Shown: one piece after another, positions 1 to 64,000 of the stretch
How the letters are laid out: each line of letters opens with the position of its first letter
Position numbering within the stretch: the first letter of the stretch is position 1
Source: Trichosporon coremiiforme
Taxonomy: Eukaryota > Basidiomycota > Tremellomycetes > Trichosporonales > Trichosporonaceae
Direction of reading: 5' to 3'
Length of the DNA: 64,000 nucleotides
NCBI GenBank assembly: GCA_039545355.1
Contig: BCJJ01000007.1
Span: 620,001 to 684,000 of the forward strand
Notes under the pieces: model-generated
Told to the model about the DNA's origin: nothing
Seen by the model: the letters and a program-made list of their open reading frames with translations, nothing else
Database searches by the model: none
Position numbers and translations under genes: made by a program

Positions 1-3000
1 GGGCGAACGGAATCCAAGGCCCTCGGTCCCCTCAGATGCAGATTGAGGCGCTCAGGTGCACACGAGGCGTGGAGGCGCCGAGGCGTGCTCCCAGATGTGA
101 ATGAATGCCGAAATCGCTCCGCAGCCGGGCCAACAGCGTCGCAGCGTCATCGTGTCTCGTCGCTGTCTCACTGCTCTCTACCGCTGTGAGTCGGCCGGGA
201 TCAGCTGGGTCAGCTGGGTGCCTCCGTATTCAGCAAAAAGAGGTTGCATTCCTCCGTACCCCCCTCATGGGCTGCTTGAAGGTTTTGGACAGAGAATGTC
301 TGTTTCGGGGGCCGCGACTAACGCTGGGAACGCGGGATGATGGGAACAAGCAGATGGAAGTAGCGCGCACGCTTGTCACACAAGGCGAGCGGATATCCTA
401 CTGGCCGTGCTGTCTGCAATGATGACGATAGGCTGCGGAGTGCGTTGAATGGCCGGGGTGCCTTCGTTCCTTGAGTGCCTGTAGAGTTGTTTATGCATGT
501 GCCTAGGCCTTTGCTTCCATGCCGCGCCCCACGACGCGAAAGTGAGTAACTTGCGTGCGACGCTCGACGCTCAACGGACCTTGCAAGAGAGGGGGAGTGG
601 GCACTGGCCGCAATCGCATTCGTCCACGCACCTGCGGAGCAAGCGCCAGATGGTGCTGGGCAGTGGCTCGGCTTACATCATGCGATAAGTCGGCGACTAG
701 TTAGCGATAGTCAGGGAGGACCTCAAAAAAGTTAGATTTGGCCCCGCTCACCACCGTCGCAAACCCTCGAGTCCCACTTGAATCAGCCAAGCGGGGCAGA
801 AAGCACCCCATTTCAGAACTTCGCATGCTTCGTAATAGAGCGCCTTGAATGCGTGTATACTGGCTTGCTGACACCGACGGCGGGTATTGAGTCGCGCCTA
901 TTCCTGGCCACGATGTTTGCGTGGAGCGGTCAGATTCTGCCGAGAACTCGCCGAAAGCAGTAGCTGGGCGCAGACGTTAGTTCGGCGGCGTGGGACGCGC
1001 AGTCCGTCGAGAGATTGAGATCCAAGCCCAGATCCATAGTTGGCGTCGGGGAAACCAATCTCTGAGTCCTCAGATCGGTGGAAAGCGGTGCGCAGTGCTG
1101 CGAAGGTAGCAACACTTCTTCTACCGTGTCTAAGGTGGACATGTGGCCCACGCTGTCTCGCAGTCTGTCTCAGCGTTCCCGTTTGCGATCGCCGATGAAG
1201 CCGGGAAACAGATCAAAGCACGCTAAGAGCGTCCAGACCACGAAGGGTAACATGGAGGTAGACCGGGCCTTACCCGTCCAGCCAATTTTCGATTCGAACG
1301 CCGACACAAGGTCTCGCTTTTTGCCTGCCCGCATACCTGCATGACTGCATGGCTGCACCTCGTCAATGCCCGTCCCGTGGCGTCCGGGACAGCGGGTGAG
1401 TCGGCGTATTCGTGTCGGACTAGGTTTGCCGGCTGAGTCGGGGTTTCTATACCTCCTTGGTATGCCGCTGCTCGGCTGTCGCTGCCCGGCCGTCACTGTT
1501 CCAGGTGTTATGGCCGCAGTGCGACCGCTGTGGCTTACGGTGCAGAGGCCGACAAACTTTGTCCTCGTGGAGGGAAGTGGTGGTCACGTGCAGATGGTCG
1601 ATGGCGAGGTCAGCTTGCAGAACTCCGTATCAGATAGCAAGTGTCGACAGAGCATGCTCCGATGTCGTGGAGCCATGTTCTCGACACTCTGGGTTTGGTT
1701 GCGACGAGGACAGAGTGGAGTGGCGAGTGAGGCGAGGTAACGAGGCGTGGAGGGCGACCTGAGTGGCAGACTGGGAGAGACAAATCGTGATCCGGAGGCT
1801 CCCTCAGACTACTCTGCTCGAGAGTGACCGACATCTTGGAACTCCAGTCGATAGATAAGATATCACGATCTCTCCAGCTCTTGCGACGCGTCGGTCTCAG
1901 TTACTCAACTCCGAAGCGCGAGGAACAAGAGGAACCCGGTCGAGGCATGTCGGGTTCGGTTGACGCTTCGGTCAATCCCAGAGATGCCTTGGGTATCCTG
2001 TTGGAGCTAGGAGGCTCGTAGCGACAAGCGGACGACGACGACGAGCGAAGCAGAGGGCTGGCGGCAGTTGTTCGCGGTGGCTCGTGGTTCGCATGTGGCA
2101 AAGCCAGAGCCAAACTCTTCGGATCTCCGAACCACATTGAGGCAACCCGCGTGGGGCCATGTGACCTCGACTGTCAAGAGCCCGAGCGCACGCCCGACCT
2201 CGTCGACATGCTGGATCCGCTGGGTCTGTCGCTGAGTTCACTCCAGCAGAATGCTCAGGCCACTCGCGGGCCATGGCGAGAGGGAACGAGCAATACCCCG
2301 GTTACAGGGGGTCAATTCCGCCTCGTTCGCTTCGATAGCTTGCCGGCGTGGCCGGTGGCCCTCTGGCGCCATTCCCCTCATGTAACGGTGCTGTTTCGAG
2401 TCAATCACACTGTCTAGCAGTCTTTTCGGGTGCGCCACGGGATTCCAGACTCGAGGAATAATTCGCCTAGCCGTGCGCGGCTGCGGGGAGGGCATACCGG
2501 ATCGAGGGTGTGGCGATCGTGCCGTTGCGGGTATCGAGAAGTCGTCGTCATCCGATCGTTTCTGGCAGAGAACGGCGTCGACCCCAACAACGCAGGAGAG
2601 ACGGGGAAGAAGCAGCGTGAAGGTGTTGCGACGCTCGAGCGGGGGTGAAGGCGGGGAAGGCGGGGAAGGCGGCGAGGCGATGCCGACCACAGTCGCCATT
2701 CACAACTCGTCACAGCCTCACGTCCCGACTACCATCCAGCACCCAAGACCGTTTGCCCTAACTTTCAAACTTTTGCTGAATCGTGTCGCCCATTGACTAC
2801 TGGGAGGTGAAGCCGGTGGCGAAAGGAGAGGAAGAACCGTCCTCTGTCGTGTGTGTCGATATGCTTCCATGGACTCGAGTCTGTAGTGAGCTCCACTCAT
2901 CCGCTCGTGAAGAGAAAGAAAGAAAACCGCCAAGTCGCGATATATAAAGGAACTGTAAAGAGGAAGATGGCGAACAGAACTAGCAGATAAGCAGCAATGT

Positions 3001-3859
3001 AACGATCTCATCTCGCACCGTTACGATGGCGCTGGCGCGCATGGCCGATGGCGCAGGCGTGACGACTTTCCATGTGCGTGATGATTGACTAACGGTTCCG
3101 GAACACTGGCCCAGTGCCCCCTTTGTTTCAGATGAGGCGTCGCGTGACCATTACTCTGCCCTCCCCTTTGTCCCAGAACACCACGGGCACTGCTGCCCTT
3201 TCTATGCTCTTGTAACTCACTCGTTCAGCTGCGCGGGGGCATGCCGCAGTGAGCTCTGCGCTGACCGCGCGAGGGTGTAGCTATGTGGTTCGATGCGACG
3301 TGTTCACACCAGGTGAACCAGTTCGGGCTACCCAGTCATGGCCCGTTACGAGACAAGTCATGTCATCTCATGTCATCTCATGTCATCTCATGACATTGTC
3401 ATGTATCCCCCGCCTCGTGAGATGAGCTGCTGCGGGCCGTGGCGTTCATGGCGTCGGCGTGACGGCCAACCTACAGACCTCTCGCTCCCTACGCCACCTC
3501 CCCCGCACCTGGCACTCACTTCACTCTCGCTCGCCACCTACGACTCCCCGCAGCTCACTCTGCTCGCTCCCATGAGACACCAGAAAACCCCGTGATACTG
3601 CATGCTAACGTCTAAGACAGAAGAAATAGAGAAAAAGGTGTACAACCGTTGTTGGTGGTGGCCAGAGGCTGGGCTAGTGTGAGGCCGATGGGTGCGTGAA
3701 CAGAATCTGTATGAGGAGACAAGAGAAAGAATGCGTGCTTGGCTTGTTGTTTTTGCGTTCGTGCGTGCTTGCGTGCGGTTTGCTTGCCGCGCTGTGGGGT
3801 ACATGAACGGAGGGACGGAGGGCAGGGTGAACTGAGGAGAGTGCAGAGCAACAGCAGGA
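1..3859. other. Gene-free stretch, no supported gene
   Basis: I find no reading frame here with a recognisable domain, convincing splice junctions or the strong third-position GC bias of the genes further on. Open frames are short and overlap on both strands. The stretch holds a small GGCGGGGAA-type repeat near 2,648-2,672 and a 10-bp repeat near 3,360. A TATATAAAG string near 2,940 has no gene placed to use it. The last 250 bases are probably the 3' untranslated and terminator region of the minus-strand gene that ends at 3,860. A fast-evolving or non-coding gene cannot be excluded. Confidence 0.5.
3358..3393. repeat. 10-bp tandem repeat (TGTCATCTCA)
   Basis: Three perfect tandem copies of TGTCATCTCA lie at 3,361-3,390, with partial flanking copies on both sides. 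No reading frame that I support uses it. It looks like a simple intergenic microrepeat. Confidence 0.85.
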
Positions 3860-4982
3860 CTACTTCCTCCTACCCTTTCCCTTCTTGCCCTTGCCCTTCT
3901 TCTTCCCGTTGCCCTTCTTCCCTGGCGCGGCGCCGTGGAAGAGCGTCTTGTGCACGACCTCCTGGTCTCCCGTCGGGGCGCCGGCCTCGATGAGCTCCTC
4001 GGCCGTCTCGATCTGGCTCTCGTGGTTCTCCTTCTTCGGCGTCGGCTCCTTGGCCGCCTGCTGCGTCGACTGCGCAGGGTGGTCCGGCTGCGGCGTCGTC
4101 GGGCGGGAGGAGTTGACGGATCCCGTCTCGGGGCTAGCACCGCGGCGCGGCGTCATTGACGCTCGCGAGGCAGAGTTGATCGGTAACATCTGGTTGCCGA
4201 TCTCACGCCCAATGTCCTCTATCCTCTTTCGCTGAGCTTCGGTCAGGCCAGAGTCGGACTGCGGCATCGGAGGCGCAGCGCCGTAGTTCTCCTGCGACGT
4301 GATCGAGGCACTGCCGACGCGCCGGTCGGGTGAGATGAGCGGCTCTGTCTCCTGTCCGCGCTGAGTTTGGTTAGCACATACACACGCGATATAACCATTT
4401 TTGAGCGACGAGAGTGAACGGCGACAGTGTGTACGTGAGCCGACGGAACACACAAGGCCAGGGCTGCAGGACACTGGCTGAGGCAAGCACCGAGCACCGA
4501 ACAACGGTCGCCGAGCATGTCGCCAAGCAGAGCTAGCACGCTAGCAGAGGCATCGCGCATACCCGATCGGCATCTCTGCCGTGCACGGATCGTGCACACC
4601 CGCTAACGTGCAGCCTATCCGTAGGGTCTGTCATACGGTCGCCAGGGCAAGGGGGCTGGCGGGGCTGGCGGGGCTGGCGGTGGCAATAACCAGAAAAGCT
4701 GCCCATTGTTGTCCTGCGCAGTTTGGGAGACGGTGGGCGCTCGTGTCGAGGTTGTTAGACGCATGCGTCGCTGGCGAGACAGTCGGTAGCCGGTTCTCGG
4801 TCGCGAGGAAGGCCGCTTTTCCGTGTCTCGTTGTCCAGTGTGACCAGTGTCCCGGCCTTGTATCTCGATGCCCAGATCACACAGATGAGATCGCCCACTG
4901 TCGCCGCCGAGATCCATGCTCAAAGCGCACTCACCTCGCCATCCTTTCGCCGGGGTCCGCAGCACCAGTCAAAGATGCCCAT
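3860..4982 (-). CDS. LAMTOR1/Meh1(Ego1)-like vacuolar membrane anchor, putative
   Basis: Two-exon model: exon 1 at 4935-4982 and exon 2 at 3860-4351, 179 aa. Exon 1 encodes MGIFDWCCGPRRKDGE. A glycine at position 2 followed by two cysteines is the classic dual myristoylation/palmitoylation start seen in LAMTOR1 and yeast Meh1/Ego1. Exon 2 then begins ETEPLI, like the acidic EPLL segment of that family, followed by a short helix near residues 50-65 (EAQRKRIEDIGREIGNQ). Family members tether the Ragulator/EGO complex and Rag GTPases to the vacuole for TORC1 signalling; assigning this protein to them is inference. The donor is a good GTGAGT and the acceptor GGACAG follows a CTAAC. The 583-nt intron is long for this genome. 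The C-terminal half, rich in Ser/Pro and ending in a Lys/Gly tail, is not usual for the family. Upstream on the coding strand is a pyrimidine-rich leader. Confidence 0.6.
4652..4678. repeat. 9-bp tandem repeat (GGGGCTGGC)x3
   Basis: Three tandem copies of GGGGCTGGC lie inside the long intron of the LAMTOR1-like gene. On the minus strand they could read as a Pro/Ala-rich stretch, so an alternative exon here was considered, but the frame and splice phases do not need one. Confidence 0.8.
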
Positions 4983-5976
4983 GGTCGCGATTCAATCGTG
5001 CGGTGTCGTGGAGGGGTGGTTGACAGGGGTGGTGTGGACAGTGGCTGACTCGCCGACGTCAGGTTTTCCGTATCGGTCGAGTCGAGCTGAGCTGAGCTGA
5101 GAGCTGGAGACGCGTAGTTTTGTCGTGGGATGCAGGAACCGAACGAGTGAAGAAGGGAGAAAATATGCGCAGGCCGGAAAGGAAGAGGTAAAAAAGGAGT
5201 GAAGACAAGTGTGAAGAGAGTAAGAGAAGAATAGGAAAGAGGCAAGGGCCGAGGAGAGACCTTGGCTGAATGAAGTAATGAGAACGGACTTGACGTTCGG
5301 TCAGCGCCTGGGAGGCCGTGGACTGCAGTGCAAGGCCATGCAAGGGCTATGGCGTCAAGGGGCATGACGAAAACTCAAAACACATGTCTACTGAGCGACG
5401 GCCAGGCACCGAATCCTTAGGTATGAGTCGCATGACTTGGGACACTTGGTCGTCGGGGCTGACTCTGGGCTGATTTTGGGCTGACTCGAGTCCCATTTAA
5501 CATTCAGGTAAACAGGCCCATTCCCAACCAATTAGGATTCCAAGCACGCATCACAGGCACGCCTTTACCCGTCCAATAGACAGAGTAAACAAATCCTCCA
5601 CGCTGTGCGACAAGCGACCGCTTACAGCGTCTAATACTGCCCAACCCCGCTGTCGTGGACTTGTCATCACGGAAAAACCCCGGATTACCCTTCCGCCTCA
5701 AAGAAAGCCAGCACCAGAGGTTTGAGAATGTAAAATGATACATGGAGTATGGTATAGCGGTATACAAATGTGGAGACTCGTGGCCGCGACCTCAGCCGGG
5801 GTGCGCGCACCGATCGTTATCTCTTTTGTCGTTACAAAGGAACCAAAAAAAGGAAATGATGAGAAAAAATCTAGCGTGCTAGTGCGAAAATGATGCAGTT
5901 GAATGACGAGGTGGCACGGACGAGGCTGCCTGAGCGTCGCCCGGGCTCACCGAGAAGCCCAAGGCTTTGGGACGAT
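4983..5976. other. Intergenic: leader of the LAMTOR1-like gene, 3' side of the next gene
   Basis: No gene is seen. About 5,100-5,260 is purine-rich on the plus strand, so pyrimidine-rich on the minus strand directly upstream of the LAMTOR1-like start. This resembles the CT-rich leaders of expressed fungal genes. The distal part holds the 3' flank of the gene that ends at 5,977. Confidence 0.5.
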
Positions 5977-7647
5977 TTACTCGTAGCCCATGGCGCGGCG
6001 GCCGGAGACCGAGTCGATCTCGTCCTGGCTGCCGGGCTCCTCAACGGGGCAAGCCTCGCCGTCGAGAATAGCGTGAGGGGGCGGGAGACCAGCCTCGAAA
6101 GCGGTACGCTGGAGGGTGACAAAGGCCTTGTTGCCCTCACCGGCGGGAAGCGGGTGGATCGGGAGGAGGAGGCCGTTGGCGTTGGCGGCGCGGAGGCCGA
6201 GACCGGCGTGCGAGACGAGGACGTCTCCCGGGTTCAGCTTGATGTGCGCGGGCTTGAGGTGGACGGGCTCGGCGGAGGCGTCGGCCTTGCCGCTGAAAGT
6301 CCAATTCTCCTTGGCGAGGTAGTCCTCGCCATGGTAGAAGGAGATGCGGCTCGCCTTGGGGGTGAAGTAGGGGCGGAGGAGGTTGTAGAGAGCAGCGTGG
6401 GAAGAGGTGGGAGCGGCGAGGTCGGTCGTGTTGAAGGCGAGGTGCGCGTGCAGAGGCATGTAGGTGCCCTCAGCCGGCTGGTCGGCCCAGACCTTGTCGC
6501 CAGTCCACTGAGCCTCAGAAGGGTGGTGCGAGACAGTGTCGACTCGGATGTAAGCGGGGGTCGCACCCAGGACCTTCTCGAGGACAGCACCAGTCGCGCT
6601 GAGGACCGAGGGGTCGGAGCGGGCAGCAATCAGGCTCGAGTGGTAGAAGGTGGGGTGAACTCCCTGGGCGGCGTACTCAGTAGCCCATCCCTCAGCGACC
6701 GAGTCCTGGAGGACGTCGCGAATCACAACGCTGCCCGAGGCCTTGATAGCGTTGACATCGGCGCTAGCCAGCTGGCGGAACTGAATCTCCGGGATCGCGG
6801 ACTGAAGCGAGTCAGCGGGGATGATACCGGGAAATCGACATTGGAAACTTGGACATTGGAAACGCGACGCGGAATGTATGGAATGCGGCACGGTGAGTGG
6901 GAGATGTATATCCCTATCATCCGGAGCTAAGCCGAGTGGACGCATAATGGACCGGATGGACAGGTGCACTCAGGGTCTGGGTCGCTGATTGATTTCGGCT
7001 CGATCGGCTACTGAGAGCCAGGTGCGAGTGCCAAGCGTATTTCCAACCCAAAATCAGGATGAAAAATCGTAGACGAGGCATGCAGTGTATGCAGGTAGAG
7101 CTCCATCGCTCTGCGATACCCGAGGCCGGAATCCAGATAGGAGAGAGACCAGGAACAGCTCGTGGGAGAGGCGCCGCCACTGGCACGCAAACTTTGCGAA
7201 GCTGCCACCGCGTCCACTCCACCGGTCATCGCCGTCACCATCACTGTAGCTTCGGCGCCCGGTCTAGTCACCACCACCATAGGCATACGAATCCATGCAC
7301 GCGTTTCCAAGACACAAGAATGCAGTACTCACCTGAGCCTCGAGCGCGTCGAGCGCAGCGTCCCACGACTTGATGGCCCACTCCTGACCAGCCGGGGTCG
7401 CGATGACAGTCTCAATCCACTCGGCGGGGGTCGGCTTAACTTCCTTCTGGACGGTGGGGATGGTGAACGAGTACGAAGCACGAATGCGGTCGGTCTCCTG
7501 GGCGGGGACGGCGTGCGCGTACGGCGGAGCAAAGGGCGAGCGCATCTGGTGGTGGTATGGGGGAGCCAGAGGGGCGCGGGCAGTGGTGGAGGTGGTGAGG
7601 CGGCGCTGAGTGCGGGCTGCCACACGGGCAACGAGGGAGGCGCGCAT
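5977..7647 (-). CDS. Mitochondrial PhyH/DUF1479-like oxygenase-fold protein, putative
   Basis: Two exons, 7333-7647 and 5977-6801, give 379 aa. The N-terminus (MRASLVARVAARTQRRLTTS) is Arg/Ser/Thr-rich without acids, a typical mitochondrial presequence. A segment reading PEIQF..L..ADVNAIKASGSVVIRDVL resembles the start of DUF1479/phytanoyl-dioxygenase-like proteins, and GDVLVSHAGLGLR near residue 310 resembles their distal His/Arg strand. I cannot see a clear HxD iron site, so activity and substrate are unknown. The splice join is in phase (..EAQ|SAIPE..) with a GTGAGT donor and an acceptor that has CTGAC upstream. The intron is 531 nt, far longer than most here. The gene is well supported by codon bias; the family name is tentative. 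Confidence 0.65.
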
Positions 7648-9069
7648 TGCAGAGATTGTTGATGAGAGTGAGTTGCTGAAGTGAATGAGTCAAGTTGTCG
7701 AAGCAGCTAAGCGGAACAGGGGACGGGGCCGGGCCTTGGATGTCTTTTGGGGGGGGGGGAAGAAAGTGGCTCGCGAGAAGACTTTATAGAGCCGGGTCTT
7801 GGATATGCGAGGTTTGCGAGGTGTGCGAGTGCCGGGATGAGTCGCCTGGGTCCGGCGCCCAAGGCCCGGGGCGGGGCGGGGGAGACGGGGTGGTCATGCC
7901 AGCTTAGTGAGCAGGACTGACAGGCGAGGTCGCCCACTCAGAGGCAGGGTACGAGGCCACTACCGGCGGCAAGTCGATGGTTTGGCTGGGCGTGCTGGGC
8001 ACGCTGGCGTCAAAGTTTGGCTCGCTGGAGCAGAGCCAGCAGAGTCGGGGTGGTTCGGTTACGCCACCGCGAAATTCGAAAACAAGGCATCCTCGTCCAG
8101 CCCAACAGAGATAATCAGGACTTACAAAGCCACCCTCGCCGTCGTCCATACGCCGACGTCCTTCTTATCTACGGCTCAGAGGCAGCTCTCGATGTGATTG
8201 GCTGGCCGGCCAGAGGCGACTGTTCCTGACTCACCGGTGGGTGAGCGTGCATCGCGGAGGGCGCCGGGAGGTTCGTCGTGGAGCCAATGACAAAGTGCGA
8301 CTCCACCCGAAGGCTAGGAACTGCCCCGCGGGGACAGTGTGCGGCAATGTCAAACGCAGTGCGTCCCTGAGGTTGACACAGGAGAGCCCCTGTGATCACC
8401 CATAACTCGCCTATTCGCTCGTTCGCTCGACTAGCTCGTCACATCAACCGCCGTCATGCACGCTCACTGGTCCAGCACGAAAATTATCGAATTCTCCACA
8501 ACCAGAATCTGACCTTTCCCAAGCCACAGTCTGCTTGCTCCCCCACGCTGATGTGACACCCCGCACTCGGACTCGGCCTCATGCGACATGCGATGATGGC
8601 TTCCAGCGCTCTGATACGATTGCTTACGACAGCGACTCAGCTAGCTACTCAGCTCCCCGCAATCCGCGGACGTGCCCATGTGTTTGTCTGTCGTCAGGAA
8701 AACTTTCTCGCCTAGGCTCGCGTGATGCAGCCACGCCGTCTCATCACTATGAGCTCATCGCACCCGCCCGCCCGCGCACCGGCTATTGCCTTTAGGCTAA
8801 CTGCACCTGTGAAGCATGCGGAGGGGAGTTGTTCCATGCCCAAACGAGTTCTTCCAGCACGTGGATTTTGTCACGTGACAGAGCTTGGCACGCACACTCG
8901 ACTGTTTCACGTCTCCGCGCCCCGAGCCCATCGCAAGCACCCGCGTCTGCACTGCGTGCACCGCTCGGCCGCTCGGACAACGTTGAAGGGCAAGGGACCG
9001 AGCACCGATCCCGCATCCATGTGGAAGCGAAAACATGCATCCCTGCACTGCACCATCCGTCATTTCACC
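7648..9069. other. Intergenic, nothing recognised
   Basis: This is the divergent interval between the minus-strand oxygenase-like gene and the plus-strand secreted-protein gene. Short frames occur on both strands but none has family signatures or a convincing exon structure. A G9 run near 7,750 and several GC-rich boxes are the only features noticed. Confidence 0.5.
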
Positions 9070-10364
9070 ATGACCCCGCTGCTGCCCCTCCTCTTCCTCG
9101 CCGTAGGGTGGGGAGTCGCAGCCTCCGAGGTACTGTACAGCTTCGCAAACCTCAGCGTGACGTAGTAAGTGCATCCTCAGAGACCTGACACCGCGACAAC
9201 GTGACGCTCCGAAAGTTCTTGCGATCGGCTCGGCCGTGCCTTGACCGGGCTCGCCTATAACCATAACCAAACGTTCGGGGGACCTTTCGGAGAGAATTGG
9301 GTTTTTGTGATTCAATCGACGCATGCGACACCGCGGGTGTGAAGAAGACTGGGGTCCTCGCTTGCCTCGTGTGGCCGGTGTAGGGCTGTCATGCCAGTTG
9401 GGGAGGCCCCACGCCGAGGCCACGAGCAAACGTGTGTCGATCACGGTGGTGCCGGGTATCGCGGTCCGAGATAGCGACGACTGCCTCGGTGCAGCGGGGC
9501 GGGCGAGCGGCGGTCGTCCTCGCCGTCTGCGGAGTTCGCTGGTCATTGAGCGGCGCTACGTGCCCTACGCTGAGACGAGACGGAGCGATGCCCCTTCCGC
9601 CGTCTGCATTCATTCAATAAGCTCCGTCCCCCTCCGTCCCCCCTCTATCCCCTTCTGTCGGAGCGATACATCGACACGACCTCGTGGCAATTATGCACCT
9701 GCCTCTCCCCCTCAGCCCCCCTTCGCAGCGACAATGATGTACTAACCCCCAGCTACTACGACTACGAGCGATGGACGCACATCCAATGCGCCAAGTACTC
9801 CGGCGGGCCGCACTGGTCCGACGCCACCAGTGCCGCGAACACGGCCTGCGGCGCGAGTGCCGATGAGCTGAAGTCTGATGCCATCGTCGCGCTCAACGTG
9901 ACCTGGATGAATCTGAAGGGTGTGGGATTCAGGGCCGAGCAGCTGTGTGGACGGGAGTGAGTATGCGAGGGTCAGCGAGCCCCAGCTCGCCACCGTTGCT
10001 CGCCGTATGATGCTCGCCACAACGTCTCCTGCTGCAGGATGACAGTGGCGACGACGGAGCTTAAAGGCAGAAGTTGCATGCTAACATCTCCAGAGTCCAA
10101 CTGTACAGCGACGGCAAACGGGTTCCGACGAAACAAACCCTGTTTCTCTGGGACGCGTGCCAGGCGTGCGCTGCTGAGCGGCGCGTCGATCTCTCCGTCG
10201 ACGCATACACCCAAGTCACGGGGGACACGGAGTGTGAGCGGGGGCATGTGGGGCCGTTCGAGGTTAGGGTCATGGATAACTTTGTCCGGCACTCTGCTGG
10301 TGTGGCTCTGCGGCCGGCGGTTGGGGTGTTGGTGGCGGCGGGGGTACTGGCTGTGCTCGCGTAA
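9070..10364 (+). CDS. Small secreted Cys-containing protein, probable GPI anchor
   Basis: Three exons (9070-9164, 9753-9956, 10094-10364) give 189 aa. Residues 1-19 (MTPLLPLLFLAVGWGVAAS) form a clear signal peptide. The mature part has six cysteines and two N-glycosylation sequons (NLS, NVT). It ends in a hydrophobic tail (AVGVLVAAGVLAVLA) with no charged residues after it, as expected for a GPI attachment signal or a C-terminal membrane anchor. Joins are in phase: GTAAGT donor and ACTAAC branch for the 588-nt first intron, GTGAGT donor and CTAAC branch for the 137-nt second intron. I recognise no domain. The protein is probably displayed on the cell surface or wall. Exon 1 is supported mainly by the signal peptide and phase. 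Confidence 0.65.
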
Positions 10365-10592
10365 TGGGTCAGGGGAGTCTTGGGTTCTTGCTAGATCAAG
10401 GTGTGGCATGGCAGAGGGAAGCAACTTTACAGCCGTTATAATCACAGTTTAGCATTGGGAATGTATGGGTTGTACAACGTGAACGTGGGCACAGTAGAAG
10501 CTGTTGAATTACACAGCGTGTTTTGTCGTCAAAAGATGGAGAAGGGGGCATGATGAGAAACGTGAAAGATCGACTTCGTGAAAGATGGACAA

Positions 10593-13500
10593 CTACTTCC
10601 TCCTGAACAGACCAAGAGGGCCACCCCGCCTCTCCCTCTGGTGTCCCTCACTTCTAACGACGTAATGAACAGGCCGCTCAGGACCGGGGTGATGCTCGCT
10701 GATCCTCGCGTTGCGCGGCATGGTCTGGAACTTTGTCGATGTGCTCGTGACCAGTCCCCTGGCCTTGTCCCTCAGACTCAACAGACTCGTCGGCTTGCGC
10801 ACCCCTCCCCCACCTGCGCCATGGTCGGGATCGAAATCTTCGCGAACACCACCGAGCGTGGGGGCGTACCTCTCTCGACGCTCGAGGAGACCGGCAGTCA
10901 GTGCCGCGCTCGTGTTCTCGCTCAGATTGAGCAGATTCGGGTCCGAGTTGCGTGTCGCCAGTGTCGGGGTCGGGATCCATTCTGCAATCAGCTTACGGCG
11001 CGTATGAGTCAGCTCACTGTGTTCACGCTCACGTTCACGCTCTCGTTCGCGGGGGTCGGCACGACGGCGGAACAGCTGGCTAACTGTCGGCCGTGGCCTG
11101 TACTTGGGCACGAAGAAACTATCCTCCCTCTTGATGGGGCTGCTCGGCGCACGGCGGGGAGTGGGCGCGTACGCGGCGCGCGTGCTCGCGTCGGCGAGAC
11201 TGAGACTCAGACTCGCGAGACGGACAGAGGAACTGCGCTGTGGCAGCGCTGTGCGCTGTTTCGGTGTCGGGGTGACAGCGGCACTGGCGGGGCGGGCGAA
11301 GGTCTGTGCGGCGAAGTCGCCCAGGTCCTCTGGGATGGAGAAGGCGGGCGTCGGCAGACCGGCGACCGTGGCTTGGCGCGCGGCTTCGACGTAGACTGGG
11401 GTCAGCTTGATCTTCCGTGGGCAGGAAGTTAAGGAGGTTGGGTGACTCACGCTTGCAGTATGTCGCCAGACGGTCTAAACCCTCCAACCCCGCCGTGTCG
11501 CACACCACCGTCGGGGCCGTGCTCTCCTTCCTCTTCCTGGCCGGACTCGCGCTGGCGGGTTTGGCGCGCTGCGGCGTGCGCGGCAAATTGGCACAGGGGA
11601 TGGAGACATCAATGACAGGCGCGGTCGTGAACGGGGCCCTGTCTTCCAAGTTGAACGGCTTCAGCGGCTTGAGCGGCTCGAAGGAACGGGGAAAGTCGAC
11701 GCTGGGCTCGGGCCACGTAGCGTCGAAGGGATAGTGCGAGCCCTCGAGGGAGCGGAGGGCATCGAGGTGTGCATCCTGCGCGCTCGAGTGGGCTGAGGGC
11801 GGCTTGATTGAGGGTCCTTCGAAGAAACCGCCGCGCGCTATTGTCGTGTGTGAGCGGCGGAGGGTGCGTTCGGCGACTGGAGCGGCGCGAGAGGGAAGAG
11901 TGGCGAAGTGGCTCTGCGGAGCTGGGGCGGCGGGGGAGAAGTCGCGCAGCGCCTGTGCGGAGCGGGGACGGGCTTGTGGTTGCACCTTGGTCGGCGTGAA
12001 CTCGTACAGCGCCTGGGCGGAGCGAGGGCGCGCTTGAGGCTGGGGTTGAGGCTGCTGCGAGAAGTCAAGAGCACGGAAGGCGTGAGCGGAGTGGGGTCGC
12101 CCGAACGGCGATGGGGGAAGGTTGGCCGCTTCACCACCAGGTGCACGGACTGATGTCAGCTAAGCACAGAGCATTCTGTAGCTGTACACGTACTCGACTG
12201 GAACTTGGACACGGCGCGGAGCGCTGAACTGTCAGTTAAGGTCAAAGATTGCGCAACTCACGCTGCGTGTCCTTCGGGGGCGTGTCTCCTTTCGTGCGCT
12301 GGAGCGAGTTGACGCTCTTGGCGGGCTTGAGAATGCTGTCCTCGGCCGGACGGCCCTTGCGCGTGCTCTTCAGCTCCTTGCGGCGCTTCTCGCTCCTCTC
12401 CCTGTAGATCTGCTCGTGTTCACGTTCACGTTCCCGTTCCCGTTCCCGTTCAGAGCGTTCGGCCCGTTCACGCTCACGATCGCGCTCACGTTCGCGCTCG
12501 CTGACCGCCGTAGCCTTGCGCACGAACGTCGGCGTGTCCATCGCCGGTGCTGGGGTCAGCTTCCACAGCGCATGGTACGCTTCGTCAGCCATGATACGGC
12601 GCGTCGGGTCGGGGCAGATCATGGCACGGAACAACTCGCAGTACACTGAGAGTTAGCCATAGTCAACGAACTAGCTACTCACCAGACGGGATGCTGTAGT
12701 CGCCCCACCAGCGCCCCCGCGTCGCGCGGCGCTGGTACTCCTCCACTCTCTCCTGTTCGGCAAAGTCTTCCTGTTCGTGCTCCTCGAAGGGCGTGCGGCC
12801 GACCAGGATCTCGTACATCGACACCTTTCGTCAGTTCATGAACCTCAAAAAGAACTCACTCCTAAAGCCCACACGTCGCTCTTGCGCTCGTCGTGCGGCA
12901 GGCCGCGTGTCCGTTGCGGATCGAGGTACTGATGTCAACTCCCGGTGGCTCTTTAGAAGCTTACCTCGAGCGTACCCAGGCTCTCCTCGGAGAGGAACGC
13001 GCCGCGTTGGCGGGTCGAGTACATGTTCGCGAAGCCGAAGTCGATGAGCACGGCGACGTTGCGGTTCGAGATGACCACGTTCTGCGGCTTGATGTCGTTG
13101 TGCGTGATGCCGCGCTCGTGCAGGTATGCCACCGCCGATGTGAGCTGGAGGAAGTGCACGTGTGCACTCTCGGGAGCTTGCTTCAGCGGCATCTGGCCGG
13201 GGAAGTAGGGCATGACGACGCTGGCATGTTAGCTTCAAGGAAAGGGTGCTAATGTAAGCTCACACAGCAGACGTTTCCGTCAGAATGAACGCATCGAACT
13301 GGATGATGGAAGGGTGGGGCTCGTACAGCAGCCGCTTCATGATCTTCATCTCGCCCCAGAGGGCGCGCACGCGGCTGAGGGCGGCCTGGCGTAAGCTTCG
13401 GTTCAAGAGAGAGGGTAGCTGATGTGAACTCACCCCGTCTTCCGAGTGTCGATCGACGACCTTCATCGCCACACACCCGGGCACGCCCCCGTCAAAGGTG

Positions 13501-14516
13501 GCAGCAATGTGGCCGAGTGTCCCACCCGCCTTGCGGCGGAGGCCGGCGATGAAAACCCGGCCCCAGTTGCCCGCCGCGATTGGCTCGGCACGGATACGGA
13601 ACGTGCCATGCAGCTTGTCGTCGCTCATCGAGAGCACGGGCAGGTCCTGCCGGGCAGCTAGGTCCTTCATGCTCGCCGAACGGGGCAGGATAGGCGCGCC
13701 CGTCACTGCCGAGCAGAGCGTTGTCGAGCCCGTGTACCCCGTGCTTGTTGCGGCGAAGTGGTCCTGCGTCCCGTCGTCTGAGCCGTCCAGGTCGGAGCTG
13801 TACGACATCGTGCGTAGACGAGGGGCGCTGTACTGGTCTGGCGAGGAGCCAAAGTCGCCCGCTCGCGTTGCATACTCGTCGTCCGTGGGCAGAGTGCTGT
13901 CGGCCGAGGAGACGGTCATGTCCGCGTACAGCTGCTTGCTGTCTGCCGTGCTGTCGAGGGTGTGGTACGAATGCGAGTGCGAGTGTGAGTGCGGGTGCGG
14001 GTGGGAATGCGTGTGTGCGTGGGAGTTGTTGTTCGCATAAGCGGTCGCGTTCAACTTTTGGGCGGCATGTTGTTTGCGAGTAGACACCTGCGTCTGCTTC
14101 TGCGTGACACTGGCGTCTAGTGGCGTCCGAGCCGTCGCCGGCGCTAGCCGTGGGGCCGATGGCTGCGTTGGCTTGCCCATGTTGTAGCCGTCGTATGTGC
14201 CGGTGGTGCCGTGGCGCGGTGGAGATCTAGAACTTGCGCAGGAGCAGGTGTGGGTATGGTCTACCGTAAAGTTCGGAGGCGTGGCGAGGGGTGTGGGAGT
14301 GGGTGAAGGTGAAGGTGAAGGTGAATTGAGAGAGTGGAGAGGAGAGCGCTTGCGAAACGACGCTTGTGGCTGGAACGTGTCGTGCGAGTTCAGGTTTGAG
14401 TAGGAGTAGGAGTAAGAGTGGAACGAGTGGTGGGGGTTGAAGGAGGAAGGGGGAGGAGGGGGGATGTGGTAGAGCGACGAGCTGTGGTCGCGGTAGGCAG
14501 CAGTGGTCGCGGCCAT
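10593..14516 (-). CDS. Serine/threonine protein kinase, atypical (non-RD), with disordered tails
   Basis: Eight exons (13434-14516, 13264-13385, 12965-13220, 12860-12928, 12683-12824, 12262-12645, 11451-12149, 10593-11395) join in phase to 1,185 aa. Residues 1-300 are low complexity with a His/Ser run. The kinase domain starts near 315: Gly-rich GNWGRVF, lysine in CVAMKVV near 350, alphaC glutamate in WGEMKIM, and catalytic loop HNDIKPQN near 439. DFG (LIDFGFAN) is near 461 and DVWALG follows. The loop has HND instead of HRD and the usual APE reads DPQ, so regulation by activation-loop phosphorylation may differ. After the domain comes an Arg/Glu-repeat segment near 600-640, then three short repeats of the type RPxSAxA near 700-755. 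Introns are 36-112 nt with CTGAC/CTAAC branch sites. The substrate is unknown. Confidence 0.85.
12416..12500 (-). repeat. Coding Arg/Glu repeat in the kinase gene
   Basis: Six-base units of the type CGTTCA/CGTTCC are repeated here. On the minus strand they encode alternating RE/ER dipeptides in a predicted long charged helix of the kinase. A similar but shorter Arg/Glu run lies in the last exon near 11,030. Confidence 0.8.
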
Positions 14517-15917
14517 GTTTGTGTTTGTTGAGGAGCGGCGGTGTCTTGTCTTGTTTGGTCCTTTCGATTGGTGGTCTCAGGCGCAGAGCGTGCGGAGGTC
14601 TGAGAGCAGTCTAGAGTGTGAGTGTGTGCTGTGCGTTGACGCTGATGCGCATCGATCAACGTGAGGATGAACTAGATGGCCAGATGGACAAGGGGAGGGG
14701 GGGGCGCAGTGTGCCCTCTGCGCCCGATCTGCTGCTCCTTTATGGATCAAGGGTGGTGAGCAGTGTCAGAAACGCGCCCATCGACCCAAGCTTCACTTCC
14801 CTCGGGTCTAGGCGTTAGACCATCAACAGTCACAAAGTAAAGCAGGCGCGTTGGCCCGTCAGGTAGGCCAGGTCCAGCGAAAAGTGCGGGCACGGCACGC
14901 GGTCCAGGCTGCACAGGCTCATGCTCATGCTCACGCTCACGCTCATGCTTACGCTCAAGCGCTCGGACTGCGTATGCGGGCGGCTGTGCGGGTATCATAT
15001 GTCTTTTAATGCTACTCTGCGCATGACGGTCTGTGCGTTCGGTGCAGGGCCGGTTCGGTCAGATATCAGGAAATCGCCAGCCGGCCCTCACCGCCCTCAC
15101 CCGGTGGCCTGTTCTCCCAACCTTACTTTACCCTGCGTTACACCCTTTCGTCACCATCGACCCCTGTGGTCAGTGCCTCTCCAAATTGTCATGCTAGTAC
15201 GCTATCCGCCAAACTGCACGCCGTGCGGCATCCGCGGCTGACCGCAGCAAGACGCTAGCTTTAAGGCTGCGGGCCGATCTGTCACGGTCCTTCAGTCGTC
15301 AGTCGCATGGTTGCGCAAGGTGCGCGTGGTCGCGCCGGTTGTCCCGTAGCGCGGCCAAGTCCAGTCCAGTCCGCGCCCATCGGCCATCGGATTCTCTGAT
15401 TGAGATCGCTGACAGGAGACGCTCGATGGATCGGCTTATTGCGCTATTTCCAACCAATATCTGTTTGATGTGCCACCGCATTTCCATGTGACGACTTCGC
15501 CCTCCCCTCCATGTGGGTCCTTCCCATATTGCCCGGCGAGTGCATGCCCATGCGACCCTTGCGGAATGCAGAGGGGCCCGCCAACTGCGGTGAGGGAAGG
15601 CTGGTGAACGGCGGTGGACATTGATCGTGGCTCATTGTATCTCCCCGACTGACCGCTCGTCGCTGATGCTGGTTGATGAACACACTGTCGCAAGCGCTTT
15701 GTGTCTGTGTTGGGTGTCTGGCACAAATCAAATATCCCGGCGTACATATCAATAAACATGATCCGTGCGGTGTGTGCGACACCGATGCTTCCATGCCCCC
15801 GTTGCGCCCTGTGTCCACGCGTCCACGGCCCGCGGCCTTTGTTGTGGAGCTGGGCTGTCAGGCCGTCCAGCCGTCCGGCTGTCGAACACCTCACTTCTGC
15901 GCTAAGGCCCGTGTGAT
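14517..15917. other. Intergenic: kinase promoter side and CDF gene 3' side
   Basis: No gene is seen between two minus-strand genes. The half next to 14,516 should hold the kinase promoter and leader. A six-base CTCATG/CTCACG repeat lies at about 14,918-14,957. The half next to 15,918 should contain the 3' end of the CDF transporter transcript. Short frames on both strands lack recognisable features. Confidence 0.5.
14918..14957. repeat. 6-bp microrepeat (CTCATG/CTCACG)
   Basis: About six tandem units of CTCANG, with one CTTACG variant, lie in the region upstream of the kinase start. It resembles the coding repeats inside the kinase but is outside any supported frame. Confidence 0.7.
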
Positions 15918-17825
15918 TCACTCTGAACCTGGTGATTGGGCGGTGATCCGAGGCGCACTCAGCGGAGTCGGTGCCTTGGGCGTCGCGGACCCGGACAGCG
16001 TCGACTCGTACCCGGTTGGCGACCGTGGCGGGACGGGGTAAGCCACCTTCTTGCGCGCAGTGTGCTGCGCTGGATTCTTCGAACTGTAGTCGCAGTGCAC
16101 GTACGCTCGAAGCACTCCGTCCAGGCTGCGCCGTCGTCAGCGTGCTGTGGTCGCATACGGGAGCGGATCGCTCGACTCACTTTTCCAACATGCACTGGAT
16201 CGTCTCTCCTACGTCATGCGCAAAGTGCAGTGACGTGTCGTGCGGGAGGATCACGTCCACCTCAATTGTCAGGTCGTCACCGATGTGGTAGCACTCGACA
16301 TCGGAGATCTCGAGCACGGGGTTGAACCGTGTGACCAGGTAGAGTATGCGAGCGTACTGGTCGGGAGACGCAGTTCGTCCAGAGACTGGGACGTCAGGGC
16401 CAAGTCAGCGTCTGGATCACTCACGATTCCTGAAGTTCTCCAGCAGCGTCTTGATCCACTCAAAGATGATATACAGCGAAAGCAGCATACCACCGATCGG
16501 GTCGAGGTAAGGGCTCCCGATCTTCTGACCGATCCACTGAGAGAGTCAGTACTGAGTCTTGGCCTGAGACGTACGGGGAAGGACAGGGACACGACGTTGA
16601 GCCACACATCATTCTCGGCGTCCTGAGCCAGCGCTTGAACGCCTGATGACGGAATGCGCGAGCACCAAACCCATAGCACGGACTTGACGCCAATGGTCGC
16701 AAGCATGGTTGCGATGCCGATGTTGCTGAGGTCGGCCGGCTCTCCGTGGCCCGTCCTGATAACCTGGATTGTCCGCTGCAACGCCTCAATAAACACCTGC
16801 ACAAACGACGCAATCATCACGACGGAGAAGATGAGCACACCTAATGGCTCGAAACGCCTCTTGCCGGCCGGGTACTTGTGTCTGTCCGTTGGGATGCCGA
16901 TTGCCCATGACGTCCCTAAGATGATGAAGGTCGAGAGAAGGTCGAGGGCCGAGTCGACGAGCGACGCCACCAGCGAGATCGAGGAAGAGTAGTAGACCGC
17001 CACAACCTTGGCCGCGACGAGGAGGGCGTTCACGATCGTGTTAACTGGCGGTTAGCTTGGAGTAATTTCAGACAGCTCACCATTCAGAGCCAGGGTAGCT
17101 ATCCGTTGTCGCTGCTCTTCCCTCGTGTAGATCAACGGGGTATTCTCCCCGACCTCTTCTCCTGACTCGCCGCCGTTGACGAAAGACCATCGTGAGTGGG
17201 AGTGATGCTCGTTGAGGTCCGACATAACCGTGTAGGTGCGCTTGTTCGAGCGGAATGAGTCTGCGATGACGCGGATGAGATCTCCGTTCAGCAGCTCGTC
17301 GACTTCCTGGTAGTGACCGTGGATTACATCGAGGTTCTCGTAGTAGGGCCGGGTCTGAGGTAACGTCAGTGGCGTCAGTCGCAGCAGGCTCACCTTCTTT
17401 GGCTGCCGGTTGATCTGGCTCTCCGTGAGAGGAACACCCATGAAGTCCGTGACGCTGCGCTCTTCCGGTGAGATGATGCTGAACGTCAGCTACTGGTGTC
17501 TTTCTCCGCAAGCGTCTTCCTCCGCTGATGTCATCTCCTGAGACACTCACTCGAGCAGTTGCACCTCCGTGCAGCTGAGCCCCCGGCGCAGCCTGTGCCT
17601 GGCGAACGACCCGGGCTCGCTTGCTGTCAGAGGCTCGAGACCGGCCATAGCGATGCGGCCTGGGGATCGGGAGCGCTGTCGGATCAAATGGGGAGGAAGG
17701 GTGACTGGCGTGCCGGGGGCCACGGCGGGGGAGCTGGTGCCGGACCTGGGCTTGGTGTACCCAAGCCCTGGATTAGAGCCGTAGGGGTTGAAGCCGCCGC
17801 CGAGGACCGACTTGGGAGAGCTCAT
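15918..17825 (-). CDS. Cation diffusion facilitator, manganese-type
   Basis: Seven exons (17551-17825, 17394-17478, 17081-17354, 16575-17044, 16425-16536, 16181-16385, 15918-16125) join in phase to 542 aa. After a disordered N-terminus, transmembrane helices carry VDSALDLL and DAENDVW. A DxxxD motif in both TM2 and TM5 is the signature of the Mn-transporting CDF group, against HxxxD in zinc transporters. The C-terminal cytosolic domain follows (ISDVECYHIGDDLTIEVDV, then LDGVLRAYVHCDY), matching the usual metal-binding fold. CDF proteins exchange divalent metal for protons across vacuolar, Golgi or similar membranes; the compartment here is not shown by the sequence. Introns are 36-72 nt. The 36-nt intron 17045-17080 starts GTGAGCT and ends AGCTAACCGCCAG, the same pattern as the dense introns at 34.6-37.6 kb. 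Confidence 0.88.
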
Positions 17826-19596
17826 GACGACTCTGAATCAGTGCGGAGTGTCTTTGTTTGTTATTGTTGCTGTTGATGATGAATGCAGGGCTGTCATAGT
17901 CACCTGGAACTTTTCGACGCCAACGTCTTGTCTCGGCGATCATGTGGGCCAGCCCTGCATGTCCTGCCCGCTTCAGCCACAGCCACTCAACGCATGTCAA
18001 TTAGATTCCGCGTGGCCAGATCGGGAACAAGGAGACTAACCTCCCGCTGTGCAGAGGGAGCGGCCATCGGTGACGTCAATTCCACGTGTAAATTATCCGG
18101 CTCGTTCGGCATGGCTCCGGCCCCGCCAGTCCTGATCCCAGAGATGGTCACCCATGCCGCGGCAGTTCCACTTGCTATGACTTAATAGCGTGCGGGGTTA
18201 CAGGTCTGTCGTCGGTTTACGCCGGCGCTGCTGCGATGTGGGCATGCAAAGGCTCGAACAAGCTCCAGAAAGGCAGTCGATGATGCATGAAGATCCTGAC
18301 ACATGAGAACCGGCTCATTCTTTGCTTAGCTCAGCCTGAAACGGCCGCCCCAGATCGGTATTCTCCGAGTCGCTCAAGGCGCCGCCTCGTTTCTGAGCTG
18401 GTTCTGTAACGTTTTGTGTGTGGTGTGACAGTGAAGAAGATTCGAGGGATGGAAGGTCGAATCTTATGAGCACCACTGATCACGACAAAAGCTCTACAGG
18501 CCACTGGGCCGAGACCACCTGGGAGCTGCGTGCTCCGACTGGACGGAGTGATCAGACGAGTGAGAAGGTTGGACGGCGATCACGATTGAGGAACGAACGG
18601 TGTGGAGCGCCCAATCAGGGCAGGGCTCAGCCGACTTCGGCGCAAGGAAGTGTCCGGTGGTGCCTTCGGTAAAGGCCGGCTCCAGTAGCATGGAGCGCAG
18701 CTTTGACGCCGCTCAGAACCATAACCTGCATGAGAGGAGCGAGACCGTATCAAGCGCCACCCAGGCCGACGGGCACTCAACCAGGCCGTCACTGTCTCAT
18801 CTCATAGACATACTGGGACGGCCCCGCAGCCCGCAGGTCTCTTGTGACGTTGGTATGCAGAGAGCTCTCATGGATTTGGAACGACAGACGAGGTCGTTGA
18901 CACCCCGGTTTCGTTTAGTAGCTTAATGCCATCCCTCGCAATGCACGCGTGACAGGGAGCTCTTATCATTCGTCGCTCATTTGCTCGGTGAGGATGGTCA
19001 GCAGGCGAGCAAGGAACGTCGATCCATGGTCCGACTGTTACATCGCGCTTGAGAGTGAACTAGGAGAACATCGCCATCGGTCGCGGACCGGACATGAAAT
19101 TCGTCATTGTGTAATGTCGTGATTAGTACATGACCACCCACTGGTCCGAAGCTCATTATTGCGAGTGAGCCAGGTCATGTACTCCGAATCCCATCCTTAG
19201 TCGCTTGCACAACGCCGGACCTTGGCTGCAGATGACCGCCGCCTTACCTAATGATGCACGCACGCACGTCTCTACTCATGCGCTCGGGCCAAGCCGCCTG
19301 AGCTTGCAAGGAAGCCACCGCCAGTCTACCAGAATAATTTACTTTTTTCGCGCCGCGTTCCCTCCCCCACGGCACCGGCCAGACCGAAGTCCCACCTCCA
19401 CTTCATCTTACCAATCATCCGGCCCACCCGTCCCTAGTTTTGTAAATATCGTTCCTCCCCTGGGGACCTCCATTTGCCGTTGACTCCAGCTCTTTCTTCT
19501 CCCTCACCATCTTGCCTTGCTCCTGTTCAAGCCTGTTCAGACCTGTCGCCTCTCCGATCTCTACATACCATCTCCGACTAGGGTTCGAGCACCACT
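17826..19596. other. Divergent promoter interval between CDF and GSH1 genes
   Basis: No gene is supported. The last 250 bases before 19,597 are pyrimidine-rich (CTCCC and CCATC runs), like a fungal 5' untranslated leader for the glutamate-cysteine ligase. Central frames are short and show no domain. Confidence 0.5.
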
Positions 19597-21799
19597 ATGG
19601 GTCTCCTTGCGCTGGGCACTCCCCTCGACTGGCCTGACACCAAGCCCCTCGCCGAGCACATCCGGACGCACGGTATCAAGCAGTTCCTCCACACCTGGCG
19701 CCGATGGCAGGACAAGTCGGGTGCTGGCCTACTCTGGGGTGACGAGATCGAGTACCTCGTCGTCGCCAAGGACGAGGAGCACCCCGAGGATGCTGTCCGC
19801 CTGTCTCTCCGCCAGAGCGAGATTCTCGAGAAGCTCGCCAAGGTGACAATGGAACCCAAGCTGGAGGCGACGATGCCGAAGAAGTGGTAAGTTGCTTAGC
19901 AATGCTTGGCGCGCACCGGTAACACTCTCGGGCTAATGTTTCAGTGACGCCATCCCTACGTTCCACCCGGAGTACGGACGCTTCATGATCGAGTCTACCC
20001 CGGGCGCCCCGTACACCGGGTCGCTTTCCGACCTTGTGCGAGTCGAGTGTGACATGCGGTGGCGTCGCCAGATTATCCGCTCGCACCTGCTTCCCAACGA
20101 GCTCCCGATCACGCTCACTTCGTGGCCACGTCTCGGTGTCGAGAACACCCAGTTCACGGACCCGCCGACGTATCCCGACCCCGAGCACAGCTCCAGTCGT
20201 TCGCAGTACGTCGCTCAGCTGATCACCAACCCCCACGCCCGTTTCCCGACTCTCACGGCAAACATCAGGCAGAGGAGGGGTTCCCTTGTCGACATCCGGG
20301 TGCCGCTCTACATCGACAAGAACACGAAGGTCCCGGAGGGAGAGCGCGCCGAGCTCTCCAACGGTCACGCCGGCCCGGCGAAGCCCCAGCCGGGCACGCC
20401 GGACATTCACATGGACGCCATGGGCTTCGGAATGGGATGCTGCTGTCTGCAGATCACGTTCCAGGCCTGGAACGTCGACGAGGCTCGCCAGGTTTACGAT
20501 GCTCTCGTCCCGGTCGCCCCGATCCTGCTCGCCCTCACTGCCGGTGCTCCGGCATTCCGTGGACGGCTAGCCGATGTGGACGCTCGCTGGAACGTTATCG
20601 CTGCCGCTGTCGACGACCGCACGGAGGAGGAGCGTGGCTTGAAGCCGCTCAAGGAGAACGAATACCGCATCCCGAAGTCACGCTACGACTCGGTGTCGCT
20701 CTACATTGCCGACGATCCGCGAAACAAGCCGGAGTATGCCGACATCTCGGCCCCGATCAACCAGCGTGTCCGCCAGGAGCTCCTCGACAATGGAGTCGAT
20801 GACAAGCTCGCCTCGCACATCGGCCACCTGTTCATCCGTGACCCGCTCGTGCAATTCTCCGAGACGATCGACCAGAACGACGAGGAGAGCATGGACCACT
20901 TCGAGAACATCCAGTCCACCAACTGGCAAACCGTCCGCTTCAAGCCGCCTCCCGTCAACTCGAACATCGGCTGGCGTGTCGAGTTCCGCCCTATGGAGGT
21001 CCAGATGACCGACTTCGAGAACGCCGCCTTCTCCATCTTTATCGTTCTGCTGTCGCGCGCGATCATCTCCTTTGATCTGAACACATACATGCCCATCTCG
21101 CAGGTTGACGACAACATGCAGCGCGCCCAGCAGCGTGACGCCGCCATCGCGAACAAGTTCTACTTCCGCCGCGTTATGTTCCCGCACGGCATCGATGCCT
21201 ACAACCTTGACTCGCGCCCTGTGTCCCGACCAGTCTCCCCGCCGAAGTCGCCTCCCAACGAGAAGAGCAGCCCGGTGTCCGAGGACGGTGATGCGCCGTC
21301 CCTGGCGAATGGCAAGCCTGCCCTCAACGGTTTCCACAAGTCCAACCACTGGCGGTACGGCTCCACCGCTTCCTCGTCGTGCGCGTCGCTGCAGCAGGAG
21401 GAAGACGCCGACCACTCGCCAGAGGTCGTCGAGATGTCGATGGACGAGATCATCAACGGACGGAAGGACGGCTTCCCCGGTCTCATGGGCGTCGTCAACG
21501 CCTACCTCAACTCTATCAATGCCGATGTCGCGGTCAAGACGGAGATCAGGAAGTACCTCGACCTGATCAAGCTCCGTGCGCGCGGTGACCTCGTTACGCC
21601 TGCCGCCTGGATCCGCAAGTTCTTCACGTCGCACCCCGACTACAAGCAGGACTCGATCGTGTCGGACAAGATGCAGGCTGACCTCATCACTGCCGTCGAC
21701 GAGATTGAGCGCGGCATTCGCCCGGCACCGGAGCTGCTGGGCCCTCACTACGTGGGCACCGATGTTGGTAGCCCCGCCGGTTGCAACGGTATTGCTTAG
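19597..21799 (+). CDS. GSH1: Glutamate-cysteine ligase catalytic subunit
   Basis: Two exons (19597-19886, 19945-21799) give 714 aa, the normal size for fungal enzymes. The protein shows the N-terminal MGLL..GTPLDW..TK start, WGDEIEYLV, the residues FHPEYGRFMIESTPGAPY and later NIRQRRGS, all characteristic of eukaryotic gamma-glutamylcysteine synthetase. It joins glutamate and cysteine using ATP, the rate-limiting step of glutathione synthesis in the cytosol. A Ser/Pro-rich insertion around residues 510-570, between the conserved FRRVMFPHG segment and the C-terminal helices, looks like a lineage-specific disordered loop. The single 58-nt intron has a GTAAGT donor and a CTAAT branch before TTTCAG; the join completes the codon for Cys in CDAIPTF. 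Confidence 0.95.
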
Positions 21800-22302
21800 A
21801 GTATCCCTGTCTCATCTGCTCTCATTTTAGCCAAGGATTTTTTGTCTTCGCGTGTGTGTGTCTGTGCCCATCATATTTCAACACCCGGAAGATTGTATTA
21901 TTGTAGTTCATTAGAGGTCCGTCTCCTTAACAGACGCGGAAAAGTTAGTAGAACATATCAACGCATGCAGTCCAACCTGCCTTCAACCGCAAGAGCCGAA
22001 CAGCACAAGAGCTCAATAGCATATGATCCAATAGCGCACACTCCCAGCGCCTCTCAGCCAGCGCATGCTTCTAGCTCAGGTTCATTAGAGTTCGCTCCTG
22101 GCCGAGTAGTCACGTGATGACGGTACGTAATCAGCTGGTGCCCCAAACCCGAAGGGTGGCATGGTGCCCACACTGAATCGCGGGGACGAGCTAAGCGTGA
22201 TTAAGTGAACTCATCTCTCTCCGCGGTCTCTCGACGCTCATTCATATCCCCTACCGCTCAATACCCTCGCCCATCACCGGCCGCAGCTGTCGCACATCCA
22301 CG
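21800..22302. other. Intergenic between GSH1 and the WD40 gene
   Basis: This tandem interval holds the GSH1 3' untranslated region and the WD40 gene promoter. I see no gene. A CACGTGATGACG string near 22,112 contains a CACGTG E-box, which could be regulatory, but nothing else supports it. Confidence 0.5.
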
Positions 22303-25300
22303 ATGGTCGCAGAGCCGAACAAGAGGCGCGTTTCCTACATCATCCCGCCGCCCGAGGGCGAGACACCCCTCCTCAACCTCCCATCCTTCGGCACCGTCGC
22401 AAGCGATGACCGCTACTACCCGCTGCTCGAGAGGAAGCCCAACGCAACGGTCACCAACGGCATCAGCAATGGCACCCGCGGACCGCTCGCTAGCCGCAAC
22501 CCCTTCCTCCAGTCTCCGCCACCGCCCAGAGTCGACCCGATCCAGTCTCAGCCACCCCGGCCCAGACACCCGCGCCATCGCCTCGGTGTTTCATCACTCG
22601 CTCTCGACACCAGCACCGTCCTGAGCGGTAACGATAGCCCCGGAGGTATCCTGTACACCGGTGGACGTGATGGCTTGGTTGCATCCTGGGAACTCCACAT
22701 GCCCCACTCTAAGCGCCGAGGTCGCCGATACCGTCCCGTGGGCCGTGGACAGCGGGTACGCTGGGAGCGGCTCGGTGACGGCGGTGAGGACTGGAACGAG
22801 GAAGAGGAGGACGGCGACCAGGATCCTGGCAGCTTCGAGAGCAGCGACGAGGACGACGTCGAGCTCAACTCGCGCATCCCGTACGAGGACAAGTGGGAGA
22901 TCGATCGCAGCGCCATCGCACGACAGGTATGTGCCTAGCTTCTCGGGATAAGGCTCCCCCACCTGGCCACCTGCCCGCTGCGTGATTTTGCTGACAGATC
23001 GTGCAGCCACCCTCCCCGACGACATTTCGGCAGAGCGTGCAGACGCACACCGATTGGGTGAACGCCATGACGCTATGCAACATGAATCAAACGGTGATAA
23101 CCGCGTCCTCGGACAGAACGATCCGTGCATGGTCGCCCCATGCCGAGGGCGAGCCTGCTGTCCCTGCGCTGATCGGTTATCACACAGACTACGTCCGCTC
23201 TCTCGCGTTCGCTCGCCATCCGGGCATCCTTTTCTCCGGCGCGCTGGACCGCGACATTGCTATCTGGGACATTGCCAGCCCGCGGCCGAACGAGCCCGTC
23301 CTCAAAGTCCGCCTATCTGATAAAGACGATGGATGTGTCGGCCTCGAGGGCGAGTGGGGAAGCATCTACGCACTCGGCGTGGACCCCATGGGACACACCC
23401 TGGCGGCCGGTACGCCCGAGCGCGTCGTTCGCCTCTGGGACCCTAGAGCCGGAGACAACAGTGTCACCAAGCTCGTGGGGCACACCGAGTGCGTGCGCAG
23501 CATCGTCATCAGCGACGACGGCAGGTACATGCTCACAGGATCCTCCGATACGACTGTCAAGTGAGTACCCCGTTCCTTTTGCGGCTCTACTGACCTCCGA
23601 AGGCTGTGGTCGATCGGCGAGAACCGATGTCTGCACACGTTCAACCACCATACGTCGTCTGTGTGGGCGCTGCACTCGACGCACCCGAACCTGGAGCGCT
23701 TCTACTCTGGCTCACGCGATGGCCACCTCTGCGTCGTCGACGTCGAGCAGTGCGGCGACATGTCGGAGGGCGAGTGCGTTGTGCTCGCGCGTGAGGGCGA
23801 CGTCGACCGTCCGGGAGACTACGAGTCGAAGACGGGCGACGAGGCGATCCGCTCCATCGTCGCCATGGACGACGAGTACGTCTGGACGGCGACGTCGAGC
23901 TCGGACGTGCACCGTTGGCGTGACGTCGGCCGCCGCGTTTGCCGCATGGATGAGGACCTCGACCTCGACGACCCCGTGTACATCGCGCCTGGGGATGAGT
24001 CGCAGCCGCTCTTCAACCAGCCCGAGGTCGAGCCGCAGCCCATCATCGACAACAGCCCGCTGCGCAACAGGCGCTTCGACGGTGGCGAGTCTCTGAACCG
24101 GGTCGACTCGCAGGACTCGCGGCAGGTCGCTTTCGCTCCCCCGTCGGTTACGGCCGCGTCGCCGACGACCAATTCAGGCATCCCTTCCAGCATTCGCGGC
24201 CGACTCAGCCACGGTCACACGAGCTCGATCATGTCCGAGGCGTCCGTCCTGCCGCCAGACGAGACGCGCAACGGCATCCCCTACGAGAGCTTGGTGTGCC
24301 TCGGCCTGCCGGACTCGCCGTATCACTTCGGCTTCTCTGGAGCGACGCACTCGCAAGCTTCGATCAACAGTGCGAACCGCGCCCGTTCGCCGGATGACTC
24401 CCCCGATGCGCCGTTCAATGAGCCACGGAGGGGTGATGCCCGCCGCGCGTTTGAGGACCGCGACGTCGCGTCCGAGGCAAAGCCGCTACGGCGCGATGCT
24501 GATGCGACGATCGACGGTTCCCCGGGTTTGATCAGGTCGCTCATCCTGAACGATAGGCTGCACGTGCTCACGCTCGATACACACGGCGAGGTCGCGATCT
24601 GGCACCTGATCCGGGGCGAGTGCCTCGGTCGTTTCTCGCAGGCAGACGTCGCAGAGGCGCTGCAGCTGGAGCGCGGTGTCGAGGACGCACGTATGGAGAT
24701 CAAGCTGCACCCGCATGAGGTACTCGAGCTCGTCCAGCGGCGCATCGAGGGAAAGAATGCTGTCCTCCCGTGGTGTCAGGTGGACACGAAGGTGGGCCAG
24801 ATCACCGTCCACCTTGAGGGCGACCGTGTGTTCGCAGCTGAGATCGTGGCTGAGGAGCTCGGCATCGACGAGCGCAGCCTGCCGAAGGACATCAACTCGA
24901 TCAACATCGGCAAGGTCGCGCTGTCGTCTTTGTTCCGCGGCCTGATCAAGGCTGAGGAGGCAGAGGTGCACTCCATCGCGTCCTCGTCGCCGCAGTCCCA
25001 CCCCTCCTCTCTGCCGTCTGTAAGCCGCAGCCCCGTCCAGCCCATGTCCATCGCGATTCCGGCCGGAGCACCGCGGCACCGCGCCCGCGCTATGTCGTCT
25101 GCTAGCAGCACTGGCTTGACCCCCGCGATCAACATTGCCGGTCTGGCGACGCCCGCTGCCGTGCCGGCGGTACGACCAGAGCCGACAACGCCGTTCGGTC
25201 AGTCGGCTCCGGCAGCGAGCGGCTGGCTGGCCGCGAAGCGGGAAGGCTTCGGTGCATCCCCGACCACGCCGCTTTCGGCGTCCCTCGCCAAGTCGTCCGA

Positions 25301-26132
25301 GAACAAGGATTACTTCAGTCTGGGCCGCCAGGCGTCTTCCGGCGGCAGCGGCGAGCCCAAGTCACCTGCGGCCGTGACCTCACCGCCGCAGAAGACGAAG
25401 AAGACGTGGTTCGGAAAGAAGAAGGCTGCGGAGCCCATGGCGCCCCTCGCCGAGGAGCGGAAGGAGGTCGATTCCGGCCCGCAGCTCAGCGACCGCGACA
25501 GGGCGCAGCTGATGTTCCTTGACCAGCTGCGGTCCAAGCAGTTCCACCCGCCGGGACCCGAGACGCCCTTCCTCCCCCTCCCGGCGAGCACGAACGTGAT
25601 CGTCTCAGAGCAGGCGCACGCCGACGGCGCGTACATGGTCACGTACCGCTCGCAGGTGGGCGGGACGGAGCGCGACCTCGAGCCGCTCGAGATGAACAGC
25701 CCGTACTGGCTGCTCGACTTCCTGTTCACGAACAACATCCCGGACCGCGTGATCCCCAAGATCCCCGTCATCCTGTTGCCCGAGGGCATGTCTGTCGCCT
25801 CCGGCAAGGGGCTGAAAGTACAGGCGAGCCGGACCGCGCGGGTGCGCGGTGTCATCGAGCACCTGGCAGGCATCCTGGCCAAGGAGGAGGAACAGACGCC
25901 CGGCACCGTCCCCCGCGGCCTGGGCGCGCTCGTGCGCGACCGCTCGTCCAGCACAGCGAGCAACATGAGCGGCATCGCGCGCCCCAAGCCCGAGGACTTT
26001 ATGGAACTCGTGTGCGGCGAACACGTCGCGCAGCCCGAGATGAAGGTCGGCGCGCTGAAACAGTTCTACTGGCGCGGAGGCCCCGATATGGTTCTCTACT
26101 ACCGGCCGCGGAGCGTGGCTCTCACCTCTTAA
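22303..26132 (+). CDS. WDR48/Bun107-like WD40 protein with DUF3337 tail
   Basis: Three exons (22303-22926, 23007-23560, 23603-26132) give 1,235 aa. The N-terminal half carries WD40 repeats: HTDWVNAM, VRSLAFA, LWDPRAG, GHTECVRSI, LTGSSDTTVKLW, SVWALHS. The segment CQVDTKVGQITVHLE near residue 780 and the C-terminal region near 1,025-1,235 (PYWLLDFLF, PVILLPE, RVRGVIEHL) match the DUF3337 part of WDR48/UAF1 and fission yeast Bun107. WDR48 proteins bind and activate ubiquitin-specific proteases of the USP1/12/46 group. A long Ser/Pro-rich insertion separates the two parts. Two acceptors nine bases apart (ending 22,997 and 23,006) keep frame at exon 2; I chose the second because CTGAC lies properly upstream. 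Confidence 0.88.
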
Positions 26133-26365
26133 GTCCCACCCATCGTTGTCTTAGTCCCCCTCTGCTCAATCTTCGTTAATCCCCATGTATCCCCCTTTGC
26201 TTTTGCAGCTGCAGCTGCAGCTAATATGTGTGGTTGGCTCTGTGTCTGTTACATTCATTATGTTGGCCCAAAACAATACTAATGGCAGTAGTATATACAA
26301 CTCTGTCGTTCCACCCTCCCATGCGAGGCGTGGTCTAGATGTCTAAAAATGATATTGCGCCAGTT

Positions 26366-27625
26366 CTACTGCGCAAGCGCCTCCCAGTCGACCATGACGT
26401 GCTCCTCGGAAACGCCGACGCAGTCGCCCTCACAGCCAAAGACATACACGCTTCCCCACTCCATGTCCGCGACGCCGTCGGCATTCGCGTCGTCGCCCTT
26501 GGCGATGCGCTCGAGCTCCTTCTTGCGCTCCTCCTCGGTCATGTTCTTGGCCTCCTTCTTGGCGACCTCCTGGCCGTTGGCGGAGAAACTGTCGGGGCGG
26601 AGCACGTTGATGAGCTGGGGCACAAGCTGGAGCTCAAACGTCCGCTTTGCGCCGCACTTGGCGCACTTCGGGATCGTCTTCTCCGTGTAGTACTCGCTCA
26701 GGTCCGGGTCCTCCTCCTCGGACGAGGGCTTCTTGGTCGGCGCGCCGGGGAAGAGCGTCTTGAAGACGTTGGAAGTCGACTGGTAGGCGAGAGGGACGGC
26801 ACCAAAGTCGTAGCGAAGGACCTGCGTGCTCGCGTCCTCGGCAGTCTCGAGCCGCCGGACAAACTTCTCAAACACGTCGTCGACGCTCTTGGGCAGGATC
26901 TTGTCCCACCCGTCTGCGTCGCGCCACTCGGCCGCCTGCTCGGGCGACTCGTCCTCGTCGTCGCTGATGTCGCTGTCGCTCTCGGGCGGGGGGAGGTACT
27001 CGTCGATCGTGGACAGGTACTGCGCGGGTAGGTAGGCGGGTGCCGGAGGGCCGAGGAGGACGGGCTCGGCCTCCTTGATCTCGAGCTTGGCGAGCTCGGC
27101 CGCGGGCGCGGCGGGCGTAGCAGCCTCCGGGGCGGGGGCAGCGAAAGGGTTTGGCGCGGCAGCGCCAAAGAGAGGCTGGGCAGAGCCAAAGAGACCGCCC
27201 TGCTGCTCCGAGGGAGCAGAGGCAGTGAAAGGGTTCTTACGAGCGCGCTCGCGCTCAGCCGCCGCAGCAGCCTCAGCAGCCGCCTTCTTGGCAGCGACGT
27301 CGGCGACGTACACCTCGTTTCGCTTCGAGGCGCGGTAGGCGCGGACGGAGCCGTCCTTTCTCCGGCAGGCGTGGCGGGGGCACGCAAAGACGTAGACCGT
27401 GCGGTCGTTCTCGCCGTCGACTAGCGGGGCGTACACCTGCGAGAGGAGGGGCATGGCGCCGCCGCAAGCCTTGCAGTCGACGGACTTGGGCACGCCGTCG
27501 ACGGATGGGAAGGCAGCGTGGCCGCCAATGTGCGAGGTCGTGTAGCTCATCTCGTCCCCGGCCTCGAGAGGGCCGTCGGGGAGGGCGAGGAGCACGCTCG
27601 ACACGTCCTCGTCCGTGTCGCTCAT
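26366..27625 (-). CDS. TSR4: PDCD2/Tsr4-family ribosome assembly chaperone
   Basis: One exon, 419 aa. I chose the ATG reading MSDTDEDV; an in-frame ATG three codons upstream is possible. The N-terminal part has CKACGGAMPLLSQVYAPL and CPRHACRRKDGSVRAYR, the first zinc-binding module of the PDCD2 family. The C-terminal part has PKCAKCGAKRTFELQLVPQL and WGSVYVFGCEGDC, the PDCD2_C module. Between them is an Ala/Glu-rich disordered linker. In yeast Tsr4 co-translationally protects ribosomal protein uS5 (Rps2) during 40S assembly, and this protein likely does the same in the cytoplasm. It is convergent with the WD40 gene, 233 bp apart. Confidence 0.9.
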   Translation of the reverse strand: MSDTDEDVSSVLLALPDGPLEAGDEMSYTTSHIGGHAAFPSVDGVPKSVDCKACGGAMPLLSQVYAPLVDGENDRTVYVFACPRHACRRKDGSVRAYRASKRNEVYVADVAAKKAAAEAAAAAERERARKNPFTASAPSEQQGGLFGSAQPLFGAAAPNPFAAPAPEAATPAAPAAELAKLEIKEAEPVLLGPPAPAYLPAQYLSTIDEYLPPPESDSDISDDEDESPEQAAEWRDADGWDKILPKSVDDVFEKFVRRLETAEDASTQVLRYDFGAVPLAYQSTSNVFKTLFPGAPTKKPSSEEEDPDLSEYYTEKTIPKCAKCGAKRTFELQLVPQLINVLRPDSFSANGQEVAKKEAKNMTEEERKKELERIAKGDDANADGVADMEWGSVYVFGCEGDCVGVSEEHVMVDWEALAQ

Positions 27626-28870
27626 CTGTAACATTGTCAGTCAACAGCCCCGATGAAAAAGTAGACAGATGGGGTCAAGGAACGCGTCAGACAAAAAGTC
27701 GCCAAACTATGGGGGATCGTCAGGCCGGCACGGCGGCGGCGGGCGCCAGACGCTGCCCTTTGTCCCGAAGCTTACAGACTGCACGCCCTCCGAACAGCCA
27801 AAACGGCGCCCGGAGAGAGCACAGGCGCAAGCGACGGGGAGCAACGCCGGGCAACCCGCGTAAGCCGAGCGGCGTAGGTCTCGTCATCGTATCATCATAC
27901 GCGTTCCCTGCTTCGTTCTTCTGGAGAGAACACTCACGATTATAGAGGTGGTTTTGGTGGGGGGTAGTAGTACAAAGTGTGCGATGTTGGAACGGCGCTC
28001 TGGCTTTGAACGGACCTTCCAAAATTCTGTGACGGAGCGACAGGTCGCATGCCAGGCACGGGTGTACACGGCATTTCACTTGATTGATTTGATTCCGCAC
28101 CTCCACTGCAGCAGTGGCGGATGTCAGCAATATGAGGGAAACGAGGAGGTGCTTGCGATGGAGTTCATGGCCGCGATGGACGGAGATTCGGTCGGACGGC
28201 GGGTGCACGGTCGTGTCACACGCGGATCTGCTGATCTCGGGTGCATGTTCTCCGGTGTTGCGATGGGCGCGCGGTCGAAGAGCGGAGGGTCGGCGACCCG
28301 GGCGGGGCGTGCCCAGCTCTGTCCAGCCTTTGTTGACGTTCCAGGTCAAACGCCGCTGCGCCGTCACCGATCACAAAGTGAGAGCCGTGCACTAACAAAC
28401 TAGTAACCGATGCACTGCAAATCCCCACTTTCCGACATTGCAGGCGGCATGTTCGTTTCCGCCGGAAGACATGCGCCCGGACTCTGCACCAGCTCACAGG
28501 CCCATCAGTGACGAGTTGGCAGCGCCCGAAACCGGCGATCAGTCTCGGTGTCTGCTGGAGAAACTTGGCTGGGCTGCCTATCACCACCATTCGCTCTCCT
28601 TGCCAGCCCACAGCCGGCAAGCGGGTGACTCGGCATGGGCCCTCATGACGTAGATGGCTGCTGAATGTCGTGACGGTCGCGACCGCCGTGACCGGCGGGG
28701 GGGATCGAGTGGAGCCTTCGTCGGGATCTCGGAAAGGACGATGATGTGGGTCGACGGCAGCACGCTGATGGGCTGCGCTCTGCGCGCCGTGAACCGAGTA
28801 GAAGTAGGTCGACGAAGCTTCATAGCTCTTTCACATCTGCTTTTCAGGTCCATCATCCCCCTCTTTCGTC
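27626..28870. other. Intergenic, nothing recognised
   Basis: A divergent interval between the Tsr4-like gene and the hypothetical gene starting at 28,871. Bases just before 27,625 on the coding strand read CTGACAATGTTACAG, which could be an intron end in the Tsr4 leader. No other supported feature. Confidence 0.5.
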
Positions 28871-30166
28871 ATGGTCGCGGCATGCGTGCTCAGTGCTGCT
28901 CTCGACGAACCGCTAATGCCCTGGTGGAGCGAGTGGCCGCGAAGCCTCCCGGTGCCGGCTAGTGTCGACCCGCTCGACGGCTTCATCTCCCCTAATAACA
29001 GCACCGACGTCACTGCACCGCCTGCGGACTCGCACAACACGCATGACGTCCACATTGTCGAAACTCCGCTTGACCCCTCCACTCCGCCTGCTCCCTCTCC
29101 GCCTTCCCCAGAAGCGCCAGCGAACAACGGTCGATCCATCAATGAACAGCCCTCAGCATCAGGGCCAAGTGGCGAGGAGTGTGGTGAGCTGCGTGCTCCA
29201 GCCAGACCAGCCAACTTTCTCCGGCCCTTCCTCGACACAGAGCTCAATGTTATCCGCCGCCCGCGGCGAGCGATCGACCTGACCGGCCCTCATCCTCGTC
29301 AACCACCTCCTTCCTCCGGCGCAACTCCGTCTCCCGACAGGCGCAAGCGACGCTATGCATCTGGTGAGCTTTGCACTTTGTAATGACAGCTGATGACAGA
29401 GGGCGGACCGGGGACAATGCCATACCCGTCCACTAGCATCGATGGACACCGCATCACTCGCGCAAGGACGCTGCCCCTCCTCCCCACCTTCGACGCTGGG
29501 CCATCCTCTTCAGTTGCGTCTGACGGCCGGATGTCCATCGGACTTCCCGGCTCACATGCAAGTGGGCTAACAGACAACCCGTTTCACCTCTCTCCGACCG
29601 ACGAGACACAACCTTCCCCGCTTGCAGCACGCACGGCGCCCGCCGCAGCTGCTGTTTCTCGGCTGTCGTCTCTGCTGACACTTCCTGCGGGGCCGTCGGC
29701 GCCGTTTCAAGCTTTGCACCCGTTTCAAACAGCACACAACTCCAACGTCTCTCACACTCCTCAAACTCCGCTTGCCCCGCTCACTCCCCTCACACCGCAA
29801 GCACTTCACGTACCCCAGCCCACACCCCAGACATCCCTCGACGGCCTACGGAACGGCTGGAACCCCTACGTCTGGCAAAAATCTCCGCTGAAGCAGAGCT
29901 ACTCCGCCCCTTGCACGAGTTCCTCGTCGCCAGTTCCGGGCTGCGGGACCAATGCCATTCGGCGTGCTTCAGCGTCCGTGCCCCAGCCGACAAGCGGCCA
30001 GCGGGACATGGCCAGTTCTGAAGCAGACGCATTGCTCGCCGCCTTCATGGCAGCTGCTGGCGGCGGCACACACCGCGAGGAAGACAGAGGCACGGAGACA
30101 AGTTCATCCGCCAAGAATCAAGAGTTGGGCACGTGGCCGCGGCAAACGCGGCACCTGACCGGCTGA
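28871..30166 (+). CDS. Hypothetical Ser/Pro-rich disordered protein
   Basis: Two exons (28871-29363, 29400-30166) give 419 aa. The intron is 36 nt and runs GTGAGCT to AGCTGATGACAG, the standard small intron of this window. It joins ..RRYAS to EGGPG in phase. The protein is almost entirely low complexity: Pro/Ser/Thr-rich, with a basic patch (PDRRKRRYAS) that could act as a nuclear localisation signal and LTPLTPQ-type repeats in the middle. There is no domain I recognise. A regulatory or scaffold role would be guesswork. The start ATG is the first in the open frame. Further exons beyond 30,166 are possible but not needed. Confidence 0.6.
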
Positions 30167-32000
30167 ATTACGCGTCCAGAAACAAGACGCGTCGCACCCG
30201 CACACTCGGCACCCTCCCGGTCCGATCGCTTTCGCGCTAGTGGGCTCAATGGGCTCGCGCCGCGCCGAACGGTATGTCCTGATCGACGTTGCGGCGACGT
30301 CGACGAGCGGAGCATCGCGCCGCTCGCTGAATTTCTGGTAAACGAGCTGACGTACAGATCCTCCTTCCAACGCCTTGCGGCTGTACTGCTGCTGTTCCCT
30401 CGCTCCCACATTCACAACACTTTCGTCTCAATTGCCCGACCCTCATTCCATTCTTATGCTCCGCACTTTCTCTCCGCTCGTCTACTTCGTTGCTGCTGGC
30501 CAACCATCGCCGGGCGCTCGATAGCGACTGCACCGCATCTGCGGAGAGCAAACAGTCTTCAACGTTAAGCGACCGAAAGCGACGGACTGAGTACATTCAT
30601 CCACACTTTCTATACACGCATCTCACTCACTGTATTAACAGCATTACGTCCCCCTTACATTACGCTATGCGCTACTCTACATGGTTCACATGACAGCACA
30701 TGACACAGTTACGAAACATAGTACGCAGCACGTTACCTTCTAACGAGCACACCGGAAGCGTAAGCGAACGAGATTGGATTCGAGCTCGCGTTCCCGGCGG
30801 CACAGCACGGGGGTACCATGGCACCCCAGTTTTGGGCGGGAAGCATTCCAACCTCTGGATGTGATTCCCTGTGCCCCCCTGGCATCTTTCGGCTCTGCTC
30901 AATGAGAATAGAGTCCCTCGACAGGTTATTCTATGCATAGTAGAGCGGCGTTCAGAAGGGTGCGAAAGAGAGGACGACGAAGTCGAACGCGCGAGCCCAT
31001 ATGGCTATTCATAGCCCCTGTTATCAGCCGCGAATAGGAGGAGTGTCGAGGCGATGAACAGGGAAGCGAGGACAGGGCGATCGAAAGACGCGGAGGGTTT
31101 GTATTGAAGCTGCTGCGCAACTTTTTGGACAAGGTCGACTGAAATTTGCCGTACGCGCCGTGCCAAAGCCAAAGGCTGTGCACTTGGCGTGGGACTGGCG
31201 CACCGTCCACCGCTTTCTGGCGTGCATGGCGTGCATGGCGCATTGGCGCACGGGCGCACCCGAGCAAGCTTGGGCAAGGCTAAGCAAGGCTCTGGACTTG
31301 GAATCGATGGGGTCCGGGCGTGCCAGGCGCGATCTTGCTCAGCCACGAATGGCTAATCAACGTTTGAGGGTCAGGTTCTTTGCTCGTTTTCTGGTGCGCA
31401 CAATGCATTGGATCCATCGCACACTCTGCACATGCAGCCCTCGCTACCGTAGCACACGCTCATGCATTAGATTTGCTTCCACGATCCCACTCCTTCCATC
31501 CCACTCGTGCACAGGCTGCCCGGTTGCACTGGCTCGGCACGCCTCCACTGCCCCTGGCCCCGTTCCACCCCCGCCCCGAAGCCCCTCCCTCTCGACACTC
31601 CCAGATCTCTAGCCGAACACACAGCTCACCTCATCCTCTCCCTCTCCCTCGTCCTCGTACATCCCTCCACTCTATCTCTGACCTCACTCACTCTTCTCGC
31701 CCCCCGTCTTTCGTCTTTCGCCCTTCCCTTACTCTATACTCTACTACTCCTACCAACTCGCCACTCTCTTTTCTCTTTCTTTGACTCTCAGCATCGCCTT
31801 CACTGTCGAACCACCTGCCACTCAGTTCGATAGACCTGAAGCGCCCCCCCTCCCTTCTGTCGACTTGCGCTCTGCCCCTTCCTCTTGCCCCTACTGAGCC
31901 TCCGAGCAAGCCTCAGCCCGATACAGCACTATCTTCGTTCCTGTCCGACAGAATTCCCTTTCGACAGTCCACCACCCCTTCCCCTCCTGTCCGATCCGCC
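30167..32000. other. Intergenic with CT-rich leader before the GH17 gene
   Basis: No gene is supported between the hypothetical gene and the GH17 gene. About 31,541-31,790 is strongly pyrimidine-rich on the plus strand (CTCTCCCTC and TCTTTC runs), a common mark of promoters and leaders of highly expressed fungal genes. Confidence 0.55.
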
Positions 32001-34096
32001 ATGTCGTATGACCCTTCCGCTCAGCAACGGTACGCCCCCGTCCAAGGCTACAGCCAGCCCGGGCGCGATCAGCCTGGTTCTTACGAGGAGAAAGCCGGCC
32101 TCACGGGCGCAGGCGGCGAATCCTATCGTGAGTCCTTTGCACTTGTTATTGTCTTGGGTCCAGGCCGATTACCCTCGATTACCCTCTTTTCGTTACTCTA
32201 TCCGAAATTGTGGGACTCCAAGCACAACTCTAGCCCCGAACCTTGCACCGCCCGCAGTGCTTGGCCCTCTAGCGGCTCTCTGGACCCTTCGGCGCCCGCC
32301 TCCGTCGGCTTGGCTGTCCGACACAAGACGCCGCTGCGGACCGGCCGTGCTCTTGGCCGTTTGAGGATGAAAGGGAGCATGCCATGCGCCCAGAAGTCTC
32401 CATGTGTCCTGACAGGCAGACATTCGGGCGCTCGTTGGACCAGAATGCTGTGCTGGAGGGAGAGGTCTATGCTCGTGGCGCTGGAACGTCCTTAAGATTC
32501 CTGCGGGGTACCGAGGGAATCGTCTTGAGACCCAATCTGATCCTCTCGTGAGCGAACTTCGTCGGTGTCTGACCACTCAGCTATGACCAACGTCTTCGGC
32601 GGCAGCGGCAGCAGCACGCCGCGCGACCCTTTCCACGACCCGTCCCAGCAATCCCTCCTCTCAACACCCACTCGCCAGTACTCGAACTCGAACATGAGCG
32701 GCGTCGGAGCTGCGGCTGGAATGGGAGCAGGAGCCGGAGCGATGGCCTACGGTGCCGGAGGAGACCACGGATTCAGCGGCGCCGCCTCGCAGCCGTCATA
32801 CAACGCTGCCGCGATGGCGCATGACAACGTGCCGTCTGACCAGCTCTGGGCGATGGACAACGGAGACCACAGCTACCGCGGATACGATGAGTCTGGGCAC
32901 GTCGCCGAGAAGGCGAGCAGCGGCAAGAAGAAGTGGATCATCATCGGCTCGATTCTGCTGCTTGCTGCGATCATCGTCGGTGTCGTTGTCGGTGTCGTCG
33001 TGTCGAAGCAAAACAGCAGCAGCAGCAACAGCGGCTCGAGCAAGAGCGGTGACAGCAAGAGCGGCGGCAAGGACAGCGCGTCGCCCAACTTTGAGAAGGA
33101 CCCGGCGCTCCACCAGGTTTTCTGGGGCATGGCTTACGCCCCCGCCGACGGACGGCCGCCCTGGTGTGCGAACACGCAGGAGGCGGTGAACAAAGACATC
33201 CAGATCCTGTCCCAGCTGACGACCCGTCTGCGTCTGTACGGTGCCAACTGCGGTGTCACGCAGCAGGTTCTCAAGGCGATCAAGGATCTCAAGGTTGACA
33301 TGAAGATCTACCCCGCGATCTGTAAGCTGGTCCCGTCCCTGCTTGAAGCTAACATCCAGACCTTGACTCGTCAGAGACGAACCAGCAGTACTACGACTGG
33401 CAGGTGGGCAACATCTCCGAGGCGATCACGGAGTACGGACCGGACAACATTGAGGGCATCGCCGTCGGCAACGAGTACCTGCTCATCATGATGACCGAGG
33501 CTGGCGAGTCGCAGCCCTCTGGACCGACGTACACCAAATTCGTGAAGCAGCTGTCGAGCTACGTGCAGGACTTCAAGAAGACGCTGAAGGGCTGGAACGT
33601 TGGCAAGGACATTCCCGTCGGCACTGGTGACGCCGGATCGATGATGTCGACTGAGCTCGGCAACGTCGTCGATTACTTCATGGCCAACGTGCACCCGTGG
33701 TTCGGCCTGAACACGCCCGTCGAGATGGCCGCCGGCTGGACCTGGGACTACTTCCAGAACAACGACGTCGCGTTTGCGGAGAAGAGCTCGCCCGTGCCCG
33801 AGACGTTCATCGCCGAGACTGGCTGGCCTACCAAGTCAATGGACAAGGAGCACGAGACCAACATGGACAAGGGCATGGCGTCGCAGGCCACAAAGGGCAA
33901 CTACGCCAGCGAGGAGAACCTCCAGACCTTCCTCGACACGTACGTGTGCCAAGCGAACGCGAACGGCACCAAGTACTTCTACTTTGAGCCCTTTGACGAG
34001 CCCTGGAAGGAGCAGTACGGCGGTGTTGAGCCGTACTGGGGTCTTTTCGACCACGATCGCAACCTCAAGAACATCAAGATCCCTACCTGCGATTAG
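32001..34096 (+). CDS. GH17 glucan endo-1,3-beta-glucosidase, type II membrane protein
   Basis: Three exons (32001-32127, 32581-33321, 33360-34096) give 534 aa. Residues 1-155 are a Gly/Ala/Ser-rich cytoplasmic segment. A single transmembrane helix follows at about 160-183 (WIIIGSILLLAAIIVGVVVG), then a Ser-rich stalk and a GH17 domain. The general acid is the Glu in GIAVGNEYLL near 328 and the nucleophile the Glu in FIAETGWPTKS near 442. The layout resembles fungal BtgC/EglC-type enzymes that cleave and remodel cell-wall beta-1,3-glucan outside the plasma membrane. The first intron is 453 nt. The second is 38 nt (GTAAGCT to AGCTAACATCCAG), and that acceptor, not the next CAG, keeps the family sequence AIYLDSSETNQQYY intact. 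Confidence 0.92.
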
Positions 34097-34640
34097 GAGG
34101 ATCCTCTTTGCTCTTCTCTTCGCCCCTCGTATCCTCATCTCGCATCCCCCGCAGTGACTCTCTCACTCCCCACCTCAACTCTCTCAACCTCTCACACCAT
34201 GGACAATACAGCTTTTCTCACCTTTCTCCCGTTCATAGACTTGTCATTTTCACGCTCACGAAACTCTCATCGTCCGTATATCCCCGGGCGCGCGCGCCGC
34301 ACATTGTGCGCCAGCCCACCTTTGTACTTTGTTCTTTTATGTGATGGACAGTTTGGCCGCGTGTGGTTCTGTTGCGAGTTGAATACGGCATACGAGACCT
34401 CTGTAGTGTGATACTGAGGAGGAACAACTGCGGAAGGCTGCAGCCAACAACTCACCTTATCTGCTGACCAGGAGGGCGCATAGATCTGGGGACGATCAGA
34501 CTAACCGCGTGGCGGCCGCTGCGGGTGTCAGGAGGTGACTCGACACAGCACAGTTGCTTCCTCGTCATCAGCTTCACACCTCAACCTCTTCCCAAGCGTT
34601 TCGCTATGCCTCCGCTGCTTCGCACTTCCCCGTACGCGGC
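34097..34640. other. Intergenic between GH17 gene and the intron-dense locus
   Basis: This holds the GH17 3' untranslated region. Near 34,450-34,470 a CTGCTGACCAG string looks like a lone intron acceptor, so an upstream non-coding exon of the intron-dense locus may lie here. No reading frame is supported. Confidence 0.45.
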
Positions 34641-37600
34641 ATGGCTCCTGTACCGATTGAGAGAGTGACTGGTTCGAGGTATGCTGTGCGATTGAACGTG
34701 CCAGCTGACGGCATAGATTCCTCGCCACCCGCCCGCCTGGACGACACGGGGAGCTTAACCGGTGGCCGGACGACCTGACTCCAAGCGTCCCCAGGCTCGG
34801 GCTAGCTAGCTCTCGCCATGCTATTGGTGAACTGGTCTGTTGTTGCGGACAGAGAGCTGACGACAGGTCTTCCTCGCCACTCGCCACTTGCCCTGAGGAC
34901 GACACGGTGAGCTTCCTCTTTCGCGAAGTTAGCTTACTCCAGATCGAGGTAAGCTGAACCAGACCCTCTGAGCTGATAGCAGCCCAATGTAAGCTTGGTT
35001 ACGGATGAGGGGCTGACAGCAGCTCCCCCATTGCCTGTTGGCCTGTGACTGCGCTGGACGAGTGCGCTGGACGTGTGCGCTGGACGCGTGCGCTGGACGT
35101 GTGCGCTGGACGTGTGCGCTGAACGTGTGGAAAGGATGGCGTGAGCTGCGTGAGTGGAGGTGCCAGCTGATCTCAGACCCCTCCCCACGACAATGAAGAC
35201 GTCTCCCTCGGTTCCCAAAGAAGATGGAGAAAGTGAGCTTCCAGAACAATGGGGTCCAAGCTGATTCCAGTCAGTTCCAGTCTGGAGTCTGTTGTGGTCC
35301 TCGACAAGGCTGGGGTGAGCTGGTTCGCTACGACCTTCATTTTGACACGAGGGCAGTGCAACATCCAATCTTTTGGGTGGCGGTGAGCCAGATTCAGTGG
35401 GCCGTGAGCTGACATCGGGTCCCAGCGAACACCTCGGGCGGTGAGCTCAGGGGAGCACGCCGTAGCTGACTGCAGTGCTCAAGAGCAGACATAGGCGGTA
35501 AATAAGCTGCAGTTACTTCCATGAGCTGACGACAGGTGTGAAATCGGCCAGACATTGGGCTTTGGACGTGGCTACAATGTAAGCTTTATGCGCCTCTGGG
35601 TGAGCTGACTTCAGCCCCCCACCAGATGCCGGGGAAGCAATACGCTTCCTTGTCTCCTGCAAAAGCTGACCGCAGTGTGCCACGGCGAGGGGTGGCGATA
35701 TGTGAGCTCCAGTTCTGGGTTGAGCTGACGACAGACTGTCTGAGATTCCGATTCCGTGTTATCTGATACCAGGCCCGGGCTGCTCGAGCGCTGGACAAGG
35801 CAAGCTAATTTTCGGGTTTCAAAAGCTGACAGCAGACCTCGGCAGGGGAGGACGGCACTCACAAGCGTGGGGTTGCGTTGTGGCGGGATTGTGTAACTGA
35901 TGACAGTCTGAGGGAAGCTAGGGACGACGCTGAGTTGAGTGAGTTGCTTGATTGGTAGATTTACAGCTGACCCCAGGCGCATCTGGTAGGGGGGTCTGCC
36001 TCGCCCGGGCGAGTGCGTGCGTCTAGCTTCTGGAAGCCCCTCCTTCCTGAAAGCAATACATCCCGTCTGTGAGGCCGCGATGCGGCCGAGTCACAAGACT
36101 GCAGCTCATAGAGTTGAGGGAGTGCATTTTGGAAGTGTAGCAATAGAGTAGGTCAGACGCCACTCCACTCAGAGCAAGACATTACTCCCAATTGTCCTTT
36201 GCGTGACACCTATCACTCTCGAACGAGCCTCTTCGGTCGACTACGGCACAGCTTGGAATGTGAGCTCGAAGGTTTCGCACACAAGCTGACTTTACAGCAA
36301 GCCTGGAGGTTATCTTCAAAATGGCTTCTCCTTTAGCTGACCGCAGGCCTCCCTCGCCGCACTGCTGTTTGCACGTAAGCTGCAGTCTGACTCTACCAAG
36401 CTGATGACAGTTCCTAGTGAGATTGGCAAGGGAAACAAAACTTCAGCACTATCTCGTTGTCGCAAGTCGCTACTCGCCAGAGTAGGACCAGACCGAAGAC
36501 AAAAGGATATGTAAGGCGTGATCGACAATTCTGTGCTGACTTCAGGCACCTCTCGCTACATCTTAAGTTCAGCCGTGAGTAAGTATCAATTGAGTATGCT
36601 GAATGGCGCCGCAGGTTAGCTGGCATGCGCAATGGGAGATTACAGAAAGGATGACGTGAGCTAAGACGTGATATCGCTGCTGAGCTGTTGACAGTCCGTT
36701 GTTCGGTGAGCTAATGACACAGGATTGAGAGCTGATCTCAATCTCGTTGTTCGCAACACTGCGGCAACATCGACGCAGAGAGGAGAGCTGTTGTCAGCCC
36801 GTTCTAAGCTCAGAGCAGTCCGTTCGCCGGAAGGCGAATCCCCGTAGGAAGCTCGCATCGCGACGACGCCGTGGCAGCTCACTTTCGAGGGCAGTGGAAG
36901 CGACTCGGCGGAGTGCGATGGACGGTCTGTCGAAATCTGGCCACAGTCCTGGTCGTGAGCTGACCTGATCTCATGACGAGCTGACCTCCAGTTTCGAACT
37001 GGCTGGGCGTCGAGTGTTAGCTTCACTTTCCTCAGACGAGCTGACACAAGCGCCACTGAGGTGCACCCAGCACAGACCGGACGGTAAACTGTGAAATACG
37101 TCTTGGTGCCCTTGAGCTGACTGAAGACTGGAGCTGGTGATCTCCCGGCCCCGAGTTGGTGAGCTTCGGCAGTCCTACTTGAGCTTCAGGACGGCGATGG
37201 CTCAGCTGACTCGAGCGGAATACACCCAAAAACCTCTGTCGGGCGTGGAAGGCGATTATTCCGCGCAGGATATGCGAGCTGCGCCGATATTGCATGACTG
37301 AGCTGATCGAAGTGCCGCCCGCAGGTTGCGCAGGTAGATATGGATCGGATGATGTTGGCCGTTGTGTTGCGTTCACACCAGACCTGCTGCCGACGAGGGA
37401 CGATAGCTCCAGGCCAAAGCCGCACCCGTCCTGCCAAGCAGACCGTCACCGAAACCGGCGACTGCACCACCGAATCCGCGTGCACGGTCAGAGTGGGCTT
37501 GCCCGACCTGTGAGCTGTTCCGCGATCTCCCGAGCTGATAGCAGCCTCCTGCACCCTTCGGTCAGAGTTGAACACGGTGAGCTCCAGCCATGTCTTCTAG

Positions 37601-37651
37601 CTGACAACAGACGTCTCCTCGCTCGGCTCTCATGTCAAGGACGGTCACTAG
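34641..37651 (+). CDS. Intron-dense microexon gene, unknown product
   Basis: Model: ATG at 34,641, stop TAG at 37,649-37,651, about 36 exons and 552 aa. Exons include 34641-34678, 34717-34826, 34867-34906, 34943-34948 (6 nt), 34983-34988 (6 nt), 35023-35098, 35135-35140 (6 nt), 35177-35232, 35271-35314, 35357-35382, 35426-35440, 35476-35497, 35536-35578. Introns are mostly 33-43 nt, with donors like GTGAGCT or GTAAGCT and acceptors like AGCTGACnnCAG. The frame stays open through these 13 exons with almost no freedom of choice. Further on, joins at 35637, 35800 and 37274 need GC donors, and the part after 36,575 is less certain. The product is Arg/Ser-rich, has no signal peptide, membrane helix or known domain, and resembles an orphan protein. 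A multiply spliced non-coding RNA is the main alternative. Confidence 0.55.
35051..35128. repeat. 13-bp tandem repeat, six copies
   Basis: Six tandem units of GCGCTGGACGNGT lie in the intron-dense gene; the last has GAACG in place of GGACG. In my model the first units are exon sequence and the last units form most of intron 35099-35134. There one GTGTGC serves as donor and GCTGAAC as branch site. Confidence 0.9.
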
Positions 37652-38857
37652 AATCTTATCCATTGGCGGTGCGTCAGTGGGGAGCACGAGTTCGAGTTCC
37701 TGAGTACCGGTCTAGCCGTCTATGCCTAAGCTTATCAGTCGACGGGCAGAAAGCAGAAAGCCAGTCGAGACGGCCAAGGGCCACGTAACCGCAGAAGGTC
37801 CCCGCTGTGAGAGGTGTTGACAGATGCCGTGGCCTTGTGGCAGGCTACCGATCTTGGAATGAGGTAGTCAGAGATGGCACATGACAAGAGTCGCCGCTTG
37901 TATAAACCCCGGACCAAGGTCAAGAAGCGGCGCGTCATACCCCATTGCGTCCGAAGTCCTGGGACGCCGCGTCGGAGTGGGGATGCGGCGTCGACATCGT
38001 CCGCCGGCATACCCCTCATCCTCTGCCAATTCTGTCCTTCGGCCAGGGCGCATGATGCCACCGTACATCTCGGCCGTCCTCTGAGAGGCGACATCAAGCG
38101 CGTCCCCCGGCACGTCCATCAGCGTCCCACTGAGTACGTCGCGGTCCCACTCTCCATAGTTTGACGCGTTTCGTGTCATGAGACGCAAGTGCGCAAGATC
38201 TGGTGATGAATTAGGAAGCCAGTAGTTAGGCCGCTCCACGCGAGATTACCCCAATTGATTACCCCAAGTGCAAGTGCAAGTGAAGAACGTGACGAACGTG
38301 CCTACTTCCCACCACAGCAGGATGGCCGCCTGACCTACCTCCACCGGGCGCTGGACGGATCAGCGGGCAGCGGCTTCCGAGGGATTTTACCGAGCCGCGC
38401 GCCGCTGCCGTGCAACTCCGGTCGATCCGGTCCACCACTTTCCAACATCGTTCCAGTCCGCAATGTGATGGCACGCCGCACTGGTAGAGTTCTATGCACA
38501 TCTGATCACGAGCACAAACAGCATGGAGCACCTGATGCAACTCTGGCGACGTCGCCCCCGAACTCGGCAGTGGCTTGCGTCATACATCTTACATCCCGGC
38601 ACGGGCGGGCTTGGCACTAGCGGATTCCGCGGCGTCCACTGTTTTTCTGTTCGAGGGCGCGATTCTTCAACCCTCGACCGTTGTCAGTTCTAAGCTTCCA
38701 GGAGTGTCCAGTGCAGCTGCATAGTGTGATGGCTAACAAATGCGTACGTGGTCGTGCATATCCCAAAGACAAGAATGATACTAAGCTAGGGCCTGTTTTT
38801 GGGTGGAGGGTTGCCGTCAAAACCTTCGGCTTTGACAGCGAGTCGGGGTCGTCTATC
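37652..38857. other. Intergenic, nothing recognised
   Basis: The repeated intron-like signals stop at about 37,610. Beyond that I see no gene up to the stop codon of the minus-strand phosphate carrier. Short frames on both strands lack features. Confidence 0.5.
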
Positions 38858-39996
38858 TTACTTGGGGACAGCGGCGATCTCGACACCGCCGGTGGCGTTG
38901 AGCATGCGCTTGATGTCGCCGTAGATAAGGAACTGGCCGGCGGTGAGGGTACCGATCATAACGAGACGGGCGCCCATACCGGTGAAGAGACCCTTGACAC
39001 CGAGCTGCTTGGACATCTCAATGAGACGCGAGGTGGTGGACTGGCCGGGGGCACCCTTAGTCTTGTTGATCTTGGAGAGGAGGGTGTCGGCGGGCTGCGA
39101 GATGACGGCAGCGGCCATACCGGCGATGAGACCGGCGCCGAGGTTGAGGCCAGTCTGCTCACCCTGGGTAAGCGAGGCCTTGGTGCGGCCGAGGGCGTGG
39201 AGGATCTTCTCGGAGGCAACCTCGAAGACGGCGAACTTGGCCATGGTGTAGGGGACCTGCTTGAACAGGATGGGGCCGAAACCGGCGTAGAAGCCGCCGA
39301 TACCCTCCTCACGGGCGATACGGAGGAAGCCAGAGGCGAGGCCGTTGGCGAACGAGGGCTGCGAGACGAGACGGATACGGGTGGCCTCGAGGGGGCAGAG
39401 GGCAATGTCGGCGAAGAACTCGGCGATACCAGAGGCACCGAGGTAGACGGCCTGACGGTGCTCAGAAGCGGTCTTGACACCGAGGTAGTCAATGGCCTGC
39501 TTCTTCCAGAACTCGTATCCACCGAACTTGAGGGCACCCTGGACGGCGTAACCGGCGACGGTGGGGCCGAGACCGGTGAGGAGGGCACCAGCACCCTCGT
39601 TCTTGACGATCTGGCGGAAGGCGTTGATCATACCCTTGTTGTAGACCTCGGGGTCAAGCTGGATACGGGTCTTGACGACATCGACGGGGGTAAGGGCACC
39701 GTGGGTGATGGCACAGCCGAGGGCACCGGCAAGGGCGAAACTGTAATGCTGTCAGCCAGCTGCATGCTTTGCTTGGATGTCTCTTGCTCTGCGTAACGAT
39801 TACCCTTCAAGTCAAGAAGAAGACTCCGCGACGGAGGGTTGTTTGCGTGTTTTTGCACACAATCGGTTTATCGCTGCTGAGCAAGAGAAAACTTGACGAC
39901 TTACCGGGCGTAGAGGTCGACACCGGTGGGGGTCTTCTTCTCCGAGACGGAGGAGGCGTAGAAGCCCTTAACCTGGGAAACCATAGCGGACGACAT
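38858..39996 (-). CDS. Mitochondrial phosphate carrier (Mir1/Pic2 family)
   Basis: Two exons (39905-39996, 38858-39740) give 324 aa, the usual size. Three mitochondrial-carrier repeats are visible, with signature PxD/ExxK/R motifs: [18 protein letters not shown] and QPADTLLSK. The segment [19 protein letters not shown] is typical of the phosphate carrier subgroup. The protein imports phosphate with protons across the inner mitochondrial membrane for ATP synthesis. Whether it is the Mir1 or Pic2 paralogue cannot be told here. The 164-nt intron is in phase (..LYAR|FALAG..) with a GTAAGT donor. Strong codon bias suggests high expression, and the coding strand leader is pyrimidine-rich (40,010-40,080). 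Confidence 0.95.
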
Positions 39997-41264
39997 TGTT
40001 TTCGATTTTACAAGAGGAGGGGGGTTGGGGAGGAGAGGGGGGAGGATTGAGGAGAAGGTGGAAGTGACAAGAGGGGAGCGAGGTGACGATGATATCGGCT
40101 GCCGAACCACAGGCTGAGGGGCGTGGAACGGGGCGGGCTGTCCATCTTTTTTACCCCCGTTGGCACCGTTGGATTTTGGCGGGCGGTAAGGGGCGCCCAG
40201 CCCAGAGGACTCTCATACCTCCCACCCAGGCAGCGCCGGCACTCCCAGGCGCGGTACAGCGCGGTCGACCCTGAGTCCTTATCCGTCCGTGGCCTTGACC
40301 CTAATAACTCCGAAAACCCCGCCCAGCAGGCGGAGCGCTTCACGCTACCACCACATGCTATGGTGCAATGCATACCCTCTGATTGCACCAGTCCCGCATG
40401 CACCGAGCCAAGCCCGCAACGCAGCTCTACCCCGCAGCTCTTGACCTCAGCGGTGTCGGTTAGTGGCCGCTTCGTTGCTGGTTAGTCATTGAAGCACCCG
40501 AGGCGTAATGTAATCTGCGACTTGCGTCTTGGGGGCTACATGACGTGGGCCGGAACTTCCTCGCGAAAAACTTGTCGGCTTCCCAGGCAGTCAATATCAC
40601 GACGAGGAAGTCAGCTGCCTTCGTCTCTGACGCTCGAGTACCTGGCGGGATGTCCTTCGAGAGAGAAGTAGCCGAAGCCTGTGAAGCCCCGCAATCACCA
40701 TGCCGCATCGTCATAGCCGGTCTTCGTACCTGCGCCTGCGTACTTGAGTAGACTATGACAACCAGCAATCTTTGTGCCCTCCGTGACATGTCACACATTC
40801 GGGCGATCCATCTTCAAGCGGATATTATCGGCGTCGAGCTTCCGAGAGATCCCCATTCCTCGACCCGTGTTAGCTTCCTACGGTAACCCGAGAGTTCGGC
40901 GTGTCGGTGTTTTCACCCAGCTCCGCGGCCATCCCGGATCGCCTACCCGCCGACTGGAACCTTATCCACGCCTGCGAACGGCCGCGCACTAAGGCTTCAT
41001 CAGCCACTCACGTGCCTCTCTCATTTCTCTTATCAGTGTATTCTTGGGCGACGCCGGCTCAAGAGATCATGAGACACCCTGATCGCCAGATTGCTGCGAT
41101 CGGAAACGCCAAAACGCTCCGGTCACCGTTCACCCGAATATGCATACGGATAGCGCTGATGCAGAATCCCAATAACCTATGTGATGATGTGTCTTTGATG
41201 TGCGACGTCGTCGCCGTCTCCTTCTTTTGGCAGATCCCTCCGCGGATCTTCGGGCTGCGCAGGC
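39997..41264. other. Intergenic between phosphate carrier and CCDC47-like gene
   Basis: The first 100 bases hold a CT-rich leader on the minus strand for the phosphate carrier. The rest shows no supported gene. Frames near 40,120-40,485 and 40,900-41,370 have no domain and overlap the 3' end of the next gene. Confidence 0.5.
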
Positions 41265-42489
41265 TTACCTACCACCGCCCATACCGCCACCCATACCACC
41301 GCGCTTCTGGATCTTGCGGATCTCGCGCTTCCTCTCCTTCTCCTCGAGCTTCTTCAGTTCCTTCTCGCTGAGGCCGGCGCGGGCAGCCTTCTTCTTGGCG
41401 AGACGCTTGTCCTCGGCGCTCTCGACCTCGCCGTCCTCTTCCTGCTCCTTGCGGTACTGCTTAGCCAGGGCGTTGTCGACCTCGAGACGGGTCTTGATCA
41501 GCTTGCGGGTGACCTCAGGTTTGATGGGGTTCTTGGCCAGGAAGTCAGCGACGTTAAGCGCGACCTGGTTCCAGGCGTTGACGACAGACTCCTCGGTGCT
41601 GTTGGAGGGAGTGTGAAGGGCAACCCAGATCTGGCGAGCACGGCTCTGAGCGGAAAGAGGGCCCTTGGTGGGCTTGCGGTCCGAGACGTCCGAGATAATG
41701 AAGAACTTGAGCAGGCTCATAGAATCGGCGTCGGCGAGCAGGTTCGAGAGACCGATGTTGGGGGTCTTGAGGAGCGCCTCGGTGATCTCAGAGTGCTCAG
41801 TGAAAAGAGTGTGGGTGACGGGGACGACAGGAGTGTCCTGGATGCGGGCGAACGACTGCAATGTCAGTACTGACTTGGCGGAACAGCAACCGCTACTTAC
41901 AAGGTCCCAACGCTTCTCGCGGATAGCGGACATGCCGTTCTTGCTGAGAATGCCCCAGACGCCAGCGCCTTCTCCCTGAAGGCCGTTAGTGCCACGACCC
42001 AGGGTGTACTGAAGGGTGAGGCCGGGCTGCTCAGCCTTGGTAGGCTCGATGAAGCTGTAAATGTTCTCCCACAGAAGCATGATGACGTCGTGGAGAGTCG
42101 AGAGCTTGAGAGAAGCGTGGAAGGCAAGAACGTTGCGGCGGCCGGTCGCGTAGACCAGGTGAAGCGCCGACGAAGAGCTCTCCATGGGGCGGACAGCCTT
42201 GAACTGCGTAGCAGCGAACGCCTCGATGGGCTTCATACTGAGATTAGCTTTACAACCGTTGGACGTCTGATGCTCACATCTTCTTGGCCTTGCCCATGTT
42301 GATAGCCTTGCCGATGAAATGCAGCAGGAGGTACGCGCCGAGGATGGCGAACATCATACCCTCAAACTTGAAGGTCGCCGGGCGGAAGACGAACATCTTC
42401 CACCTGAACTCGTAGCCGTCGTACTCGCGGGGAGCGTTGACGGGAGGAGGCGGCGAGATCTTGCTGATAGCCTGAAGGATGGCGGACAT
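41265..42489 (-). CDS. CCDC47-like ER membrane protein (DUF1682)
   Basis: Three exons (42278-42489, 41901-42237, 41265-41855) give 379 aa. A membrane helix lies near residues 43-62 (GMMFAILGAYLLLHFIGKAI) and is followed by a cytosolic domain with ESSSSALHLVYATGRRNVLAF and a long basic, charged C-terminal helix ending in Gly/Met/Arg repeats. This matches the CCDC47/DUF1682 family, whose animal members join the ER PAT complex that helps insert multipass membrane proteins. Introns are 40 and 45 nt with CTAAT/CTGAC branch sites. The stop TAA sits within AGGTAAGC, which is itself a good donor, so an extra 3' exon is conceivable. Human CCDC47 has an acidic lumenal N-terminus that is absent here. 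Confidence 0.85.
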
Positions 42490-44367
42490 GGTGGGCAATC
42501 AAGGACTTGATCCGGAAACGGGCAAACGGGGAGCCAAACAAGAAACGGGCAGGTGGAGCACGCAGCCAAGAAGTCTAGAAGCGACAGTCGGAAGCGCGGA
42601 TCGACAAGCCGAAGGATCGATTGCAATGATGAACGAAGCTGTGGAAAAGGAGGTCGAACGACAGCTGGCGTCCTGGTGTCATGGTGGCCGGTGGTCTCAG
42701 CACCGCGTAGCGCCAGCGGCTTCAAATCCGGTCAGCCAACCATAATCGACCATCCACATACCACAGCCAAGCGTCGCAACCTGATCTCCGCTCGAAAGGA
42801 ATCCGACTGCTCACCACCACCACTTGCTTTGCGAATGCGATCACGAGTTGCGTGATAGTCGCCGCTAACAGAGTTGGAGCTTTGTTCTCGAAGCTTTGTG
42901 GGAGTAGTGGGTGTAAGTCCTCCTATCAAAACTGTGGAGTTGAAACCCGGTCTCTCTCTCCGTGCACTTCCTTCGTCTTCAAGCAGCCGTCGGCGCCCGC
43001 ACTCATCAATCTGGAATGATCTGCGTATGGTGACTCACGAGATTTTACTCATAACATCCCCAGAAGAACAAAGAGATCGTCGTTTTCGAGATAAGTGTGT
43101 GCTTGTGCTCTTGGACAGAGGCGGGGAGAAATCCGGGGCCACACGTTCCCGGGAAACGGAACTTGACGCGATACCGCGGGGCCCGATTTTAGCGGAGCAC
43201 ACCGACATCTGCGCTTCACAGTCAAGCGCGATGACATGCAACGCCCACAAACATTTCCAGCAATCGAGATATGTGGGCTTCAATTCCGTAATGGTGACTG
43301 AGATGGAGGTGGAGGCGGCCAGCACATATCTTGGCATGTTCGTGAGGATTGTTAAGCATCACAGAGTGCGGGCGGCGGTCACCGATAGGTACCAGCAAGC
43401 ACGGCAGCGGATGAAGACCATTTCCAAGAGTTCTTGTCAAGTGATCTCCCTGTCCTGCACCTTGTTCTGGGCCGCGATCCTGGCGGCCCTTCGCTTGCGT
43501 TGCGGGCAATAACTTGCGATAGACGAGCTTGTATCTGAGCGTTATGGGGGCCGTCGATGAGGCTTCCCCGAGCCCTGACGGCAAAACCAGCGAATCACAC
43601 GCATGGGCATGCGACCCCCGCTGCGTCACCTGACGGTATGCAGAGGGTGGTGCGTCTGATCACCAGGACGTCAGCAGTCGGCAAGGCGGTACAAGGCGGC
43701 AGAGGCGCCGGGATTGAACTGGCAAAACCGGCGACTTGATCAGATACGAGTGAGGGGAGTGTGAATTGCGCTGGGGCACTAGTGGTTACCACAGCGTCAT
43801 GTTTCGCTGCCGCTTTACGTTCTTTGCAGTCAGCAGTACATTCGTTTCTCCCGACTGTCCAATACGTGACTGACTATGCACGTTCTGCAGATCTCCACCA
43901 GGGACATAAGCTTCGCAGACGATTCCGAACCCCGCGTCGAGTCCGCTCAAGGAGGGAAACGTGCCGGAATCCAGCGTCGAAAATGCGTGGCGCGGCGCCC
44001 ACATCATTACACTTCAAATGAACCCTGTCAACTGGAAAGTCTTGGCAGGTCCGTCAGGTTCCCGGATCGAGACCGTTATGGCTCCCAAGACGTTGCAGCC
44101 GCGGTGTGCACGAACTTGCGGGGCCATAAGCTGGCGTGCATGGCCCCACCTGGGTCAGCCGCCTGAACTGCGGGGGCTGCCGCTCGATACTGCCCACCGC
44201 CTTGGCAGGATCTTTGTCTCGGGCTAGCGAGAGTCGGTGGTGAGATCCCATTGACGCAAGGTGGAAACAAGCTCAACACGCATTATCGATGCATGGCTGG
44301 ACGTACATAAGAGAGCGGGCAGAGAAATGTCGGCCCCACAACCCACTGGACCAGCCAGCCCGCAGCC
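42490..44367. other. Intergenic, nothing firmly recognised
   Basis: A divergent interval between the CCDC47-like gene and the permease. One plus-strand open frame reaches 43,512 (first ATG 43,027, about 160 codons), but its codon use differs from the neighbours and no motif is seen. A tRNA T-loop-like string near 43,715 does not fold into a tRNA. Confidence 0.45.
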
Positions 44368-45922
44368 ATGGCGACGACCCAGCAAGTATTCGACTCGAAC
44401 ACTAGCTCCGGCATCGACTCGGAGAAGCAGTCGATTCAGTATGTCGAGGACCGCGACATGAAGGGCGAGCTCGAGGAGACGGGGTACATTCGCACGTACT
44501 CCAACATCGATGAGGGCTTCGACCCCAAGGAGGTCCGCCGCGTCGTGCGCAAGGTCGACCTGCACCTGATCCCCATCCTCGCGGCCATGTACTGCATCTC
44601 GCTCATCGACCGTACCAACCTGTCCATGGCGCGCTCGGCCAACGGCAAGCTCATGAACAAGGAGCTCTCCCTTGACCAGGGTAACTACTACTCAGTCGCA
44701 ACCATGGTGAGTGGCACTTGGGTACCAGACACTGACTTGTCTCCAGATCTTCTTCATTCCTTACATCATTCTGGAGATTCCGTCGCAGCTCGGACTCAGG
44801 AAGTACGGCGTGCGCTGGTGGCTCGCCTCAGCGGTCATTCTGTGGGGTATCGTGATGATGTGCATGGGTTTCGTCAAGACGCCCCAGCAGCTCATCGCCA
44901 CACGTGCCCTGCTCGGTATTTTCGAGGCGTCCCTCTTCCCGGGCGCCGCTTTCCTCATCGCGTGCTGGTACCCTCGCAAGTCCATGGCTACGCGCAACAC
45001 GGCGTTCTACTTTACTTCGACTGCTATCGGCGGCCTCTCGTCCATTCTCGCGTGGGGCATCTCGCAGATGAACGGCACGGCCAACATGGCCGGCTGGCGT
45101 TGGATCTTCATCATCGAGGGCCTCATCACCATCTGCATCGGCGTCACCGCCTACTTCTTCCTCCAGGACTTCCCTGACAAGGCCACGTTCCTGACCGAGC
45201 ACGAGCGTCACATCATGGTCACCAGGATCCAGCGAGACCGCGGCGACGCCACACCGGACCCACTCACCCTCCGCAAGGCCCTCACGTACCTCATCGACCC
45301 AAAGATCTGGCTCTTCTCCATCATGTTCGCCGGAACAACGCTTGCTAGCTACTCAATGGCGTTCTTTTTACCCACCATCCTGCAGCAGATGGGCTTCTCG
45401 AACGCGCTCTCGCAGATTCTGTACGCCCCGCCGAAAATCTGGGGTATTTTCCCTGGGATGTTGATCGCGTGGTGGTGTGACAAAACCCACCAACGAGCCG
45501 CCGGAATCGCTTTCAACGCCATTCTCGTCATTGTCGGAACTTGCATGTTCTCTCAACTGCAGAACGATCAGAAGGTTGCGCGCTACAGTGGCGTGTTTCT
45601 CTCATTCGGAGGCTGCACAGGCAATGTTCCGCTCATTATTGCATGGGCACAAACGTCGATTCGAGAGCAGTCGAAACGAGGCTTCAACTCGGCGATCCTC
45701 ATTGCCTTTGGTGGAGTCGGCGGAATCCTCTCCGGAGTCCTCTTCATCGAGTCTGAGGCTAAGGCTGGATACCCGACTGGCATCTGGAGCACGGTCGGGT
45801 TCAACGCTTTCATTGTTGTCATGGCTGGGGTGTTCAAAGTCTGGATGACGATTCAGAACCGCCGCGCGGACCGCGGCGACGTTGTCCTCGAGGGCCACCC
45901 CGAATTCCGCTACCAGGCATAG
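44368..45922 (+). CDS. MFS permease, allantoate/anion:cation symporter family (Dal5-like)
   Basis: Two exons (44368-44706, 44747-45922) give 504 aa. About 12 membrane helices are present. The helix-1 motif DRTNLSMAR, the ARALLGIFEASLFPGAAFLI segment and GWRWIFIIEG are typical of the fungal ACS group (Dal5, Tna1, Vht1 relatives), which import organic anions such as allantoate, nicotinate or biotin with protons. The exact substrate cannot be read from sequence. The 40-nt intron has a GTGAGT donor and a CTGAC branch, joining ..VATM to IFFIPY in phase. It is convergent with a cyclase-family hydrolase gene, which may point to a shared catabolic role. Confidence 0.9.
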
Positions 45923-46543
45923 AAGCACAAGCATGACATTAGGTCTCGGGGGAGCGTGTAGCTGTACAGGTAGAGTGTCATTGTAAAGGTCAAGCAATAA
46001 GTCAGTAAGAAGTCATTATGCATCATTGAGGCATTCGGGATGAGACAGGAATGTGCCACGCCCAAACCTTGGCATTCAGCCCCTTGCGATCCGATAAGCC
46101 ACCCCCACCGAGACATGAGACACGAGGCCTGCGGCCCAAGCATCCGATCGCATCGCATGTGCGTCAGCAGCCCACCGTGAACGCGGCACAGGCCGGCATC
46201 CCGGCCCGCACTCGGCAGAGACGCTCGGCTGGGCATGTGGTGAGACAACGGCGAGGGCCGTGTGGTGGTGTCCTTGGAGGTTCTCTATGCGTCTGCGAGA
46301 ATCGACCCCTCCCACCCCCATGTCGCTATTAGGATATCAATCGACCTCCGAACACACTGATTGTCAGTAGAGTACCCACGGAAGACACAGACCTCCACGC
46401 CGCCGCAGCTGGACCACGCTAGCCGTCAACAATCCCTTTTTCCGCCACACCACCCAGTGGCACCTCACCAACCACCCAGCACTGACCATGATGACTGCCT
46501 GCATTTCCTCTTACAACATCTATGTTTTGTGCGCCCGGATCGA
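45923..46543. other. Convergent intergenic region
   Basis: The 3' flanks of the permease and cyclase genes meet here. No gene is supported. The part nearest the cyclase stop continues its frame only in shadow frames. Confidence 0.5.
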
Positions 46544-47562
46544 TCAAAGAACAGCCTGGGCGTTCGGCGGAGAGGCAATCCCTCCGTCAATGTTAAGGGG
46601 CATCGACGTGAAAAGGAAGTCGTACTGCTTCTTCTCGGCGCACTCCTTCGAGAGCTGACGAAGGTCGAAGAGCTCTCCGATGGGCAGTCCCCAACCACCA
46701 AGGAAGACCTCGTGAGCAATGAGGGGGTACTTCGACGGGTAAGCCTCGTACGCGTATCCGTCCGTGACAACGGCAGAGAACTGGTTGTCCCAGTGCCACC
46801 TGATCATGTCCTCGGTCGCGTCGATGCCGCACCATCCATTCTTGTTCGACTTGAGGCCCTCGCGCTGCTCGTCGGACATAGCGAGGATCTTCTCCGGGAA
46901 TCCGAGACGGACGATGAGAATGTCGCCGCTGTTGAATTCGACGCCCTGCGCCTTGGCGATCGCCTTGAGCTCGTCCAGACCCACGGGCGTGGAGGTGTCG
47001 AAGAGGGAGAGCTCGGGCAGTCCGTTGTCTTTCCTGTACTTAACGACGTCAAGTAGGACACCGCGGCCGGTGATGGGGTGCGTGCAGTAGTTCTGAACAC
47101 CGTAGCGAGGGTTGTTGATGTCCGCCGCCTCGTCACCGGTCATGCCGCCGTAGAAAGTGTACTGTCCCTTCTCAGGGTAGTTCTGGTACGGGAAGTGACG
47201 GAAGCCGTCCCACTGGGTCGCAAACTGCGTGTTGAACGAGACAATGTCGTCGTTGGCAAACTTCTTGTTGTTGATCTTGCGCGAGAGGCCGTCACGCATC
47301 GGGTTGATCGACTGCCACTCCGTCATGTTCAGGCTGGCTGTCAGCACCACTATTTCGCAACCTCAGCAGTAGTCAGATAGACGTACTTGAGGTTGACAGC
47401 CTTGCCGTGCTTGATAGCATCGCGGCCGCGCTTGACAGCCTCCGGCGTGAGGTGGTTAATCTGGCCGAGCTGGTTGTCCTCGCCCCAGATGCCCCAGGCG
47501 TTGAGGGGCGGGCCATCGCGCTTCTTGAGCTCGTCAAAGGTAGGGATCTGAGTGTTGGTCAT
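46544..47562 (-). CDS. Putative cyclase-family metal-dependent hydrolase (PF04199-like)
   Basis: Two exons (47387-47562, 46544-47333) give 321 aa. The protein has the fungal hallmark WGEDNQLGQINHLTPE near the start, then TQFATQWDGFRHF, corresponding to the metal-binding HxGTHxD region, and later GGMTGDEAAD and GIDATEDMIRWHWDNQFSAV. The family includes kynurenine formamidase-like and isatin hydrolase-like enzymes. In many fungal members the first His residues are replaced, as here, so the substrate is unknown. The 53-nt intron has a GTACGT donor and a CTGACAGCCAG acceptor; using the earlier CAG would break the frame. It lies tail to tail with an organic-anion permease. Confidence 0.85.
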
Positions 47563-50500
47563 GGTGATGGATGCGTCGAGACCGGATGTGCAAGTGTGGG
47601 CACTTCGAAACTCGTGTCCATCAAGTCGTCTTATACCCCGCGCGGGTGTGCGGGGCCAGCGTGCGGTTCTCTCCACTTAGTTTCGGCAAAGTCGGTTCAA
47701 CCGGATTTGACCGACTGTGGATTTCCGGTCGCTGCAGACGGCCATCTAGCACCCGGAGTGCCGGGGCGTTAGCGTAGTCAATAGCTTTCGAATACCGGCT
47801 GCATTAGTGCTGGCCGACTTTGCTTACGGAGCATTCGTCCAGCAACGTAATGGGCGCTTATGCGGTCAGCAGCCTGGAGATAAAGAACAGTCACCAGAGT
47901 TTGCCGATGCTGATCGGTTTTCGAGACACCGGATTCTGCCCTAGCATCAGCCAGGGCAGGCGCGGGCTGGGCTTCCGATCCGATCCCGACTCCGACGCGC
48001 ACGTGGCATATCTAATCAGGAGGCTAATCCAAGATTCATCAATTATCGTCTTCAGCTAATCATATTCTTACTGCTGGCGGACTGAAGAATCATTCCACGC
48101 CCTCGCCCACAAACTGTTGCAGGGTTGCTCGACAGTCACCGAGCAAAGAGCATGTGCAGAGGATGGCCACGCGGGGCCCAAGCGGCCACCCCCACGCTCA
48201 GCATGCTCTGCACCTACGAGAGCTGCAGGCGGTCGCCGCTGCGTGCGGGGCACACTTCCGTCGACCCTCTCTTGGCTCATCGGCATTTGCAGGCAACCTC
48301 CTTACCCACCTTCGCCTCGTCTCAGCCACGTGAATGCGCGCCCTACTTCTGCTGGGAGGTCGCCCGCTGTACTTTTGTCCTCTTGAGAAGTGACATGTCG
48401 ACCGTGGGAGATCGCGAGACCGCGAGACGTGGAGACCTCGATCCCAGTACTAATGCTATCCACCGTGGGAGGTTTACTCCCCGAACATCCCACCATCCGG
48501 GACACACCCACCCAACCAAGACGCTCGACTGCATCCCGTCAGACTGCGTCGAGACCTCCAGGACGCGTAGAAGGGCGCCACATTAGCTCCAGGTGCGAGC
48601 GATATTGCATGTGCCAGGGGTACAGGGGGTGGCGACTGGCGCCTTGCCGGCGGCGGCGCCCGCAACGCCAGCAAGCCAACAGGCTGTAGTGACTAGCGTC
48701 AGACGATTGATCGAGTTCGTCCCGCTTAACCAGCTTACCGCTCACTCGTGTACTCGGGCAAACTCACGTATCCGCAGTAGTGGCTATCAGCAGCATGCGA
48801 GCGATGGTATGCTGCGAACTGACTCGGGCGGGCTCGAATAGAAGAACGCCGCAGCATTCCTTGGGCTGTCACCTCGCTTCGTGCTTCAATTGGCGTTTAC
48901 ATGACGCTTGGCTTGCCTTTATTGAATCATGTATCATGAACCGCCGGCAAGTGCAAGTGATCGAGCAGCATAGTCGGCCAAGTCGCAAGTCGGGCGAGTG
49001 GAGCATACCGAAATGGAACAATGGAGCTGGGCGGAGCGTTCGCTTCAGTCAGATCTTCGGAACGTTGGACTGCTCATGGAGCTGCGCTCGCAGCTGACGG
49101 ACATCTCGTGATGGCAGAGGACAAAGGAAGGGTGCTTGGTACTTCGGTGAGCTCTCCGTGAGGCCGTGAGGCTTAGTGCCAGGTACGCCCCAGGTCGACA
49201 GGCACTTGGCACCGATATTGAGGTACACCGCAGCCCCAGCGGCATGGGCAGGGGCAGCAGGGTCGAAGCGCAAAAAAGCGTGCGTGCAGCGTGTCGCTCG
49301 TCGCTCAATCTTTACGACACTCGCTTGTCGTACTTCATTGTCCGTGCCCCGTTCATGCATGTCGGGCCGCTGCACGTTGTACACTGCACAGCCGGTCCCG
49401 GGTCCCTTTCGCTGTCCAACCCAAAATTAGCTTGCGACAGATTGATATTGAGATGAGATGCCGGATACAAGCTCTTGCTAACTCTGCTGGAACCTTTGAT
49501 CATCGCGCGGCCCAATCGCGTTTAGGACGTTACAACTCGCGCACAGAAGGGGCCGTTAGGGAGCGGCTGCCGCAGGCTAAGCCTCCAGCTGACATCACGA
49601 CGAGGCCGAATGAATGTCTCACGTGAAAGTTCAATGGGCGTTTTGAACCTTGCTGTTTGGGCTGCCTGTTGGTGATGGGTCGGAAGGTACAGGCACGGGT
49701 GCACGGCGGTCAGACGCGGAGAACGTCGCACTCTCTTGCTATCGAGCCGGCGCGCCGGCGCGCCGGTGCTTCGGGCGTGACAAGCTTACGTACCCTCCGA
49801 CCCAGGTGCAGCACTCCGGTCTCCGGACTGACAGCATGATTGCGAGGATGTCCAGGATCCCGTCGTGGGTCGCGCCGGGCCGGGCTGCTATAGTTGGTTT
49901 GTGCGAGGCGATAACATCCGACATGCCCCCTGAGACATTCTCGAGAGGTTTGCTTCACGAGACAGTCGAAATGAAGTCGATCAACGCGAATCTGCGACTG
50001 TTCAAAACTGCGCCGACGAAGCGGCACAGGGGGTGGCGGCGGTCGTCGTGGTCTGAGACGAAGTCCGTCGATCTAATCATTTAGCGCTCAGACTCTCGTC
50101 ACCTCGTAGCCATGTTTCCGATCCAGCGACTTCATTGCGATGTGCCCTCCCGACTACCGTGGACGGACGAGGGCCTCGGTCAAGGCACATTTAGTCGCGG
50201 CTTGGTGGAAGGAGGGGTCCTCATTAGTCACAGGCATATTCGTTCCCTTCTGATCGTTCTGCAATGTTCATGATGGCGGATGGGGAAAGAAGGTAGGGCG
50301 CAATAATAAACAAGGCCGTGCGCCCTTCGTCTGCCCTTTATGCGCCCTTGTCGATTTCGCACACGGGATAGAACACGCATCAACAGTCGGCGGCTCAGCG
50401 GCGCAGTGGCGCAATGAACAGTGAACCGCCGGTGCATTCCGCCTGAATGGGGTCGTCTCGCGCCTCGATTAAGGCCAGGATCAGGGCGGCCAGGGCGGGC

Positions 50501-51195
50501 TACCGATCGATTGCATGTGGGAGAGTCCTGAGCTCGCGCGAGGCCCGCGTAGCCCGAGAGGGGCGGGGTAGTCGGGGCAGGCGCTCGCTGCCGCCGCTGA
50601 GACCAGAGGGCCTTCAATACCCTATCTGCTCAGGAACACTCCCCCGATCGAAATATGTTTTGCCTCTGCCTGGCTCAGCCTCCTCGGCTCTCGTGCGCAC
50701 CCACCCACACACTGAGTACCATCCGGAATCGTCTCTCCCTGTGATCCTTGCATCCTTGGCCCGAAGTCGTCGTCGCCGTCCAAGTCGTGAATAGACTCTC
50801 AGGCCGGGGACCCCTTTCGAGCGACTGTCGCTCTCCGACTCGGCCTAGTCTCCTAGTCTCCTAGCGCCCCGTGCTATCGTTACTCCCCTTCTCCGCCTCG
50901 TCTGCGTATTCAATCGTTCAGGTCCCAAGCACATGATTGTCCTCTCTCGATCCTGCAGAACAACCAAGAAGCAAAAACCGCTTCCCTACTCACGTTCTTC
51001 CTTTCTCACAACTCTCTTCCATCTTCGTGTCGACTCTGACAACTGCTATTACGACTCTCTACCCCTCTCGAGCTTCTTCACATCCAACCCACCACACTCC
51101 TCGTTCTCACGCTCGACACACGGCCTCGGCCCGCGAACCCACTCCCAGCGACCTTCTTCAGCAGCCAGCAGCCTCTTTAACACGACTTCGACAAC
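47563..51195. other. Gene-poor stretch of 3.6 kb
   Basis: I find no supported gene. Frames exist (for example plus strand 49,650-50,084) but none has domains, codon bias or splice signals. A 20-bp perfect palindrome lies at 49,747. The last 300 bases are pyrimidine-rich (CTCTC, TCTTC) and probably form the promoter and leader of the small gene at 51,196. Confidence 0.5.
49747..49766. repeat. 20-bp perfect GC palindrome
   Basis: The string CCGGCGCGCCGGCGCGCCGG equals its own reverse complement and contains two AscI-type GGCGCGCC cores. It lies in the gene-poor stretch, outside any supported gene. Confidence 0.95.
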
Positions 51196-51924
51196 ATGGG
51201 CTTCCTTTCTTCTTCAACTTCCAACTCTTCCTCATCAACCTCCGGCTCAGGTGCCATCTCTAGTGCAGAGTACTTTGCCGCCGAGCACCGCGCCAGCATG
51301 GCCTCCGCCCAGAACGGCCGCTCCACCCCCCTTGTCCTGTCTGAGCCGCCTCGACCAAACCGCGACCAGCAGTACAAGACCAAGAACTACGCACAGAAGT
51401 CCAACCCCCTCGGTGAGTAGAAGCGCTTGGAGCGAAAGAGGCAGCAACCGCACGACCGCCCGCATCGGGGTGGCGCTTGATGGCCGACGCCGCCGTCGGT
51501 ATGAGGCGACTACCCCACGCAGGCACAGCACGCAACAGTGACGAGAATAACTCTCGGTTACCGTAACGGGGCTTTATCATTCAAGCTGTAGCCCTAGTTT
51601 GCACTTCCCAGCAGTGGTGCAGACACAGGGCGCGGCGGTCCACGGTCTGCGGATTGTTGTCTCTGGCCGTCGCCACCACGCCTTTCAACGGGGTCCCTTG
51701 GCTGACTCGGCGCAGACACGTTGACAGAGGCCATCCTTGGCACGTCGCGAGCGATGGAGAACTGGCAGCTCAAGATGGACAAGCGGAAATTCAGCAAGTC
51801 GCAGAAGTCTCGTGACGACTCGCACCTGCAGCCTCGCTCGTCTGGCTGGGGACTACGCGCTCTGAAAGGTGACTTCCTCAAGAGCAAGAGCGACTTTAGG
51901 GCCAAGAGCGAAATCTGGAACTAA
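51196..51924 (+). CDS. Small hypothetical protein with charged C-terminus
   Basis: Two exons (51196-51412, 51716-51924) give 141 aa. The start is Ser-rich (MGFLSSSTSNSSSS), followed by AEYFAAEHRASMASAQNGRS and, after the intron, TEAILGTSRAMENWQLKMDK, which should form a helix. It ends KSDFRAKSEIWN. Two acceptors 12 bases apart (ending 51,715 and 51,727) keep frame; I prefer the first because CTGAC precedes it. The intron is about 303 nt. The strong CT-rich leader suggests good expression. No family is recognised. The regular helix and clean codon bias suggest a conserved fungal protein. Confidence 0.65.
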
Positions 51925-53261
51925 GTCGTCTTCCTCCATCTCGTGCTCGCCCGCCATCCGGCGCCTTCCCGGGCGACATTCCCGATCGATGGCCGGCCAT
52001 CGAGGGGCCCGCCTCTCACTTGTACATTTTGAGAATGTCGAGAAGCCAGCCCCACCTTAATCACCGCAACACCACAACCTTATCTTATCATTCAATAATA
52101 GCAACACCCTGCTTGCTCTGTATATAACAAAAGTAACGACCACCCCACCCTGGACGATAGACGAGGACGAGTAGCACTCCCTCCGAATGTAACGACTTGC
52201 CACTTTTCTGGTGCAGCCCTGCCGCATACCGTGTTCGCGTTAAACGCCGTTCGGTGGACGGGTGGCACTAGCGTCCCGCCTCAATCCATCGCTTCCGATC
52301 GCAGCCCGCGTCAGCACGCCAAGAACTCTGCGAATTTGAGAGCATCGGTGTACGGCGTGCAGTCGTGAGCACTGCAGTACTGCAGTGCATCGAAACGACG
52401 CTTAGTGTCGAATGTCTCACTACCCGCCACCAGCGGCGCGGACGACGGTCCGAGTGCATAGGTGGTCTGGCAGTCACCGACGCTATCTTCGGCCCACGCG
52501 CCCGAGCCCACGCCACCTCAAGGGGCCATGGAAGCGCATGGACATTGGCGAACAGTGCGTTGCGAGCGTCATGGAAGCACGCGCGGTGAGAAGTGCATGT
52601 CGACGATGAGAATCACAGGGAACGTTGGGGTGCAGCTGACCGTTTTCGAGCACGAACAGGGGCTGGACTAAATGGAACGCGCCGGGCCGCGTTACAGGTA
52701 GCGTTTTGTTTACGCTTGTCGTCCTTGCCACCCAGTCAGGTCAGTCGGCGACGCGGTTAGTGACCCGTTTCGTGGGCATTGGTGGGTCGGTTTCAGCGGC
52801 CTGCGGTCTACATAGCCCTAGTGCCGTACGGTGCGTCCTGCATGCGATCCTGCACTAGGCCGTCAGACCGCGAGACCATGCGAAGACCCAAAACGACTCC
52901 GGGTGCGTCTCGCGTTGCATGTCTCAGTCGCTCCGTCTCAGTCTCAACTCGCACCTGATCAGCGAGCATGGTCGCTTGCTCATCAGAGTCTTGACCTTTT
53001 TCGTTTCTTCTCTGCTCAACCCGTATCATTAGACCTTTCGACGTCAACGCGATTTTCACCGCTCCGCTGGCTGGAACCGGTTCCAGCACCCAGCTTTCCG
53101 ACCTTCTTTCCTCACGCTCTCTTGCCGCACGAGCCGACCGCCTATCGTTCCCGGACCGCGATCACCGGCTCTGCAAAAGTCTACTCCTGGCCGGCCTCCA
53201 GCTCGTCAACTTTCTTCACGAAGCTCACGAAGCTCCCTACTTCTCCACTCACTCAGCAACG
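51925..53261. other. Intergenic, nothing recognised
   Basis: A tandem interval between two small genes. Bases just after 51,925 are the 3' untranslated region (AT-rich around 52,060-52,130). The last 150 bases are CT-rich. No gene is supported between. Confidence 0.5.
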
Positions 53262-53843
53262 ATGATGAGCCGCCGCCGCGTCGCCGGCGCCAAGGTCTCG
53301 AAGCCCGTCATGCTGTTCAACACTGTCGACCCCGTTGGCCCCGAGCTCGTCCCGCGCCACGCGCCAAAGGTCCCCTCTATCTCATCTTCCGTCTCGAGCA
53401 GAGCGCCGAGCACGCCTGACCCCCCCTCACAGCCTTCCTTTGAGAACCCCCTTCCGATCGACGAGTGCGAGGAGCTGCTAGACGACTACGACCCAATCTA
53501 CGAGAAGCGCAGGGAGGAGGCGTACCTCGCCTCCCTCTCGTCCTTGCAAGGGCGGCAGCGGAGCCGCAGCCGCGCAACCTCGCATACCTCCTCACACTGC
53601 CAGTCTGGCATCGCTTCGCCGACAGACTCCCTCTCGCGCCGCCTCAGCACGATCAGCAACGCCAGCAAGAGACGCACACTCCGTCTCTCAAAGAGCGTGC
53701 CGACCTTAACAGCCCCGCCGGTCATTAGCCACCCCATGCCCCTGGGCGCGGCTAGACGTATCCGCAAGGTGCCCTCGCTGCAGCAGGTCGAGGGGAGGGG
53801 GAGACTGTCGGCCCTGCCGCGCATGTTCGCGTGGAGACACTAG
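53262..53843 (+). CDS. Small hypothetical basic/Ser-rich protein
   Basis: A single exon of 193 aa. It shows an acidic patch (CEELLDDYDPIYEKRREEAY) followed by a Ser/Arg-rich region (GRQRSRSRATSHTSSH, LSRRLSTISNASKRRTLRLS), with many possible basophilic kinase sites, and a basic C-terminus. There is no signal peptide or membrane helix. Third codon positions are strongly G/C, like the conserved genes, and the CT-rich leader ends right before the ATG. I recognise no domain. Confidence 0.6.
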   Translation: MMSRRRVAGAKVSKPVMLFNTVDPVGPELVPRHAPKVPSISSSVSSRAPSTPDPPSQPSFENPLPIDECEELLDDYDPIYEKRREEAYLASLSSLQGRQRSRSRATSHTSSHCQSGIASPTDSLSRRLSTISNASKRRTLRLSKSVPTLTAPPVISHPMPLGAARRIRKVPSLQQVEGRGRLSALPRMFAWRH

Positions 53844-54735
53844 ACGCCGCTGGACTGCTGAGCTCGGACACCATGACACCACGCGCTCTCGACCACATGC
53901 TCGCGCTCACGCTCACGCCCCGCCGGCCCACACGTACCGCCGGCCCAGGCTCAGGCCGCGCATCATACGCTCACGCCCATGCCACCACATTACGCCCTCC
54001 AGCCCATGTCATAAACCCAAGACCGGCGCATGCTCCGCCGCCTCACTCAAGCCTTCAGACTCTCAAGCTGTACAATCCCTCACTCGCTCTCAGTCTCACT
54101 CTTTGTTTTGGTGATTCCTTCGGCAGTCCCGTAAGTACGCAATGTGTAACATCAGTCTGTGAATGTAACTTTTCGTTTACTACTCGGACATCACAATGAA
54201 CGTCACGAACAGTAAAGTGGATCGAGAGGATCTCATGATTGCTGAATTGCAATCAATGACTGATGGGTGACAGGTAGGCGGCAGTGGCATGATTACTTCA
54301 CAATGGGGGTGATCGCTGAATTGTGTCTCGGTGATCGTTGCTCCACCTCTTCGTGGTCGTTGTCACTTTGTGCACAGATAGTTACGCAAAGGCGCAGACG
54401 TAAACAAACATTGCGTGACACTGAGGCACTGCTGGCTTATCATATGATTGTGCCTATTCAACTCAACATGTTAACACCGAGAGCACACCGAAAGCCGGGC
54501 CAAGTACCTTGCCAGCCGTTCCACGTTCCTTGGGACGCCAGACGCCAAGGTTGCAGACATTGCGTATTCACCAGCCTGTTCGGTTTAGACGTGGCGCTGA
54601 GAAGCTGGGAACGTCTGCTCCGCGACGGCTGAACCAAAGCGTTACGGTCGTGAGTGAGATGCAGCCTCCGCACGTGCCAATGCTGTATCCTGCCTGCATG
54701 TCTTCTATCTCTACACTACGTACACAACTCTACGA
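53844..54735. other. Intergenic, nothing recognised
   Basis: The 3' flanks of the small plus-strand gene and of the convergent RPN9 gene. The middle (54,100-54,480) is AT-richer than the surroundings. No gene is supported. Confidence 0.5.
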
Positions 54736-56093
54736 CTACGCAGTCGCCTGGATGAGGTTCTGGATGGCGCTGCTCTCGAGCCCCTGGACGCCGTTAGCGG
54801 TCTGTCCGACGCCGTCGGTCCAGTGACCAAACTGCTCGGCGAGGGTGTCGAGCTGGGCTCCCTCGAGGACACGGGGCTGGATCCACGTAATGTCGACGGT
54901 GGACGCGACCTGGTCGAGCGATCCGCGGATGAGGCCGAGCGAGAGCGCCTTCATGATTAGGTGCTCGACCTCGTTGACGGGGAGGCGGGTGGCCTCGGCA
55001 ATCTGCTCAAAGGTCATGAGACGGGTCGCGCCATCGCGCGGGCGAGAAAAGGCCGCCTCGATGAGCGCCATGAGACAAATCTTCTGGCGGAGGAAGGCCA
55101 TGCTCTCGGCCAGGATGGGCTCGGAGGCGAACTGGTTCGCCAGGCTGTCGAAACGCCCGATCGCGCCCGCGTTGAACGAGCCGATCAGGTCCTTGATCCA
55201 CGCCCACTCCGTACCCGCCAGCGTCTGCAGGATCGGGTGCTGCAGCAGCTCGCCAAAGTTGTAGATGTTCTCGCCGAGCAGGGCGGCGATGCACAGGTCG
55301 TGTGCGCGCTGTCGCTTGTCCTCGGCGCTGAGCTCGCGGTCCGCGTCCACGCACGCCAGGTACAGCAGCGCATTCTTGTAGTACGGTCCGTAGTCGGCCT
55401 TGACCTTGTGGTAGTCGCCGGCGACGCCGTAGTACCCCGCGTTCACGACCGGCTCCACCGTGTCCTGCTCGCTCAGCAGCTTCTCGCACTCCGTCAGGCT
55501 CTTCTTGCACCCCTCCAGATCGCCGAGGAGTAACTGCGCATACGCGATCGAGCTCAGCGACAGAGCGTACGCCTCGGGTGCCGGGCGCGGCGGCGCGGGA
55601 ACAGCTGGTGACTCGGCAGTCGCCTCGACGGGATACGGCGACTGCAGGCGCGAGTGGACAGACTCGAGGAAATTGAGCGTGGCGTCCGGCTCGGAGTACT
55701 CCCGTCCCACTCGGCGCGCAATCTCGACAAGCTTCAGCGCATTGATCTTGTTCTCAATCGTCGTGATGAACCTGAGGTCAGCTCTCACGTTCAACATACT
55801 AATAGCCGCGTGCTGCTGTCCTCAACTTCACACTTACTTCTCGAACAGCTCAATCTGGAACGGTCCTGATCCCGGCTGGGACACAAACTCGATCAAGGCA
55901 ACAGTCAGGTTGTGCCAAAGCCTGTAACGTTAGCTGTTAAGCGACACCGCTCAGCTCACTTCTTCTCGTACGCTGTTCGGATCTTGGTCCAGTACGGCTT
56001 GAGTGGCGGCGAGGCGGCGGCCTCCTGCTTCTCGAGGAAGAGGAGCGGGTTGGATCCGGAAGAGGACGGGTCGACGTCCATGCTGCTGCTCAT
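54736..56093 (-). CDS. RPN9: 26S proteasome regulatory subunit Rpn9 (PSMD13)
   Basis: Three exons (55960-56093, 55838-55921, 54736-55771) give 417 aa, close to the family length. The protein opens MSSSMDVDPSSSG, then a helical-repeat body (LWHNLTVALIEFV, YYKNALLYLAC, IYNFGELLQHPIL). The C-terminal PCI/winged-helix domain follows (MTFEQIAEATRLPVNEVEHLIMKALSLGLIRG, shown here as continuous domain sense only). Rpn9 is a scaffold subunit of the proteasome lid. Introns are 38 and 66 nt; the first runs GTGAGCT to CAGCTAACGTTACAG. The gene is divergent from the mitochondrial uL10 gene across 313 bp, which must contain both promoters. Confidence 0.93.
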
Positions 56094-56406
56094 GGTGGGA
56101 TGTGTTGTTGAGAGCGCAGAAGGACAGCTTACAGAGCCTTGTGGCCAGACGTTCGTTCGTCATCGATCAACGCGTAACCGCAGATGGACGGCGGCGGGGT
56201 GTGATCCATTTGCTTCCGTCATCCTCGTCTGGGTGGATGACACCACGTGTCAACGTCTCGCTTAAGCACACGACATATTTCGCACCACGCGACGGTCGTT
56301 TACTGATGTCCATGCGACTTTTCCAAGAGCAGTCCGCGGCGAGGTCAGCAACACACTCGAACGCGACTCCGACGCCCGACCGCCGCCGGATCGACATCGA
56401 CCGACC
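56094..56406. other. Shared divergent promoter, RPN9 and uL10m
   Basis: A 313-bp interval between two divergent starts. Both core promoters must lie here. I see no TATA box and no site I can name with confidence. Confidence 0.55.
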
Positions 56407-57159
56407 ATGCCGCCCCGTCCCGCCGTGAACATCCTGAGGCGCGCTGCCAGCACGCTGGCCGAGAAGCCGCAGCTCGCGAGCTCCCAGCCGGGGCGCGTCT
56501 ACCCCGAGCGCAAGGCGTTCCTGTTCAAGTACTACGAGCACCTCCTGCAACGGTCGCAGCTCGTGCTGCTGTTCAAGCACCAGAACCTCTCTGTCGCGCA
56601 GTCGCAGCAGATTCGACATGCCATCCAGAAGATCCCCGTCCCCGCCCTTCCTGCCGCCGCCGCTGAGGCTGCCGAGGGATCACCAGCGCCCGAGGGAGAG
56701 CGCGCCGTCATGACGATCACGCGAACTGGTGTCCTGGGACCGGTCGTCCGCTCCGTCCCGGCCGGACAGGGCCTCGAGTCCCACCTCCAGGGACCGACAG
56801 CGCTCATCACCTGCCCGACCATTTCACCGAAATACGTCAAGCAGGTCCTTGCCGCGATCGAGACGACGATCAAGAAGAACACGAAGAAGGCCGAGAAGAA
56901 GGACGAGGTCGTCAAGAACCCCGAGTTCACCCTCGTCGCTGGTGTGCTTGAGGGAAGTCGCCTCATGGACCCCAAGCAGGTCAAGGACGTCGCCCAGCTG
57001 CCCGAGCTCGACCAGCTCCGCGCCCAGCTCCTCGGCCTCCTCGAGATGCCCGGCCGACAGCTGCTCGGCGTCCTCAACCAGGCCGGTGGTGGTGGCCTGG
57101 TCCGCACCCTCCAGGGCCTCGAGGAGTCCCTCAAGAAGGATGCTGCTCCCCCCTCATAG
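56407..57159 (+). CDS. Mitochondrial ribosomal protein uL10m
   Basis: A single exon of 250 aa. The N-terminus (MPPRPAVNILRRAASTLAEK) is a mitochondrial presequence. The body follows the L10 layout: ERKAFLFKYYEHLLQRSQ, then LVLLFKHQNLSVAQ, a helical region, NPEFTLVAGVLEGSRLMDPKQ and a C-terminal LRAQLLGLLEMPGRQLLG segment typical of L10 (the RAQLLGLL-type motif). An Ala/Glu-rich insertion is found near residues 80-95. It would form the base of the large-subunit stalk in the mitochondrial ribosome. It lies 110 bp tail to tail from MCM6. Confidence 0.85.
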   Translation: MPPRPAVNILRRAASTLAEKPQLASSQPGRVYPERKAFLFKYYEHLLQRSQLVLLFKHQNLSVAQSQQIRHAIQKIPVPALPAAAAEAAEGSPAPEGERAVMTITRTGVLGPVVRSVPAGQGLESHLQGPTALITCPTISPKYVKQVLAAIETTIKKNTKKAEKKDEVVKNPEFTLVAGVLEGSRLMDPKQVKDVAQLPELDQLRAQLLGLLEMPGRQLLGVLNQAGGGGLVRTLQGLEESLKKDAAPPS

Positions 57160-57269
57160 TTTTAGCATAGCATGTAACGCATAGCATCTCCGGATATCTT
57201 TTTAGTAATACAACGACTATAACGGCTAATCAAGGTTGGAGTGCGCAGAAGCGCCTACGGCTGCTCGCT

Positions 57270-60168
57270 CTACACGGTGGGTACAGATGAAGACAGATCG
57301 CTGAGGTCGACCTGGGGATGGACGACGTAGTGGATCTTGTCCGACGCCGTCTCGGCACTCTCCCCGGTCTCGCCTGACGGCAGATTGTCTCGGATCTCAC
57401 CGTGGAGCTCGAGCAGGTAGTTGTCCTTGGCGAGCTTGGACAGAGCCTTGCCAATGAGCTCACGCTCGTGCTCCAGGTCCTCGACCGAGTCGAACTCGTC
57501 CTCCTTCTGCTCGAGGTACCACTCGACAAGCTCGTCGCGGTCAACTCCCTCGCCCGTCTGACGCTCAACCTCGGACAGGTGCAGGACGATCAGGTTCATG
57601 ATCTCCATGTACCGGTTGTAGGTGATGCGCATCTTGGGCTTGGACGGAGGAGCAGTAGGAAGGCTCGAGCTACCGTCCGTGGTCGTGGCAGCGTTGTAGC
57701 TGGACTCGGCCTGGTCGAGCGCAGCCATGTCAGCGGCGTCGATGAGCTCCTGGTCCGTAACATCCTCCATCTGGGGAGCGGCCTGTCCGTTCATGTCCTC
57801 GTCCTCGTCGTCGTCGAAGTTGATGTCGTCCTGCTCGACATGGATGATCGACTGGCGAAGGAGAGCGTACGCCTCGCGGACAATGTTGGGAGTGATCTCG
57901 TTCTGGCAGTTGGCGCGGGCGATAGCTTCGGAGAGACGGATCATGGACTCGAGCTGACGAACAGTGATGCGGAAGTTCGACTTTCCAGGGCCACCCTCGT
58001 CCTGGCGGAGCTGAACGTACTTGTTGACAAGCACAGCCGACGCCGCAGACGTGAGCTTGGGCGAGAACGTCCTACCGTAGCGGATGTAGCGCTGAAGCGC
58101 CTCTGTGCTGAACTCTGGGGCGATCGCCGCGTCGCGGAAGCGGTGGACGTTGACGATATGCTGGGCAATGTGCAGGTCGACATTCTCATTGCACTCGTCG
58201 AGGACGACGAAAAAGAGATCGAAACGCGACATGATGGGGGCCGACATTGCAACGTTTGCGCGCAAAGACGCCTTGCGGTTGTAACGGCCACCGATAGGGT
58301 TGGCGGCGGCGAGGATCGAGGTACGGGCGTTCAGCGTAGCCTGGATACCGGCCTTGGCAATCGAGATAGTCTGCTGTTCCATAGCTTCGTGGATAGCAAC
58401 TTGGTCGGCAACATCCATCTTGTCGAACTCGTCAATGGCACAGATACCGTTGTCCGCAAGCATGAGAGCTCCCGCCTCAATGGTGAACTCGCCCGTCTCC
58501 TCGTCCTTGACGACGGCCGCAGTGAGACCAGCGGCGGACGAGGCTTTACCGGACGTGTAGACTGCACGGGGAAGGAATCCACAGACGTACTTGAGGAACT
58601 GCGACTTGGACGTGGAGGGGTCACCAACAATGCACACGTTGATGTCGCCACGGAGGTGAATACCCTCCGGAGTCTGCTTGTGCACACCACCCATGAGCTG
58701 GAGCAGGATGCCCTTCTTGACGATCTCGTGGCCGTATACTGTGGGAGCAATGCTGGACACGAGCCGCTGGTAAATGTTGTCGGATCCAACCATGACCTTG
58801 AGCTCGTCAATCTCCTGCTGGGTGAGGGTGTTGAGGAAGGCCTCCTGGTCCTGGTCTTCGCCCTCGAGGTCGGCACGGACGTCGGCACCACCGGCACGGG
58901 ATTCAGAGCTCTGCACCATGCAGGCAAGGAAGGCAGTCTTGTACTGAAGATCGCGCACTCCGAGCGCCTTCAGTCCAGTAACTCCTTGGCTCGCAACGCC
59001 ACCGTCACCACGACCACGGTTCTCGCGCATCATCTCCGCGTTCGCACCCGGGAGACCGAGCTGCGAGACATCGGGGACAACGATGAAGCTACCGGTGAAA
59101 GTGCACTTGTCACCAGCCTTAGCCTTCTCCACAATCTCGCCACGCAGAATGACGTCGAGCGAGCGAGGCATCGATCCCGTCGGGATTTCGTTTGCATTCT
59201 CCTGAATGCGCACCTTCTGCCAGTCCGCAAACTTCGAATCCTCAATGTTGAGCTGCCAGTACTTGCGGTTCTGGCAAGTGGAGTTTTGGCACATGATTGG
59301 CTCGGTGTACTTGAACTGCTGCTCAACATCGCGCTGGACATGGTCGCACACGCCGCACTTGAACGTTCCGCTGATGAGCTCTGGTCGGACCTCGGAGGTT
59401 CGGGTGACCGTTCCACTGATACTCATGAGCTGGCCAACCTTATCCATGCGGAGGTCACGGATGCCAGAGGTCAGGGGCATGTTGTAGAACGCAATCGAGA
59501 ACTCGCGGACACGAAGCGAGCTCGTCTCAACGCTGGGAGCGTCGGCGAAGGTGGCGGAGGTGTAGAGATAGGTTGGTTCGTACTTGCGCACCAGGTTCTG
59601 GAGAGCACGGCGAAGGTACGGCAGGAAACGGTAGTACTGGACCTGGACGGCTTGGGAAAGAACGGGCTCGCGGTCCAGAAGGTGTGTGTAATCAACATAC
59701 AGCGTCGTAAACTCGAACTCCTTCATGGCATGAATCTGTTCGATGTAGAACTTGGACCTCTCTGCAGCCTGCGTTGTGCCCATGGAAGCAGGCGTGTCGG
59801 CCAAGCCGATCGTTTCGGTGAAGCTTGCCAGTCAGCTGCATCCTCAAGTCCAATGTTTGCGTCACCCACCTCTCCAAAAACATCTCGAACGACTCGGTGA
59901 CCTTCTCACCGGTCGTGTCCTTCACACGAGGAATATTGCTTTGGTCATCGAATCGTGATCGACGTGGCCGGGTTGTGCCTTGGGTGATGTCCTCGCCCGT
60001 CTGAGCCTCGGTCCGAGGGGCGCCGCCCCGGGAACCACCGAGACCGTGCACATCTTCAAAGGCGAGCGGGTCAATGACGGGGCGGGAGGCCGGGTTAGAG
60101 GAGGAGGGCGGGGGAGAGCCTCCCGGCGCCGATGACGGCGGGAACGGGTGGGGGTAGGGGGACGACAT
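57270..60168 (-). CDS. MCM6: DNA replication licensing factor Mcm6
   Basis: Two exons (59870-60168, 57270-59823) give 950 aa. After a Pro-rich N-terminus comes the MCM N-domain with a CxxC..CxxxxC zinc finger near residue 256, Walker A GDPSTSKSQF near 498, Walker B ICAIDEFDKMD, and the arginine finger SRFDLFFV near 632. FRITVRQLESMIRLSEAIAR and the C-terminal winged-helix region mark the Mcm6 paralogue. Mcm6 is one of the six subunits of the replicative helicase. The 46-nt intron uses the weaker donor GTGGGT with a CTGAC branch; the join gives ..FLES|FTETIG. An MluI cell-cycle box ACGCGT lies 83 bp upstream of the start, fitting G1/S control. Confidence 0.96.
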
Positions 60169-60250
60169 GGTCGGTCGGGGATGTGAGAATGGGTGAGCTG
60201 ACTTTCCGCCGACTAGTGACTGTTGCTCTCATGTAGAATCGCGCGTCGCG

Positions 60251-60256
60251 ACGCGT
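60251..60256. promoter_or_regulatory. ACGCGT (MCB-type) element upstream of MCM6
   Basis: A perfect ACGCGT palindrome sits 83 bp upstream of the MCM6 start and 262 bp upstream of the divergent metallopeptidase start. MBF-type factors bind this site in fungi and drive DNA-replication genes at G1/S. One further ACGCGT lies within the metallopeptidase coding region near 60,633, so chance occurrence is possible in this GC-rich DNA. Confidence 0.5.
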
Positions 60257-60517
60257 CGAGGGCGAGAAGGCGCGCTCCCACGTGACTTGCATTCATTGCA
60301 GGAATGATTCCGCTTGTTTTACGTAACGATCCTGCCCTTCATGTCTGCTCACAGCCCACGGCTGACTCGGAGCTGGGCGACGAGCGGTGGCAATTGCGTC
60401 ATGGGGTCTCCCGCCGTTCTCGCCGGACGGCTCTCGCCTAGACCATGCTGGTACTCACAAGACACCGTGACATCCCGTTAGTCTCCTTCGCCCATCCCAC
60501 CACAACCACACTCCAAC

Positions 60518-63313
60518 ATGGCGGACCCTCGTCCGTCCACTGACGAAGGTGAGAATGCAAGTCATTCCTGTCACTGACCGGCAGAGAACGCTCCTCTCCT
60601 CTCAGGGGAGGATCACGATCATGGACCCGTCCAGACGCGTCGCAGCCGCAAGATCTTTGGCTATGACACGGGCATGTCCACCCGCGAGCTGATCCTCGGC
60701 GCGCTGGCGATCGTGTTCTTAATCGTCGCATCTACTTTCGTTGGCCTCTACGTCGCCACGAAGGCGCATTTGAGAAAGGACCACAAGCACCACGACGACA
60801 AGCCCGGTAATCATCATGACGACGATGTGAGTGGGAAACGAGATGCGCTACTCTCCCACGATCCCTCGCTAACCGAACAGTCGGTCTGCAGCACTCCCGA
60901 CTGCGTCCTTGCCGCAGCCTCTCTCATCCAGGGCATGAACACCTCGGCGGACCCTTGCGATGACTTCTACGAGTTTGCGAACGGCGGCTGGCTGCAGTCC
61001 CACCCCATCCCGGCCGACCGTGCTCTTGTTGGAACCTTCACGACTGTCCAGGACAACAACAAGAAGATTCTGACCAAGATCATCGACAGCATTCCGGCCT
61101 CCTCGGAGTCTCACACCCTCGATGCCGAGCACGACAACCTTCGCAAGCTCAAGGACACCTATCTCAGCTGCATGAACACGGTAAGCTTTGTGATCACTCT
61201 CCAGAGCTGATGTCAGGACCTCCTCAATGAGCTCGGCGATAAGCCCATTCAGCCCCTTGTCAAGCACGTTCTAGGCACGTTCGGTGATTTCGATGTTCCT
61301 CTCGAGGGCGACAACGCTTCGTTTGCTGCTCCTTCGTACCTCGGCAAGTGGAACCAGGCGTACGAGATCCCTGAGTCTCTCCGCGCCGTTGCCAACGAGA
61401 ACTCCGAGATCCTGGCCAACATCCGTGAGGGCCGTCACCATGGACTTGAGAAGCCTGCGGGCCGCCCGGCCTTTGATGCCCTTGGCGGTGGCCCTGCTGT
61501 GGATAAGAAGAGGACTGAGAAGATCACCGATGTCTTGGCCTTCCTCCACGCTCGCGACGTCGATGTGCTCTTCAACTTTGCCATCGAGGGAGATGCCGGA
61601 GGCGAGAACTCTCAGATTCAGTCTCTCTGGTTCTACCAGTCGTTCGGCGGCCTGCCTGCCAAGGAGTACTACGAGGAGCCGGAGATTATGGATCTCTACA
61701 CTCAGGTCGTCGGAGACATGCTCGCCGCCGTTGCTAGTGGTGGCAAGAAGGAGCAGCGCGATCTCCTGGCTTCCATCGCGGAGGGCGCTATGGAGGCTGT
61801 CGAGGAGGGTGCCGAGACCTGGCCCTGGCCCTGGCCCGGAAGCGACGACGAGCCCCCCGCCGAGGAGCCTCTCGAGACTCGCATGAAGAAGCTCGCCACT
61901 AAGGTTGTTGAGTTTGAGCGTCAGATCGTTAAGGCCGGTGGCGACCTCGAGTACCTCTTCAACCCCCATTACTCGTACAACCCTGTTCCTACGTCCGTGG
62001 TCGACCAGTACCTCTCGTTCGTCGACATCAACCAGTACCTCTCGGCGATGGCGCCTCGCACGCGCCCTCAGAAGATTACCGTCACCTACCCTCCGTACCT
62101 GAAGGCCATCGACAAGCTTGTCGGTGAGGTGTCTGACCCCGTCCTCTCGGCCTACTTTGTCACCAAGCTTGCCCTCCAGTGGTACGGTGCCCTTGGCCCC
62201 AAGACCCCCCTGTTCGCCGCTGGCCACCGCCTGTCCAACTTCCTGAAGGGCATCAAGCCCGACCAGATGCAGGACCGCCAGGACGTATGCCTGAGCTCCA
62301 TTGACCTGGTCGGCTTCATCGCCGGCCGCGAGTATGTCAAGGCAGCCTTCTCCAAGGAAGCCAAGGAGGATGCGACCGGCATCATCCAGAACATTGTCAA
62401 CGAGTTCCACGACGAGCTCCCGCACATCAAGTGGATGGACGAGAAGAGCGCCAAGGCCGCGCAGAAGAAGGCCGCCGCTCTGATCCCCAAGGTCGGCTAC
62501 CCGCTGAACCCCAACACCGAGGACCCCGAGTCGCTGAAGAGCTGGTACCGCGCCGTCGACATCAAGCCCGACACGTACTTTTACAACAACATTGCCGCGA
62601 CGCTCGCGAACAACGCGCGCACCTGGGGCGGCCTCGGTCGCGAGCGCAACCGCAACTCGTGGGAGATGTACCCCCAGACTGTGAACGCGTACTACAGCCC
62701 TCCGGACGGCGAGATCGTCTTCCCGGCCGGCATCCTCCAGCCCCCGTTCTACTCGTACAGCTGGCCCAAGAGCCTGAACTACGGCTCCTTCGGTGCGGTG
62801 GCAGCGCACGAGCTGACGCACGCTTTCGACAACTCGGGCGCGCAGTACGACGACAAGGGCCGCCTGCGCGACTGGTGGACGAACAAGACGGTCGCCAACT
62901 TCGAGACGCGCGCCCAGTGCATCGCCAAGCAGTACTCGCAGTACTACGTCCTGGACGACAAGGGCAACAAGGTGCACGTCAACGGCAACCTGACGAACGG
63001 CGAGGACATTGGCGACTCCGGGCTGAAGCAGGCGTACAACGCCTGGAAGAAGGTCGAGGAGGACAAGCCGTCCCCCGCCCACCTCCCCGGCCTCAAGTAC
63101 GATGAGGAGCAGCTCTTCTTCATCGCCTACGCCCGCAGCTGGGCCCAGGTCACCCGCCCCGCCACCGCCGTCGCGCGCATCAGGACCGACCCCCATTCCC
63201 CGCCCTACTGGCGCGCAACCGGCACGCTCCGCAACCTCGACGCCTTCCACAAGGCCTTCCAGTGCAAGAAGGGCACAAAGATGAACCCCGACAAGCAGTG
63301 CAAGCTCTGGTAG
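60518..63313 (+). CDS. M13 (neprilysin-family) metallopeptidase, type II membrane protein
   Basis: Four exons (60518-60548, 60585-60826, 60881-61180, 61217-63313) give 889 aa. A single transmembrane helix lies near residues 45-67 (LILGALAIVFLIVASTFVGL), preceded by a short cytosolic tail with basic TRRSRK, followed by a His/Asp-rich stalk and the M13_N domain (DPCDDFYEFANGGWL). The zinc site HELTH is near residue 721, with the third-ligand segment GEDIGDSG near 786 where most relatives have GENIADNGG; the Glu and Asp are kept. The end CKKGTKMNPDKQCKLW is the usual M13 tail. The enzyme should cleave peptides outside the cell or in a vesicle lumen. The 36-nt third intron runs GTAAGCT to AGCTGATGTCAG. 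Confidence 0.92.
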
Positions 63314-63432
63314 TTGCGGAAGAACGGACAGTTGATAGGATCGAAGTTGGCAGAATGCAGAACTGGACAGTTGCAACAGTGCAGTGCTAGGTGTCGGTGT
63401 AGTGTACATTGACCTAAAGACCTAATGTCTAC

Positions 63433-64000
63433 TTAAGCTTTATCCTTCTCCGCGTCGGCGTCAGTGGTGGCCGATTCGGCAGGCTTCTCCTCTGCCTTCT
63501 CGGCCGTCTCGGAGACGTCCTTAGCCTCGGAAGTCTCGATGGAGTCGGCGGGCTCAGATTGAGCCGGCTCCTCCTTCTCACCCGGCTTCTCGGGCGACTT
63601 GGACCCCTCCTTTTCCCCCGGCTTCTCCTCCGCCGTCTCCGTCTTCTCCGCATCAGCCATGACGGCGTCGCCGCCGTCAACACTCTCAGCGCGAGCGGGT
63701 AAGGGCGCAATCTCGCGGTCCTCGTCCTTGATCACCGTCGTCGAGCTGAGGGGTTCGGGTCGGCTGTGCATCCCATGCGGCGTCATGTTGCCCGCCTCTC
63801 CGCGCCCGGTGGCGATCTCGCCCTCGTCCGCCCCATTCGTGTGAGCGAGGGGGCCGGCATCGAGCTCATCCACGCGGCCCAGATACGGCTCGTTACCAGG
63901 GTTGCTTGCCTCGGTGTCGCCCTCCTCCTCCGGCTCGGGGGTCGGCGAGCGCCCGCCCCCATTCTGCGGCTGCTGGGGCGCGAACACGCCATTCGACCCC
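63433..64000 (-). CDS. 3' end of an acidic disordered protein (partial, runs off the window)
   Basis: The open frame continues past the window edge, so only the last 189 or so codons are seen. They are rich in Glu, Ala, Pro, Lys and Ser, with repeated EKPGEKE units (KPGEKEGSKSPEKPGEKEE) and a valine-lysine-acidic patch (TTVIKDED) that could be a sumoylation site. No folded domain is visible. The gene ends 119 bp from the stop of the convergent metallopeptidase gene. Its identity must come from the part outside the window. Confidence 0.7.
   Translation of the reverse strand, partial: GSNGVFAPQQPQNGGGRSPTPEPEEEGDTEASNPGNEPYLGRVDELDAGPLAHTNGADEGEIATGRGEAGNMTPHGMHSRPEPLSSTTVIKDEDREIAPLPARAESVDGGDAVMADAEKTETAEEKPGEKEGSKSPEKPGEKEEPAQSEPADSIETSEAKDVSETAEKAEEKPAESATTDADAEKDKA

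Follow-up and report, generated by a model that had tools for sequence, protein, structure and literature searches.

The DNA analysed here, called the window throughout, is a stretch of 64,000 nucleotides from Trichosporon coremiiforme (C7:620001-684000, where C7 is BCJJ01000007.1), taken from a genome of 42.0 Mb in 134 contigs. Its positions 34,641-37,651 hold, on the plus strand, a locus that we call W, where GTRAGCT-type donors alternate at short distances with acceptors of the form AGCTGAYNNCAG. The locus lies between a glycosyl hydrolase family 17 (GH17) gene and a convergent mitochondrial phosphate carrier gene, and the features referred to below are these:

33404..34096, plus strand: last large ORF of the upstream gene, GH17 protein; homeolog at C15:176414-177106, 90% identical
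34364..37831, no strand: stretch without a match on C15:95,001-205,000, spanning W and an inversion breakpoint
34641..37651, plus strand: mini-intron-tiled locus W; 30 predicted introns with a score of at least 4, and 25 with at least 8 in 34,363-37,900
34703..34756, plus strand: first copy of a duplicated acceptor, exon and donor unit, with GGGAGCT instead of GTGAGCT at the donor position (dead donor)
34855..34914, plus strand: second copy of that unit, donor GTGAGCT
34943..34948, plus strand: 6-nt exon ATCGAG; flanking predicted introns, 34907-34942 and 34949-34982
34983..34988, plus strand: 6-nt exon CCCAAT; flanking predicted introns, 34949-34982 and 34989-35022
35050..35129, plus strand: tandem array, 6.2 copies of the 13-bp unit TGCGCTGGACGTG
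35233..35270, plus strand: example of a strict mini-intron, 38 nt
35441..35475, plus strand: example of a strict mini-intron, 35 nt
35702..35734, plus strand: example of a strict mini-intron, 33 nt
36260..36297, plus strand: example of a strict mini-intron, 38 nt
36955..36991, plus strand: example of a strict mini-intron, 37 nt
37413..37511, plus strand: piece copied from a WSS1-like gene; source C49:7663-7782, minus strand, same sense
37510..37544, plus strand: strict mini-intron directly 3' of the copied piece
37577..37610, plus strand: last strict mini-intron of W
38858..39631, minus strand: mitochondrial phosphate carrier, convergent neighbour; homeolog at C15:124849-125622, 96% identical; protein 99% identical to that of Trichosporon asahii

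Intron tiling and turnover within the locus

The intron tiling of W is real, as splice signals. A splice model trained on 43 introns from other genes predicted 25 introns with a score of at least 8 in 34,363-37,900, against 3 in the antisense direction and a mean of 1.4 (maximum 5) in 200 dinucleotide shuffles of the same interval, which bears out the dense plus-strand donor and acceptor pairs reported in the preliminary description of this DNA. A strict regular expression applied to the plus strand of the window found 19 introns, of which 14 fall in W, with starts from 34,949 to 37,577. The median predicted intron of W measures 37 nt and the median predicted exon 32 nt, and 38% of the exons are 30 nt or shorter; W thus shares with bicycle-like genes the large number of unusually small exons. 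Exons down to 6 nt had also been noted, and the model predicted two of that size.

The only match of W elsewhere in the genome is the 99-bp piece near its 3' end, in sense orientation, and the absence of a repeated copy of W in the genome speaks against a role in transposon defence. The source gene on C49 is called WSS1-like because its product combines a WLM domain with a RanBP2-type zinc finger, and it has no DNA relative in the genome besides the piece in W. Piece and source align in two overlapping parts that are 98.5% identical, a 21-bp tandem repeat being shorter by one copy in W. The right end of the piece is a strict donor (T/GTGAGCT) whose GT is shared with the source, and the left end, CAG/GCC, is not a strict acceptor. 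A parse from the ATG at 34,641 reads the piece in a frame that differs from that of the WSS1-like gene. We considered W as a copy of the WSS1 gene, with its WLM domain and RanBP2 zinc finger, and rejected this because the DNA match is confined to the 99 bp. Since homeologs in this genome are about 80-96% identical, an identity of 98.5% makes the copied piece look younger than the split of the subgenomes. The duplicated exon unit with its dead donor and the 13-bp array also suggest turnover within W.

Subgenome counterparts and related loci

The order includes three known natural hybrids, and the subgenomes of T. coremiiforme are closest to T. asahii (PMC12820176, PMC6642101); RNA sequencing has been reported for T. 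coremiiforme and T. asahii (PMC6642101). We infer that the present genome consists of two subgenomes of such a Trichosporon hybrid; both genes tested beside W exist as two diverged copies, the second of each being on C15. Positions 1-34,363 of the window match C15:143,420-177,348 in the same orientation, positions 38,285-64,000 match C15:126,195-100,625 inverted, and the interval with the inversion breakpoint contains W. On a larger scale, C7:602-658 kb and C15:126-180 kb differ by the inversion of some 50 kb with respect to the surroundings, with tiled loci at the breakpoints or close to them. Both breakpoints on C15 carry a mini-intron-tiled locus of their own (H and B). Many inversions, and no obvious centromeric repeats, are described for Cutaneotrichosporon (PMC10568926). 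The loci compared with W are the following:

C15 about 177.5-179.6 kb, plus strand: tiled locus H, with the GH17 homeolog upstream and a gene with an AAA match on its other side
C15 about 128.6-126.9 kb, minus strand: tiled locus B, flanked by the carrier and by a gene that has a fungal transcription-factor domain
C7:602-604.6 kb, minus strand: tiled locus X, sequence read from C7:602,001 on
C1:2,037.9-2,041.0 kb: tiled locus Z (L036), with 41 introns scoring at least 8 the densest locus
L039 (C4:1541501-1545500) and L040 (C2:506501-510500): homeologs of a Rad51-type gene, 18-20 predicted mini-introns

With sensitive settings, 59,261 of the 64,000 window bases match C15:95,001-205,000 and 34,364-37,831 does not. 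Ordinary intergenic DNA is thus still alignable between the subgenomes and W is not, despite the tiled loci at the corresponding places. The only other unmatched stretch of at least 100 bp is at 2,111-3,371. Recombination between the tiled loci at the breakpoints was considered as a possible origin of the inversion and set aside, the similarity of W and B being no greater than in shuffles. Because the similarity between H and X continues beyond the last intron for as far as the X piece reaches, the inversion breakpoints may lie at the upstream ends of tiled loci.

Searches of the whole genome place W in a wider class. The pattern of a microexon with the intron that follows it occurs 198 times in the genome and 4 times in reversed controls, and two stricter tandem-intron patterns gave 71 and 38 matches (109 in total) against 0 in the controls. 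Of these 109 matches, 76 fall into 25 clusters of two or more, each of them one-stranded, where 1.4 clusters would be expected; 24 clusters stand besides W. We read W, H, B, X, Z, one further candidate (L035) and the Rad51-type pair. Two of the clusters belong to the Rad51-type gene, and the class is thus a mixture of loci that code and loci that apparently do not. L035 turned out to contain ordinary intron-bearing genes, which means that a cluster of consensus introns need not be a tiled locus. The tiled loci have 16-41 predicted introns each with a score of at least 8 and median introns of 36-37 nt. A search of the genome for a DNA relative of Z found none. Reading W as a centromeric non-coding RNA, for which one would expect a gene-poor core surrounded by repeats and a single such place on each chromosome, was also considered and set aside, as there are 25 clusters, four of them on C7, and the part of the between-breakpoint segment inside the window (1-34,363) carries genes and can for the most part be aligned.

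Some further observations concern the genome at large. Strong clusters of consensus mini-introns with microexons were also seen at C12:422.6-426.5 kb (minus), C12:443.3-444.9 kb (plus), C14:1058-1059 kb (minus), C14:1128-1130 kb (plus), C17:670.5-670.8 kb (minus) and C5:733.9-734.3 kb (minus), with neighbouring clusters in mixed orientation. The donor GTGAGCT and the branch region AGCTGAC place the palindrome AGCT near both intron ends of the compared loci; the association between the two is weak (97/122 vs 47/69). Argonaute PIWI domains lie at C14:735647, C3:433798, C5:190795-191778 and C17:167605-168592, apparently as two homeologous pairs, and RdRP domains on C11, C23, C1, C3 and C32.

Conservation of splice signals and coding potential

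The Rad51-type gene (PF08423; Rad51/DMC1 type) has homeologs on C4 and C2 and served as the control. Its introns are of the same class as those of W, its coding part contains microexons and its 3' untranslated part is tiled, but unlike W its coding part is conserved and preserves the frame: 10 of 11 anchored coding exons are equal in length, and exons are 92% and intron interiors 68% identical. In the tiled 3' untranslated part, splice signals are 93-94% and exons 79% identical, and two of three exon lengths differ. Non-coding mini-introns can therefore persist in this genome while exon sequence drifts. Introns located after the stop codon could link the Rad51-type gene to nonsense-mediated decay.

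The tiled loci H and X share colinear blocks (blastn 8e-15 and 9e-9). In three blocks, chosen for their similarity and aligned gap-permissively, identity is 97% at donors and 87% at acceptors, compared with 74% in exons and 67% in intron interiors. The four anchored exons measure 54/55, 26/25, 16/24 and 44/45 nt in H and X; with the next AG downstream in X the third becomes 16/16 and the first three sum to 96/96, an equality that would suit a reading frame. Over the full length of both loci 5 introns correspond, compared with a mean of 4.1 and a maximum of 7 in shuffles, so that conservation intron by intron is seen only in the blocks selected for similarity. Local alignment scores of 6 of the 8 locus pairs tried, non-counterparts included, exceed those of all 40 shuffles in which splice signals were kept (Z-X 1564 vs 1284 +- 48; H-X 1277 vs 1020 +- 41). 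As non-counterparts also exceed the shuffles, these do not keep every feature common to the tiled loci, and the kinship of H and X rests mainly on the blastn blocks. The positional pair W-B scored 784 against 715 +- 39 in shuffles (maximum 817) and is not above them. The suggestion that exon boundaries rather than residues are conserved holds up in the selected H-X blocks and in the 3' untranslated part of the Rad51-type gene; for W itself, what is common to the other subgenome is the tiling and the position, nothing more.

The preliminary description had joined W into a single open frame from ATG 34,641 to TAG 37,649, which the splice model does not reproduce: its parses are open only to 36,025-36,116, none passes 36,116 even with candidate introns down to a score of -4, and the best penalised parse contains 4 stops. 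Since the model's frame ends by 36,116, the second half of the earlier one rests on non-canonical joins chosen by hand. A reach as long as that of W was attained by 59 of 200 shuffles with introns scoring at least 4 and by 115 of 200 at -4 or higher. The early part of the frame fared better, staying open through its first 150 codons, as far as 35,540, for a penalty of 8 score units, although 7 of 60 splice-preserving shuffles did equally well or better. A search with the 150-aa product found no relative at E<=1 in a protein library that includes the 99% identical T. asahii protein for the neighbouring carrier gene, and a Pfam search found no domain in it. A metzincin-like peptide, CEIGQTLGFGRGYN, was spotted by eye at about 35,540, and the 150-aa product stops just before it.

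Exon lengths in W leave all residues modulo three (6/10/13). Its best splice parse has a longest ATG-initiated ORF of 99 aa, equalled in length by 96 of 200 shuffles, and the parse selected for openness has 150 codons and more. In Cryptococcus, miscRNAs are defined as transcribed regions longer than 100 bp that have no ORF, or a small one (<100 aa) without a database match (PMC3990503). By soft ORF deficit, each of the five tiled loci falls towards the low end of its shuffles (9, 9, 14, 10 and 13 of 60), in a test that is weak, as the coding control itself gave 5/60 and 2/60. The search for a full-length ORF with the splice model found no open parse in W, X or Z, and the strictly open parses of H and B were no better than shuffles, 14/35 and 22/35 open shuffles having an equal or smaller deficit. 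The longest spliced ORF was 113 aa in H (25/200 shuffles), 41 aa in B (192/200) and 74 aa in X (107/200). In Z (L036:1268-2136), a spliced ORF of 148 aa runs over 10 predicted introns and was matched in length by 1 of 200 shuffles, an argument against a class without any coding members. Protein matches between the spliced counterparts reached a best E of 0.011 for H-X and 0.042 for W-B, compared with 8.6e-88 for the Rad51-type control.

A probable spliced, mostly non-coding RNA and its alternatives

The 'spliced non-coding RNA' that the preliminary description offered as its second reading fits W best. We put at roughly 0.55 the probability that W is a one-stranded transcription unit with a heavily spliced, mostly non-coding RNA as its product. 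Splice signals on one strand far above chance, a frame whose length is not above chance and a copied gene fragment that sits in W as an exon all argue for this, as do the tiled loci at both C15 breakpoints, the loss of alignability amid intergenic DNA that still aligns, and the 24 other one-stranded clusters. The locus would be transcribed and spliced, and selection would keep the act of splicing, that is, the loading of spliceosomes on nascent RNA, rather than the sequence of the exons. Most likely the transcript, with its load of spliceosomes, would work in cis or supply an RNA pathway that depends on splicing; given the Argonaute and RdRP domains of this genome, a SCANR-like siRNA pathway may be one such candidate. 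The best reading of these data is that W is rapidly renewed and that splicing, not exon sequence, is what is kept.

The other reading offered in the preliminary description, an orphan microexon gene, would make W a fast-evolving, lineage-specific protein gene whose exon-intron structure is more durable than the protein it encodes, a situation known from the bicycle genes of aphids. We regard this as unlikely. In its favour are the many tiny exons, the 150 early codons, the low ORF deficits, the ORF of Z and the three consecutive H-X exons that can be read with equal total length. Against it stand the missing full-length frame, with a reach not above shuffles, the weak matches between counterpart proteins, and the search results for the 150-aa product, which returned neither a database relative nor a Pfam domain. 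Bicycle genes resemble W in having many microexons and a structure conserved more than the sequence, but their internal exons are coding and nearly all of phase 2 (PMC9168663), whereas those of W have mixed residues and no supported full-length frame. A relic of an intron-rich gene, decaying and now functionless, would account for the dead donor in the duplicated exon unit, the missing long frame and the mean splice scores of W (17.2) and B (15.7), which are below those of the control gene (19.9 and 20.0). The scores of X, H and Z (20.2, 19.0 and 18.7) are near the conserved gene's, however, the signals of the tiled loci persist although W has lost alignability, where neutral decay should destroy them, and one-stranded clusters are numerous genome-wide; we consider this explanation very unlikely. 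Introns of about 36 nt are too short for a box C/D snoRNA. Rfam searches of the tiled loci W, Z, L047, H and B, moreover, gave no family above the gathering score (none at E<=1 in W, none in L047 and H, one weak match each in Z and B), and the W-B similarity does not exceed shuffles. That W hosts snoRNAs or small structured RNAs of another kind is accordingly most improbable, even though fungal snoRNAs often lie inside introns or exons of host transcripts (PMC3596301).

It is also conceivable, if rather improbable, that W serves specifically as a source of siRNAs, with introns of mixed quality stalling spliceosomes and with RdRP and Argonaute turning the transcript into small RNAs, while its sequence turns over quickly at a stable position. 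The genome has Argonaute (PF02171) and RdRP (PF05183) at domain level, a dead donor lies beside strong sites in W, and W is one-stranded, stable in position, no longer alignable and in possession of a copied gene fragment. SCANR acts on inefficiently spliced Cryptococcus transcripts (PMC5851062), and an intron of a centromeric non-coding RNA promotes RNAi heterochromatin in fission yeast (PMC5322907). Those SCANR targets and the dg/dh non-coding RNA are like W in that splicing signals may themselves be the function, but they are transposon-related or centromeric repeats (PMC5851062, PMC5322907), whereas W is unrepeated, matched elsewhere only by the sense WSS1-like piece, and located between ordinary genes. 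Orphan acceptors outside predicted introns number 0 in W, which also counts against this proposal.

For the preferred reading, that of a spliced and mostly non-coding RNA, the nearest known counterpart comes from a related basidiomycete yeast. Cryptococcus neoformans has 1,197 miscRNA loci, 765 of them with spliced introns, and 1,434 miscRNA introns (PMC3990503). These are intron-bearing units without obvious coding capacity, as W appears to be from its splice signals. They have about 1.2 introns each (1,434/1,197; PMC3990503), compared with 16-41 predicted per tiled locus, and Cryptococcus introns average 65 nt (PMC5851062), compared with a median of 36-37 nt here. Loss of alignability with retained tiling is not among the properties given for Cryptococcus miscRNAs in the portions of that report drawn on here (PMC3990503), and a literature search at the level of titles and the beginnings of abstracts found no description of such tiled loci.

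The tiled loci of this genome are an extreme natural case in which intron density is kept and exon sequence is not, and a hybrid genome supplies built-in counterparts, which makes it possible to tell selection for splicing apart from selection for sequence. piRNA clusters are likewise fast-evolving yet positionally stable. It is a doubtful proposition that the tiled loci form a class with splicing itself as the conserved product: one-stranded loci of unique sequence with 16-40 mini-introns, keeping their position between genes across two subgenomes, whose exons would be renewed faster than intergenic DNA, also by copying of gene fragments, although the tiling with introns persists. Such loci would load spliceosomes or give rise to small RNAs in response to splicing, and would be the fungal equivalent of piRNA clusters. 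If small RNAs do arise from the tiled loci, spliceosome engagement would be tied to genome-encoded sources of RNAi outside transposons.
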